The notes below the pieces were generated by a model, which did not search any database, was not told the origin of the DNA, and saw only the letters and a list, made by a program, of their open reading frames with translations. From contig JAOPXK010000039.1 in the NCBI GenBank assembly GCA_025965195.1, positions 1 to 40,376 on the forward strand: a DNA stretch of 40,376 nucleotides, read 5' to 3'. This document shows positions 1-40,376 of the stretch, in pieces. Made by a program: the position numbers and the translations under genes. This DNA comes from Marmoricola sp. (GTDB taxonomy: Bacteria; Actinomycetota; Actinomycetes; Propionibacteriales; Nocardioidaceae). Every line of letters begins with the position of its first letter. Positions within the stretch are counted from its first letter, which is position 1.

Positions 1-1
1 G

Positions 2-238
2 CCGGATCCTCGATACGGCGAAGTCCCAGTTGCGTTCGTCCGGTTCTTATCCGAACCAGTGCCACAGACTGAGTTGATTGCTCGATTGAGAACGCAGATC
101 GCTTCGTTCAAGATTCCGCATCGCGTCATCGAAATCTCCGAATTCCCCCGCACCTCGACAGGCAAGGTGCTGAAGACGCGACTGAGAGAACAAGCCGTGC
201 CGGACGCTCACTCTGCAGGAGCGCCAGATCTGCGGTGA
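2..238 (+). CDS. AMP-binding acyl-CoA synthetase, C-terminal fragment
   Basis: This is the last 78 residues of a protein that starts outside the window. It matches the small C-terminal lid domain of the ANL superfamily of acyl- or aryl-CoA ligases: YGEVPVAFV near the edge, then the hallmark FKIPHRV and FPRTSTGKVLKTRLRE. The lysine in TGK is the conserved C-terminal residue used in adenylation in this family. Such enzymes activate a carboxylic acid with ATP and pass it to CoA; the substrate cannot be judged because the large N-terminal domain is missing. The frame closes at TGA 236-238 after an unconserved tail. The next genes are on the other strand, so this is the end of its transcription unit. 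Confidence 0.82.
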   Translation, partial: PDPRYGEVPVAFVRFLSEPVPQTELIARLRTQIASFKIPHRVIEISEFPRTSTGKVLKTRLREQAVPDAHSAGAPDLR

Positions 239-414
239 GCCGCAGGCCCGCCCGCTGCGGTCCGTAGCTCCGAACGCCGCGAGGGGGACCGAATCGCAGA
301 CATGATCGGCCGTGGACCATCGGCACTGTGGATCATCGGCCCAGGGTGGCCGGTGGATCCCGACCGACCGGACACGCCAAGCAGGCTGGGCGAAAGTAGC
401 CGTGACGACACCCG

Positions 415-765
415 CTAGGCGGATTGGATGGCGACAACCACCGTGGCTGCGGACAGACCAACGACGGCAAAGCCAGCCAGGGCCATGAATCGTCCGCGGT
501 GGCGGGATGGCGCAGCTCCCATCCCGTGACTGACTTGCACCGCATAGCGCGATGTGGCCGCGAGGCTCAGAACGACCGCAGAGGCGAACGTGACAAGGCC
601 CGCAGTGATGCAAGCCACCGCCAAATGGTGAATCGCCAGCCGGCACCAGATGACTGCCAGTGATGTCAGCGAAGCACACGTACGGCGCCACGCAAGGAGT
701 GCGCGCTCGGGCTGAAGGCCTGAGTCACCACCTCGACCGGCAAGACAGTCACGGCCGAGAGTTGC
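415..765 (-). pseudogene. DUF202 (YidH-like) membrane protein remnant
   Basis: Read on the minus strand, the frame from 765 down to the TAG at 415-417 encodes GLQPERALLAWRRT followed by three hydrophobic stretches. The LQPER..LAWRRT signature is typical of the N-terminus of short DUF202 three-helix membrane proteins, whose function is unknown. There is no ATG or GTG before this signature: the frame opens only after a TGA near 767, and the first possible start is a TTG at 624, inside the domain. The upstream part overlaps the 3' end of the ABC ATPase gene in another frame. I read this as a gene that lost its start when a deletion fused it to the ATPase gene. A very weak alternative is translation of a shorter protein from the TTG. 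Confidence 0.5.
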
Positions 766-1373
766 TCAGCCTCATCGAGATACTGCGTGGTGAGCAGAAC
801 GGTGGTCCCCTGCCTGGCGAGCTCCTGAACGATTTGCCAGACTTCGAGACGTCCTTCGGGGTCGAGCCCCGTGGTCGGCTCATCAAGGAAGATCACCTCC
901 GGCTGCCCGATCAGGCTCATGGCGATGTCCAGGCGGCGGCGCATGCCTCCGGAGTACGTCGACACCTTCCGCGAACCCGCATCGCCGAGGTTGAAGCGTG
1001 CGAGAAGGTCATCCGCCACCGTGCCGGAGGCCTTCAGATGCCGCAGCCTGGCAACCAGCACCAGGTTCTCCCGACCGGAGAGAATCTCATCGACCGCCGC
1101 GAACTGTCCGGTCAGACTGATGGACTCTCGAACTCGGAGCGGGTCCGTCGCGACGTCGAATCCATTGACGGTGGCTGTGCCGGCGTCCGGTCGCAGCAGC
1201 GTGGACAGGATTCTTATGACCGTGGTCTTGCCCGCTCCGTTGGAGCCGAGCAAGGCAAAGATGCTGCCCCGCGCTACGTCGAAGTCCACCCCGCGTAGTA
1301 CGTGCAGTTGCTTGTAGGACTTCTCGAGGCCCTGCACGCGGATCGCGGGCCCCGGATTCTGTTCGGTCGGCAT
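666..1373 (-). CDS. ABC transporter ATP-binding protein, C-terminally truncated
   Basis: A DrrA-type ATPase of drug or antibiotic ABC-2 exporters. Visible motifs in order are Walker A GSNGAGKTT, the Q-loop region LTGQFAAVDE, signature YSGGMRRRL, Walker B VIFLDEPTTGLDP and the switch region LLTTQYLDEAEQL. The family is normally about 310-330 aa; this frame is 235 aa. After LDEAEQL, where homologues continue into a conserved IDHGR-like segment and a C-terminal regulatory domain, the sequence becomes unrelated (SAVTVLPVEVV) and ends. The ATG at 1371-1373 was chosen because similarity begins there and a purine-rich GGGAAGGGG lies upstream. It follows PadR and DUF1048 genes on the same strand, a common exporter operon, but no ABC-2 permease follows. 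The ATPase is therefore probably non-functional. Confidence 0.75.
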   Translation of the reverse strand: MPTEQNPGPAIRVQGLEKSYKQLHVLRGVDFDVARGSIFALLGSNGAGKTTVIRILSTLLRPDAGTATVNGFDVATDPLRVRESISLTGQFAAVDEILSGRENLVLVARLRHLKASGTVADDLLARFNLGDAGSRKVSTYSGGMRRRLDIAMSLIGQPEVIFLDEPTTGLDPEGRLEVWQIVQELARQGTTVLLTTQYLDEAEQLSAVTVLPVEVVTQAFSPSAHSLRGAVRVLR

Positions 1374-1456
1374 CTGGATGCCCCTTCCCTTCTCCTGTGA
1401 TCTGCGACCTGCGATTCGGCTGTGCAGCCAGCCCGAGGCGTCCGCAAGTGGCGGGC

Positions 1457-1828
1457 TCAGTGACCCTCGCCGCCCGTGGGCCCGTTCTCTTCGGTGACGT
1501 TCTTGAGGGAGCGGGTCAGTCGTTCGCGCTGCTTGGCGATCCACGCTGGTTGCGGGTAGTTCCGAATGAACCCCTCGGCGAACTCGACCGGGTCGTCCCC
1601 GATGACGTCCTGGAGCGAGGTCCCGTTCGCCACGGCCTCCTCGAACAGGCCGATCAGGTCGTCCAGCAGCCGCAGCAGGTTCTCTCCGTCAGCCGGTGCG
1701 TTGTAGTAGGTGTATCGCTGGATGGCATCGAGCGCCTCGCGATAGGTCGCAGGGAGCTGTTTCTTGCGCGCCTCGTACCGCCGGAAGCGCTTCTTCTGCT
1801 CGATCATCTGTCTGATGGACATGGTCAT
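1457..1828 (-). CDS. DUF1048 family protein
   Basis: 123 aa, rich in helix-forming charged residues, starting MTMSIRQMIEQKKRFRRYEARKKQLP and containing YREALDAIQRYTYY and a leucine-rich LLRLLDDLIGLFEEAVANG segment. This is the pattern of DUF1048 proteins, small cytoplasmic helical proteins almost always found next to PadR regulators and ABC exporters; their biochemical role is not established. The start at 1828 overlaps the stop of the PadR gene by four bases (ATGA), so the two are probably translationally coupled. The downstream partner is the truncated ABC ATPase. Nothing in this gene itself looks damaged. Confidence 0.8.
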   Translation of the reverse strand: MTMSIRQMIEQKKRFRRYEARKKQLPATYREALDAIQRYTYYNAPADGENLLRLLDDLIGLFEEAVANGTSLQDVIGDDPVEFAEGFIRNYPQPAWIAKQRERLTRSLKNVTEENGPTGGEGH

Positions 1829-2154
1829 TTCCCTTCTTCGCGGAGCTGGTCGAGTCGCTCGGACAGGAAGCCCCATGTTTGGTAGAACTCGTTGAGGTAC
1901 TCCTCGCCTTGAGCGTTGAGGGAGTACACCTTGCGAGGAGGCCCCTTTTCGGACGGGCGCTTCTCGACGGTCACGAGACCCTTCTGCTCGATCCTGACGA
2001 GGATCGCGTAGACGGTGCCCTCGGCGATGTCCGGGAACCCCTTCGACCGCAGCCGGGTCGTGATCTCGTATCCGTACGCGGGATCCCCGGCCAGGATCGC
2101 GAGGACGATGCCCTCCAACGTCCCCTTGAGCATCTCCGTCATCTGCTTTCCCAT
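1825..2154 (-). CDS. PadR family transcriptional regulator
   Basis: 109 aa winged-helix repressor of the PadR family. The N-terminal half has the typical LKGTLEGIVLAILAGDPAYGYEI, then a recognition-helix region (FPDIAEGTVYAILVRIEQKGLV) and a wing with VEKRPSEKGPPRKVYSLNAQG; a short C-terminal helix (YLNEFYQTW) would dimerise. PadR proteins generally repress an adjacent exporter operon and are released by a small molecule. The ATG at 2152-2154 has an excellent GGAGGAGGT site seven bases upstream; a TTG fifteen bases earlier would bury that site. It heads the minus-strand operon PadR-DUF1048-ABC and probably controls itself through the dyad at 2171-2202. Its target operon is broken downstream, so it may now regulate only a relic or other loci. 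Confidence 0.9.
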   Translation of the reverse strand: MGKQMTEMLKGTLEGIVLAILAGDPAYGYEITTRLRSKGFPDIAEGTVYAILVRIEQKGLVTVEKRPSEKGPPRKVYSLNAQGEEYLNEFYQTWGFLSERLDQLREEGK

Positions 2155-2170
2155 GTCCACCTCCTCCAAC

Positions 2171-2202
2171 TACTCAGTGGTACTAGCTACCAGTACATAG
2201 TA
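2171..2202. promoter_or_regulatory. Imperfect 32-bp dyad upstream of padR, candidate operator
   Basis: The segment is symmetric about a central TAGCTA (2184-2189), with matching positions TACT..GT..T on the left and A..AC..AGTA on the right; 20 of 32 positions are symmetric. It lies about 17 bp upstream of the PadR start, where an autorepressor site would be expected. Assignment to PadR is inference. Confidence 0.35.
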
Positions 2203-2338
2203 GCGCTAAGTAGTGAAACCGCAACCTCATCTGGTGAGCACCGTCGACGGAGGAGCGCCGTCAGCCGGGCGGTGCCCACAGGCGCGTGCTCGCTCTCCGG
2301 ATCGGCCGCCGACTGCACCAGATCGGGATCGGCCGAAC

Positions 2339-3556
2339 CTACGCCGGAACCTGCATCCTGCGGCTGGCCCCATGGATGACCGCCGCGCCAGACAGGAGGG
2401 CCAGGAACGCGATGAAGGCGTAGCTCGTGGCTCCCAGCCCGATGGCCGGCGCAGCCAGCCCGGCGACCAACGTGGGCACGCTCAGTGACGCGTAGCTGAG
2501 TACGTAGACAGCCGCGAACGTCTCGGAGCGAGATTCAGGACTGGTGACAGCGCCGACTGAGCGGAGGTTTCCGTTGAACGTCAGGCCTACTCCCAGGCCC
2601 ATCACCACGGAACCGGCTCCGAACTCAACAGACGAGGTCCCTGCCAATGCCACCGCTAGGGCCACCGCTCCAACCGCCATCGAGGCAGCGCCGTAAACCG
2701 TTGCCGTCCGAGCTCGGAGGCGAACCGACCAGAGTCCCCCGACGGTGACCGCAACATAGAGGACAGCAACAGTGAGTCCGCCAGCTGCTTCAAATCGCAA
2801 CTGGAACTCGTCCCGCACCAGCGAGGGCATGAGCGCAAGGAACAGACCGGTCGCCGCCCAACCTGCAATGGTCGTAGGAGCGGCAGCCCAGAACTCCGAA
2901 CGAGCCTCGGCGCTCAACCGCACTCGTGGACGGAACGACGGCCGGCGCCCGGTGCGGACAGAGCGGGTCTCGGGGAGTGCCCAGGACGCGATGGCAAGGC
3001 CGACGAAGATCGTGGTCAGCAGGGGGAACACGATCAGGTCGGGGCGTGTGGTCCACTGCATGAGCAAACCCACGAATGCACCGCCGCCCGCCATGCCCAC
3101 GCTCGTTCCTACAGCGGTCACGGTAGTTGCCAGATGAGGACGCGACCGTGGGGCGTTATCCAGAAGCGCGGCCGCGAGCACGCTCATCGCAGTCCCAGAG
3201 GCAACCCCCTGGATCAGCCGAGCCACGAGGAGCGAGATCGGACCGGTAGCGGCCCAGAAGACCGCTGTGCTGACGCCCGCGAGGACGAAGCCAGCGACCA
3301 GGACCGGACGTCGACCAATGTGGTCGCTGAGTGAGCCGACAGTAAGGAGCGCTCCGAGCAGGCCGACTACGTATACGGCGAAGATCACCGTCAGCACTGT
3401 CACCGAGAAGTGCCAACGCTCCCGGTACAAGGGGTAGATCGGCGACGGGGCGCTGGCGGCCGCCATCAAGCTGGTCGTCGCGAGCGCGAGTATTCCGAAT
3501 GAGCTCTTCTGGCTCATCAATCGACGACTTCCGACCACTGCGACGCTCTCTGCCAT
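2339..3556 (-). CDS. MFS transporter
   Basis: 405 aa with about twelve hydrophobic segments, the layout of a 12-helix major facilitator superfamily exporter. The cytoplasmic loop after helix 2 has motif A (GSLSDHIGRRPVL), and helix 4 has RLIQGVASG. The N-terminus contains SAPSPIYPLYRERW, common in actinobacterial MFS drug-efflux proteins. It would use the proton gradient to export small molecules; the substrate cannot be told. The ATG at 3556 is chosen as the first in frame; a second Met thirteen codons on is also possible. It is a single gene on the minus strand, flanked by about 130 bp of non-coding DNA towards PadR and 280 bp on its upstream side. Confidence 0.9.
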   Translation of the reverse strand: MAESVAVVGSRRLMSQKSSFGILALATTSLMAAASAPSPIYPLYRERWHFSVTVLTVIFAVYVVGLLGALLTVGSLSDHIGRRPVLVAGFVLAGVSTAVFWAATGPISLLVARLIQGVASGTAMSVLAAALLDNAPRSRPHLATTVTAVGTSVGMAGGGAFVGLLMQWTTRPDLIVFPLLTTIFVGLAIASWALPETRSVRTGRRPSFRPRVRLSAEARSEFWAAAPTTIAGWAATGLFLALMPSLVRDEFQLRFEAAGGLTVAVLYVAVTVGGLWSVRLRARTATVYGAASMAVGAVALAVALAGTSSVEFGAGSVVMGLGVGLTFNGNLRSVGAVTSPESRSETFAAVYVLSYASLSVPTLVAGLAAPAIGLGATSYAFIAFLALLSGAAVIHGASRRMQVPA

Positions 3557-3747
3557 GGGCTGTCACTTTCGAGTGAGGATGTTGGCGGTATCCGGTAGGA
3601 CCGCTGTAGCCCACGGTGTCAACGCCAAGTGATCAGCGCCGCCTCGGCAGAGCCACGACCCACTCGATTCCGGACACTTCCTGAAGCCAAAGGATCGAGC
3701 CATGGTGGCCCGAACGTAGGGCGACCGGCCCCCTGCCCCGGCAACGT

Positions 3748-3813
3748 CGGCGGGATGATGCCGAGGCAGTCGGTGACTGTTCCCCGCGTGCCTCGGCATC
3801 ATCTGTCCCGCCG
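3748..3813 (-). terminator. Long hairpin downstream of the HD/AhpD operon
   Basis: The arm at 3748-3769 pairs with 3789-3814: TGCCTCGGCATCAT pairs perfectly, then a four-base CTGT bulge, then CCCGCCG pairs again. The loop is about 20 nt. It begins some 23 bp beyond the stop of the AhpD-like gene on the minus strand, so it probably ends that transcript. No clear T-run follows, so it may act as an RNA-stabilising 3' end or as a factor-dependent terminator instead. Confidence 0.5.
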
Positions 3814-3836
3814 AAGAAGCGCGCCCCTGTCGTCGC

Positions 3837-4274
3837 TCAAGGACCAACGGGGTAGTGGCTGGAGATCGCGATCCGATTCCAGGCGTTCATGACCGTGGCG
3901 AGCCAGGTCAGCCCCGAGGCCTGCTCTTCGGTCAATGACCCGTTGTCCCAAGTCCGTCTTTCCGGTACCTCGAGCGTCGTGACCTGCTCCGCGAGTGCGA
4001 GGGCGGCTTGCTCCATGTCGGTGAAGTAGCGCGACTCCCACCATGCTGCGACCACCGCGAGGCGGTCCGCGCTCTCGCCCTTGGCAATCGCCGAGCGGGT
4101 GTGCAGACGTAGGCAGAACGCGCATCCGTTGATCTGTGAGATGCGGATCTTGACGAGCTCCACGAGGAGTGGGGGCACGCCAGCAGCATCCAGTGCTGCG
4201 GTGACGTCGTCGTCGAGCTTCATCATCTGGCGATAGCTGCCTGGATGGATCTTTCCGATGTCCATCGCGATCAC
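3837..4274 (-). CDS. Carboxymuconolactone decarboxylase / AhpD-like protein
   Basis: 145 aa of the CMD/AhpD fold. The core has LVELVKIRISQINGCAFCLRLHT, containing the redox-active CxxC (CAFC) followed by the conserved histidine two residues later, the AhpD-type peroxidase centre. Members reduce peroxides or regenerate AhpC; the exact reductant cannot be read from sequence. The GTG at 4272-4274 overlaps the TGA of the upstream HD-domain gene (GTGA), which favours this start by coupling over the ATG three codons in. It is the second gene of a two-gene operon transcribed away from a GlxA-type regulator, suggesting a joint detoxification role. Confidence 0.86.
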   Translation of the reverse strand: MIAMDIGKIHPGSYRQMMKLDDDVTAALDAAGVPPLLVELVKIRISQINGCAFCLRLHTRSAIAKGESADRLAVVAAWWESRYFTDMEQAALALAEQVTTLEVPERRTWDNGSLTEEQASGLTWLATVMNAWNRIAISSHYPVGP

Positions 4275-4909
4275 GCCGCCCAGGCAGAGCCGATGATGCG
4301 GTCGACCATGCTTCCTCGCTGGAACCCGGGCACGAAGTGTTCCAGTACGTCGGCGTTGATCGTGCCGTACGTGGTGTCCGGCCGGTGAGCAAGGCCGTTG
4401 TGGAATGCCTTGAGGAATCCGTTCTTGAAGTCTCCTCGCGGGTGCGCAGCCGTGATCTCAGCAACCTGCTCGCTGTCGAACGCGTCAAGCCAAAGGCCGA
4501 GCGCGTCGATGAGGACACCGATGTTGGTGACAGCGATTTCAGGTCCCATCCGGCCCGGGATGCCGGGTGTGGTGTGCAGCGCGATCGCGGACCAAACCAC
4601 GTCGGCGTCTGCCGTGGCGAACCCGTGCTGAACAAGGAGGTCGCGGGCGTGGTCAGCGCCGTCCACCTCGAATCGCTGCTCTGCCTCAGAGAACGGTGCG
4701 AACAGACCCGTGTCATGCATCATCGAGGCGACGTAGAGCAGTTCAGGGTCGGGCTTCAGGTCCAGGTCGGCTGCACGCAGTGATCCGAACAGGAAGACCC
4801 GTCGTGAGTGGTCGAAGATGAGGGGGTTGGTGTGCTCGCGTGCGAAGTCGGTTGCCGCGGCTGTTGCCGCGGTGTCCGGGACCTCGATTCCTGCGATAAT
4901 CGTGGACAT
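4271..4909 (-). CDS. HD domain protein, cyanamide-hydratase-like
   Basis: 212 aa. The metal-binding HD pattern is present: HSRRVFLFG (first His), then YVASMMHDTGL (the HD pair), with downstream SAIALHTTPGIPG and a late Asp in NIGVLIDALGL. This arrangement is seen in the cyanamide hydratase-like HD proteins, which act on small nitrile-like or other substrates with a bound metal. The true substrate here is unknown. The ATG at 4907-4909 is preferred because homologues start near MSTIIAGIEVPD and a GGAAGG lies upstream; longer in-frame starts exist but lack support. It is followed with overlap by the AhpD-like gene and is divergent from the GlxA-type regulator 98 bp away, its likely controller. 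Confidence 0.84.
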   Translation of the reverse strand: MSTIIAGIEVPDTAATAAATDFAREHTNPLIFDHSRRVFLFGSLRAADLDLKPDPELLYVASMMHDTGLFAPFSEAEQRFEVDGADHARDLLVQHGFATADADVVWSAIALHTTPGIPGRMGPEIAVTNIGVLIDALGLWLDAFDSEQVAEITAAHPRGDFKNGFLKAFHNGLAHRPDTTYGTINADVLEHFVPGFQRGSMVDRIIGSAWAA

Positions 4910-5007
4910 GGTCGGTATGCCTTCCTTAGCCGTGAGAATGGGGCCTTGGTCGGCCCCGTTGTCCACGATGCAGCCGCGGCGGCTTGCCGCGCCGCCCGTC
5001 TAGCGCC

Positions 5008-6015
5008 ATGAGCCACTCGAATCCGGACATTGCGGCAAGCTTCGAAGGCGCCCGGGGCATGCGCCGGGTTGCGATCTTGGTCTACGACCAGGTGAAACTT
5101 CTCGACGTCGCCGGACCAGCGGAAGTATTCGCGGAGGCGAATCGGCTTGGGGCGTCCTATGAGATCGTGCTCATTTCACCCAATGGTGACGACGTGCTCT
5201 CGTCGCTCGGCATTCGACTCTCGGTCGGCGGGGCGCCCGGGAGCGGGCTCAAGTGGGACACATTCCTCGTCGCTGGTGGCGATGTCTATCCCACCGCTGC
5301 GATCGAGCGCGAACTGGTGGACGCGACGCGTGTCCTGGCTGACGGCGCCCGCCGAGTCGGGTCGATCTGCACGGGCGCCTTCATCCTGGCTGCTGCCGGG
5401 TTGCTCGAGGGCCGCCGCGCGACAACCCATTGGAAGGTCGCGCACAAGCTGGCGTCGCGACATCCGACGACCCGCGTTGAGCCGGACTCGATCTATGTCC
5501 GTGATGGAAACACCTACACCTCGGCCGGGGTGAGCGCGGGGATCGATCTTGCACTCGCGCTCGTCGAGGAGGACCACGGTCCCGACCTGACTCGGGAGGT
5601 TGCGCGCCGGCTCGTGGTGTATCTGCAGCGCCCAGGAGGGCAGTCACAGTTCTCGGCACCGATGCAGTCGCCGCCCCCACGAACTCCGGCACTTCGTAGC
5701 ATCGTCGAGCGGGTGACCGCTGATCCGACCGGCGATCATTCTCTGCACACTCTCGCCGTACAGCTCAACCTCAGTCCCCGCCACCTGACCAGGCTGTTTC
5801 GCACCGAAATGTCGACGACGCCAGCGCGGTACGTCGAACTGATCCGGTTTGACTTGGCCAAGGCGCTGCTCGACCAGGGGCACAATGCGACGCAGGCAGC
5901 TGCGCTTGCCGGATTCCCGAGCTACGAGAGCATGCGCAGGGTCTTCGTTCGTGAAGTGGATCTATCTCCGGCCGCGTACCAGCGGCGATTCGCGACCGCC
6001 CGATCACAGGGGTGA
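5008..6015 (+). CDS. GlxA-type AraC family transcriptional regulator (DJ-1/PfpI plus HTH)
   Basis: 335 aa with two domains. Residues about 18-190 are a DJ-1/PfpI-like domain (RRVAILVYDQVKLLDVAGPAEVF, VGSICTGAFILAAAGLLEGRRATTHW), carrying the nucleophile-elbow cysteine in SICTGA. Residues about 225-325 are the AraC/XylS DNA-binding domain with two helix-turn-helix motifs (LAVQLNLSPRHLTRLFRTEM and AAALAGFPSYESMRRVF). In this family the PfpI-like part is generally a sensor rather than a protease. Two starts are possible: the ATG at 5008 used here, and an ATG at 5059, which has a GAAGG upstream and gives a family-typical N-terminus. It is divergent from the HD/AhpD operon and probably regulates it. 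Confidence 0.9.
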   Translation: MSHSNPDIAASFEGARGMRRVAILVYDQVKLLDVAGPAEVFAEANRLGASYEIVLISPNGDDVLSSLGIRLSVGGAPGSGLKWDTFLVAGGDVYPTAAIERELVDATRVLADGARRVGSICTGAFILAAAGLLEGRRATTHWKVAHKLASRHPTTRVEPDSIYVRDGNTYTSAGVSAGIDLALALVEEDHGPDLTREVARRLVVYLQRPGGQSQFSAPMQSPPPRTPALRSIVERVTADPTGDHSLHTLAVQLNLSPRHLTRLFRTEMSTTPARYVELIRFDLAKALLDQGHNATQAAALAGFPSYESMRRVFVREVDLSPAAYQRRFATARSQG

Positions 6016-6162
6016 CTGGGTCGTATCGAAGATCCGATCCGATAGGTCAAACCGGAGGCCTGCCCTCCCGGCATTGTTTCGCGGACGATCCGATCCAGGT
6101 CATCGAACGACTGCTCGTCGTTTCTGATGGCTTTGTGATGACGCGATCAAGTCTGTAAACCT

Positions 6163-6200
6163 TTCAGGCTCGGTTCCCGAGGGAACCGAGCCTGAATTTT
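6163..6200 (+). terminator. Intrinsic terminator, usable from both sides
   Basis: A perfect 16-bp inverted repeat (6163-6178 with 6181-6196) forms a very stable stem with a minimal loop, followed on the plus strand by TTTT (6197-6200). It ends the GlxA-type regulator transcript. The tRNA gene on the other strand points into the same hairpin, so it probably terminates that transcript too. Confidence 0.82.
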
Positions 6201-6201
6201 G

Positions 6202-6275
6202 TAGCGGGGGCAGGATTTGAACCTGCGACCTCTGGGTTATGAGCCCAGCGAGCTACCGAGCTGCTCCACCCCGCG
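6202..6275 (-). tRNA. tRNA-fMet (CAU), initiator
   Basis: 74 nt, without an encoded CCA. The acceptor stem starts CGCGGGG, and the anticodon arm reads CTGGGCTCATAACCCAG with anticodon CAT. The three consecutive G-C pairs at the base of the anticodon stem (GGG/CCC) and the unpaired C1/U72 mark it as the initiator rather than an elongator tRNA-Met. The T-arm is GCAGG-TTCAAAT-CCTGC. The C1/U72 mismatch is, from memory, the form found in other actinobacteria. Confidence 0.96.
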
Positions 6276-6287
6276 TCGGTAAACCCA

Positions 6288-6317
6288 ACGTTACCGGGAG
6301 CTCACGGGTTGCTCCAA
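6288..6317 (-). promoter_or_regulatory. Promoter of the initiator tRNA
   Basis: On the minus strand TTGGAG (6317-6312) is separated by 18 bp from TAACGT (6293-6288), a good fit to a housekeeping sigma promoter. The predicted start would lie about 10 nt before the tRNA 5' end at 6275. Confidence 0.55.
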
Positions 6318-6422
6318 ATCGGGCCGCCTGCTGGTCCAGCACGGGTGGTTTTCGACACGGTCGATGACGGGATCTCGACTGCGGTCGATCACCGCCATGC
6401 CGGCTCGATCCCCTGGCGTGGC

Positions 6423-9347
6423 CTAGTTCGTGGCGGCGAGGGCCTGCGCGACCAGCGCCTTTGCCTGCTGGATGTCCCGTGCATAGGCGACCGGGTTGCC
6501 GGCCCGGAGAGCCTTGTCGGCCGCGGTGAACTTCTGGTCGGCCTGCTGCAACAGCTTGAGGGCCTTGACCGGAAGGGTCGGCTTTCCACCGGGCTTCGTC
6601 GGCGGCGTGGGCGTGCCGCCGCCGCCGTCGATGGGCGCCGACGGAGTACCGAGGACGTCATCGAGGGCGAGCGACAGCGTGGTCCCGATGCCGACCTGCT
6701 TTCCGAAGGACACCATCACGTACTGCAGCACCGGGTAGTTGCCGGTGCCGCCCTCACGCACGGCGTACAACGGCTCGACGTACAACAGGCCTCCACCGAC
6801 GGGCAGCGTCAGCAAATTGCCATACTCCACCCTTGCACCGTTGCGCTTGAAGGCCTGGAGCTTGTCCGAGACAGACGCATCGGAGGTGAACTGGTTGGCG
6901 ATGTTGGACGGCCCGGGCACCTGGGTGTTGTCGGGCAGCCTGAGGATCTGGAACTTGCCGTACGTCGTCGGATCGGCCGCATCGGCACCGACCGAGATGA
7001 ACGCCGACAGGTTCTGCTTCTTGGCAGGCACATAGACACCGGTGAGCGAGAAGACCGGCTTCTGCCCCGGGCCGGCCGCGACCGAGAGGCGGTACGGCGG
7101 CTGCTTCAGCGCCGCGTTTACCGGGTCCTGCGGGACCTCCCACTTGTCGTTGCCTTCGTAGAACGTTTTCGGGTCGGTCACGTGGTACGCCGCGAGCATG
7201 TCGCGCTGAACCTTGAAGAGGTCTTCGGGGTAACGCATGTGCTGGAGCAGGTCCGGCGGGATCGACGCCTTCGGCTTGACCACATTGGGAAAGACCTTCT
7301 CCCAGGTCTGCAGGATCGGGTCGGTGTCGTCCCACGCATAGAGAGTGACCGTGCCGTCGTACGCATCGACGACGGCCTTGACCGAGTTGCGCATGTAGTT
7401 GATCTGGTCCGTCGGCAGGGTGGCGTATGCCGACCGCGGGTTGATCGCGTCGGCGGTCATCTCCCGCAAGGAGCCCTTCTCCGACAAGGGATAACGGTCC
7501 GTCGTCGTGTAGCCGTCCATGATCCAGACGATCTTCCCGTCCACGACGGCCGGCAGCGCATCGCTGTCGACGGTCAGCCACGGCGCGACCTTCTGCACCC
7601 GCTCGGTGGGCGAGCGGTCGTAGAGGATCTTGGAGTCGGCGTTGACGCGTGAGGACAGCACGATGTTCGCGTCACCGAACTTCACGGCGTAGAGGATCTT
7701 GTGGAAGAACCCGCCGATGTTCACCCCGTCCTTGCCGTTGTAGGTGTTGGTCTTGGACTCGCCGGGCTTCCCGGAGCCCTGTGGGACATCGAGTTCGACG
7801 CTCTTGGCGCCCGGGAGCTTGCCGACGATCGAGTAGTCGGGGCTGTGCTCGCCGAAGTAGATCTGCGGCCGGTAGCCGCCCGGCGACTCGTCGGTCAGCT
7901 CACCCTTGGGCGGCAGCTGGGACTCGGCGAAGATCGGCGAGCCGTCGTTGCTGCTCGGCTGGTTGTCCGCGTCGCGCTGGTTGCCGTACGCCGCGATCAT
8001 GCCGTAGCCGTGCGTGTAGACCGTGTGCGTGTTCGCCCAGTTCTTCTGGGCATCCGGCAGTCCCTCGAGGTTCAGCTCACGAGCAGCCACGACCAGGTCG
8101 CGCTCCTGGCCGTTGATCGGGTAGCGGTCGACGTCGAGGACGGTCGGCACCTGGTAGTAGCCACGCACCTGCTGGAGCTGCTCGAAGGTGTCCGAGACCA
8201 GCTGCGGGTCGACGAGCCGGATCCCGGGCAGCGACTGGGCGTCGGCATTGAGCTGGCTCTCGTCCAGCGTGGTCTTCGCGTTGTAGTCGGTGGTCACCGC
8301 GCCGTTGAGGTCGAAGGCATCCCTGGTCGCGGTGATGTTCTTCGCGATGTACGACGACTCCTTGTCCGGCTGGTCGGGGTTGACCTGGAACTTCTGCACG
8401 ATTGTCGGCCAGACCATGCCGAGGAGTACGGCGGACAACGCGAACAGCGCGAGGCCGACTCCGGGCAGCAGCCAGGTCCGGCGGAACACGTTCGCGAAGA
8501 ACAGCACCGCACAGATCACCGCGATGAACATCAAGATGTTCTTCGACGGCAGCACCGCATGATCGCGCGAGTACGTCATGCCAGTGACGAGGCCGCCGGA
8601 CGCGGAGGTCAGGTCGAAACGGTCCAGCCAGTAGTCGACGGACTTGAGCAGCACGAACAGGCCGAGCAGCACCGAGACCTGGGCCTGGGCGGCACCGGAG
8701 ACCTTGTCGGCAACGGACTGGAGCCGGATCCCGCCGTACAGGTAGTGCACGAGGACCGCCGCCATCAGCCCGATCACCAGGGCCGTCATCGCGAAGTTCA
8801 CGAGGTAGTGCATCCAGGGCAGCGTGAAGACGTAGAAGCCGATGTCCTTGTGGAAGTACGGATCAGTTTTCCCGAACGGGGTCCGGTGCTCCCACATCAA
8901 GAAGGTGCGCCACTGGCCGGCAGCCGAGGCGCCCGCAAAGATCGCGAAGATCAGGCTGACCGCGACGAGGAGCACCTTGCGCAAGGGCGTGACGACCTCG
9001 CGATAGCGCTCGAGGTTGGCCTGCTCGGGAGAGTTGGGCCGGAACATCGGTCGCAGCCGGAACGCCAGGAACAGGTTGCCACCGATGACCAGCGCCATCA
9101 GCAGGCCGAACGCGAGGAACAACCCGACGCGGGTCCAGATCAGCGTGCCGAAGACGTGGCCGTAGCCGAGGCTGTGGAACCACAGCTTCTCGGTCCAGAT
9201 GCTGGTGAACAGCGAGAACAGGATCACCAGCACAGCGACCGCGATCAGCGTCAGCACCAGCGGACGTGGCCGGCGAGGGCCGTCCGGGCGTGCGGCTACG
9301 GGCCGGCGTGGTTGGTCGCCGGTGTCATCGTCGAAGAAGTCACTCAT
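6423..9347 (-). CDS. UPF0182 family membrane protein
   Basis: 974 aa, the usual size of this actinobacterial and cyanobacterial family. The cytoplasmic N-terminus (Asp-rich, then Arg/Pro-rich) is followed by about seven hydrophobic segments in the first 320 residues, including FTSIWTEKLWFHSLGY, a family signature. A large, presumably extracytoplasmic domain of about 550 residues follows (TRDAFDLNGAV, HTVYTHGYGMIAAYGN). The C-terminus is a Gly/Pro/Thr linker and a short helical tail. No biochemical function is established. The start ATG (9345-9347) overlaps the stop of the preceding gene by eight bases. It is the last gene of an operon with PDZ-Lon and PPA1309-like genes, an arrangement recalled from M. 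tuberculosis Rv3193c-Rv3194c. Confidence 0.93.
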   Translation of the reverse strand: MSDFFDDDTGDQPRRPVAARPDGPRRPRPLVLTLIAVAVLVILFSLFTSIWTEKLWFHSLGYGHVFGTLIWTRVGLFLAFGLLMALVIGGNLFLAFRLRPMFRPNSPEQANLERYREVVTPLRKVLLVAVSLIFAIFAGASAAGQWRTFLMWEHRTPFGKTDPYFHKDIGFYVFTLPWMHYLVNFAMTALVIGLMAAVLVHYLYGGIRLQSVADKVSGAAQAQVSVLLGLFVLLKSVDYWLDRFDLTSASGGLVTGMTYSRDHAVLPSKNILMFIAVICAVLFFANVFRRTWLLPGVGLALFALSAVLLGMVWPTIVQKFQVNPDQPDKESSYIAKNITATRDAFDLNGAVTTDYNAKTTLDESQLNADAQSLPGIRLVDPQLVSDTFEQLQQVRGYYQVPTVLDVDRYPINGQERDLVVAARELNLEGLPDAQKNWANTHTVYTHGYGMIAAYGNQRDADNQPSSNDGSPIFAESQLPPKGELTDESPGGYRPQIYFGEHSPDYSIVGKLPGAKSVELDVPQGSGKPGESKTNTYNGKDGVNIGGFFHKILYAVKFGDANIVLSSRVNADSKILYDRSPTERVQKVAPWLTVDSDALPAVVDGKIVWIMDGYTTTDRYPLSEKGSLREMTADAINPRSAYATLPTDQINYMRNSVKAVVDAYDGTVTLYAWDDTDPILQTWEKVFPNVVKPKASIPPDLLQHMRYPEDLFKVQRDMLAAYHVTDPKTFYEGNDKWEVPQDPVNAALKQPPYRLSVAAGPGQKPVFSLTGVYVPAKKQNLSAFISVGADAADPTTYGKFQILRLPDNTQVPGPSNIANQFTSDASVSDKLQAFKRNGARVEYGNLLTLPVGGGLLYVEPLYAVREGGTGNYPVLQYVMVSFGKQVGIGTTLSLALDDVLGTPSAPIDGGGGTPTPPTKPGGKPTLPVKALKLLQQADQKFTAADKALRAGNPVAYARDIQQAKALVAQALAATN

Positions 9348-9885
9348 GGTGTGCGAAATCTCCTGATGCGTCGGGATCGAGCGTGGCGTGGAGCAGTTCG
9401 AGCAGTCCGGGTACGACGTCCGGGCCGCCCATTACCGAAGCGTCCTCGTCGTGTGACCGTAGCCGGAGCGCACAGAATGACTCTCCCCCACGGATCACCG
9501 CGGCGACAATGCGGACTTCCTGCCGTTCGGGGTGGTTGGCGGCGTACTCCGCGGCTGCGTCGGGGTCCTCGGGGATCTCGTCGTCGGCCTCAGGCGGCAG
9601 CACCAGTCGCTCCAGGACGGCCGCGCAGCCGGCGACCTCGTCGGGCCAGACGATCTCCTGCAGCACCTCCTCGATGCTGCGGTCCGCGGGAACGGGATCC
9701 TGCTCGATCGGGGTGAGTCCCTTCGCGGAGGCGGGGTCGATGCCGAGCATTTCGGCCAACGCGGGCTCGCGGACGACCAGGTCGGCCGTCTCGACCAGGG
9801 CGAACAGCTTCGCCGGCTGGTCCCAGCCGGACTGGGCGACATGCGCCTCGATCTCGAGTACGACGCCCTGCAGCCCGGCACTCAT
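9340..9885 (-). CDS. PPA1309-like actinobacterial protein of unknown function
   Basis: 181 aa, acidic and without membrane segments. Recognisable stretches are GVVLEIEAHVAQSGWDQPAKLFALV near the start, DRSIEEVLQEIVWPDEVAGCA in the middle and HPERQEVRIVAAVIRGGESFCALRLRSHD towards the end. I associate this with the PPA1309-type family that sits next to UPF0182 genes in propionibacterial relatives; the name rests on memory of context and the function is unknown. The start at 9885 overlaps the stop of the PDZ-Lon gene (ATGA), and its own end overlaps the UPF0182 start, so three genes are translated as a chain. Confidence 0.65.
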   Translation of the reverse strand: MSAGLQGVVLEIEAHVAQSGWDQPAKLFALVETADLVVREPALAEMLGIDPASAKGLTPIEQDPVPADRSIEEVLQEIVWPDEVAGCAAVLERLVLPPEADDEIPEDPDAAAEYAANHPERQEVRIVAAVIRGGESFCALRLRSHDEDASVMGGPDVVPGLLELLHATLDPDASGDFAHHE

Positions 9886-10940
9886 CGGGTGCACTTCGGC
9901 AGAGCGGCATCCGGGTTCTTGACCCAGGCCTTCACGTCGCTGAGGGCATCGGCCATCTTGTTCACCTTGACCAGTCGCATCTTGTTGGGGTCGTAGTTGC
10001 CACCCAGCGCCTCGGCACAGTTGCCGGCCGGCACCAGGAACAGCCGGGCACCATCGTGCTGGGCGCCGACGAGCTTCTGCTGGATGCCGCCGATCTCGCC
10101 GACATTGCCGGCCGCGTCGATCTCACCGGTACCGGCAATCACCTTGCCCTCGGTGAGCGAGCCAGGCGTGAGTACGTCGTACACGCCGAGCGAGAACATC
10201 AGCCCGGCTGAGGGGCCGCCGATGTTCTTGTCCAGCCGGAGCGCGACGTTGAACGGGAAGTCGTAGCCGACGCCGATCTGGATCCTGACCGCGGACTGGT
10301 TCTTGTTCGTGACCGAGGGCACCGTGGTGAGCTCGACATCCTGGACCTTCTCGTTGCGACGAATCTGCAGGTCGACGTGGGAGCCCGGTGGCAACCCCTG
10401 GACGGCCTTGATCAGCGAGGCGGTCGTCGGGGTGGCCACGCCGTTGACCTTGAGGATCCGGTCGTTGACCTTGAGCTTGCCGTCCGCCGGGCCGCCCTTG
10501 TCCACGGCAGCAACCTCGACGACCTTGCCGAACGTGATGTGCAGCGCATGCAGCGCTGCGGCGACGGCGTTGTCCTGTGAGGACACCATCTCCTGGCTGG
10601 ACTGGGCCTCGACGGTCTTGGTGTTGTCGGTCGGTGCGTAGACCGCGTCGTGGGGATAGACGGCCTGGTCGGGATTGATCCAGGCCTCGATCGCGGACAC
10701 CAGGCTGACCCGCTCGTCCGGGCCACTCGGAATGATCGTGACCAGGCGGAGGCCACCCTTGTCGGGATACACCTTGTGGCCGGTGACGTCGATGATCTTC
10801 TTGTTGTCGTTGAGACCGAGCACGTTGATCGTCGGGCCCGGCTGGAAGATCACGTAGCCCACCGGCCGCGTGAACGCGACCACGAGCAGGACGACCAGCA
10901 ACACCGCGGCGATGACGCTGGCCAGGGTGCGACGAGTCAT
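9882..10940 (-). CDS. YlbL/SepM-like PDZ and Lon-type serine protease
   Basis: 352 aa. A single N-terminal membrane anchor (about 7-28, LASVIAAVLLVVLLVVAF) places the rest outside the cell. A PDZ domain spans about 125-205 (VVEVAAVDKGGPADGKLKVNDRILKVNG), and the Lon S16 proteolytic domain follows, with the catalytic serine in GGPSAGLMFSL (Ser244) and lysine in GGIQQKLVGA (Lys289), a Ser-Lys dyad. It carries IAGTGEIDAAGNVGEIGG, conserved in Lon. The family acts as membrane-anchored proteases that clip secreted or membrane proteins. An AGGGTGAC site precedes the ATG. It lies 26 bp behind the small membrane protein gene and overlaps the next gene. Confidence 0.91.
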   Translation of the reverse strand: MTRRTLASVIAAVLLVVLLVVAFTRPVGYVIFQPGPTINVLGLNDNKKIIDVTGHKVYPDKGGLRLVTIIPSGPDERVSLVSAIEAWINPDQAVYPHDAVYAPTDNTKTVEAQSSQEMVSSQDNAVAAALHALHITFGKVVEVAAVDKGGPADGKLKVNDRILKVNGVATPTTASLIKAVQGLPPGSHVDLQIRRNEKVQDVELTTVPSVTNKNQSAVRIQIGVGYDFPFNVALRLDKNIGGPSAGLMFSLGVYDVLTPGSLTEGKVIAGTGEIDAAGNVGEIGGIQQKLVGAQHDGARLFLVPAGNCAEALGGNYDPNKMRLVKVNKMADALSDVKAWVKNPDAALPKCTR

Positions 10941-10966
10941 GGCGTCACCCTCTCACTCGCGGGCAA

Positions 10967-11326
10967 CTACGCGGTGCGACGGGTGCTCGGCCGAGAAGCG
11001 CCACCGGGATCTGTCGGGTTGCCCGGAGGATCGCCCAGGGGTTTGCGCGGGGGGCCGCCCAGAGGGTTGCGCGGGGGGTTGCGCGGGGGGTTGCCTGCCG
11101 GGTTGCTCCGTGACGGGCGTACGGCGATGCCGGTGCTCCGGTCGCGGGTGGTGGTGCGGGTGCGCACCGACCCGGGGTGCTCGCGCAGGATCGCCGCGGC
11201 GAACCGCTCCTGAGCGGCCTCGTCGCGCTCGACGCCCTCCGGGCGGGCACGACCGATCCAGCTCACCCAGATCATCGCGACCAGCGTCACGAGCGCGGGC
11301 GGCACCAGCCAGAACAGGATCTCCAC
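10967..11326 (-). CDS. Small membrane protein with Pro-rich tetrapeptide repeat tail
   Basis: 119 aa. Residues about 2-24 form one hydrophobic helix (EILFWLVPPALVTLVAMIW), followed by a charged region (RPEGVERDEAAQERFAAAI). The tail is low complexity: NP-P/L-R/G units such as NPPRNPPRNPLGGPPRKPLG. The tail is encoded by near-identical 12-bp repeats, so its length may vary between strains. I do not recognise a family. The GTG at 11324-11326 is preferred because the hydrophobic segment starts right after it; longer frames lack plausible sequence. It heads the minus-strand operon with the PDZ-Lon protease 26 bp downstream, so it could be an accessory or regulator of that protease, which is inference only. 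Confidence 0.66.
   Translation of the reverse strand: MEILFWLVPPALVTLVAMIWVSWIGRARPEGVERDEAAQERFAAAILREHPGSVRTRTTTRDRSTGIAVRPSRSNPAGNPPRNPPRNPLGGPPRKPLGDPPGNPTDPGGASRPSTRRTA
11064..11095 (-). repeat. 12-bp tandem repeat inside a coding tail
   Basis: GGGTTGCGCGGG occurs twice in tandem (11064-11075, 11076-11087) and a third time partially (11088-11095), with diverged units on either side. It keeps the reading frame and encodes Asn-Pro-Pro-Arg. This is a minisatellite-like array likely to change length by slippage. Confidence 0.7.
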
Positions 11327-11387
11327 GTCCCCATGATGCCGACCACCCCTCCACCCGCGGTTCAGCGACACGGCCGCTGGCTGCGGG

Positions 11388-11415
11388 TGAATTCACTGGG
11401 TACCCAGAGAATTCA
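11388..11415. promoter_or_regulatory. 28-bp near-perfect palindrome, candidate operator
   Basis: TGAATTC, one unpaired base, CTGGGTACCCAG, one unpaired base, GAATTCA: every other position is self-complementary. It sits 62 bp upstream of the GTG of the small membrane protein that heads the PDZ-Lon operon, and 111 bp beyond the moaE stop. The symmetry fits a dimeric regulator site. It could also form a cruciform or hairpin. Confidence 0.45.
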
Positions 11416-11453
11416 ACGCTTCCCGCGCGAAATAACAGCCGGGAAGCGTTGAA
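11412..11453 (-). terminator. Hairpin beyond moaE
   Basis: TTCAACGCTTCCCG (11412-11425) is the exact reverse complement of 11440-11453, with a 14-nt loop. It lies 73 bp past the moaE stop on the same strand and is a plausible transcript end. No T-run follows on either strand, so a regulatory role is equally possible. It overlaps the end of the palindrome at 11388-11415. Confidence 0.5.
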
Positions 11454-11525
11454 AGAGCACGGGAACTGACCAGCACGGGCGCCCGACGAGCTCGTCCCGT
11501 ACGACGCTGGCAGGGTTGGTCGGGA

Positions 11526-11981
11526 TCAGAGCGCGTTGACCCACTCGTCGGCGCCGTCGGCGAAGACCTGGTGCTTCCAGACCGGCACCCGCTGCTTGAG
11601 CCGGTCGATCAGGGCCCGCGACGCGTCGTACGCCTCGCCACGATGCGCCGCGGACACCGCCACGACCACGGCGATGTCGCCGACGACGAGCGACCCGGTG
11701 CGGTGCACGGCGGCAACCGCTACGACGTCGAACTCCGCGGCGACCTCGCGGGCAACCTCGTGCAGGCGTTCGCGCGCGGAGGGGTGCGCGGTGTACTCGA
11801 GATGGTCCACGGTCTGGCCGTGGTCGTGGTTGCGGACCCGGCCGATGAAGAGGTTCAGCCCCCCGGCTGTCGCATCCTCGACGGCTGCGAGCACCTCAGC
11901 CACGTCGAGCGGTGACGCGGACAGGTCGACCAGACGCACCAGCGCTTCATCGGAGGTCACGGGGGTCACTCGGGAGGTCAC
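11526..11981 (-). CDS. moaE: Molybdopterin synthase large subunit MoaE
   Basis: 151 aa. MoaE carries the active site of molybdopterin synthase, which with thiocarboxylated MoaD puts two sulfurs into cyclic pyranopterin monophosphate to make molybdopterin. Visible family motifs are LFIGRVRNHDHGQTVDHLEY, VAAVHRTGSLVVGD, VVVAVSAAHRGEAYDASR and the catalytic loop LKQRVPVWKHQ with its two lysines. Three GTG codons could start it; the one at 11981 is chosen because a TAGGCT box lies 7 bp upstream, as in a leaderless promoter, while the GTG at 11987 would leave only one base. No moaD or other molybdenum cofactor gene is adjacent. It is divergent from the DUF2342 gene, 46 bp away. Confidence 0.92.
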   Translation of the reverse strand: MTSRVTPVTSDEALVRLVDLSASPLDVAEVLAAVEDATAGGLNLFIGRVRNHDHGQTVDHLEYTAHPSARERLHEVAREVAAEFDVVAVAAVHRTGSLVVGDIAVVVAVSAAHRGEAYDASRALIDRLKQRVPVWKHQVFADGADEWVNAL

Positions 11982-12027
11982 ACCCACGAGCCTACGGTGG
12001 CATGGACGCTGCCGGTAGTTTTGAGGC

Positions 12028-13365
12028 ATGAGTAACGACTCCGGTGACATCCCGGAAGGCACCCCGGGCGACAACCCGTTCAAGGGCACGCCTTTCGAGC
12101 AGATCTTCAACGCAATCGGTGGAGCGGGCGGCGCGGGCATGCCCGACCTCTCCGCGATCTTCGGTCAGATGCAGTCGCTGATGACGCCGTACGACGGCCC
12201 GGTGAACTGGACCCTCGCGACCGACATCGCCCGTCGTACCACCGCTCAGAAGCCCGACCCGACGCCCGACCGCGCCGAACAGACCCGCGTCGCTGACGCG
12301 ATCCGCCTCGCCGATCACTGGCTCGACAGCACCACCTCCCTGCCGAGCGGCGTCTCGACGACCGCCGCGTGGAGTCGCGCCGAGTGGATCGAACAGACCA
12401 CCGAGGTCTGGCGCGTGCTCGTCGAGCCCGTCGCCGAACACGTCGTCGGGGCGATGGGCAAGGCGCTCCCCTCGGAGGCGAGCGCCATGGCCGCCCCCTT
12501 GATGGGCATGATCGGCAAGGCCGGCGGCGCCATGTTCGGCAGTCAGGTCGGTCAGGCGCTCGGCGGTCTCGCCGGCGAGGTCCTCACCGCTTCCGACATC
12601 GGCCTGCCACTCGGCCCGGCAGGCAAGGCCGCGCTGGTCACCCACAACGTCGCAGCCTTCGCCGAAGGACTCGACGTGACGGCCGACGATGTCCTCCTCT
12701 ATCTGGCGCTTCGCGAGGCCGCGCACCAGCGCCTGTTCGCGCACGTCCCGTGGCTGCGTCAGCACCTGATCGCGTCGGTCGAGGACTACGGCCGAGGCGT
12801 CACGATCGACGTGTCCGGCATCGAGCAGGCGATGGGCCAGCTCGATCCGAGCAACCCGCAGGCCATCCAGGAGGCGCTGGAGGGCGGCCTCTTCGAGCCG
12901 CAGGAGTCGCCGGCGCAGAAGGCAGCGCTCGAGCGGCTCGAGACGACCCTCGCGCTGGTCGAGGGCTGGGTCGATGAGGTGGTCGGTCAGGCCACCGCCG
13001 AGCGGATGCCCGCCGCGACCAAGATGCAGGAGGCCATCCGCCGGCGGCGCGCGGCCGGAGGTCCGGCCGAGGAGACGTTCGCCGCGCTGGTCGGTCTCGA
13101 GTTGCGCCCGCGCCGGCTCCGGGACGCCTCAGCGTTGTGGGGGTCGCTGCGGACCCGTCAGGGCGCCGAAGGCCGCGACGCGGTCTGGGCACACCCCGAC
13201 CTGCTGCCGACGGCCGCCGATCTCGACGACCCGCTGGGCTTCCGCGAGGACCTCGCCGAACCGGACGAGATCAGCGACGAGGACTTCGACACCGCCTTGC
13301 AGAAGTTCCTCGACGACCCGGGCCCGGCCGATGGCCCGGCCGATCCTGCCGAGCCGCAGGAGTGA
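12028..13365 (+). CDS. DUF2342 zincin-like protein
   Basis: 445 aa of the actinobacterial DUF2342 family, predicted zinc-dependent hydrolases related to zincins; no substrate is known. The N-terminus is Gly/Pro rich (FNAIGGAGGAGMPD), then WTLATDIAR, a Gly/Ala-rich stretch around 150-190 (GKAGGAMFGSQVGQALGG), and the putative metal site YLALREAAHQRLFAHVPWLR, where REAAH stands in place of HExxH as I recall for the family. The C-terminus is acidic. A TAGTTT box ends 6 bp before the ATG, so the mRNA is probably leaderless. The NUDIX gene overlaps its stop (GTGA). Orthologue by position: M. tuberculosis Rv3195. Confidence 0.86.
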   Translation: MSNDSGDIPEGTPGDNPFKGTPFEQIFNAIGGAGGAGMPDLSAIFGQMQSLMTPYDGPVNWTLATDIARRTTAQKPDPTPDRAEQTRVADAIRLADHWLDSTTSLPSGVSTTAAWSRAEWIEQTTEVWRVLVEPVAEHVVGAMGKALPSEASAMAAPLMGMIGKAGGAMFGSQVGQALGGLAGEVLTASDIGLPLGPAGKAALVTHNVAAFAEGLDVTADDVLLYLALREAAHQRLFAHVPWLRQHLIASVEDYGRGVTIDVSGIEQAMGQLDPSNPQAIQEALEGGLFEPQESPAQKAALERLETTLALVEGWVDEVVGQATAERMPAATKMQEAIRRRRAAGGPAEETFAALVGLELRPRRLRDASALWGSLRTRQGAEGRDAVWAHPDLLPTAADLDDPLGFREDLAEPDEISDEDFDTALQKFLDDPGPADGPADPAEPQE

Positions 13366-13898
13366 CGGCGCACGCCGACGCGCTCGACGTACTGTCTCAT
13401 TGGGTTTCGCCTTGTGCTGAACAGGAAACCCTGCGCACGGCGTACGTCGAACACCTGGTTGCTCACCCCGACGGCCTGCTGAAGCCCTGCTTCCCCGATC
13501 ACCTGACGGCTGGTGCCCTGGTGCTCAGCAACGACCGGTCCCAGGTGCTGCTCAACCTGCACGGCAAGGCGAAGCGCTGGTTCGCGTTCGGCGGTCACAT
13601 CGAGGCGAGCGATGCCTCGCTCGCCGGCGCCGCGCTCCGGGAGGCCACCGAGGAGTCCGGCCTGACCGGTCTGGCGATCGACCCGACACCGGTGCATCTG
13701 TCCTTGCACACCGTCGATTTCTGCGATCTGCGCGGGCCGGTGCGCCATCTGGATGTGCGGTTCCTGGCGAGGATGACCGCGGACGAGACACCGGTGGTCA
13801 GCGACGAGTCGATCGATGTGCGCTGGTTCCCGGTCGACAAGCTGCCGACCGAGGAGCCAGCCATGGTCGACCTGATCCGGCTGGCACGACTGCGCTAG
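13362..13898 (+). CDS. NUDIX hydrolase
   Basis: 178 aa. The NUDIX box is clear: GGHIEASDASLAGAALREATEESGL, with the REATEES metal-binding glutamates. Upstream is GALVLSNDRSQVLLNLHGKAKRWFAFGGH and downstream HLDVRFLARMTAD, consistent with a nucleotide-diphosphate-linked substrate that cannot be named. An N-terminal helical extension of about 50 residues (LSHWVSPCAEQETLRTAYVEHL) precedes the fold. The GTG at 13362 overlaps the TGA of the DUF2342 gene (GTGA) and gives the family's usual length; the open frame runs further upstream, but that part is a shadow of DUF2342. Translational coupling suggests joint expression. Confidence 0.88.
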   Translation: MTAHADALDVLSHWVSPCAEQETLRTAYVEHLVAHPDGLLKPCFPDHLTAGALVLSNDRSQVLLNLHGKAKRWFAFGGHIEASDASLAGAALREATEESGLTGLAIDPTPVHLSLHTVDFCDLRGPVRHLDVRFLARMTADETPVVSDESIDVRWFPVDKLPTEEPAMVDLIRLARLR

Positions 13899-13904
13899 CT
13901 CGCC

Positions 13905-14435
13905 TCAGTCCTCGCAGGGCGTGAGATCCAGCTCGGCGGCATGGGCGACACCGTCGAGGTATCCCTTGGCACGCTCGGCTTTCGGATACTTGTCCACCCA
14001 GTGCCAGAACTTCGCGTTGTGACTCGGCTCGAGCAGATGGGCCAGTTCGTGGAGCAGCACGTAGTCGATCACCCAGGGCGGCATCTGCTGCAACCGGTCG
14101 GAAAGCCGGATGGTCCCCTCGGTCGTCGTACACGATCCCCAGCGCGAACTCATGTTGGTCACCCAGCGCACCGACTCGGGGTTGGCACGATCGTGCAGGA
14201 ACGTGCGGCTCAACACCTTCGCGCGCCGCATCAGCTGCGCATCCGTGCGCTTCCTGCGCGTGTCAGAGAGCGCGAGCTTGGTCAACATCGTGTCGACCCA
14301 CTCGGCTTCCTCGGCCCGCGAGAAACGCGCCGGGATCATCACGATGACCTTGCCGTCCTTGCGGTACGCCGACACCGTGCGCGTACGACGACGGGAGCGA
14401 CGTACTTCGACGTCCTCACTGACCCCTGCTGGCAT
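13905..14435 (-). CDS. YgjP-like M48-type metallopeptidase (DUF45)
   Basis: 176 aa. The zinc motif HELAHLLEPSHNAKFWHWVDK combines HExxH with the SHNxxFW signature of the YgjP-like branch. The upstream region has VEVRRSRRRTRTVSAYRKDGKVIVMIP and WGSCTTTEGTIRLSDRLQQMPPWVIDYVLLHE, both family-typical. These are small soluble predicted metalloproteases, often described as acting near DNA repair or restriction systems, without a fixed role. The ATG at 14433-14435 has no Shine-Dalgarno sequence but a TATTTT box 6 bp upstream, which supports a leaderless start. It converges with the NUDIX gene, leaving a gap of only six bases. Confidence 0.87.
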   Translation of the reverse strand: MPAGVSEDVEVRRSRRRTRTVSAYRKDGKVIVMIPARFSRAEEAEWVDTMLTKLALSDTRRKRTDAQLMRRAKVLSRTFLHDRANPESVRWVTNMSSRWGSCTTTEGTIRLSDRLQQMPPWVIDYVLLHELAHLLEPSHNAKFWHWVDKYPKAERAKGYLDGVAHAAELDLTPCED

Positions 14436-14561
14436 ATTCAGAAAATACCCGGCGACCCGTCATGAGTTCATACCGTCCCCTCGCTGACCCGTCAGAAGCT
14501 CACGCTCGTTGCGTGCACCTTGTGCCGGGTCGGCGGCTTTCCGGCGGGAATTTCTGCCGGG

Positions 14562-15593
14562 TCAGCGGTTGGCCCAGCCGAGGAGCTTGTCGAGGGGCCA
14601 GGTGTTCACGATCCGGTCGGGATCCAGGCCGAGCTCCTCGGCGCGCTCGCAGCCGTAGACCTGGAAGTCGAGCTGGCCGGGCGCGTGCGCGTCGCTGTCG
14701 ATCGAGAACAGGCAGCCCAGGTCGATGGCCAGCTGCAGGAGTTTCGTCGGAGGGTCACGTCGCTCGGGCCGGGCGTTGATCTCGACGGCGGTGTTGTTGT
14801 CGCGGCAGGCCTCGAAGACGGCCTTGGCATCGAAGTTCGACTGCCCCCGCTGGCCGCGGTTGCCGGTCACGAGCCGGCCGGTGCAGTGTCCGAGCACGTT
14901 GGTGAACGGGTTCTGCGCGGCCGCGACCATCCGCTTGGTCATCGGCTCGCGGTCCATCGCGAGCTTGGAGTGCACCGACGCAACGCGTACGTCGAGCCGG
15001 GCCAGCATCTCGTCGGTCTGGTCGAGCGAACCGTCGTCGAGGATGTCGACCTCGATCCCCCGGAGCAGCCGGAACGACCCTTGCAGGTGCTCATTCACGG
15101 CCTCGACCACCAGGAGCTGCTTCTTGAGCCGCTCGACCGACAGTCCGTTGGCGACCGTGAGGCGCGGTGAGTGGTCGGTGAGCACCAGGTAGTCGTGGCC
15201 GAGCTCGATCGCAGTGAACGCCATCTCCTCGATCGGCGAACCACCATCCGACCAGTCGCTGTGGGAGTGCAGATCACCCTTCAGTGCCTCGCGAATTTTC
15301 GTGCCGCCGCTGACGAGCGGACCGCCGACGTCCTTCTCAAGCATGGCCAGCCGGTCCGGCGTACGACCTTCGACGGCGGCCTCGATCACCTCCGCGGTCG
15401 ACGCACCGATCCCGGGCAGCTCACGCAGGGTGCCTCCGTCGACCCGCTGGGCGAGGTCGTCCGGGTCGATCGGCAGGATCGTCGCCGCGGCCGCCCGGAA
15501 CGCCTTGACCTTGTAGGTCTCCGCGCGCGATCGCTCCAGCAAGAAGGCGATTCGGCGTAGCGCGGCGACCGGGCCAGCGTCGTACTCACTCAT
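14562..15593 (-). CDS. PolX-like helix-hairpin-helix and PHP domain phosphoesterase
   Basis: 343 aa. Residues about 8-80 resemble the N-terminal HhH domain of bacterial PolX (RIAFLLERSRAETYKVKAFR, then LRELPGIGASTAEVIEAA). The PHP domain follows directly: DLHSHSDWSDGG, LVLTDHSPRL, GIEVDILDDG, VASVHSKL, LGHCTGR, EINARPERRDPP and SIDSDAHAPGQLD carry all the metal ligands. The central polymerase domain of PolX is absent. Predicted to be a metal-dependent phosphoesterase or exonuclease acting at DNA ends; this is inference from PolX. The ATG at 15593 overlaps by eight bases the end of a small upstream frame. Five DnaA-box-like sites lie 174-237 bp upstream of the start. Confidence 0.87.
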   Translation of the reverse strand: MSEYDAGPVAALRRIAFLLERSRAETYKVKAFRAAAATILPIDPDDLAQRVDGGTLRELPGIGASTAEVIEAAVEGRTPDRLAMLEKDVGGPLVSGGTKIREALKGDLHSHSDWSDGGSPIEEMAFTAIELGHDYLVLTDHSPRLTVANGLSVERLKKQLLVVEAVNEHLQGSFRLLRGIEVDILDDGSLDQTDEMLARLDVRVASVHSKLAMDREPMTKRMVAAAQNPFTNVLGHCTGRLVTGNRGQRGQSNFDAKAVFEACRDNNTAVEINARPERRDPPTKLLQLAIDLGCLFSIDSDAHAPGQLDFQVYGCERAEELGLDPDRIVNTWPLDKLLGWANR

Positions 15594-15762
15594 GAGGGCC
15601 AGTCTCCCCGGTGTTCGGGCCCGGCGCCACGAGCCGCTGGATGATCGCCGCTCGGGGCTCGTCGTGCTGCGGATCCAGGGCGTACGCCGGAGGGCGCCCG
15701 TTCTCACCTCGCGGAGCGCCGCCGATTCGGTCCGTGCGCCATTCGCGCGAGTGGTCGCTCAT
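15586..15762 (-). CDS. Small 58-aa protein upstream of the PHP gene, possible HIT-protein remnant
   Basis: Starts MSDHSREWRTDRIGGAPRGEN at 15762 and ends eight bases inside the PHP gene, so it would be coupled to it. The first 20 residues resemble the start of actinobacterial HIT-family diadenosine tetraphosphate hydrolases, in which a motif like WRxDRIGxALRGEN is common. The rest (Pro- and Arg-rich, AAIIQRLVAPG) does not match that family, and the HIT catalytic histidines are absent. It could be a stump of a deleted HIT gene, a coupling leader peptide, or chance. The similarity is recalled, not searched. Confidence 0.42.
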   Translation of the reverse strand: MSDHSREWRTDRIGGAPRGENGRPPAYALDPQHDEPRAAIIQRLVAPGPNTGETGPHE

Positions 15763-15766
15763 CACG

Positions 15767-15830
15767 TCGTCCACACGTGATCCACAGCCAGAACCTCGTC
15801 TTCCACAAGTTGTCCACAGGGTTTTCCACA
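15767..15830. promoter_or_regulatory. Cluster of five DnaA-box-like 9-mers
   Basis: TCGTCCACA (15767), TGATCCACA (15778), TCTTCCACA (15799), TTGTCCACA (15810) and TTTTCCACA (15822) all point the same way, with start spacings of 11, 21, 11 and 12 bp, that is one or two helix turns. TTGTCCACA equals the actinobacterial DnaA-box consensus. No dnaA or dnaN gene is present, so this is not the usual oriC context. It lies just upstream of the small frame and the PHP gene on the minus strand. Confidence 0.6.
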
Positions 15831-15859
15831 GGCGGTGGAGAAACCGCCCAAACTGCGCA

Positions 15860-15888
15860 TTGACCCGGTTGCGTTGCTCACATAACGT
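15860..15888 (+). promoter_or_regulatory. Candidate promoter of a small RNA
   Basis: TTGACC (15860-15865), a 17-bp spacer and TAACGT (15883-15888) form a close match to a housekeeping promoter on the plus strand. The same TAACGT box is used by the tRNA-fMet promoter in this window. No protein-coding gene follows on this strand, only the hairpin and T-run ending near 15976. Confidence 0.5.
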
Positions 15889-15894
15889 GGCCAG

Positions 15895-15976
15895 ACAGAT
15901 GAGGCCCTCGGTGGCTTCTGGGGCGGCGTTCGCAAGGGGAAGGCAAGCGCCGGTTCGGAGCCTCGAGGGCCTTTTC
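15895..15976 (+). ncRNA. Possible small RNA of about 80 nt
   Basis: From the start predicted by the promoter above, a transcript would fold into one long hairpin: AGGCCCTCG (15902-15910) pairs with CGAGGGCCT (15964-15972), GGCT pairs with AGCC, and an inner stem runs near 925-933/943-951 of this kilobase. The outer stem is followed by TTTTC, a standard intrinsic terminator end. No reading frame worth naming lies inside. It does not show the GGAAGGAAGCA core of SRP RNA, and I do not recognise it as a known family. It could also be just a terminator without an RNA gene. Confidence 0.4.
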
Positions 15977-15995
15977 TCCTGTCCCGTGTGCCGGA

Positions 15996-16083
15996 GTTTT
16001 CCCACGGTATGAACCCATCCCTCCTCTTCGCACATGTCACGACGTGTGCGATGTGCCGGTTTGGGTTCATAGCCTGTGAAAAC
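15996..16083. repeat. 88-bp palindromic repeat, copy 1
   Basis: Begins GTTTTCCCACGGTATGA and ends AGCCTGTGAAAAC. It aligns without gaps to 31128-31215, with 72 of 88 positions the same. The stem ATGAACCCA/TGGGTTCAT (9 bp) and the central TCGCACA/TGTGCGA (7 bp) pair. Outside the 88 bp, CCGGA and TCCGG extend the outer stem in this copy. It lies 12 bp past the stop of the enoyl-CoA hydratase gene (minus strand) and may end that transcript. Confidence 0.85.
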
Positions 16084-16095
16084 TCCGGCCGCACC

Positions 16096-16902
16096 TCAGA
16101 CGCCGCGGAAGACCGCCGGCCGCTTCCCGCGCGCAGCGGCGATGCCCTCTTGGAGATCGGCCGTGGCCAGCGTGATCGGCTGGGCCAGCGCCTCCCACTG
16201 CACGCAGCTCTCGAAGTCCTTGTGACCGCCGTCACGGAGCGCGACCTTCGTGTAACGGCTGGCGATCGGCGCCGTCGCCGCGATTCCCGTCGCGATCTCG
16301 AGCACCTCCTCGCGGAACGACTCGTCGGGGAAGACCCGCGTGACCAGGCCGAGCTCGCGCGCCTCGGCCGCATCGACGGTGCGACCGGTGAGCAGCAGTT
16401 CGCGGGCGTTGGCCTCGCCGACGGCGTTGGGCAACAGGTACGTCGCAGCCATGCCCGGGTTCATCCCGAGCTTGACGAACGGCGCGCCGAGCTTGGCCCC
16501 TGCGGCGGCGTACCGGATGTCACAGGCCAGCGCGAGGCAGAGGCCGGCGCCGATCGCGTGCCCGTTGACGGCGGCAATCGTCGGCACCTCGAGCCGGCGG
16601 ATCGACAGCCAGCCGCGGTAGAACGCCATCATCCGGGTGCGCAGGTGGTCGACCGTTGCGTCGGGCTCGCTGGCGATCCAGCCGGTGTTGCCGCCCGACG
16701 TGAACGCCGTGCCCTCACCGGTCACCACGACGACGCGAAGATCGCGGTCCGCGGCAAGCGAATCGATCGCGCGCACCCACGACTCGGTCATCTCGTCGGA
16801 CATCACGTTGCGCCGCGACGGGTCGTCGAGGGTGAGCACGGCGACCCCGTCGGAGGGTCGTTCGAGACGCAGGAAGGCAAATTCGGTGGCTGAGTCAGAC
16901 AT
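16096..16902 (-). CDS. Enoyl-CoA hydratase/isomerase family protein
   Basis: 268 aa crotonase fold. Motifs are VAVLTLDDPSRRNVMSDEM, VVVVTGEGTAFTSGGN (first oxyanion-hole segment), VPTIAAVNGHAIGAGLCLALACDIRYAA (second oxyanion-hole segment, GAG) and FVKLGMNPGMAATYLLPNAVG. In the last one the position of the usual catalytic glutamate (PE in true hydratases) reads NPG, so the reaction may differ from simple enoyl hydration; the family also includes isomerases and thioesterases. The ATG at 16902 has a TAATCT box 7 bp upstream, consistent with leaderless transcription; a much longer open frame upstream is not protein-like. The 88-bp repeat follows its stop. Confidence 0.9.
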   Translation of the reverse strand: MSDSATEFAFLRLERPSDGVAVLTLDDPSRRNVMSDEMTESWVRAIDSLAADRDLRVVVVTGEGTAFTSGGNTGWIASEPDATVDHLRTRMMAFYRGWLSIRRLEVPTIAAVNGHAIGAGLCLALACDIRYAAAGAKLGAPFVKLGMNPGMAATYLLPNAVGEANARELLLTGRTVDAAEARELGLVTRVFPDESFREEVLEIATGIAATAPIASRYTKVALRDGGHKDFESCVQWEALAQPITLATADLQEGIAAARGKRPAVFRGV

Positions 16903-17070
16903 GCGCGCGAGATTACCGCTCAGGACACGTTGCGTTCTGAGGCGTCCCCCTGCGCGATTTGAGCCTGAGCGTGGACTAGGGTCGAAGCGGTTCGCAATCG
17001 AACCCCGGCGGGTTTCCCCACCTAGTCCCCGCCGCGACGACCACGAGCAACATGGATCAAGGAGGCCGTC

Positions 17071-17229
17071 ATGGCGGAGACCTGGAGCGGCGAGTTCTAC
17101 TGCGTGAAGTGCAAGGCAAAGCGCGAGGCTTCGGGTGAGGTTCGCGTGAACGACAAGGGCACCCGGATGGCGAAGGCCGTCTGCCCTGTCTGTGGCACCA
17201 ACCTCAACCGCATCCTCGGCAAGGCCTGA
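17071..17229 (+). CDS. DUF5679 zinc-ribbon protein, 52 aa
   Basis: Two CxxC pairs, FYCVKCKAKRE and AVCPVCGTNLNRIL, flank a basic, Gly-rich middle, the form of a rubredoxin-like zinc ribbon of the DUF5679 family common in actinobacteria. No function is established; the protein is small, basic and cytoplasmic. The ATG has a perfect AAGGAGG seven bases upstream. It is a single gene with a hairpin (17004-17027 region) in its leader and an intrinsic-type terminator right after its stop. It is divergent from the enoyl-CoA hydratase gene, with 168 bp between them. Confidence 0.88.
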   Translation: MAETWSGEFYCVKCKAKREASGEVRVNDKGTRMAKAVCPVCGTNLNRILGKA

Positions 17230-17263
17230 GCACCAACCCCAGGCAGAGCCGCACACAGCAACT

Positions 17264-17298
17264 GACAACGGGATCTCTCCTTCGAGGGGTCCCGTTGT
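17264..17298 (+). terminator. Terminator of the DUF5679 gene
   Basis: ACAACGGGA (17265-17273) pairs with TCCCGTTGT (17290-17298), with an inner CTCC/GGGG pairing over a TTCGA loop. It starts 35 bp after the stop. A short pyrimidine-rich stretch (CCGTTTCC) follows. The promoter and start of the LuxR-type regulator begin immediately beyond it. Confidence 0.7.
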
Positions 17299-17321
17299 CC
17301 GTTTCCACCTACTGTGTCCGC

Positions 17322-18980
17322 ATGACCAGGCGGGAGTCACTCGGCCACCTCCTGGACCGGGCGCTCGCGGGAGACCTGCCGCCACCCGCGCCGCTGGGTG
17401 AGTACGCCGATCCGTGGGCCGAGACGATCGCCGCTCTTGGCGACGTCTACGCGCAGCGGTCCGAGCTCGCCGCCCACCGCACCGCCGGCCTCCTGCTGCG
17501 TGGTGACCTCGACGACGAGACCCGGCTGCTGGCCAGGGCCGTGGCCGCGTTCGCGACCGCCGGTTGGCCAGTCCTTCCGTCGCCCGACGAGCCCGATCAC
17601 CTGGCCCTGGCGGCCGACGAGTACGCCACCGCGGACCTGAGCCCCGATCTGCGCACGTTCATCGCCTACCTGATCGTCGAGTCGGCGCTGGCCTGCGCCC
17701 GGCTGGCAGAGGCGGCCGCGCTGGCCGAACGCTTCGCCGGGGAGAGTGCCGGGGTCGCACCGTTCCTGGTCATGGACGGCCGCCCACACCCGTACGTCGA
17801 CGTGATGACCATCTGCCGGATCAGGCTGCTCGCCTTCACCGGCCGCATCGACGAGGCGCGGGCCCTGACGATTGCCCAGGCGGACCTGCAGACCCCGAGC
17901 TCGGCCCTCTTGCGCGACGCGACCGACTGCCTCGTGCTCGGTAACGCGGCCGACCGTTCCGGCGTACGACGGCTCGCTGCGCGCCTCGAAGCCGAGCTGC
18001 CCAGCCCAGATGACTACCTCTCCAGCGGCTGCTACCTGCTGGTGGCCTTCGGGTTGATCGCCATCGGGGATGTGGAAGACGCCGCCCGGCTCACGCTGAT
18101 CGCCGGCCGCGGGCCCGAGCTCGACTCCCTGAACATCATCGACCGCGCGCTCGGACTCGAACTGCTCGCCGCCGCGGCCACCGCCGCCGGCGACCTCGAC
18201 TCGGCCGAGGCCTGGCGTGCCCTGGCCGAGCCGATGCTTGAGTCGCCGATCGCCAACTCGACAGTGGCGCGGCTGATCTCCCGCGTCGAGCTGCTCGCCG
18301 GCAGGCCGGAGTCGGCGGCCACGTGGGCCGAGACTGCCGTCGCGGACGCCCGAGCCCAGGGTCGCGGGGTCGAAGCCGCCGAAGGCGAGATCGTGCTGTC
18401 CCGCGCCCGGATAGCGCTCGCCGAGTCGGGCGCCGCGACCCGCGGGCTCGAGGCGATGGTCGCGCACTCCGACGACGCCGGCCATGCGGCCGCGCGGGTG
18501 TCGGCGGCACGCGAACTGCGGGCGATCGGCCGGCGGCTGCGACCGGCTCCCGGCAGCGAGTGGGCCGGGCTGTCCGAGCGCGAGCGCGATGTCGCACTGA
18601 TGCTCGCCGAGGGCCTGACCAACCGCGAGATCGCATCAGACCTCTTCGTCTCCGAGCACACCGTCCGCGCGCACGTGTCACGGGTGCTGGCCGCCTTCGG
18701 CACTCCCTCCCGTACGACGGTCGCGGTCCACCTCGCCGAACGTCCCGGCGACGATCCGCTTCCGGAGCTGCCCGAGCTCACTGCCCAGCAGCAGCGAGTG
18801 GCCGACCTGATCGCTGCCGGCCTGGCGAACCCTGCCATCGCGACCGAGCTCGGCGTCAGCGTGCGGACGGTCGAGAAACACGTGGGCGACGTCCTGCGGC
18901 GATGGTCACTGCGATCCCGGGTCGGCATTGCCCGGGCCGTCGTGGCGGCACGGCGAGGTCGCGAGACCGCTGCCGGCTAG
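17322..18980 (+). CDS. Regulator with two tandem LuxR-type HTH domains
   Basis: 552 aa. Residues 1 to about 410 are alpha-helical and Ala/Leu-rich, like the TPR-type sensory part of large LuxR (LAL-like) regulators, but no Walker A motif is visible, so the ATPase part of LAL/MalT proteins is missing. The C-terminus holds two complete LuxR HTH domains: residues about 417-478 (LSERERDVALMLAEGLTNREIASDLFVSEHTVRAHVSRVL) and about 486-545 (LTAQQQRVADLIAAGLANPAIATELGVSVRTVEKHVGDVL). Two such domains in one chain are unusual. A TACTGT box ends 6 bp before the ATG, suggesting a leaderless mRNA. The gene stands alone 64 bp before the RRE/ThiF-like gene, which it may regulate (inference). Confidence 0.87.
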   Translation: MTRRESLGHLLDRALAGDLPPPAPLGEYADPWAETIAALGDVYAQRSELAAHRTAGLLLRGDLDDETRLLARAVAAFATAGWPVLPSPDEPDHLALAADEYATADLSPDLRTFIAYLIVESALACARLAEAAALAERFAGESAGVAPFLVMDGRPHPYVDVMTICRIRLLAFTGRIDEARALTIAQADLQTPSSALLRDATDCLVLGNAADRSGVRRLAARLEAELPSPDDYLSSGCYLLVAFGLIAIGDVEDAARLTLIAGRGPELDSLNIIDRALGLELLAAAATAAGDLDSAEAWRALAEPMLESPIANSTVARLISRVELLAGRPESAATWAETAVADARAQGRGVEAAEGEIVLSRARIALAESGAATRGLEAMVAHSDDAGHAAARVSAARELRAIGRRLRPAPGSEWAGLSERERDVALMLAEGLTNREIASDLFVSEHTVRAHVSRVLAAFGTPSRTTVAVHLAERPGDDPLPELPELTAQQQRVADLIAAGLANPAIATELGVSVRTVEKHVGDVLRRWSLRSRVGIARAVVAARRGRETAAG

Positions 18981-19044
18981 GCCATTCCGACGGGCCTGTG
19001 GACGACCGTTCGCGGCGTACGCCGATCCGTGGCAGGTTCCCCGC

Positions 19045-19938
19045 ATGGATCAGCGCCGCCCTCGCCATCTGATCGTGCCCGGCCTCCGGGTGATCCAGCG
19101 TGGGCGTGACGCGATCCAGATCGGGTTCGAGCCCGGCCGGGCGCTCGTCCTCCCGCGCACGCCAGCCGTGCAGACGGCGATCGACCGCCTCGCGACCGGC
19201 GCTCCAACCGGTGACGACCCGGAGGTGCTGGAAGTCGTGGATGCCCTTGCTGCACAGGGTTATCTCGTCGAGGGCTCGCTTCTGTCCGAGTCGTCGGACG
19301 TCGCCGCCCTCGCGCTCGCAGACCCCCACCTCCTCTCCGAACGACTCGAACGCCGCGGCACCGTGAGGGTGGGCGTGCTCGGCGGCCTCGCAGCGGACGC
19401 GCTTGCTCTGCTCACCGCTGTCGGTCTGACGGTCGGGGCCTCCGACGATGCCGACGTCGTGCTCATCGCGAAGGTCGGAGAGGTCGACCGCGACAGACTG
19501 GATCGACTGGTCAGGGCGCAGGTTCCCCATCTCGTCGTACGCCTTCTCGACGGCGTCGCCATCGTCGGCCCGTTCGTCGAGCCCGGCCGATCTGCGTGCC
19601 TGCGCTGCATCGACGCGCACCACGCCGAGGTTGATCCGCCGTACTCCATCCTGGCCAGCCGCTACGCCGCCGCAACCGACGTGCCGAGGCTCGACGCCAC
19701 CGCCGAGCCGGTCGACACCGCGCTGGCCACCCTCGCCCTGTCCTGGGCGGTGCGCGACGTGGTCAGTCACGTCGACGGGATTCGGCCGTCGTCGTGGTCC
19801 ACGACGATCCGGCTGCATCCGACGCTGACCGAGGTGACCTCGGTGTGCTGGCTGCGGCACCCGGCCTGCGGCTGCTCGTGGGTCGATGTCCAATCCCTGC
19901 AAGCATCCAGACATCGATCAGTGACAATGGAGGCATGA
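19045..19938 (+). CDS. RRE/ThiF-like protein (TOMM cyclodehydratase leader-binding type)
   Basis: 297 aa. The N-terminus (PGLRVIQRGRDAIQIGFEPGRALVLP, PAVQTAIDRLATG, VVDALAAQGYLVEG) looks like the winged-helix leader-peptide recognition domain of azoline-type RiPP synthases. The middle is a reduced ThiF/E1-like fold (VRVGVLGG, DADVVLIA), with the family segment GPFVEPGRSACLRCIDAHH. Two CxxC-type pairs (CLRC and CGCS near the end) could bind zinc. No YcaO protein or precursor peptide is adjacent, so the usual partner is missing; the protein may have been repurposed. It overlaps the UbiB-like gene by four bases (ATGA). By position it corresponds to M. tuberculosis Rv3196. Confidence 0.75.
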   Translation: MDQRRPRHLIVPGLRVIQRGRDAIQIGFEPGRALVLPRTPAVQTAIDRLATGAPTGDDPEVLEVVDALAAQGYLVEGSLLSESSDVAALALADPHLLSERLERRGTVRVGVLGGLAADALALLTAVGLTVGASDDADVVLIAKVGEVDRDRLDRLVRAQVPHLVVRLLDGVAIVGPFVEPGRSACLRCIDAHHAEVDPPYSILASRYAAATDVPRLDATAEPVDTALATLALSWAVRDVVSHVDGIRPSSWSTTIRLHPTLTEVTSVCWLRHPACGCSWVDVQSLQASRHRSVTMEA

Positions 19939-21284
19939 CCGACCTTCCCCGCAAGGCTGCGGTGCGCACGGCCCGGCTTGCCGCCCTGCCACTGGGCTAT
20001 GCCGGTCGCAGCGCGGTCGGCCTCGGCAGGCGCATCGGCGGGGCCTCGGCGGAGGCGGTCATGTCCGAGGTGCAGCAACGCACGGCCGAGCAGCTGTTCC
20101 GGACCCTGGGCGAACTCAAGGGCGGAGCGATGAAGTTCGGACAGGCAATGTCCATCTTCGAAGCAGCGCTTCCCGAGGAGATGGCCGCGCCGTACCGTGA
20201 GCAGCTGACCCGGCTGCAGGACTCCGCTCCCCCGATCCCGACCATCACCATCCGCGAGATCCTGGCGCGCGAGCTCGGCCCGGAGTGGAAGACCCAGCTC
20301 ACCTCCTTCGATCCGGTGCCGGCCGCCGCGGCCTCGATCGGCCAGGTGCACAAGGGGATCTGGGCCGACGCTTCGCTTGGCGCCGGCGGGCGCGAGGTCG
20401 CCGTCAAGGTGCAGTACCCCGGCGCGGGCCAGGCGCTCCGCTCCGACCTCAGGCAGCTCAGCCGGGTGGCGCGCACGCTCGGCCCGCTGGTACCCGGGCT
20501 GGACCTGAAGCCGTTGCTCGCCGAGCTGATCGACCGCACCGAGGAAGAGCTGGACTACGAGCTCGAGGCCGAGGCGCAGCGGACCTTTGCTGCGGCCTTC
20601 CGCGACGATCCGGAGATCGTCGTACCCGATGTCGTCGCGGCCACCCCGCACGTCCTGATCACCGAATGGCTCGACAGTCCGGCCTCGCTCGCCCAGGTGA
20701 TCCGCGACGGCAGCCAGGAGGAGCGCGACCACTACGGCCGGCTGCTCGTGCGGTTCCTGTTCTCCAGCCCCGCGCGCACCGGGATGCTGCACGCGGACCC
20801 GCACCCCGGGAACTTCCGGCTGGTTCCCAACGCGGACGGTACGCCGGGCAAGCTCGGCGTCCTGGACTACGGAGCCGTGGCCCGGCTTCCCGACGGCAAC
20901 CTGCCGCGGACCCTCGGGGCGCTGCTGCGGATCGCGAGCATGGACGACTACGAGCAGATGGTCGACGAGTTCCGCGCCGAGGGCTTCATCAAGGAGCGGA
21001 TCCGGATCGACGGCGACCAGCTGCGGTCCTACCTCGGTCCATTCCTCGAGCCCGCCATGGTGGAGACGTTCCACTTCAACCGGGCGTGGATGCAGGAGCA
21101 GTTCAAGCGGATCAACGACCCGAAGGGCGACGCGTTCGGGACGATGCTGCGGCTGAACCTGCCCCCGTCGTACCTCCTGATCCACCGCACGCTCAGCGGC
21201 GGCATCGGCGTGCTCAGCCAGCTCGGCGCCCGGGTCCCCTACCGGCAGATCCTCACCGAGTCACTCCCCGGCTTCGCGGACTGA
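19935..21284 (+). CDS. UbiB/ABC1 atypical kinase-like protein
   Basis: 449 aa of the ABC1/ADCK/UbiB family of atypical protein-kinase-like ATPases. Family hallmarks are KFGQ (67-70, the KxGQ motif), the alanine-rich nucleotide loop AAAASIGQVHKG (130-141), catalytic lysine VAVKVQ (158), HADPHPGNF (286-294) and LDYGAV (310-315) in place of DFG. In other bacteria UbiB supports ubiquinone synthesis, but actinobacteria use menaquinone, so the role here is open. No clear C-terminal membrane helix is visible. It is coupled to the RRE/ThiF-like gene by an ATGA overlap. A large hairpin begins one base after its stop. Its position equals M. tuberculosis Rv3197, next to whiB7. Confidence 0.9.
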   Translation: MTDLPRKAAVRTARLAALPLGYAGRSAVGLGRRIGGASAEAVMSEVQQRTAEQLFRTLGELKGGAMKFGQAMSIFEAALPEEMAAPYREQLTRLQDSAPPIPTITIREILARELGPEWKTQLTSFDPVPAAAASIGQVHKGIWADASLGAGGREVAVKVQYPGAGQALRSDLRQLSRVARTLGPLVPGLDLKPLLAELIDRTEEELDYELEAEAQRTFAAAFRDDPEIVVPDVVAATPHVLITEWLDSPASLAQVIRDGSQEERDHYGRLLVRFLFSSPARTGMLHADPHPGNFRLVPNADGTPGKLGVLDYGAVARLPDGNLPRTLGALLRIASMDDYEQMVDEFRAEGFIKERIRIDGDQLRSYLGPFLEPAMVETFHFNRAWMQEQFKRINDPKGDAFGTMLRLNLPPSYLLIHRTLSGGIGVLSQLGARVPYRQILTESLPGFAD

Positions 21285-21355
21285 GACGGATAGTCCGCCA
21301 CGAAAAGCACCTGAAATTGGCTCTGAGAGAGCCATTTCGTGGCGGACTATCCGTC
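21285..21355. terminator. 71-bp nested hairpin between two convergent genes
   Basis: A 21-bp perfect inverted repeat (21285-21305 with 21335-21355) encloses a second hairpin TGGCTCT-GAG-AGAGCCA (21318-21334) that abuts the right arm. It starts directly after the UbiB stop at 21284, and its right end overlaps the stop of the minus-strand zinc protein (21354-21356). It would fold equally in both transcripts. It most likely serves as a bidirectional terminator; no T-run is present on either strand. Confidence 0.7.
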
Positions 21356-21515
21356 ACCACCACTCGGAGTCGAGCTTGGACTCCATCGCGCGGAGGTGTT
21401 CGCGCGAGCAGCGGTCGCAGAACCACTGCAGTCGGCCCCGCTCGGAGGCAGAGGTCCAGGTCAGCGGCGGCTCGTCCGACGGAGAAGTCGCACCGCAGAA
21501 GGCGCACGTCACCAT
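21354..21515 (-). CDS. 53-aa protein with two CxxC pairs
   Basis: Starts MVTCAFCGATSPSDEPPLTW and has a second pair in WFCDRCSREHLRAM, so a zinc ribbon is likely; it ends in a charged helix with two tryptophans. Small proteins like this are widespread in actinobacteria without an assigned role. No strong Shine-Dalgarno sequence is seen before the ATG at 21515. Its stop lies in the last bases of the 71-bp hairpin. It is the last of the small minus-strand genes beyond whiB7, separated from the next by a strong hairpin at 21546-21579, so it may have its own promoter. Confidence 0.72.
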   Translation of the reverse strand: MVTCAFCGATSPSDEPPLTWTSASERGRLQWFCDRCSREHLRAMESKLDSEWW

Positions 21516-21545
21516 GCGGCTCAGCGTACGCGCGCGGACATGCCA

Positions 21546-21579
21546 ACGCCGGGCCCTCCAGAACTGGAGGACCCGGCGT
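21546..21579 (-). terminator. Strong hairpin after the 65-aa protein gene
   Basis: ACGCCGGGCCCTCCAG (21546-21561) pairs with 21564-21579 with a single mismatch and a minimal loop. It lies about 100 bp past the stop of the 65-aa protein on the minus strand and is a likely end of the whiB7 transcription unit. No T-run is visible on the minus strand; on the plus strand GGCTGTTT follows. Confidence 0.6.
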
Positions 21580-21677
21580 GGCTGTTTCCCGCGATCAGGT
21601 GGAGGTCGACCACCTGCATCGGCTCGACCCCGGGCCAGCTGACCACTGGCGAGAGGCGAGTCGAGCTCGGTTCGGCT

Positions 21678-21875
21678 CTAGATGACGCGGGCGAGGGCCA
21701 GTCGCGCCTGCTGTGCGGCGCGCTCGGCCTTGCGAGACAGGCGCCGTGCTGCAACGAGCTGGTGTGCTCGCCGTGACTCGCGCGCCTCTGCCAGGCGCGC
21801 GTTCATATGCGCCCGGGCCATGTCTTCGTTGAGGAGATACATCTTGGTGCTCCGATCAAGAGGGTTGGTGTTCAT
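21678..21875 (-). CDS. 65-aa basic helical protein of unknown function
   Basis: Sequence starts MNTNPLDRSTKMYLLNEDMARAHMNARLAEARESRR and continues as a long Ala/Arg-rich helix (VAARRLSRKAERAAQQARLALA). It has no membrane segment or cysteine; the charge pattern suggests binding to nucleic acid, lipid or another helix. I know similar short actinobacterial proteins starting with a YLLNEDLARAHM-like motif but no function. The ATG at 21873-21875 lies 65 bp beyond the whiB7 stop on the same strand with no terminator between, so it is probably read through from whiB7 and would be induced with it. Confidence 0.66.
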   Translation of the reverse strand: MNTNPLDRSTKMYLLNEDMARAHMNARLAEARESRRAHQLVAARRLSRKAERAAQQARLALARVI

Positions 21876-21940
21876 CTGGTGTCATCTCGTTTGCTGGTAG
21901 ATGCGACTCGCTGTTGCGTGCCGGCAGGTGGGAACTCGGG

Positions 21941-22231
21941 TTACGCCGCGACTTCGCTCTTGCGAGGTCTACCGCGGGGCCGCTTGCGGGGGATCACCAC
22001 TCCTTGCAGGAACAGCTCACCGCCCCAGACGCCCCACGGTTCACGGCGCTCGAGCGCACCGGCGAGGCATTCCACGCGGACGGGACAGTCCACGCAGAGG
22101 GCCTTCGCGAGCTCTACGTCGCTCGGCAACTCGGCGAAGAACAGCTCCGCGTCATTTGTTCGGCACGGAAGCACTTCGGCCTCGTCGACGGCTGTCCGGC
22201 TAGGCGTGGAATCGAGAACGCTGATGCTCAT
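21941..22231 (-). CDS. whiB7: WhiB7-type redox-sensing transcriptional regulator
   Basis: 96 aa. The four iron-sulfur cysteines are Cys23 and the CVDCPVRVEC triad (46, 49, 55). The turn GVWGG (67-71) is followed by the extended WhiB7-type tail ending in an AT-hook, RGRPRK (86-91), which separates WhiB7 from other WhiB proteins. WhiB7 binds the primary sigma factor and AT-rich DNA next to the -35 box and switches on intrinsic antibiotic resistance genes when translation is disturbed. AAGGAGGTGAC precedes the ATG ideally. The gene lies behind a long leader with its own promoter, a uORF and a terminator, so control is by autoactivation and attenuation. Neighbours match the mycobacterial whiB7-uvrD2 locus. 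Confidence 0.94.
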   Translation of the reverse strand: MSISVLDSTPSRTAVDEAEVLPCRTNDAELFFAELPSDVELAKALCVDCPVRVECLAGALERREPWGVWGGELFLQGVVIPRKRPRGRPRKSEVAA

Positions 22232-22307
22232 GTGTCACCTCCTTCTTGACCTGATCGATGGGAAACAGTTGTGCGTGCTGCCTGGAGAAACAGCTGGAGA
22301 AACAGAA

Positions 22308-22340
22308 AGGCCGCGGATCCCTGTCGGGGTCCGCGGCCTG
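22308..22340 (-). terminator. Attenuator in the whiB7 leader
   Basis: On the minus strand AGGCCGCGGA pairs with TCCGCGGCCT, with an inner CCC/GGG, a C-A mismatch and a short loop, followed by TTCTGTTTCT. It starts 27 nt after the uORF stop and ends 77 nt before the whiB7 start. That is the expected place for an intrinsic terminator whose formation depends on ribosomes in the leader. Confidence 0.82.
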
Positions 22341-22367
22341 GAGGCTGCCGGTCAATGAGCTGTGAAC

Positions 22368-22550
22368 TCATGTGATCGGTGGACTCCAGGTACGGCGGCC
22401 CGACGTGGCCTTGGTGTAGGCATCCACGTGGCGCTTGCGCATCGGCTGTCCTGCAAATGCGCAGGCAACGGTGCCGAAGGCAGAGCCGGAGACGTGCAGG
22501 CCGGAAACGCCCGTCGTCTCGTTCGTGTTGAGCCAGCTGATGTTCGTCAC
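22368..22550 (-). CDS. whiB7 leader peptide (uORF), 60 codons
   Basis: GTG start at 22548-22550 with a perfect AAGGAGG ten bases upstream; the peptide begins MTNISWLNTNETTGVSGLHV and ends GRRTWSPPIT. It matches no enzyme family. It lies about 70 nt after the predicted transcription start and just before the attenuator, so it most likely senses translation stress: ribosome slowing would favour an antiterminated fold. Leader regulation of this kind is known for actinobacterial whiB7/wblC genes. An ATG at 22613 would give an 81-codon version without a ribosome site. The length and the complete SD suggest it is translated well. Confidence 0.72.
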   Translation of the reverse strand: MTNISWLNTNETTGVSGLHVSGSAFGTVACAFAGQPMRKRHVDAYTKATSGRRTWSPPIT

Positions 22551-22627
22551 GGAACCTGCACCTCCTTCATTGCCTTGAGCGCCAGCTTTGTCAGTGCTGT
22601 GATGCGCAGTCATGTTCGGGTCAGCAC

Positions 22628-22666
22628 ACGGTACGACGACCTCAAACAGTTGAGCAAACTATTTTT
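22628..22666 (-). promoter_or_regulatory. whiB7 promoter with WhiB7-type AT-rich box
   Basis: On the minus strand AAAAATAGT sits directly upstream of TTGCTC (22657-22652); after 18 bp comes TACCGT (22633-22628). An AT-rich stretch touching the -35 box is the described hallmark of WhiB7-dependent promoters, so autoregulation is likely. Predicted start near 22621; leader about 390 nt. The promoter lies just downstream of the uvrD2 stop. Confidence 0.7.
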
Positions 22667-22678
22667 CGAGAACTTTTC

Positions 22679-24727
22679 TCAGCACAGGATTTCCAGCACG
22701 TCATCGGCGTATTTCTCGAGTTTTGCTGCGCCGATCCCGTTGATCATCAGCAAGCCGCGCCGGTCCTGCGGACGGACCTCGGCGATGGCTTCCAGGGTCG
22801 CGTCGGAGAACACCACGAACGCCGGAACGCTCTCGGAGTCGGCGCGCAGCTTGCGCCACGCCTTGAGCGACTCGAACAGCTCCTCGTCATAGGGCACCGG
22901 ACAGTCCGCACAGTAGCCGCGGTTGCGCTCACGCGAGCTGGCCAGCGGCGCCTGGCACTGCTTGCAGACGATCGCCTTTCGGGACCTGCGTTTCGTCGGC
23001 CCACGTGAATCGGCCCGATCGGTCGCCGACTCGGGTCGGAGCCCGGCGAGGAACCTCGACGGCTTGCGGCGGGCCTGCCCACCGGGCGTGCGGGCCAGCG
23101 ACCAGGAGATCCAGAGGTGGGTGCGGGCCCGGGTGATACCGACGTAGAGCAACCTGCGCTCCTCCTCGACGGCGGCAGGGGTGTCGGCGTAGGTGATCGG
23201 CATCGAACCCTCCTGCATCCCGCACAGGAAGACCGCATCCCACTCGAGACCCTTCGCGGCGTGCAGCGTGGCGAGCGTGACGCCCTCCGCGACGGGAGCG
23301 TGCTGCTCGTGCGCACGCCGGTCGAGCTCGGCGACGAAGCCCTCGAGAGTGGGCGCGAGCTCGTGCTCGACGTACTCCTCAGCCTGGGAGACGAGTGCGT
23401 GCAGCGACTCCCAGCGGTCCCGGGCCTGGCCGCGCGCGCCCGGCGCCTCCCTGGACCAGCCCATCCCGCCCAGGACACCGGTGACCTGGTCGACGAGGCC
23501 ATCGCGAGCAGCCTCACCGGCACGCAGGTTGCCACGCAGCAGCGCGAGGGCCTGACGAACCTCGGCGCGGTCGAAGAACCGGGCGGCACCACGGATGACA
23601 TAGGCGATGTTGCGGCTGGCGAGCGCCTCCTCGAAGGTCTGGGACTGGGCGTTGATCCGGAACAGCACCGCCATCTCGCGCAGCGGTGTGCCGGCGTCGC
23701 GCAGCCGGGCGATCTCGATGGCGGCTGCCTCGGCCTCGGCAACCTCGTCGGTGGCCTCGCGGTAGCTGACCTCGGCGCCACCTCCGCGCTGCGCCCGGAG
23801 CTCGACGCTGTTGGTGGCCGCGCCCTTGAGCAACCCGTTCGCCGCCGCGATCACCTGGGGCGTCGAGCGGTAGTTGCGGGTCAGCTCGACGCTGGTGGTG
23901 TGGTCGAACTTGCGCGGGAAGTCGGTGAGGTACGCCGCGCGGGCACCGGCGAAGGAGTAGATCGTCTGGGCCGGGTCTCCGACCACACAGATCTCGTTGC
24001 GCCCGCCCAGCCACAGGTCGAGCAGCGCCGACTGGATCGGGCTGACGTCCTGGAACTCGTCGACGACGAACCACTTGTACTGCCGACGCACCTCGGCAGC
24101 GACCCGCTCGTCCTCGCTCAGGAGCGCGGCACCACAGAGGAGCACGTCCTCCATGTCCATCCGGCCCTGGTCGCGCTTGACCTCCTCGTAGGACGCGAAG
24201 ATCCGCGACACCATCGCGTGGTCGAGCCCGTTGACCTCGCGGCCCCGGGTCGGAGCGATGCGCTCGTAGTCGTCGGGCCGGACGTTGCTCACCTTGGACC
24301 ACTCGATCTCGCTGGCCAGGTCGCGCAGCCTGGCCTGGTCGACCTCGACCCGGTTGCGACGGGCCGCGTTGGCGATGAACGGGATCTTCGACTCGGTCAG
24401 TTGGGGCGGCTCGCCGCCGTAGACCCGGGGCCAGAAGTAACGGACCTGCCTCAGCGCTGCGGAGTGAAACGTCCGCGCCTGTACGCCGGCAGCCCCGAGC
24501 GTGCGGAGCCGGCCGCGCATCTCGCCAGCGGCACGCGTGGTGAACGTGACGGCGAGGACCTCGGACGGGTTGTAGACGCCCGTGGCGACGCCGTACGCGA
24601 TCCGGTGGGTGATCGCCCGGGTCTTGCCGGTGCCCGCCCCCGCCAGCACCCTGACGGGACCGCGCAGCGCCTCGGCGACGGCTCGCTGCTCAGGATCGAG
24701 CGCGTTGAGCAGGTCGTCGGCGCGCAT
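22679..24727 (-). CDS. uvrD2: ATP-dependent DNA helicase UvrD2
   Basis: 682 aa, superfamily 1A 3'-5' helicase. Motifs are Walker A AGAGTGKTRAI, LAVTFTTRAAGEMRGRL (Ia), VVDEFQDVSPIQ (II), VVGDPAQTIYSF (III), LTRNYRS (IV), TLHAAKGLEWDAVFL (V) and VGITRARTHLW (VI). Beyond the motor are four cysteines (CKQC, CADC), as in mycobacterial UvrD2, and a C-terminal HRDC domain from about 600 (LKAWRKLRADSESVPAFVVF). UvrD2 unwinds DNA in repair and is essential in mycobacteria. The ATG at 24725-24727 has GGTGGGAG upstream. It is divergent from the mycoredoxin gene and upstream of whiB7 on the same strand, but whiB7 has its own promoter. Confidence 0.94.
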   Translation of the reverse strand: MRADDLLNALDPEQRAVAEALRGPVRVLAGAGTGKTRAITHRIAYGVATGVYNPSEVLAVTFTTRAAGEMRGRLRTLGAAGVQARTFHSAALRQVRYFWPRVYGGEPPQLTESKIPFIANAARRNRVEVDQARLRDLASEIEWSKVSNVRPDDYERIAPTRGREVNGLDHAMVSRIFASYEEVKRDQGRMDMEDVLLCGAALLSEDERVAAEVRRQYKWFVVDEFQDVSPIQSALLDLWLGGRNEICVVGDPAQTIYSFAGARAAYLTDFPRKFDHTTSVELTRNYRSTPQVIAAANGLLKGAATNSVELRAQRGGGAEVSYREATDEVAEAEAAAIEIARLRDAGTPLREMAVLFRINAQSQTFEEALASRNIAYVIRGAARFFDRAEVRQALALLRGNLRAGEAARDGLVDQVTGVLGGMGWSREAPGARGQARDRWESLHALVSQAEEYVEHELAPTLEGFVAELDRRAHEQHAPVAEGVTLATLHAAKGLEWDAVFLCGMQEGSMPITYADTPAAVEEERRLLYVGITRARTHLWISWSLARTPGGQARRKPSRFLAGLRPESATDRADSRGPTKRRSRKAIVCKQCQAPLASSRERNRGYCADCPVPYDEELFESLKAWRKLRADSESVPAFVVFSDATLEAIAEVRPQDRRGLLMINGIGAAKLEKYADDVLEILC

Positions 24728-24795
24728 GGAATGAACTCCCACCTGAAGTGCGTTGGGCTGAAGAGGAAAGAGTAGACGCGAGAGGGGACAGCCTG

Positions 24796-25077
24796 ATGGC
24801 TGAGGCCGAGAGCAGCACCGAAACGAGCCAGGTCACTGGTCAGTTCATCATGTACACCACGCCGTGGTGTGGCTACTGCCACCGGCTGCAGGGCCAGCTC
24901 GAGCGCGAAGGCATCGCCTACGACGTGGTCGACATCGAGCAGGATCCCTTGGCTGCCGAGCTGGTGATGGCCGCGAACGGCGGGAACCAGACCGTTCCCA
25001 CGCTGGTGTACGTCGATGGCACCTCGCAGACCAACCCGTCCGTGGCTCAGGTCAAGGCCAAGCTCGCCGCGCTCTGA
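24796..25077 (+). CDS. mrx1: Mycoredoxin (glutaredoxin-like)
   Basis: 93 aa thioredoxin-fold protein. The active site is MYTTPWCGYCHRL with CGYC; later TVPTLVYVDG holds the cis-proline and NPSVAQVKAKL the C-terminal helix. In actinobacteria such proteins use mycothiol to reduce mixed disulfides and AhpE-type peroxidases. The ATG at 24796 has AGGGGAC upstream; homologues often start later (near MYTT), so the first 18 residues are variable. It is a single gene, 68 bp from the divergent uvrD2, the same arrangement as Rv3198A. Its stop is followed after three bases by the convergent acyltransferase gene. Confidence 0.9.
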   Translation: MAEAESSTETSQVTGQFIMYTTPWCGYCHRLQGQLEREGIAYDVVDIEQDPLAAELVMAANGGNQTVPTLVYVDGTSQTNPSVAQVKAKLAAL

Positions 25078-25080
25078 GGG

Positions 25081-25809
25081 TCAGTCGCGCTTCCGCCAGT
25101 GGTGCACAGCCACGCCCAGGCCGACGGCGGCAACACCGGCAGCGATCAGGCCCGGACGAGCCTTGAGTGACTTGTAGTCCTCGCTGATCACCGGCCAGAC
25201 CTCTTCGTTGATCAGCCGCCCGGCATCCTCGGGCGTGGCCTTCAGGTCGGCAACCGGGATGGGTTCACCGAACACGATCTGGACCCGCCGAGGCAGGTGA
25301 GTACGCCGCCTCTCGGTGCCGGTGATCGCGGTCGGCACGATCGGTGCACCACCCTCGATCGCGAGCCGGGCAGCCCCCTTCCTCGGCGTACCCAGCGCCT
25401 CGGGGTCACTCACCCGGGTCCCCTCCGGGAACAGCGCCAGGATGTCGCCGCGCCTCAGGATCTCGGCGCCCGTCTCGACCGCGAGCGCATCGGATCCACC
25501 CCGCTTCACGGGAAACCCACCGAGTGACACGAGCAGCCGGCCCTTCCTGCCCTCGAAGAGCTCCGACTTGCCCATGTAGAAGATCCGCCGCTTGACGACC
25601 GCCGAGATGAAGAACGAGTCCCAGAAGCTCTTGTGGTTCGGCGCGATCACGACGGCACCCGTCTTCGGGATGTTCTCCAGACCCTCGACCCGCATCAGGA
25701 AGAGAAACCGGAACAGTGGGAGCAGGAACAGACGGAAGAGGCGGTAGGGCACCGGGCTGGTGCCCTCCCGGGCGAGCTCGTGCGCCTCTTCGTTGGTCAT
25801 TTTCGGCAT
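25081..25809 (-). CDS. PlsC-like 1-acylglycerol-3-phosphate acyltransferase
   Basis: 242 aa. The acyltransferase motifs are VVIAPNHKSFWDSFFI (NHxxxxD), YMGKSELFEGRKG, VETGAEILRRGDILALFPEGTR (the FPEGTR phosphate-binding motif) and GGAPIVPTAITG. A hydrophobic stretch near residue 25 and a C-terminal one (GLIAAGVAAVGLGVAVHHW) suggest membrane association. Such enzymes add the second acyl chain to lysophosphatidate, or act on related glycerolipids. Start taken at the ATG 25807-25809; another ATG is three codons in. It is transcribed convergently with the mycoredoxin gene and follows nudC by 76 bp on the same strand, possibly in one operon with nudC and the M3 peptidase. Confidence 0.88.
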   Translation of the reverse strand: MPKMTNEEAHELAREGTSPVPYRLFRLFLLPLFRFLFLMRVEGLENIPKTGAVVIAPNHKSFWDSFFISAVVKRRIFYMGKSELFEGRKGRLLVSLGGFPVKRGGSDALAVETGAEILRRGDILALFPEGTRVSDPEALGTPRKGAARLAIEGGAPIVPTAITGTERRRTHLPRRVQIVFGEPIPVADLKATPEDAGRLINEEVWPVISEDYKSLKARPGLIAAGVAAVGLGVAVHHWRKRD

Positions 25810-25885
25810 GGATGCAGAGTGGCGGCAGTCGGCCCGGTAGTCCAGCACAGCCGGGGTCGCGACTGGGCTCGACCAACCGCCCCGG

Positions 25886-26758
25886 TTACCAGCTGCCGGG
25901 CAGGGTCTCGCCGTACCAGTGATCGATCAGTGACCTGCTGATGGAGATGCCGCCGGGCATGATCAGCGAGCCGTCCTCGGCGCCCTTGATCGCCTCGTCG
26001 TGGCTGAACCAGCGGGCATCCTCGATCTCGTCACCGTCGACGGTGATCTCGAGCGAGTCGGCGTGCGCGATGAACCCGAGCATCAGCGAGGCGGGCATCG
26101 GCCACGGCTGGGAGCCGAAGTACTCGACCTCCCCGATGCGGACGCCGACCTCCTCGGCCACCTCACGGCGGACGGCGTTCTCGATCGACTCCCCCGGCTC
26201 GACGAATCCGGCGAGCGTCGACCAGCGGCCCTGGGGCCAGGCCCTCTGCCGGCCGAGCAGCACCCGGTTGTCGGCGTCGACGACCAGCATGATCACGGCG
26301 GGGTCGCTGCGCGGGAACTGCTCGCGCTGGCAGTTCACGCACTTGAGCACATGCCCCGCCTGCCGAGGCTCGAGCGAGCCGCCGCACCGCGGACAGTGCC
26401 GGACGGCCCAGTGCCACTCGGCGATCCCGATGGCGTGCACGGCGTACGCCGCGTCGGACGGGTCCACACTCGGCACGACGGCCCGAAGCCCGACCCAGGA
26501 CTCGTCGGCCTCCTCGGCGCCGGTGATGACCGCGAAGGACACGACTCCGTCGGCCTCGCCGAGGAGGATCCGGGTGCCGTCCGGGGCTTCGGATGGTGTC
26601 ACCCACTCGAGCTTGCCCTCGGGTGCCCGAAGCCGGGTGCCGGCGATCACGAGGACGCGCGTCGACGTTGCCGCCCAGGCCGCCGCGAGCCAGCCATCAT
26701 CCTTGCGGTGTACGGCGATCCGGTCGTAGGACTGGTCGCCCAGGGCAATGCGGGTCAT
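25886..26758 (-). CDS. nudC: NAD+ diphosphatase (NADH pyrophosphatase) NudC
   Basis: 290 aa. The N-terminal domain is followed by a zinc ribbon (HCPRCGGSLEPRQAG, LKCVNCQREQFPRSDPAVI) and the NUDIX domain: GFVEPGESIENAVRREVAEEVGV, then the NudC-specific SQPWPMPASLMLGF. It splits NAD(H) to NMN(H) and AMP and can remove NAD caps from RNA. The ATG at 26758 overlaps the stop of the M3 peptidase gene (ATGA), favouring it over one four codons upstream. It is therefore the second gene of the M3-nudC pair. In M. tuberculosis nudC (Rv3199c) also follows the mycoredoxin gene. Confidence 0.94.
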   Translation of the reverse strand: MTRIALGDQSYDRIAVHRKDDGWLAAAWAATSTRVLVIAGTRLRAPEGKLEWVTPSEAPDGTRILLGEADGVVSFAVITGAEEADESWVGLRAVVPSVDPSDAAYAVHAIGIAEWHWAVRHCPRCGGSLEPRQAGHVLKCVNCQREQFPRSDPAVIMLVVDADNRVLLGRQRAWPQGRWSTLAGFVEPGESIENAVRREVAEEVGVRIGEVEYFGSQPWPMPASLMLGFIAHADSLEITVDGDEIEDARWFSHDEAIKGAEDGSLIMPGGISISRSLIDHWYGETLPGSW

Positions 26759-28677
26759 CGTTCGAGCCATGCCTTGAAGGCCTCCGAGTTGTAGGGCCGG
26801 CCGAGGAAGTCCTCGACCAGGTCGGCAGCGTCCTTCGAGCCGCCGGGTGTCAGCACCAGGTCGCGGTAGCGCTGCGCGACCTCACTGGCGAACAGGTCGC
26901 CCGGGTCGAATGCGGAGAACAGGTCCTTCGCGATCACGTTGCTCCAGGCATAGGTGTAGTACGCGCTGGTGTAGCCCTCGAGGTGCCCGAACGAGCAGTG
27001 GAAGTGGGTGCCCTCGATCGGCTTGATCAGGCTGTACTCGGCGGACAGCTCGGACACCCGTTTCGTGAGGTCGTCGGGCAGCTCCAGGTGCAGCCGGTAG
27101 GCCACCGATGCATAGAACATCTGCGTGCGTGCGAGATAGCCCTTGCCGAACTCGTCCGCCGCCCGCATCTTCTCGACCAGCTCGGCCGGGATCGGAGTCC
27201 CCGCCTCGTCGGTCGCAAACGTCTGCAGCACCTCGGCGTCCCACGCCCACTCCTCGAGCATCTGGGACGGCGCCTCGACGAAGTCCCACTCCGTCGCGAC
27301 ACCCGAGAAGCGCACCCATTCGTGGCGCCCGGCGAGCGTGTGGTGCATCAGGTGGCCGAACTCGTGGAAGAGCGTGACGACCTGGTCGTGTTCCATCAGC
27401 CCGCGCGGGAAGTTGCAGACCAGCACGCCCTCGGGCAGCTGCCGCTGACGTACGCCGGGGACCAGGTCGAACTGCGCCGCGTGGTTGAACTTCCGCTCGC
27501 GAGGATGCAGGTCGAGGTGGATCCGGCCGAGGACCGTGGTTCCGGCCGGGCCAGCCAGCGACACGTCGTACGACGTCACGTCCTGATGCCAGGTCGGCGC
27601 GTCGACCTCGGTGTAGGTCAGCCCGAAGAGCCGGCCGGTGACATCGAGCAGTCCCTGCCGGACCTTGGCGAAGTCGAAGTACTTCCGGACCTCCTGGGCA
27701 TCGACCTCGAACTGCTCGCGACGGACCAGCTCGGCCAGGTAGCGCCAGTTGGAGACATCCACCGCCTCGGTCGCCGGGTCATCGCGCCGAGCCCGGTTGA
27801 GGAGTACGTCGAGATCGCGGCGGCCGGTTGCCTCCGAGTCGACAGCGATCTGGTCGATGAAGGCGCCGATCGCGTCTCCTCGCTCGATCATCTTGACCTC
27901 GGCGTCGTAGTCCGGCCAGTTCGGATAGCCGAGCAGCCGGGCCTTCTCGTCGCGCAGGGTCAGCAGCTCGCCGAGCACCTTGTCGTTGTCCGGCCACGCC
28001 ACGTTGAGGAAGGTCGTGAACAGCTGCCGCCGGGCGGCATCGTCGCGGGAGAACGTCATGAACGGTTGCAGGTCGGGGTACTCCGTGCTGATCTCGACCA
28101 TCCCGTCGTCGCCGGCCGGGTGGCTCTCGACGAAGTCGGCGGGCAGCCCGTCGAGAGCGTCCGCCGGCACCTTCGTCGTACGTCGTCCGTCGCGGATGCC
28201 ACGCGAGAAGTCCTGCCCGAGCTCGGTCAGCCGTTCGTCCAGCTCACGCAGTCGTTCGCGGGCGGGGTCGTCCCGGTCCACCCCGGCCCGGCGAAATGAC
28301 CGCAGCGCATCGACCAGGACCCGCCTCGCGCCGTCGTCGAGGGCAGCCTGGTCGAGGGAGGAGAGCTGGGCGAAGACCTCGGTGTCGAGCATCAGGTCGG
28401 TCCGGAAGCTGTTCGCCTCCACCTCGAGGGCCTCGGCGAGCTCGATCACCTCGGCGGCCGGATGCACCTCGGAGAACAGCGAGGCCACCGCGAACGCGTT
28501 GGCAAGGCCGATGCCGGCGTCGTTCCAGAGCTGGAGGATCGCGGTGTCCCCCGGAGGTGCAGTCTTGAGGGAGGCGATCTGGTCGGCGGTCAGCCGCAGC
28601 TGGTCTCGGCCCCGCGACCTGAGCCACTCTGCCCAATCGGTGTCGCGTTCAGGCAGCGGCAAGGTCACCAGTGTCAT
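26755..28677 (-). CDS. M3 family metallopeptidase (oligopeptidase)
   Basis: 640 aa, thimet oligopeptidase/Dcp type. The zinc site is LFHEFGHLMHHTL (HExxH), followed by the glutamate in EAPSQMLEEWAW, then YTSAYYTYAWSNVIAKDLFSAF and the C-terminal GRPYNSEAF typical of the family. These cytosolic enzymes degrade short peptides inside a closed channel. The ATG at 28675-28677 has a TAATGT box 7 bp upstream and no Shine-Dalgarno sequence, consistent with a leaderless transcript. It is first in an operon with nudC (overlap), a pair recalled as common in Nocardioides. It is divergent from the DUF2156 gene by about 50 bp. Confidence 0.93.
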   Translation of the reverse strand: MTLVTLPLPERDTDWAEWLRSRGRDQLRLTADQIASLKTAPPGDTAILQLWNDAGIGLANAFAVASLFSEVHPAAEVIELAEALEVEANSFRTDLMLDTEVFAQLSSLDQAALDDGARRVLVDALRSFRRAGVDRDDPARERLRELDERLTELGQDFSRGIRDGRRTTKVPADALDGLPADFVESHPAGDDGMVEISTEYPDLQPFMTFSRDDAARRQLFTTFLNVAWPDNDKVLGELLTLRDEKARLLGYPNWPDYDAEVKMIERGDAIGAFIDQIAVDSEATGRRDLDVLLNRARRDDPATEAVDVSNWRYLAELVRREQFEVDAQEVRKYFDFAKVRQGLLDVTGRLFGLTYTEVDAPTWHQDVTSYDVSLAGPAGTTVLGRIHLDLHPRERKFNHAAQFDLVPGVRQRQLPEGVLVCNFPRGLMEHDQVVTLFHEFGHLMHHTLAGRHEWVRFSGVATEWDFVEAPSQMLEEWAWDAEVLQTFATDEAGTPIPAELVEKMRAADEFGKGYLARTQMFYASVAYRLHLELPDDLTKRVSELSAEYSLIKPIEGTHFHCSFGHLEGYTSAYYTYAWSNVIAKDLFSAFDPGDLFASEVAQRYRDLVLTPGGSKDAADLVEDFLGRPYNSEAFKAWLER

Positions 28678-28728
28678 GTTCGCGACATTAGTCCTGACCT
28701 CTGAAGCCGCTGTAGAAGGGTGCCCCAC

Positions 28729-30408
28729 GTGTGGACCGCTTTGAAATCACCTCCCTGGATTGGCCGGATCGTTGGCATCGTCGGCCTGATCACGGTGATC
28801 AGCTCTCTGCTCCCCTCGCTCCGGGGACGAGTGCACCTGGTCCTCGACGTGGTCCCGGACTTCTTCCCGGCCGCTGCGACCACCGGCGCCCTGGCGGTCG
28901 GAACGATCCTGATGCTGCTCTCGCGGGCGTTGCGCCGCGGGAAGTTCCGGGCCTGGTTGGTCGCCACGATCCTCACCGCCATGACCGTCGTCCTGCACCT
29001 GATCAAGGGCCTCGACATCGAGGAGGCGGTTCTCTCCGCACTGCTGCTGGTCCTGCTGATCACCGCCCGCAAGAACTTCACCGCCCGGCCGGACCCCCGG
29101 TCGATCAACAGGGTGATCGGGATTGCGTTGGTCGGGCCGCTTGTCGCGACCGTCTTCGGTTGGCTCTGGCTTGCGATCGACGCCGACGGCCAGGCACCCG
29201 GTACGTCGCAATGGGACCGGATCCGGTACGCGTTCGTCGGACTCGTCGGCGTGACCGGCCCGGTGCACTTCGTCGACAAGGCGGACGGCAATCGGGCCTC
29301 CATCGCGCTCGTCGTACTCGGCGCCTCGATCCTGATTCCCTTGCTGCTCTCAGCAATGATGCCCGCCGACGGTCCGCATCCGCTCTCGACGGACGAGGAG
29401 TCCCGGCTGCGCGAGATGCTCCGCGACTGGGGACACATCGACTCCCTGTCGTACTTCGCCCTCCGCGATGACCGCTCGGTGATCTTCAGCAAGACCGGCA
29501 AGTCCGCGATCACCTATCGCGTCGTCGGCACGGTGTCGCTGGCTGCGGGCGACCCGGTCGGTGATCCGGAGGCGTGGCCGGGAGCGATCGAGGAGTGGCT
29601 CGACGAGGCGAAGGCCTACGGCTGGGTGCCCGCCGTGCTCGGGGTCAGCGAGAAGGGCGCGATCGCGTTCAACCGCGCCGGGCTCGATGCCTTCGAGCTC
29701 GGCGACGAGGCGATCGTGCACGTCAACGAGTTCAGCCTCGAGGGCCGCAGCATGCGGGTCGTGCGGCAGGCGGTCTCGCGGTGCACGCGCGCCGGGCTGG
29801 TGGTCAGCTGCCATCGCGTCCGGGATCTCGACAAGAGCACGCGGAAGATGATCCAGGTCAAGGCCGATGCGTGGCGTGACGGCGAGGTCGAGCGCGGCTT
29901 CTCGATGGCGCTCGGTCGCTACATGGCCGTCGAGGACGGTGACTCGGTCGTCGTGCTGTGCCGCGACGCCGACGGACGGCTGCGCGGACTCCTCAACCTG
30001 GTGCCGTGGGGCAAGGACGGGCTCTCCCTCGACCTGATGCGCCGCGACCGCGAGACCGAGAACGGGATCATGGAGCACATGGTTGCCGCGCTCTGGGAGG
30101 CCTGTCCGGCCTTGGGCGTCCGGCGGTTCTCACTGAACTTCGCCGTCTTCCGGTCGGTCTTCGCCCGTGGCGAACGGCTCGGCGCTGGGCCGGTCCTCCG
30201 GCTCTGGCGGACGGTGCTGCTCGGGCTGTCCCGCTTCTGGCAGATCGAGTCGCTCTACCGCGCCAACGCGAAGTACCACCCCGAGTGGAAGCCACGGTTC
30301 CTCTGCTTCCGGACGCCGGGCGACCTTCCTCGGGTCGGCACGGCAGCGCTCCGCGCGGAGGCGTTCATCGTCGCGCCGAAGTGGGTCCAGCGGATCACCC
30401 GCGGCTAG
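28729..30408 (+). CDS. DUF2156/LysX-like membrane protein (phosphatidylglycerol lysyltransferase type)
   Basis: 559 aa. The first 210 residues have about six membrane segments; the rest is a GNAT-like DUF2156 domain ([47 protein letters not shown]-like [69 protein letters not shown]), close to the C-terminal half of MprF and the N-terminal part of mycobacterial LysX. MprF-type proteins move lysine or alanine from tRNA to phosphatidylglycerol, reducing cationic peptide binding. No lysyl-tRNA synthetase domain is fused here. The GTG at 28729 is preferred over that at 28720 because AGAAGG is better spaced for it. It abuts the deoD gene. Confidence 0.85.
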
Positions 30409-30418
30409 CGTGCTGCCC

Positions 30419-31126
30419 ATGAGCACCCACATCGGCGCTGCTGCCGGCCAGATCGCTCCGACCGTGCTGCTGCCAGGAGATCCGTTGCGAGCCCGCTGGA
30501 TCGCTTCGACGTACCTCTCCGACGTGAGCTGCTACTCCGAGGTCCGCGGGATGTACGGCTTCACCGGCACCTGGCAGGGGCACCCGGTGTCGGTCCAGGG
30601 CTCCGGGATGGGTCAGCCGTCGATGTCGATCTATGTCAACGAGCTCTTCAAGGAGTACGACGTAGAGCAGATCGTGCGTGTCGGATCGTGTGGCGCGCTG
30701 ACGACCGACGTGGCCATCCGCGACATCGTGATCGCCTCGGGAGCGTGCACCGACTCCTCGATGAACAAGCTCCGCTTCCATGGGCTCGACTATGCGCCGG
30801 TGGCCGACTTCGGGCTGCTCCGTCGCGCGTTCGATGCCGCGGCCGCGCTTCCGGACGCCCGGGCGCACGTCGGGCTGATCTTCTCCGGCGACTCGTTCTA
30901 CTCACCCCGCCCGGAGCTGCTCAAGCCGCTCGTCGACCACGGCGTGCTCGCGGTCGAGATGGAGGCCAGCGCGCTCTACACGCTGGCCGCGTCGTACAAG
31001 CGGAAGGCGCTGGCGATCTGCACCGTCTCCGACCACATCGTCACCGGCGAGGAGACCACCGCCGCCGAACGGGAGCAGACCTTCGGCACGATGGTCGAGA
31101 TCGCGCTCGGGGCTGCGTTGGGTTGA
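30419..31126 (+). CDS. deoD: Purine-nucleoside phosphorylase, DeoD type
   Basis: 235 aa, the length of hexameric DeoD. Motifs are [14 protein letters not shown] (phosphate site), [25 protein letters not shown], the ribose/base site [12 protein letters not shown] and [11 protein letters not shown], with the catalytic aspartate in SDH. It phosphorolyses purine nucleosides to base and ribose-1-phosphate. The ATG is ten bases after the preceding stop, and a TAGCGT box that contains that TAG stop lies 7 bp upstream, so a leaderless internal start is likely as well as read-through. The 88-bp palindromic repeat begins one base after its stop. Confidence 0.94.
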
Positions 31127-31127
31127 C

Positions 31128-31215
31128 GTTTTCCCACGGTATGAGGTCAAACCTCCTCATCGCACATGTCATGACCTGTGCGAAGAGGAGGTTTGACCTC
31201 ACAGCCTGTGAAAAC
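31128..31215. repeat. 88-bp palindromic repeat, copy 2
   Basis: Begins GTTTTCCCACGGTATGA and ends AGCCTGTGAAAAC, as does copy 1 (15996-16083). Here the stem is longer: 17 bp (TGAGGTCAAACCTCCTC with its complement), an A/A mismatch, and TCGCACA/TGTGCGA around a ten-base loop. It lies between the convergent deoD (stop at 31126) and adnB (stop at 31235), where it could end both transcripts. Confidence 0.88.
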
Positions 31216-31234
31216 GCCGCCGCCGCCGCCGAGC

Positions 31235-34200
31235 TCACCGAAGCAGGGACTCGAGCTCCTCGCGGTCGGACAGGTCCGTGGGCTCGATGAGCTCGCCGGT
31301 CCGGACGTAGAAGAACGCGGCGCGCACCTTCGCAAGGGGCACCCGGTTGAGCTCGGCCCAGGCCAGCCGGTAGAGCGCGAGCTGGAGGGGGTCGGCGGTC
31401 TGTTGCTGGTTGGTCTTCCAGTCGATGAGCAGGAACCCGTCGGGTTCGGCGTACACCGCGTCGATCCGGCCGCGGACGACCTGGCCGGCCAGGACGAGCG
31501 CGAACGCGGGCTCGACGGCGATCGGGACCCGATCGGCGAACGGGCCCGCTTCGAAGCGGGCGATCAGCTCCGCCAGGTCGGCCTCGTCGTCGATGCCGAC
31601 ATCGGCGCGGCCGGGGAGCTCGTCGGGGTCGATCAGCTGCTGTTGGCCGAAGCGGGCCTCCACCCAGGCATGGAACCGGGTCCCGAAGCGGGCCGACGGT
31701 GACGGCTGGCGCGGCATCGGCCGTGCGAGGTCGCGGGCGAACGCCCCGGCGTCATCGCGCAGCCGGGCGAGGGAGGTCGCGGACAAGCTGCTCGGAAGAG
31801 GTACGGCGATGGCGCCCGACCGATCCGCCCTCGCCTCGGCCAGCAGCCGTTCCATCTCGGTGTCCCAGTCGTTGACCTTCGCAAGCAGCTCGAGGTCGAG
31901 ACCGTCCTCGGCGAGCGGCTTGCCGGCCTCCCGGGCAGTGATGGCCTCCCTAACGATCGCTGCCGACGCGACCCTCAGCTCGGCCTCCCGCGTCGGCCCG
32001 ACCGGCGGCCAGGGTTTCGTCATGTCCTTGCCAGCAAAGGGATTCGGTGTCTTCGGAGGCGGCAGCTCGAGCCATGATGCCGGCTTCTCACCCCACTCCT
32101 CGATCACCTCACGGACCACGGTCTGGTACGCCGAAGCGCCGTAGGGCGTCTTCCGTGCCGCCCAGAGGTAGGACGAGACGGACAGCTGATGCTTGGCCCG
32201 GGTGAAGGCGACATAGCCGAGCCGCAGCTCCTCGGACTTGTCGTGGTCCTTGGTCTCGGCGCGAAACAGGTCGAGGGCTGCCTTGTCGTAGCCGCTGTGC
32301 AGCTGGGCGAGGTCGCGCGCATCACCACGGAGTGGGGACGGCAGCACCGCAGGGCTCGAGGTCCACAACGTCCGCGACCGGTTCGTCGGGAACCTCGTCT
32401 CGCACACCCCGACCAAGAAGACGGCGTCCCACTCGAGGCCCTTGGCGCGATGGACGGTGAGCAGCTTGACCGAGTCGGCCTCGGTCGGCGTCGCCACGTC
32501 GAGACCGGTGCCGAGCTCGTCCTCCGCGCTGAGATAGGCCAGCAACGCCGGCAGGGTGACATCACCGTCGACCGCCTGGAACTCAGCGACGGCCTTGACG
32601 AACAGGTCGAGGTTGTCGCGCCGCGCTGCCGCGGCCGGGCTCACGGCCGAGGCGAGCTCGATGTCGATGCCGGTCGTGTCGATGATCCGACGGACCAGGT
32701 CGAGCAACGGTTCACCGGCGTACGCCCTCAGGAAGCGAAGCTCGCTCGAGAGCAACGCGAACCGCTCGCGCGCCTCGACCGAGTAGGCGCCGTCACCTGG
32801 ATCCTCGAGCGCATCGCAGAGCGAGGCGACCTCGATCGGGTCAGCGCCCTCGACGCTCTGCGCCAGCTCGGCTCGTACGTCGTCCGGCCGCTCGGGCCGA
32901 CCCGAGTTTCCGGCGATCTTTGCCGCCCGACGGCCGAGGATGGCCAGGTCGCGCGGACCGATCGCCCAGCGCGGCCCGGTCAGCACGGTCAGCAGCGAGG
33001 CGTTGGCGGTCAGGTCGTGCAGCAGCCGGAGCGTGGCGACGACCTCGGCAACCTCCGGCAGCCGCAACAGCCCCTGCAGGCCGACGATCTCGACGGGAAT
33101 TTCGTTGCGGGTAAGGGCATCGAAGACGTCAGCGGCGTGCGCGTTGTCGCGAGTGAGCACGCCGATGCCCGACCACTTCATCTCGCCGTGGGTCGCATGG
33201 GTCGCGATCACCTGGTCGGCGAGCCAGCCGAGCTCGTCATCGGCGTGCTCGTGCACGGAGACGACCACCGCGCCGTCATCGGCATTCGGCTTCGCCTGGA
33301 GCGGCTTGGCCTGCGGGGTCGCGTCGTACAACGGCTGCGCGAGCTGGTTGGCAACCGTGAGAATGCGCTCGTCTGAGCGGCGGTTCACCGTGAGCGGGTA
33401 CGTCGGAACGTCGGTCGAGCCGTCTGCCCGGGGGAAGTCCTCGCCGTAGTTGAGAATGTTGGAGACCGACGCGCCGCGCCAGCCGTAGATCGCCTGGTTG
33501 GGGTCGCCGACAGCGGTCACCGGATGCCCCCGGCCGGACTCGACGGAGTCGCCGGAGAACAGCAACCCGAGCATCTTCGCCTGGGCGACGGAGGTGTCCT
33601 GGTACTCGTCGAGCAGTACGACGGCGTACTTCTCGCGCTCCAGCCGTGACACCTCGGGCTGCTCGATCGCGAGTCGTGCGCCGAGTGCGATCTGGTCGGA
33701 GAAGTCCATCAGTCCGAGCTGGGCCTTGAGCCGGCGATAGGACTCGACCAGTCCGAGCAGCTCGGCCCGGCGGTCGATTGCCCCGATCGCCTTGAGCACC
33801 GGCTCGAGGTACGTCACCCGGCTCTCGCCGTCGAGCTCGGCGGCGAAGCGGGGACGGACTGTCGCGTCGAACGCACGAACATCGTCGGGAGTGACCAGGT
33901 GCTCACACATCGCACTGTCGAGGGAGAGCAGGTTCTGGATGACGGTCTCGGGATGGTCGGTGAGCTGCTCGATCCGGCCGGTGTAGCGATCCACCACCCG
34001 GGCGGCGAGCTGGTAGCGCGACGCGTCGGCAAGCACCCGGGTGTCGGGTTCGTGGCCGATCCGCAGGCCGTGCTCGGTGAGCAGCGAAGACGCATAGGCG
34101 TTGTACGTCGCCACCATCGGCTCGATCACATCGACCTCGTCGGGCGCGGGCGGACGGCCGGGCGCGGGCAGGATCCCGGCCGCGATCAGCGCCTCCCGGA

Positions 34201-34456
34201 TCCGCCGGCCGAGCTCGGAGGCGGCCTTGGTGGTGAACGTCAGGCCGAGCACCTGCCCGGGCTCGACCTGGCCGGTCGCGACGAGATAGACCACGCGGGC
34301 GGCCATCAGTGAGGTCTTGCCGGACCCGGCTCCGGCCACCACGACCGCGGGCTCGAGTGGCGCGGCGATCGCGGCCCACTGCTCGGCGCTGACCTCGTAT
34401 TCGGCCTGCATCACCTCGCGAAGGTCGGCCGGACTGCGGATCTCGAGACGGCTCAC
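31235..34456 (-). CDS. adnB: AdnB subunit of the AdnAB helicase-nuclease
   Basis: 1073 aa. N-terminal UvrD-type motor: VVVAGAGSGKTSLMAARV (Walker A), LGLTFTTKAASELGRRI, VVLLDEYQDTSVAQ, VGDPNQAIYGWRG, VNRRSDERI, VKLLTVHRAKGLEWDAVFL and VAFTRAKHQL. The C-terminal RecB-family nuclease shows FGTRFHAWVEARFG, RGRIDAVYAEPDGFLLIDWKT and QLALYRLAWAE. AdnAB resects double-strand breaks for recombination in actinobacteria. It starts with a GTG overlapping the adnA stop (GTGA), so the subunits are coupled. No iron-sulfur cysteine set is seen, as expected for AdnB. It is the downstream gene of the pair and ends beside the 88-bp repeat. Confidence 0.92.
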   Translation of the reverse strand: MSRLEIRSPADLREVMQAEYEVSAEQWAAIAAPLEPAVVVAGAGSGKTSLMAARVVYLVATGQVEPGQVLGLTFTTKAASELGRRIREALIAAGILPAPGRPPAPDEVDVIEPMVATYNAYASSLLTEHGLRIGHEPDTRVLADASRYQLAARVVDRYTGRIEQLTDHPETVIQNLLSLDSAMCEHLVTPDDVRAFDATVRPRFAAELDGESRVTYLEPVLKAIGAIDRRAELLGLVESYRRLKAQLGLMDFSDQIALGARLAIEQPEVSRLEREKYAVVLLDEYQDTSVAQAKMLGLLFSGDSVESGRGHPVTAVGDPNQAIYGWRGASVSNILNYGEDFPRADGSTDVPTYPLTVNRRSDERILTVANQLAQPLYDATPQAKPLQAKPNADDGAVVVSVHEHADDELGWLADQVIATHATHGEMKWSGIGVLTRDNAHAADVFDALTRNEIPVEIVGLQGLLRLPEVAEVVATLRLLHDLTANASLLTVLTGPRWAIGPRDLAILGRRAAKIAGNSGRPERPDDVRAELAQSVEGADPIEVASLCDALEDPGDGAYSVEARERFALLSSELRFLRAYAGEPLLDLVRRIIDTTGIDIELASAVSPAAAARRDNLDLFVKAVAEFQAVDGDVTLPALLAYLSAEDELGTGLDVATPTEADSVKLLTVHRAKGLEWDAVFLVGVCETRFPTNRSRTLWTSSPAVLPSPLRGDARDLAQLHSGYDKAALDLFRAETKDHDKSEELRLGYVAFTRAKHQLSVSSYLWAARKTPYGASAYQTVVREVIEEWGEKPASWLELPPPKTPNPFAGKDMTKPWPPVGPTREAELRVASAAIVREAITAREAGKPLAEDGLDLELLAKVNDWDTEMERLLAEARADRSGAIAVPLPSSLSATSLARLRDDAGAFARDLARPMPRQPSPSARFGTRFHAWVEARFGQQQLIDPDELPGRADVGIDDEADLAELIARFEAGPFADRVPIAVEPAFALVLAGQVVRGRIDAVYAEPDGFLLIDWKTNQQQTADPLQLALYRLAWAELNRVPLAKVRAAFFYVRTGELIEPTDLSDREELESLLR

Positions 34457-37400
34457 TGGTCGAACACCGTCCCGGCGCCCTTGATCGGGCAGATCGCCTG
34501 GAAGTTGCAGTTGCGGCAGTGGTCGCCGGCGATCGCGACCAGGCGCTCCTTGCGGATCGCGTTCGCGGCAGTCATCAGCTGGCGCTCGATCGGCAGATGC
34601 CCTTCGTCGTCAGGGCTCTGTGGCTCCTGACGCTGCACCTTGGCGTCCTCGTTGGTCGACGCGCGCAGCTGCACGAGCTCGGCTCCCCCGGGCTCGACCG
34701 GGCGGCCGACGAGGTCGTCAAAGCCGCCGTGTTGGGCGGCGTACTGATAGAGACCGAGCTGGACGTGCTCCTTCAGGCTGGCGCCACTCGGGAGGTACTT
34801 GCCGGTCTTCAGATCGACCACGACCAGCCGGCCCTCATCGTCGAGCTCGATCCTGTCGGCGTAGCCGCGGAGGATCACCATCTGGCCGTCGGGCAGCTCG
34901 ACCTCGGTGCTGAACTTCGCCTCGGTGCCGATCTCGGTGCGGCCACGGCTGGCGAGGTGCCACTTCACGAAACGGGTGAGGGCAAGCGAGATCTGGGCGT
35001 ACTCACGACCACGGGCCCACGGCGTACGGAAGGTGATCTGGTCCCAGACCTGGTCGACGTACGCCATCACGGCAGGGATGTCCTCGGGGTCGGCAGGCAG
35101 GTCACCGCGGGAGATCCGGTCGGCGAGGGCATGCACGATCAGGCCGAATCCCTGGGAGGAGTTCGACCGGGTCGCGCCGCCGGCCTCACGCTCGAGGAAC
35201 CACTGCGTCGGGCAGGTCAGCAACGCCTCGAGGTCGCTCGCGGACATGGTCAGCGGTGCATCGGCCTCCCGGAACGGCTGCTCCGACCGCGTTGCCGCAC
35301 GCGTGCCCCACCAGCTCGCGGGATCGGCCTGCGGGACCAGTGCACGCCCGCGGACGGTCTCCTGGCTGAGCACCGCGAGCCTCGCCGCGGCCTCCGCGCG
35401 CAGGCCCTCGGGCTGGTCGGGATCGGTGACCGTACGTCGCATCTCAGCGACGAGACCAGCCAGGGACAGCGGCCGCTGCGGGCGGCCCGACTGATGCTCG
35501 ATGGTGACGCCGAGCTCGGCGAGGAAGCGCGACTGCTGCTCGCCCTCGTCCTCGGGCGAAGCCACGGCGGTGACGATCAACCGCTGGCGGGCGCGTGTGC
35601 AGGCGACGTAGAACAGCCGGCGCTCCTCGGCAAGCATCGCCGATACCGTGACAGGCGGGAGCAGTTCGTCATGGGCGAGGCGGTCGGCCTGAAGCAGCGA
35701 CATCCGACGGCGTACGTCGGGCCAGCCCTCCTCCTGCACATGGGCAACGACGACGAGCCGCCACTCGAGACCCTTGGAGCGGTGCGCGGTGAGCAGGCGT
35801 ACGGCGTCACCGCGGACTCCTCGTTCGGCGAGTGTGTCGGCCGGGATCTCCTGGGCGACCAGGGTCGCGAGGAAGTTGTGGACGCTGGTGTGGCCGCGCT
35901 GCTCCTCGGCCTTCGCGGCCGCTTCGAAGAGCGCGCAGATCGCGTCGAGGTCGCGATGCGCCATCCGAGCCGCACCTCCACCGGACTCGACCAACCGGGT
36001 CAGGTGCGCCGACCAGCTGGTGCCGGCCCAGAGCCGCCAGAGCACCTCTTCCGCAGTCGCGCCGGCGTCGAGAAGCGCCCGCCCGTCGCGCAGCAGCGTC
36101 CCGAGTGCGCGGACCCGAGCGGCCGCCGACAGGTCGATCCCCTGGAGGACTTCGGGGTGCAGCACCGCCTCACGCAGCAGGGCTGGCGACGACCGTGGTG
36201 GCTCCGCGGCTTCGGTCGCACGCGCCTTCTCTCTGCTCCGTAGCGCGCGTGAGAGCGACCTGACCTCGATCGCGTCGAGACCTGCGAGCGGTGAGAGCAG
36301 CAACGCCTCGGCCCGCGCCGGGTCGAGGTGGTCGACATGGCCGGGATCGTCGTTGTCGAGGTTGACCACGGCCCGCATCGCATCGAGCAGCGGCTGCACC
36401 GACGGCTCGCGGACGAGTGGGGTGTCGTCGCTGGCAACCTCCACCGGGACTCCCGCGCCCGCGAGCGATCGGCGCAGCCCGGGCAGGCTGCTGCGCCCCG
36501 ACCTGACCAGTACGGCCATCTCGGACCAGCCGACGTCGCCCTCCAGATGGGCCCGGCGGAGCAGGTCGGCGATGTGCTCGGTCTCCGAGCGGGCGGTGTC
36601 ATAGGTGTGCACCTCGACCCGGCCGTCGCCGTACGCCGAACTGCTTGCCTCTGGTCTGCGAAAGGCGTGGAAGGTGTCCGCGTCGATCGCCCCGGCGACG
36701 CCGATGGACGATGCGATCCGGCTGACGGCCGTAAGGATCCGGGGACCGAAGCGACGCGTGGTCTGCAGCGCAACCACCGGCGCCTTGCTGCCGTCGGGTT
36801 GCGGGAACTCCGAGGGAAAGTCGAGGATGCCGCGGACCTCTGCGCCCCGGAAGCCATAGATCGACTGGTCCGGGTCACCGACGACGACCAGGTTGCGGCC
36901 GTCGCCGGCCAGTGTCCTGAGCAGCCCGACCTGGCTCGGGTCGGTGTCCTGGTACTCGTCGACGAAGACGTGTTGGTACTGCGCCCGCAGCTCGTCGCGA
37001 TGCGTCTCCGCCTCGATCGCCGCCCGCGAGATCAGGTCGGCGTAGTCGATCGCGCTGTCCTGGTCGAGCACGTTGAGGTACTGCTCGAGGAACCAACCGG
37101 CCGCGACGAACTCGGGCCGGTCGGTCTGGTCGCCCAGCTGGCACAGGGCTTCTCCGTTCAGTCCGCGCTCGCGGGCTCGGGCCAGCACGGCCTGCACCTC
37201 GCGCGCGAAGCCTCGGGTGCCGACTGCGGCGCGCAGGCCATCGGGCCAGCGGACGGACTCGGGCGCGTCCGTCAGCAGCTGCTGCAGGACGACGTCCTGC
37301 TCGGCCGCGGAGAGCAGACGCAGCGGTTCGGCGTACAGCTCGGGGGGTGAGTAGCGGCGCACCAGACCGTAGGCGAAGGAGTGGAACGTCGAGCTCAGGT

Positions 37401-37701
37401 TGGTCGACATCGTCCGGCCGAGCCGCGCGGTCACCCGGTCGCGGAGCTGCTCGGCGGCCTTGCGGCTGAACGTCAACGCCAGCACGGATTCCGGGGACGC
37501 GCCACGATTCTCGATGCGGTCCACGATCGCCTCGACCAGGGTCGTCGTCTTGCCGGTGCCCGGCCCGGCAAGGACCAGCAACGGCCCGCCCCGGTGCTCG
37601 ATGACCGCCTGCTGGCTGGGGTCGAGTCGTGGGGCGGCAACCGGTTCGGCTCGCGTCCGCACCAGCTCGTACGTCGTCACCCCAGTGACCTGCCCCGTCA
37701 T
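34453..37701 (-). CDS. adnA: AdnA subunit of the AdnAB helicase-nuclease, with iron-sulfur nuclease domain
   Basis: 1082 aa. The motor has LLVLAGPGTGKTTTLVEAI, LALTFSRKAAEQLRDRV, VFVDEYQDTDPSQ, VVGDPDQSIYGFRG, LLTAHRSKGLEWRLVVV and VACTRARQRL. The C-terminal nuclease has LTCPTQWFLERE, LRGYADRIELDDEGRLVVVDLKTGK and QLGLYQYA, and ends in CRNCNFQAICPIKG: one early cysteine plus CxxCxxxxxC, the AddB-type 4Fe-4S set that in the mycobacterial enzyme belongs to AdnA. AdnA cuts the 5' strand. The ATG at 37701 is preferred to a much longer frame with no family similarity. It heads the operon. Confidence 0.92.
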   Translation of the reverse strand: MTGQVTGVTTYELVRTRAEPVAAPRLDPSQQAVIEHRGGPLLVLAGPGTGKTTTLVEAIVDRIENRGASPESVLALTFSRKAAEQLRDRVTARLGRTMSTNLSSTFHSFAYGLVRRYSPPELYAEPLRLLSAAEQDVVLQQLLTDAPESVRWPDGLRAAVGTRGFAREVQAVLARARERGLNGEALCQLGDQTDRPEFVAAGWFLEQYLNVLDQDSAIDYADLISRAAIEAETHRDELRAQYQHVFVDEYQDTDPSQVGLLRTLAGDGRNLVVVGDPDQSIYGFRGAEVRGILDFPSEFPQPDGSKAPVVALQTTRRFGPRILTAVSRIASSIGVAGAIDADTFHAFRRPEASSSAYGDGRVEVHTYDTARSETEHIADLLRRAHLEGDVGWSEMAVLVRSGRSSLPGLRRSLAGAGVPVEVASDDTPLVREPSVQPLLDAMRAVVNLDNDDPGHVDHLDPARAEALLLSPLAGLDAIEVRSLSRALRSREKARATEAAEPPRSSPALLREAVLHPEVLQGIDLSAAARVRALGTLLRDGRALLDAGATAEEVLWRLWAGTSWSAHLTRLVESGGGAARMAHRDLDAICALFEAAAKAEEQRGHTSVHNFLATLVAQEIPADTLAERGVRGDAVRLLTAHRSKGLEWRLVVVAHVQEEGWPDVRRRMSLLQADRLAHDELLPPVTVSAMLAEERRLFYVACTRARQRLIVTAVASPEDEGEQQSRFLAELGVTIEHQSGRPQRPLSLAGLVAEMRRTVTDPDQPEGLRAEAAARLAVLSQETVRGRALVPQADPASWWGTRAATRSEQPFREADAPLTMSASDLEALLTCPTQWFLEREAGGATRSNSSQGFGLIVHALADRISRGDLPADPEDIPAVMAYVDQVWDQITFRTPWARGREYAQISLALTRFVKWHLASRGRTEIGTEAKFSTEVELPDGQMVILRGYADRIELDDEGRLVVVDLKTGKYLPSGASLKEHVQLGLYQYAAQHGGFDDLVGRPVEPGGAELVQLRASTNEDAKVQRQEPQSPDDEGHLPIERQLMTAANAIRKERLVAIAGDHCRNCNFQAICPIKGAGTVFDQ

Positions 37702-37881
37702 GCCTGCACTCAACCAGACTTGGCCGACAACCGAGGAGAAGGGAGCCCGGCCGACGCTCGAGTTCCAATGGTGCCGACCCGTCCGTTCCGCCGAGTCAAT
37801 GGCGAGCACCTACCCACCGACCGGCTGGCCCACGAGGGCGGTTCGGCCCCCAGCCCGGTGGTCGCACCCTATTGTTCGATT

Positions 37882-38214
37882 GTGCTCCCGGACCAAACGA
37901 ACTTCTTGTTCCCCAACGGAACGTTCTTCGTCGAAGTGCTCGGCTGCGCCCTGCTGTGCATCGGGGTCATTTGGCTGCTTGTTCGGACGATGACGCGGCC
38001 CTATCGAGGGCCTGGGGCGACCGTCCTGACAGCTCTCAACAAGACGTCGATCTGGTACGCCGTTCTCGGCTCGGCCATGTTGGTATCGGGAATTCGGCAG
38101 AACGAGCGCTGGTCCGTCGTCGTTGGCGCAATCTGGCTGGCGGGCGCCGCAATCCGTCGATGGCGTGAGCGGCGGGACTCCAAACGCAGAAGTGCTGTGA
38201 GATCTCGGGGTTGA
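37882..38214 (+). CDS. Small membrane protein, unknown
   Basis: 110 aa with three likely membrane segments (FVEVLGCALLCIGVIWLLV, IWYAVLGSAMLVSGI, WSVVVGAIWLAGAAI) and a basic tail (RRWRERRDSKRRSAVRSRG) that should face the cytoplasm. I do not recognise the family. The GTG at 37882 is chosen because a TATTGT box ends 6 bp upstream, the same spacing as other leaderless starts in this window; a longer open frame runs back but overlaps adnA in antisense and has no family features. It is divergent from adnA. Codon use is slightly less GC-biased than in the core genes. Confidence 0.6.
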   Translation: MLPDQTNFLFPNGTFFVEVLGCALLCIGVIWLLVRTMTRPYRGPGATVLTALNKTSIWYAVLGSAMLVSGIRQNERWSVVVGAIWLAGAAIRRWRERRDSKRRSAVRSRG

Positions 38215-38373
38215 TCTCGCCCGCCGTCCACTCCTCGCCAGAAGCCGATAACCACGGCTCGTGAGCGACGGCCCGAGACGGTTGCGTGCTGACAGTGCAG
38301 CCACGACGGATCGTCTTCGACTGACCTGGTCTTTGCCGTCGGCAAGGACGACGGCACTACGCAGGGGGTAGAC

Positions 38374-38650
38374 ATGCCGGTTCCTCCCGATGAGGGCGAT
38401 GTGCCCGATGACCAGCAGCCCGCGGAAGGCGATGTCGACTATCGGCACGTGCCGGGCCAGTTCGCCAAGCTGACCGAATCGGAGAGGCGGGCGTGGTGAC
38501 GCCTTGTTCCTGCTCATCGGTGTCCGGCTCGATGGGGTTGAAGTCGCGCACGCGGCGTTGCTCTGGGGTGTCCGCGGCTGCGTGGTCATCGTCGCCACTC
38601 TTCTTGGCCTTCGTTGGCTGGTTGGCGGGACATCGTCGAGTCAAGATTGA
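38374..38650 (+). pseudogene. Frameshifted small membrane protein gene
   Basis: An ATG at 38374 with AGGGGGT upstream opens a 41-codon acidic frame ending KLTESERRAW then TGA at 38497-38499. One base on, the next frame continues without a break to TGA 38648-38650 as DALFLLIGVRLDG and a clear membrane helix (LLWGVRGCVVIVATLLGLRW). Joined, they would form about a 92-residue protein with a soluble N-terminus and a C-terminal helix. A one-base insertion near 38494-38499 is the simplest reading, either real or a sequencing error. Programmed frameshifting is less likely because the slip would need a tryptophan codon to re-pair. Confidence 0.5.
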
Positions 38651-39064
38651 AAGTGGAGCGAACATCTACCGCGAGAGCGCGTCCAGTCCGTGTGGCCCGC
38701 GGATTGTGCCGCCGGAACCCACCATGGCAGGGACGCTGGATCCGCGAGTCCGGACGCCCGGGGGTGGTTGGGAGAACGACAAGTGCTTAGTCGGCTGAGT
38801 GCGTAGCCTCAGTGAGCACCAGCATGTCCTTGGTCTGGCAGATGACAGCCTCGGATTCTTCTTGCTGTGGTGTCCGGGATTCTCCGTGGCCTTCATTCCT
38901 GGCTGCGTGGTTGCCGATCGATATGGCCGCCAGTACCGCGAATCCGTGGCTCGACCGACGCAGAGACCTGGACCAGCCAAACGCTCGTAGCCCGTCGCCA
39001 TGGTGGCGCCCCTCGTGCGAACGATTGTGTGTGAAGCGATCGAAGACTCGGTTACGCTTCCGCG
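38651..39064. other. Mostly non-coding gap with one doubtful frame
   Basis: Nothing here is well supported. A plus-strand frame 38799-38990 (GTG start, 63 aa) has a hydrophobic stretch LGFFLLWCPGFSVAFIPGCVVA and could be a small membrane peptide, but there is no ribosome site and codon use is weak. The overlapping frame 38812-39081 looks like a shadow. The stretch has lower GC at third positions than its surroundings and may be decayed DNA. Confidence 0.3.
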
Positions 39065-39316
39065 GTGCCAGTCTTGAGTGATCCGCAAGCGGAGTACGGG
39101 CGTGTACTAGCTGAGTACCCGGCCGCCCGGCGTCGCGATCTCGTGCTTTGGGCAGTCGGGTTGATCGTCATGGTTCTGGCTGTGCTGTTCACGGATTTCG
39201 ACCCGTGGTTCTACGCCGTGGTCCTGACCAGCCTGGCGGCTCGGGAGTACAGAAACCGCCACCTTCGCCGTCTTGCGACCGATTACGCCTCCTCGGCAGC
39301 CAGGGTTACGCGGTAG
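39065..39316 (+). CDS. Small membrane protein, unknown
   Basis: 83 aa. The N-terminus is charged (LAEYPAARRRD), followed by a membrane region LVLWAVGLIVMVLAVLFTDFDPWFYAVVLTSLAA that may be one or two helices, and a basic tail (REYRNRHLRRLATDYASSAARVTR). No family recognised. The GTG start has a TACGCT box ending 6 bp upstream, matching the leaderless pattern of this window. It belongs to a run of short plus-strand genes of unknown role at the end of the window. Confidence 0.6.
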   Translation: MPVLSDPQAEYGRVLAEYPAARRRDLVLWAVGLIVMVLAVLFTDFDPWFYAVVLTSLAAREYRNRHLRRLATDYASSAARVTR

Positions 39317-39388
39317 CGTCCGACCTCCATCGAGATCGACGGCCATAGCTCGGGGCAGTGGTCCGCAAGGACGACATATTCTGATCGC

Positions 39389-39745
39389 GTGATCACGATC
39401 GGCGAAAGGGCGCGCAAACTCCCAGCGCCACCTTCGGTGGTCTGGGATTCACTCGTCGACTTCCGTCAGCCCGGGGCTCGTCCATGGCTCCATCTGCTCA
39501 CCGACGAGGTTGAGCCCATGATCGTGGAGGCTGAAAGCCCGACTCTCGTCGTCTGGTCGTCGCTCTGGCCGAGTAGACCGAACGACCAGGTCCATTTCCA
39601 GCTCACGGCCGTAGCCGGTGAAACTTTGCTCCGGTTCACCCTGCTCACCCCCGCCGAGCTCCCAGATCAAAGTAAGACCGGACACCTTCGGCGACGTCTC
39701 AATCAGCTGCTCTTCGCTGACCTACGATTCTCATACGGACAGTGA
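39389..39745 (+). CDS. SRPBCC/START-like protein
   Basis: 118 aa. It opens ITIGERARKLPAPPSVVWDSLVDFRQPG, the strand-helix start typical of polyketide cyclase or START-type ligand-binding folds, followed by VEAESPTLVVWSSLWP and VHFQLTAVAGETLLRFTLLTPAE, which fit the curved sheet. It ends QLLFADLRFSYGQ. These proteins bind lipids or other hydrophobic ligands, and no ligand can be named. The GTG at 39389 has a TATTCT box 6 bp upstream. The GTG at 39742, overlapping its stop, is a possible coupled start of the next gene. Confidence 0.62.
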   Translation: MITIGERARKLPAPPSVVWDSLVDFRQPGARPWLHLLTDEVEPMIVEAESPTLVVWSSLWPSRPNDQVHFQLTAVAGETLLRFTLLTPAELPDQSKTGHLRRRLNQLLFADLRFSYGQ

Positions 39746-39819
39746 CCGAAAACAGTCCGCGCATGCCGCGTAGAGGTTGCACTGCTTCAGTGTCAGGGGC
39801 GCGGTGGACACTTGGCCAC

Positions 39820-40161
39820 ATGGTCGAAGTTGACGCCGAGCGATTCGAGGCGATGGTCAGCGAGGCGCTCGACGGGTTACCGGCGGAGCTCGGGGAACTC
39901 ATGAGCAACGTGGCCGTCACCGTGGAGCACGGCGAGGGACCAGTCGGCCTGCTGGGGCTCTACCAGGGAATTCCGTTGACCCGCCGTACGACGAGCTACG
40001 CCGGTGTCCTGCCCGACCGGATCACGATTTACCGCCGAGCGATCTGCGCGATCTCTCGCAGCGAACCGGAGGTCGTGGAGGAGGTACGCCGAACGGTGGT
40101 CCACGAAGTCGGTCACCACTTCGGCATCGACGATGCGCGACTGCGCGAACTGGGATGGTGA
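39820..40161 (+). CDS. Minimal zincin-like metallopeptidase (HEVGHHFGIDD type)
   Basis: 113 aa, the normal size for this family of predicted small metallopeptidases in actinobacteria. It has VSEALDGLPAELGELMSNVAVTVE, LLGLYQGIPLTRRTTSYAGVLPDRITIYR and the metal motif VHEVGHHFGIDDARLRELGW: HExxH with a third histidine directly adjacent and aspartates after it. The substrate is unknown. The ATG at 39820 gives the family length and typical N-terminus (MVEVDAERFEAMV); a longer version from the GTG at 39742, which overlaps the preceding gene, adds 26 residues without similarity. A possible role in processing a neighbouring small protein is speculation. Confidence 0.85.
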   Translation: MVEVDAERFEAMVSEALDGLPAELGELMSNVAVTVEHGEGPVGLLGLYQGIPLTRRTTSYAGVLPDRITIYRRAICAISRSEPEVVEEVRRTVVHEVGHHFGIDDARLRELGW

Positions 40162-40376
40162 AGAGACAGACAACGTCCACTGCTGCCGCTACGCACGGGA
40201 GCCTGCTGCCCGCGGCGCTGTGGGCCAACGCTCGTCCGGACCCGTGACTGAACAACAGCCCCTGGGACGGCAGGAGAACTTTCTGAATTGGTGTCCGCGA
40301 TATGGACCAATCGCTGTCCTGTAAGGCGAAAGTGTCGGTGGCTGCTGGTTGAGTTGTTCCCATGACAGCACTCGGG
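40162..40376. other. End of window, no supported gene
   Basis: No convincing frame on either strand. An imperfect inverted repeat, ATTGGTGTCC with GGACCAAT (about 40288-40313), lies between the zincin gene and the edge. An ATG at 40354 begins in the last bases, but too little sequence remains to judge it. Confidence 0.5.

Follow-up and report, generated by a model that had tools for sequence, protein, structure and literature searches.

The two 88-bp palindromes described here, located in a 40,376-nucleotide stretch of DNA from a Marmoricola sp. (hereafter the window), are probably short, non-autonomous MITE/REPIN-like members of a terminal-inverted-repeat family, the full element of which is about 1.23 kb long and carries an AbiEi-nuclease gene. 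The ends shared by palindromes and gene element, their co-divergence between lineages, and the fold of the encoded protein suggest that this protein moves the palindromes. With confidence falling a little short of even, we further propose that the family represents a previously undescribed class of mobile element, i.e. a single-gene, palindrome-ended element of ~1.23 kb, the AbiEi-like/Vsr-like protein of which transfers both its own gene and the short palindromes to sites at gene 3′ ends.

The palindromes in the window

The two copies (Table 1) align ungapped over 88 columns with 82% identity, in agreement with the 72/88 match given in a preliminary description of this DNA. Both are palindromic, as was also claimed there; the arms of copy 2 are 87% complementary (31127–31216), and the palindrome of copy 1, with arms that are 80% complementary, extends into its flanks (15990–16089). 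The three differences which had been noted as altering both partners of a pair are present in the sequence: relative to copy 1, copy 2 has G-C for A-T at positions 18/71, G-C for C-G at 19/70, and T-A for C-G at 20/69. The sequence GTTTTCNCA occurs four times in the window (0.30 expected), every time at the end of an 88-bp copy. At the curated threshold of Rfam the only match in the window is a tRNA (6202–6275); the palindromes have no match.

Table 1. Coordinates of the palindromes, their modules and neighbouring genes in the window, and of other palindrome families
Feature	Location	Strand	Basis or remark
88-bp palindromic element, copy 1	15996..16083		alignment, palindrome and covariance-model search
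88-bp palindromic element, copy 2	31128..31215		alignment, palindrome and covariance-model search
Copy 1 left outer arm, positions 1–20, GTTTTCnCA end	15996..16015		boundary inferred from split copies
Copy 1 inner palindrome, positions 21–68; module at both gene ends in gene-bearing element	16016..16063		
Copy 1 right outer arm, positions 69–88	16064..16083		
Copy 2 left outer arm	31128..31147		
Copy 2 inner palindrome	31148..31195		
Copy 2 right outer arm	31196..31215		
Copy 1 positions 18–20 (partners 16064–16066), covarying sites of the preliminary description	16013..16015		all three unpaired in 17/28 copies
Enoyl-CoA hydratase/isomerase gene	16096..16902	-	stop codon 12 bp from copy 1
Phosphorylase superfamily gene (PNP_UDP_1)	30410..31126	+	stop codon 1 bp from copy 2
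UvrD-type helicase gene with PD-(D/E)XK domain	31235..34456	-	convergent, end 19 bp from copy 2
Other palindrome families	L118 about 5961–6109, L208 about 5010–5082 (G010); L052 2488–2553 (G000)		

Other repeats were observed in the window. Several TCCACA-containing repeats (TTGTCCACAGGGTTTTCCACAGG; DnaA-box-like by eye) lie at 15760–15845, upstream of a PHP/HHH-domain gene (14562–15593) and adjoining copy 1, and a tandem repeat with a 12-bp period (GGGTTGCGCGGG type) lies within a called gene (11016–11099). Three large genes (22679–24727, 31235–34456, and 34453–37701; own gene calls) have repeats in common with each other. The one searched for domains (31235–34456) encodes the UvrD-type helicase with a PD-(D/E)XK domain; an AdnAB-like pair is presumably present among these genes.

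A family of palindromes behind genes

A DNA search followed by a covariance-model search, the latter having been proposed in the preliminary description, located at least 28 full 88-bp copies and five part-copies in the genome of the window (G000; 3.97 Mb in 200 contigs, 98% complete). The part-copies make up three split elements (C184, C175, and C66). All copy counts are lower bounds, the covariance model having scored 150 of 1373 first-look candidates. Since 28 full copies and three split elements occur in the same genome, the two palindromes of the window are not a chance occurrence, and the notion of a repeat family with conserved ends and diverging arms is upheld by the full copies, the ends of which are conserved whilst the arms vary.

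The resulting 31 places in G000 are consistent with the earlier suggestion of a MITE-like or REP-like family at gene 3′ ends. None lies within a called gene, two extend 17 bp into the end of a called gene, and the median distance to neighbouring stop codons is 15 bp (gene distances are approximate, the gene caller being home-made and trained on the window). Fourteen places are between convergent genes, 15 between tandem genes, and two between divergent genes (p 0.0003 against a baseline of 33 convergent, 134 tandem, and 52 divergent gaps of at least 20 bp in 400 kb drawn from the window, G009, and G010). The 88-bp palindromes thus sit just behind stop codons, with a preference for gaps between convergent genes. 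The flanks favour gga before and tcc after the ends; direct repeats indicative of target-site duplication were not in excess over cross-locus pairs at offsets of 0–6 and lengths of 2–9. Insertion into the loop of pre-existing hairpins was considered and rejected, as flank complementarity was not above that of cross-locus pairs (positions −1 to −3, p 0.08; −4 to −12, p 0.11).

The G000 family has the properties by which a REPIN is defined, i.e. a hairpin-forming inverted pair with conserved ends and a less conserved spacer, located outside genes and present in many copies. It could therefore be a REP/REPIN population mobilised by a RAYT (a Y1 HuH transposase), with the gene element a mere passenger; conserved ends, a variable hairpin spacer, an extragenic inverted pair and linkage to a gene all recur in the REPIN anatomy set out in PMC3116915. 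This explanation is scarcely credible, however, as the Y1 transposase family PF01797 was matched in none of the 24 genomes of the genus, including that of the window (the control matched in 5/14 genomes), and the palindromes track the AbiEi-nuclease gene instead. RAYT as the mobiliser is thereby largely refuted.

A gene-bearing element with the same ends

The split element in C184 consists of positions 1–68 of the 88-mer, followed by 1.1 kb and then by positions 21–88; it has a total length of 1252 bp and contains one long ORF. The gene element is accordingly built as outer arm (20), inner palindrome (48), gene, inner palindrome and outer arm, and the 88-mer follows the same plan (20+48+20) with a single inner palindrome and no gene. 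The 88-mer may have originated by internal deletion, in which one inner palindrome and the gene were lost. The C184-type arrangement is also present in G009 and G010, at one common site behind a dihydrolipoamide dehydrogenase-like gene (ORFs read by eye). Other forms of the element are of 204 bp (C175) and of 139 bp and 108 bp (G009/G010), and a 24-bp junction (one mismatch in G010) is present both in the 108-bp forms and at the right end of the gene element. At one site, the element is 108 bp long in G010 (L065 1507–1614) and 88 bp long in G009 (L074 1499–1586), apparently reflecting a 20-bp tandem duplication of an inner arm.

The same organisation recurs at homologous loci in named actinobacterial genomes, of which the best 80 of 550 relatives were used. 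At 62 of the 78 loci covered (two of the 80 were skipped owing to short flanks), the left flank formed inverted repeats with the right flank at a score of at least 20, compared with 2/147 shifted windows; the remaining 16 loci had none at this score. A cross-locus null gave a 99% quantile of 26 and a maximum of 82, these values being high because related loci have ends in common; 55/78 loci exceed 26 (counted by hand). Amongst 198 ordinary genes (600–1500 bp) taken from the window and from parts of G009 and G010, a single gene passed, and this is itself a member of the AbiEi-nuclease family. An earlier version of the test was passed by 29/37 loci, with the flanks of two contig-edge loci (L086 and L102) probably being misplaced. 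The 62 elements are uniform, with a median length of 1228 bp and inverted repeats of median length 75.5 bp. Forty lie between convergent genes, 17 between tandem genes, two between divergent genes and three at contig edges; the convergent placement of 40/59 differs from the gap baseline (Fisher p 1e-14), and of the 100 gene 3′ ends neighbouring an element, 95 lie no more than 60 bp away.

Palindromes and gene across genomes

The palindrome family was found in seven of 24 genomes of the genus, including the window's own (model R1, E 0.001); the calling of a genome as element-free rests on a depth of 113 scored candidates per genome. With the query genome excluded, homologues of at least 53% identity occur in four genomes, each of which is one of the six other palindrome-bearing genomes (p 0.0017, with an identity cut-off picked after the list was seen). 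When palindromes (2–6 per genome, e.g. 6/28 in G000) were scored against the flanks of the genes, those of G000, G002, G017, and G020 fitted best one gene of their own lineage (47.3, 42.8, 36.5, and 35.5, respectively), and those of G009 and G010 scored 47–48, also against each other's gene. Cross-scores between G000 and G009/G010 were 22–30, and the highest score was 20.7 for the six other genes of palindrome-bearing genomes and 18.5 for 14 genes from nine genomes lacking palindrome matches. The palindromes of six genomes are thus best matched by a gene element from the same lineage. In the seventh, G005, palindromes scoring up to 33 against the gene of G010 are present, and no homologue was found at E 1e-50 in the draft, which is 92% complete.

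The ends of two other gene elements also recur at further places. That of the G010 element C1:299769 was found at ~12 further places in G010 and, weakly, at two in G023, with none in 22 others; that of the G003 element was found at ~8 further places in G003, nine in G010 and two in G009, with none in 21 others, and one of the nine G010 matches is the element C1:299769. A single match outside the genus (L039, 44.5 bits, E 2.8e-7) is, by eye, a different palindrome and was discounted.

These comparisons bear on the possibility that the 88-mers are ordinary MITEs of a classical insertion sequence which has been lost or resides in another strain. The inverted-repeat ends, high copy number, lack of coding capacity and internal-deletion appearance are those of insertion-sequence MITEs, as are ends in common with a gene-bearing parent (the C184, G009, and G010 elements; scores above), and a parent insertion sequence might be missing from a draft that is 98% complete. 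However, target-site duplication is lacking at the 31 places, the protein of the parent matches no transposase model, and such ends were found to enclose no gene other than the AbiEi-nuclease gene, which recurs with cognate ends in several lineages; we consider an origin from a classical insertion sequence improbable.

The AbiEi-nuclease protein

The ORF of the element encodes an AbiEi-antitoxin-like module (about residues 1–197 of the model) fused to a nuclease fold of the Vsr/EDxHD homing-endonuclease type (about residues 200–313). The first two-thirds of the protein have their fold in common with Streptococcus agalactiae AbiEi (6y8q) and Rv2827c (1zel), and the model matches the Vsr/I-Bth0305I-like nuclease fold in the remainder; the Vsr-type label is based on this fold match and not on Pfam. 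PADLOC AbiEi models match 26/26 aligned proteins, and Pfam assigns AbiEi_4 to 25/26, together with six sporadic weak families. Neither transposase models (Pfam; NCBIfam gave no match at 0.01) nor DUF559 (Pfam) matched any of the 26, and a sequence search of solved structures gave four weak matches (E 0.41–0.63). The underlying alignment (A2) comprises 26 of 30 loci, omitting L093, L098, L099, and L102, of which L098 and L099 carry stops; two of its 32 rows were without a locus. A second alignment (A3) comprises 37 of 80 loci, hand-picked for spread, with L129 dropped because of a stop.

Two homologues in the window's genome are 51% alike, and gene-bearing copies have not multiplied at high identity. 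Searches of phages gave no match and those of plasmids four weak records (27–31% identity), hence there is no sign of horizontal vehicles for the element.

The locus could instead be a defence or toxin–antitoxin system, i.e. an AbiE-type antitoxin/nuclease with its own operators and terminators, for which the scattered palindromes are extra binding sites. The PADLOC matches to all 26 members are in line with such a role, as is the binding of inverted repeats by AbiEi proteins, reported in PMC7319586. Yet one ORF fills the C184 element and the uniform length of ~1.23 kb leaves no space for a toxin inside it, a nuclease domain is added, and long inverted repeats are located at both ends rather than on the promoter side alone, rendering a toxin–antitoxin locus very improbable. 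The likeness to type IV AbiE antitoxins lies in the AbiEi fold, with the nuclease domain, the single-gene organisation and the repeats at both ends setting the element apart. Similarly, the predicted nuclease fold resembles that of EDxHD/Vsr homing endonucleases such as I-Bth0305I but, unlike that intronic enzyme, the elements here are free-standing between genes, have long palindromic inverted repeats, are linked to gene-less copies and encode an AbiEi-type module.

Base pairing within and between lineages

The three paired differences between the window copies were originally regarded as compensatory changes reflecting selection on folding, with a statistical test of covariation being recommended. 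Once all 28 full copies of G000 had been placed in the consensus orientation, Watson-Crick pairing was seen at 18/71 in only 10 copies and at 19/70 and 20/69 in only seven each; jointly, none of the three is paired in 17 copies, all are paired in six, and five are intermediate. The covariation score over 42 pairs (0.061) equals the shuffle mean (0.061; reached by 253/500 shuffles), and 15/42 pairs are invariant. Within the genome the compensatory interpretation does not stand, and covariation was rejected as a sign of selection on RNA. Because 17/28 copies pair none and six pair all three, with covariation equal to that of shuffles, the paired changes seem for the most part to have been exchanged together, as a single all-or-none block where two modules meet; that both copies in the window are fully paired is fortuitous. 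Positions 18–20/69–71 mark the boundary between the 20-nt outer arm and the 48-nt inner palindrome; in the consensus folds of G000 and G020 they make up an internal loop, which is shifted by one in G009/G010. The consensus hairpin has a predicted energy of −59.5 kcal/mol. By way of caution, two copies with ‘compensatory’ changes can stem from module exchange, not RNA selection.

Between lineages, the claim of pairing kept despite sequence change does hold. For 47 pooled copies (G000, G009, G010, G020, and G002), the covariation score is 0.228, compared with 0.117 when shuffled (0/500) and at most 0.084 when slid, and two-sided cells number 151 versus 79 in shuffles (0/500); the count of pairs with two-sided change is less striking (24/42 versus 20.0; 15/500). 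The pool and the consensus fold omit copies of G017 and G005, one 89-bp copy of G020, and the 108–139-bp forms of G009/G010. As the shuffles leave relatedness in, the between-lineage result is support for kept palindromy and not a calibrated probability. Palindromy is thus kept through sequence change between lineages, which is in keeping with a hairpin or a two-fold-symmetric DNA site being recognised and is, alone, no evidence of a functional RNA.

The palindromes might nonetheless be functional RNAs or bidirectional intrinsic terminators selected for folding and spread by recombination without a dedicated enzyme. Their proximity to stop codons, the 14/31 convergent places, the strong predicted hairpin, the pairing kept between lineages and the sharing of half of the listed G010 places with G009 (see below) accord with such a role. 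Against it are the lack of within-genome covariation, with 15 pairs that never vary, the bounding of one specific gene by matching repeats, the differences in several places between sister genomes and the lack of an Rfam match for the window palindromes. On balance selection for RNA folding is an unlikely explanation, although terminator action is compatible with the mobile-element reading as a side effect of the element.

Comparison of sister genomes

G009 and G010 are 86–98% identical in the compared flanks. Among the matches listed, 7/14 G010 places are common with G009 (by flank matches; four by eye) and at the other seven the family member is absent from G009; conversely, 7/9 listed G009 places are common with G010, the remaining two holding other palindromes in G010. 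As half of the listed G010 places are common, turnover of places is not fast. No clean empty site was found on comparing the two genomes, since their intergenic flanks are too diverged. One of the G010-only places is occupied in G009 by a different AbiEi-nuclease gene element (L108 1504–2788), which is 1285 bp long and has 44-bp perfect terminal inverted repeats; these repeats start CATGTAAATC, and the GC-rich flanks look complementary (GCGGGGCG/CGCCCCGC).

Some sites occupied in G009 by an 88-bp-type element hold palindromes of other families in G010, with ends AGACGCGCGGACACAAGT and (GA)TAGTCCGAGACG; the (GA)TAGTCCGAGACG type was also seen in the window's genome, next to an AbiEi-like gene. 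At the site of the G010 element C1:299769, G009 has a segment (L205 6666–7935) with palindromic ends (GGTTTCCCGAGGTCGCTCGGGAAACC type) which, by eye, lacks a nuclease gene and contains two small ORFs with membrane-protein-like products.

Proposed mechanism and relation to known systems

In the mechanism we envisage, the AbiEi-like module would bind the inverted repeats at the ends of its own element, and the nuclease domain would nick or cut at element ends and/or at hairpins behind genes; repair or strand transfer would then copy the element, with the 88-mers being copied in trans. Palindromes would change in step with their protein, and palindromy would be maintained by the need for both arms to be recognised. 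The elements may also terminate transcription of the flanking genes in both directions, in which case their insertion behind genes would do no harm.

The system is reminiscent of REPIN/RAYT systems (REPtrons) in that a short extragenic hairpin population with conserved ends is linked to a chromosomal gene. In REPtrons, according to PMC8266576, palindromes and protein change together between lineages, and they do so here too. It differs from them in its 88-bp unit with a 20-48-20 module plan and in the linked protein, which, with no Y1/HuH match in 24/24 genomes, combines an AbiEi-like module with a Vsr/EDxHD-type nuclease fold. As no Y1 enzyme, no transposase model match and no target duplication were found, we file the elements under neither REPIN/RAYT nor MITE, but as a REPIN/MITE-like system with an unrelated homing-endonuclease-type protein. 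Among the open-access literature matches listed, no description of such elements was found, and passages of PMC12915292 and PMC5526307 contain nothing bearing on them.

If the proposal is correct, some actinobacterial proteins labelled as AbiEi antitoxins would be the mobility enzymes of a self-spreading REPIN-like system. REPIN-like palindrome populations would then have had an independent origin, with a homing-endonuclease-type nuclease replacing the HuH transposase, and there would be a concrete reason why the hairpins behind genes differ between related species.
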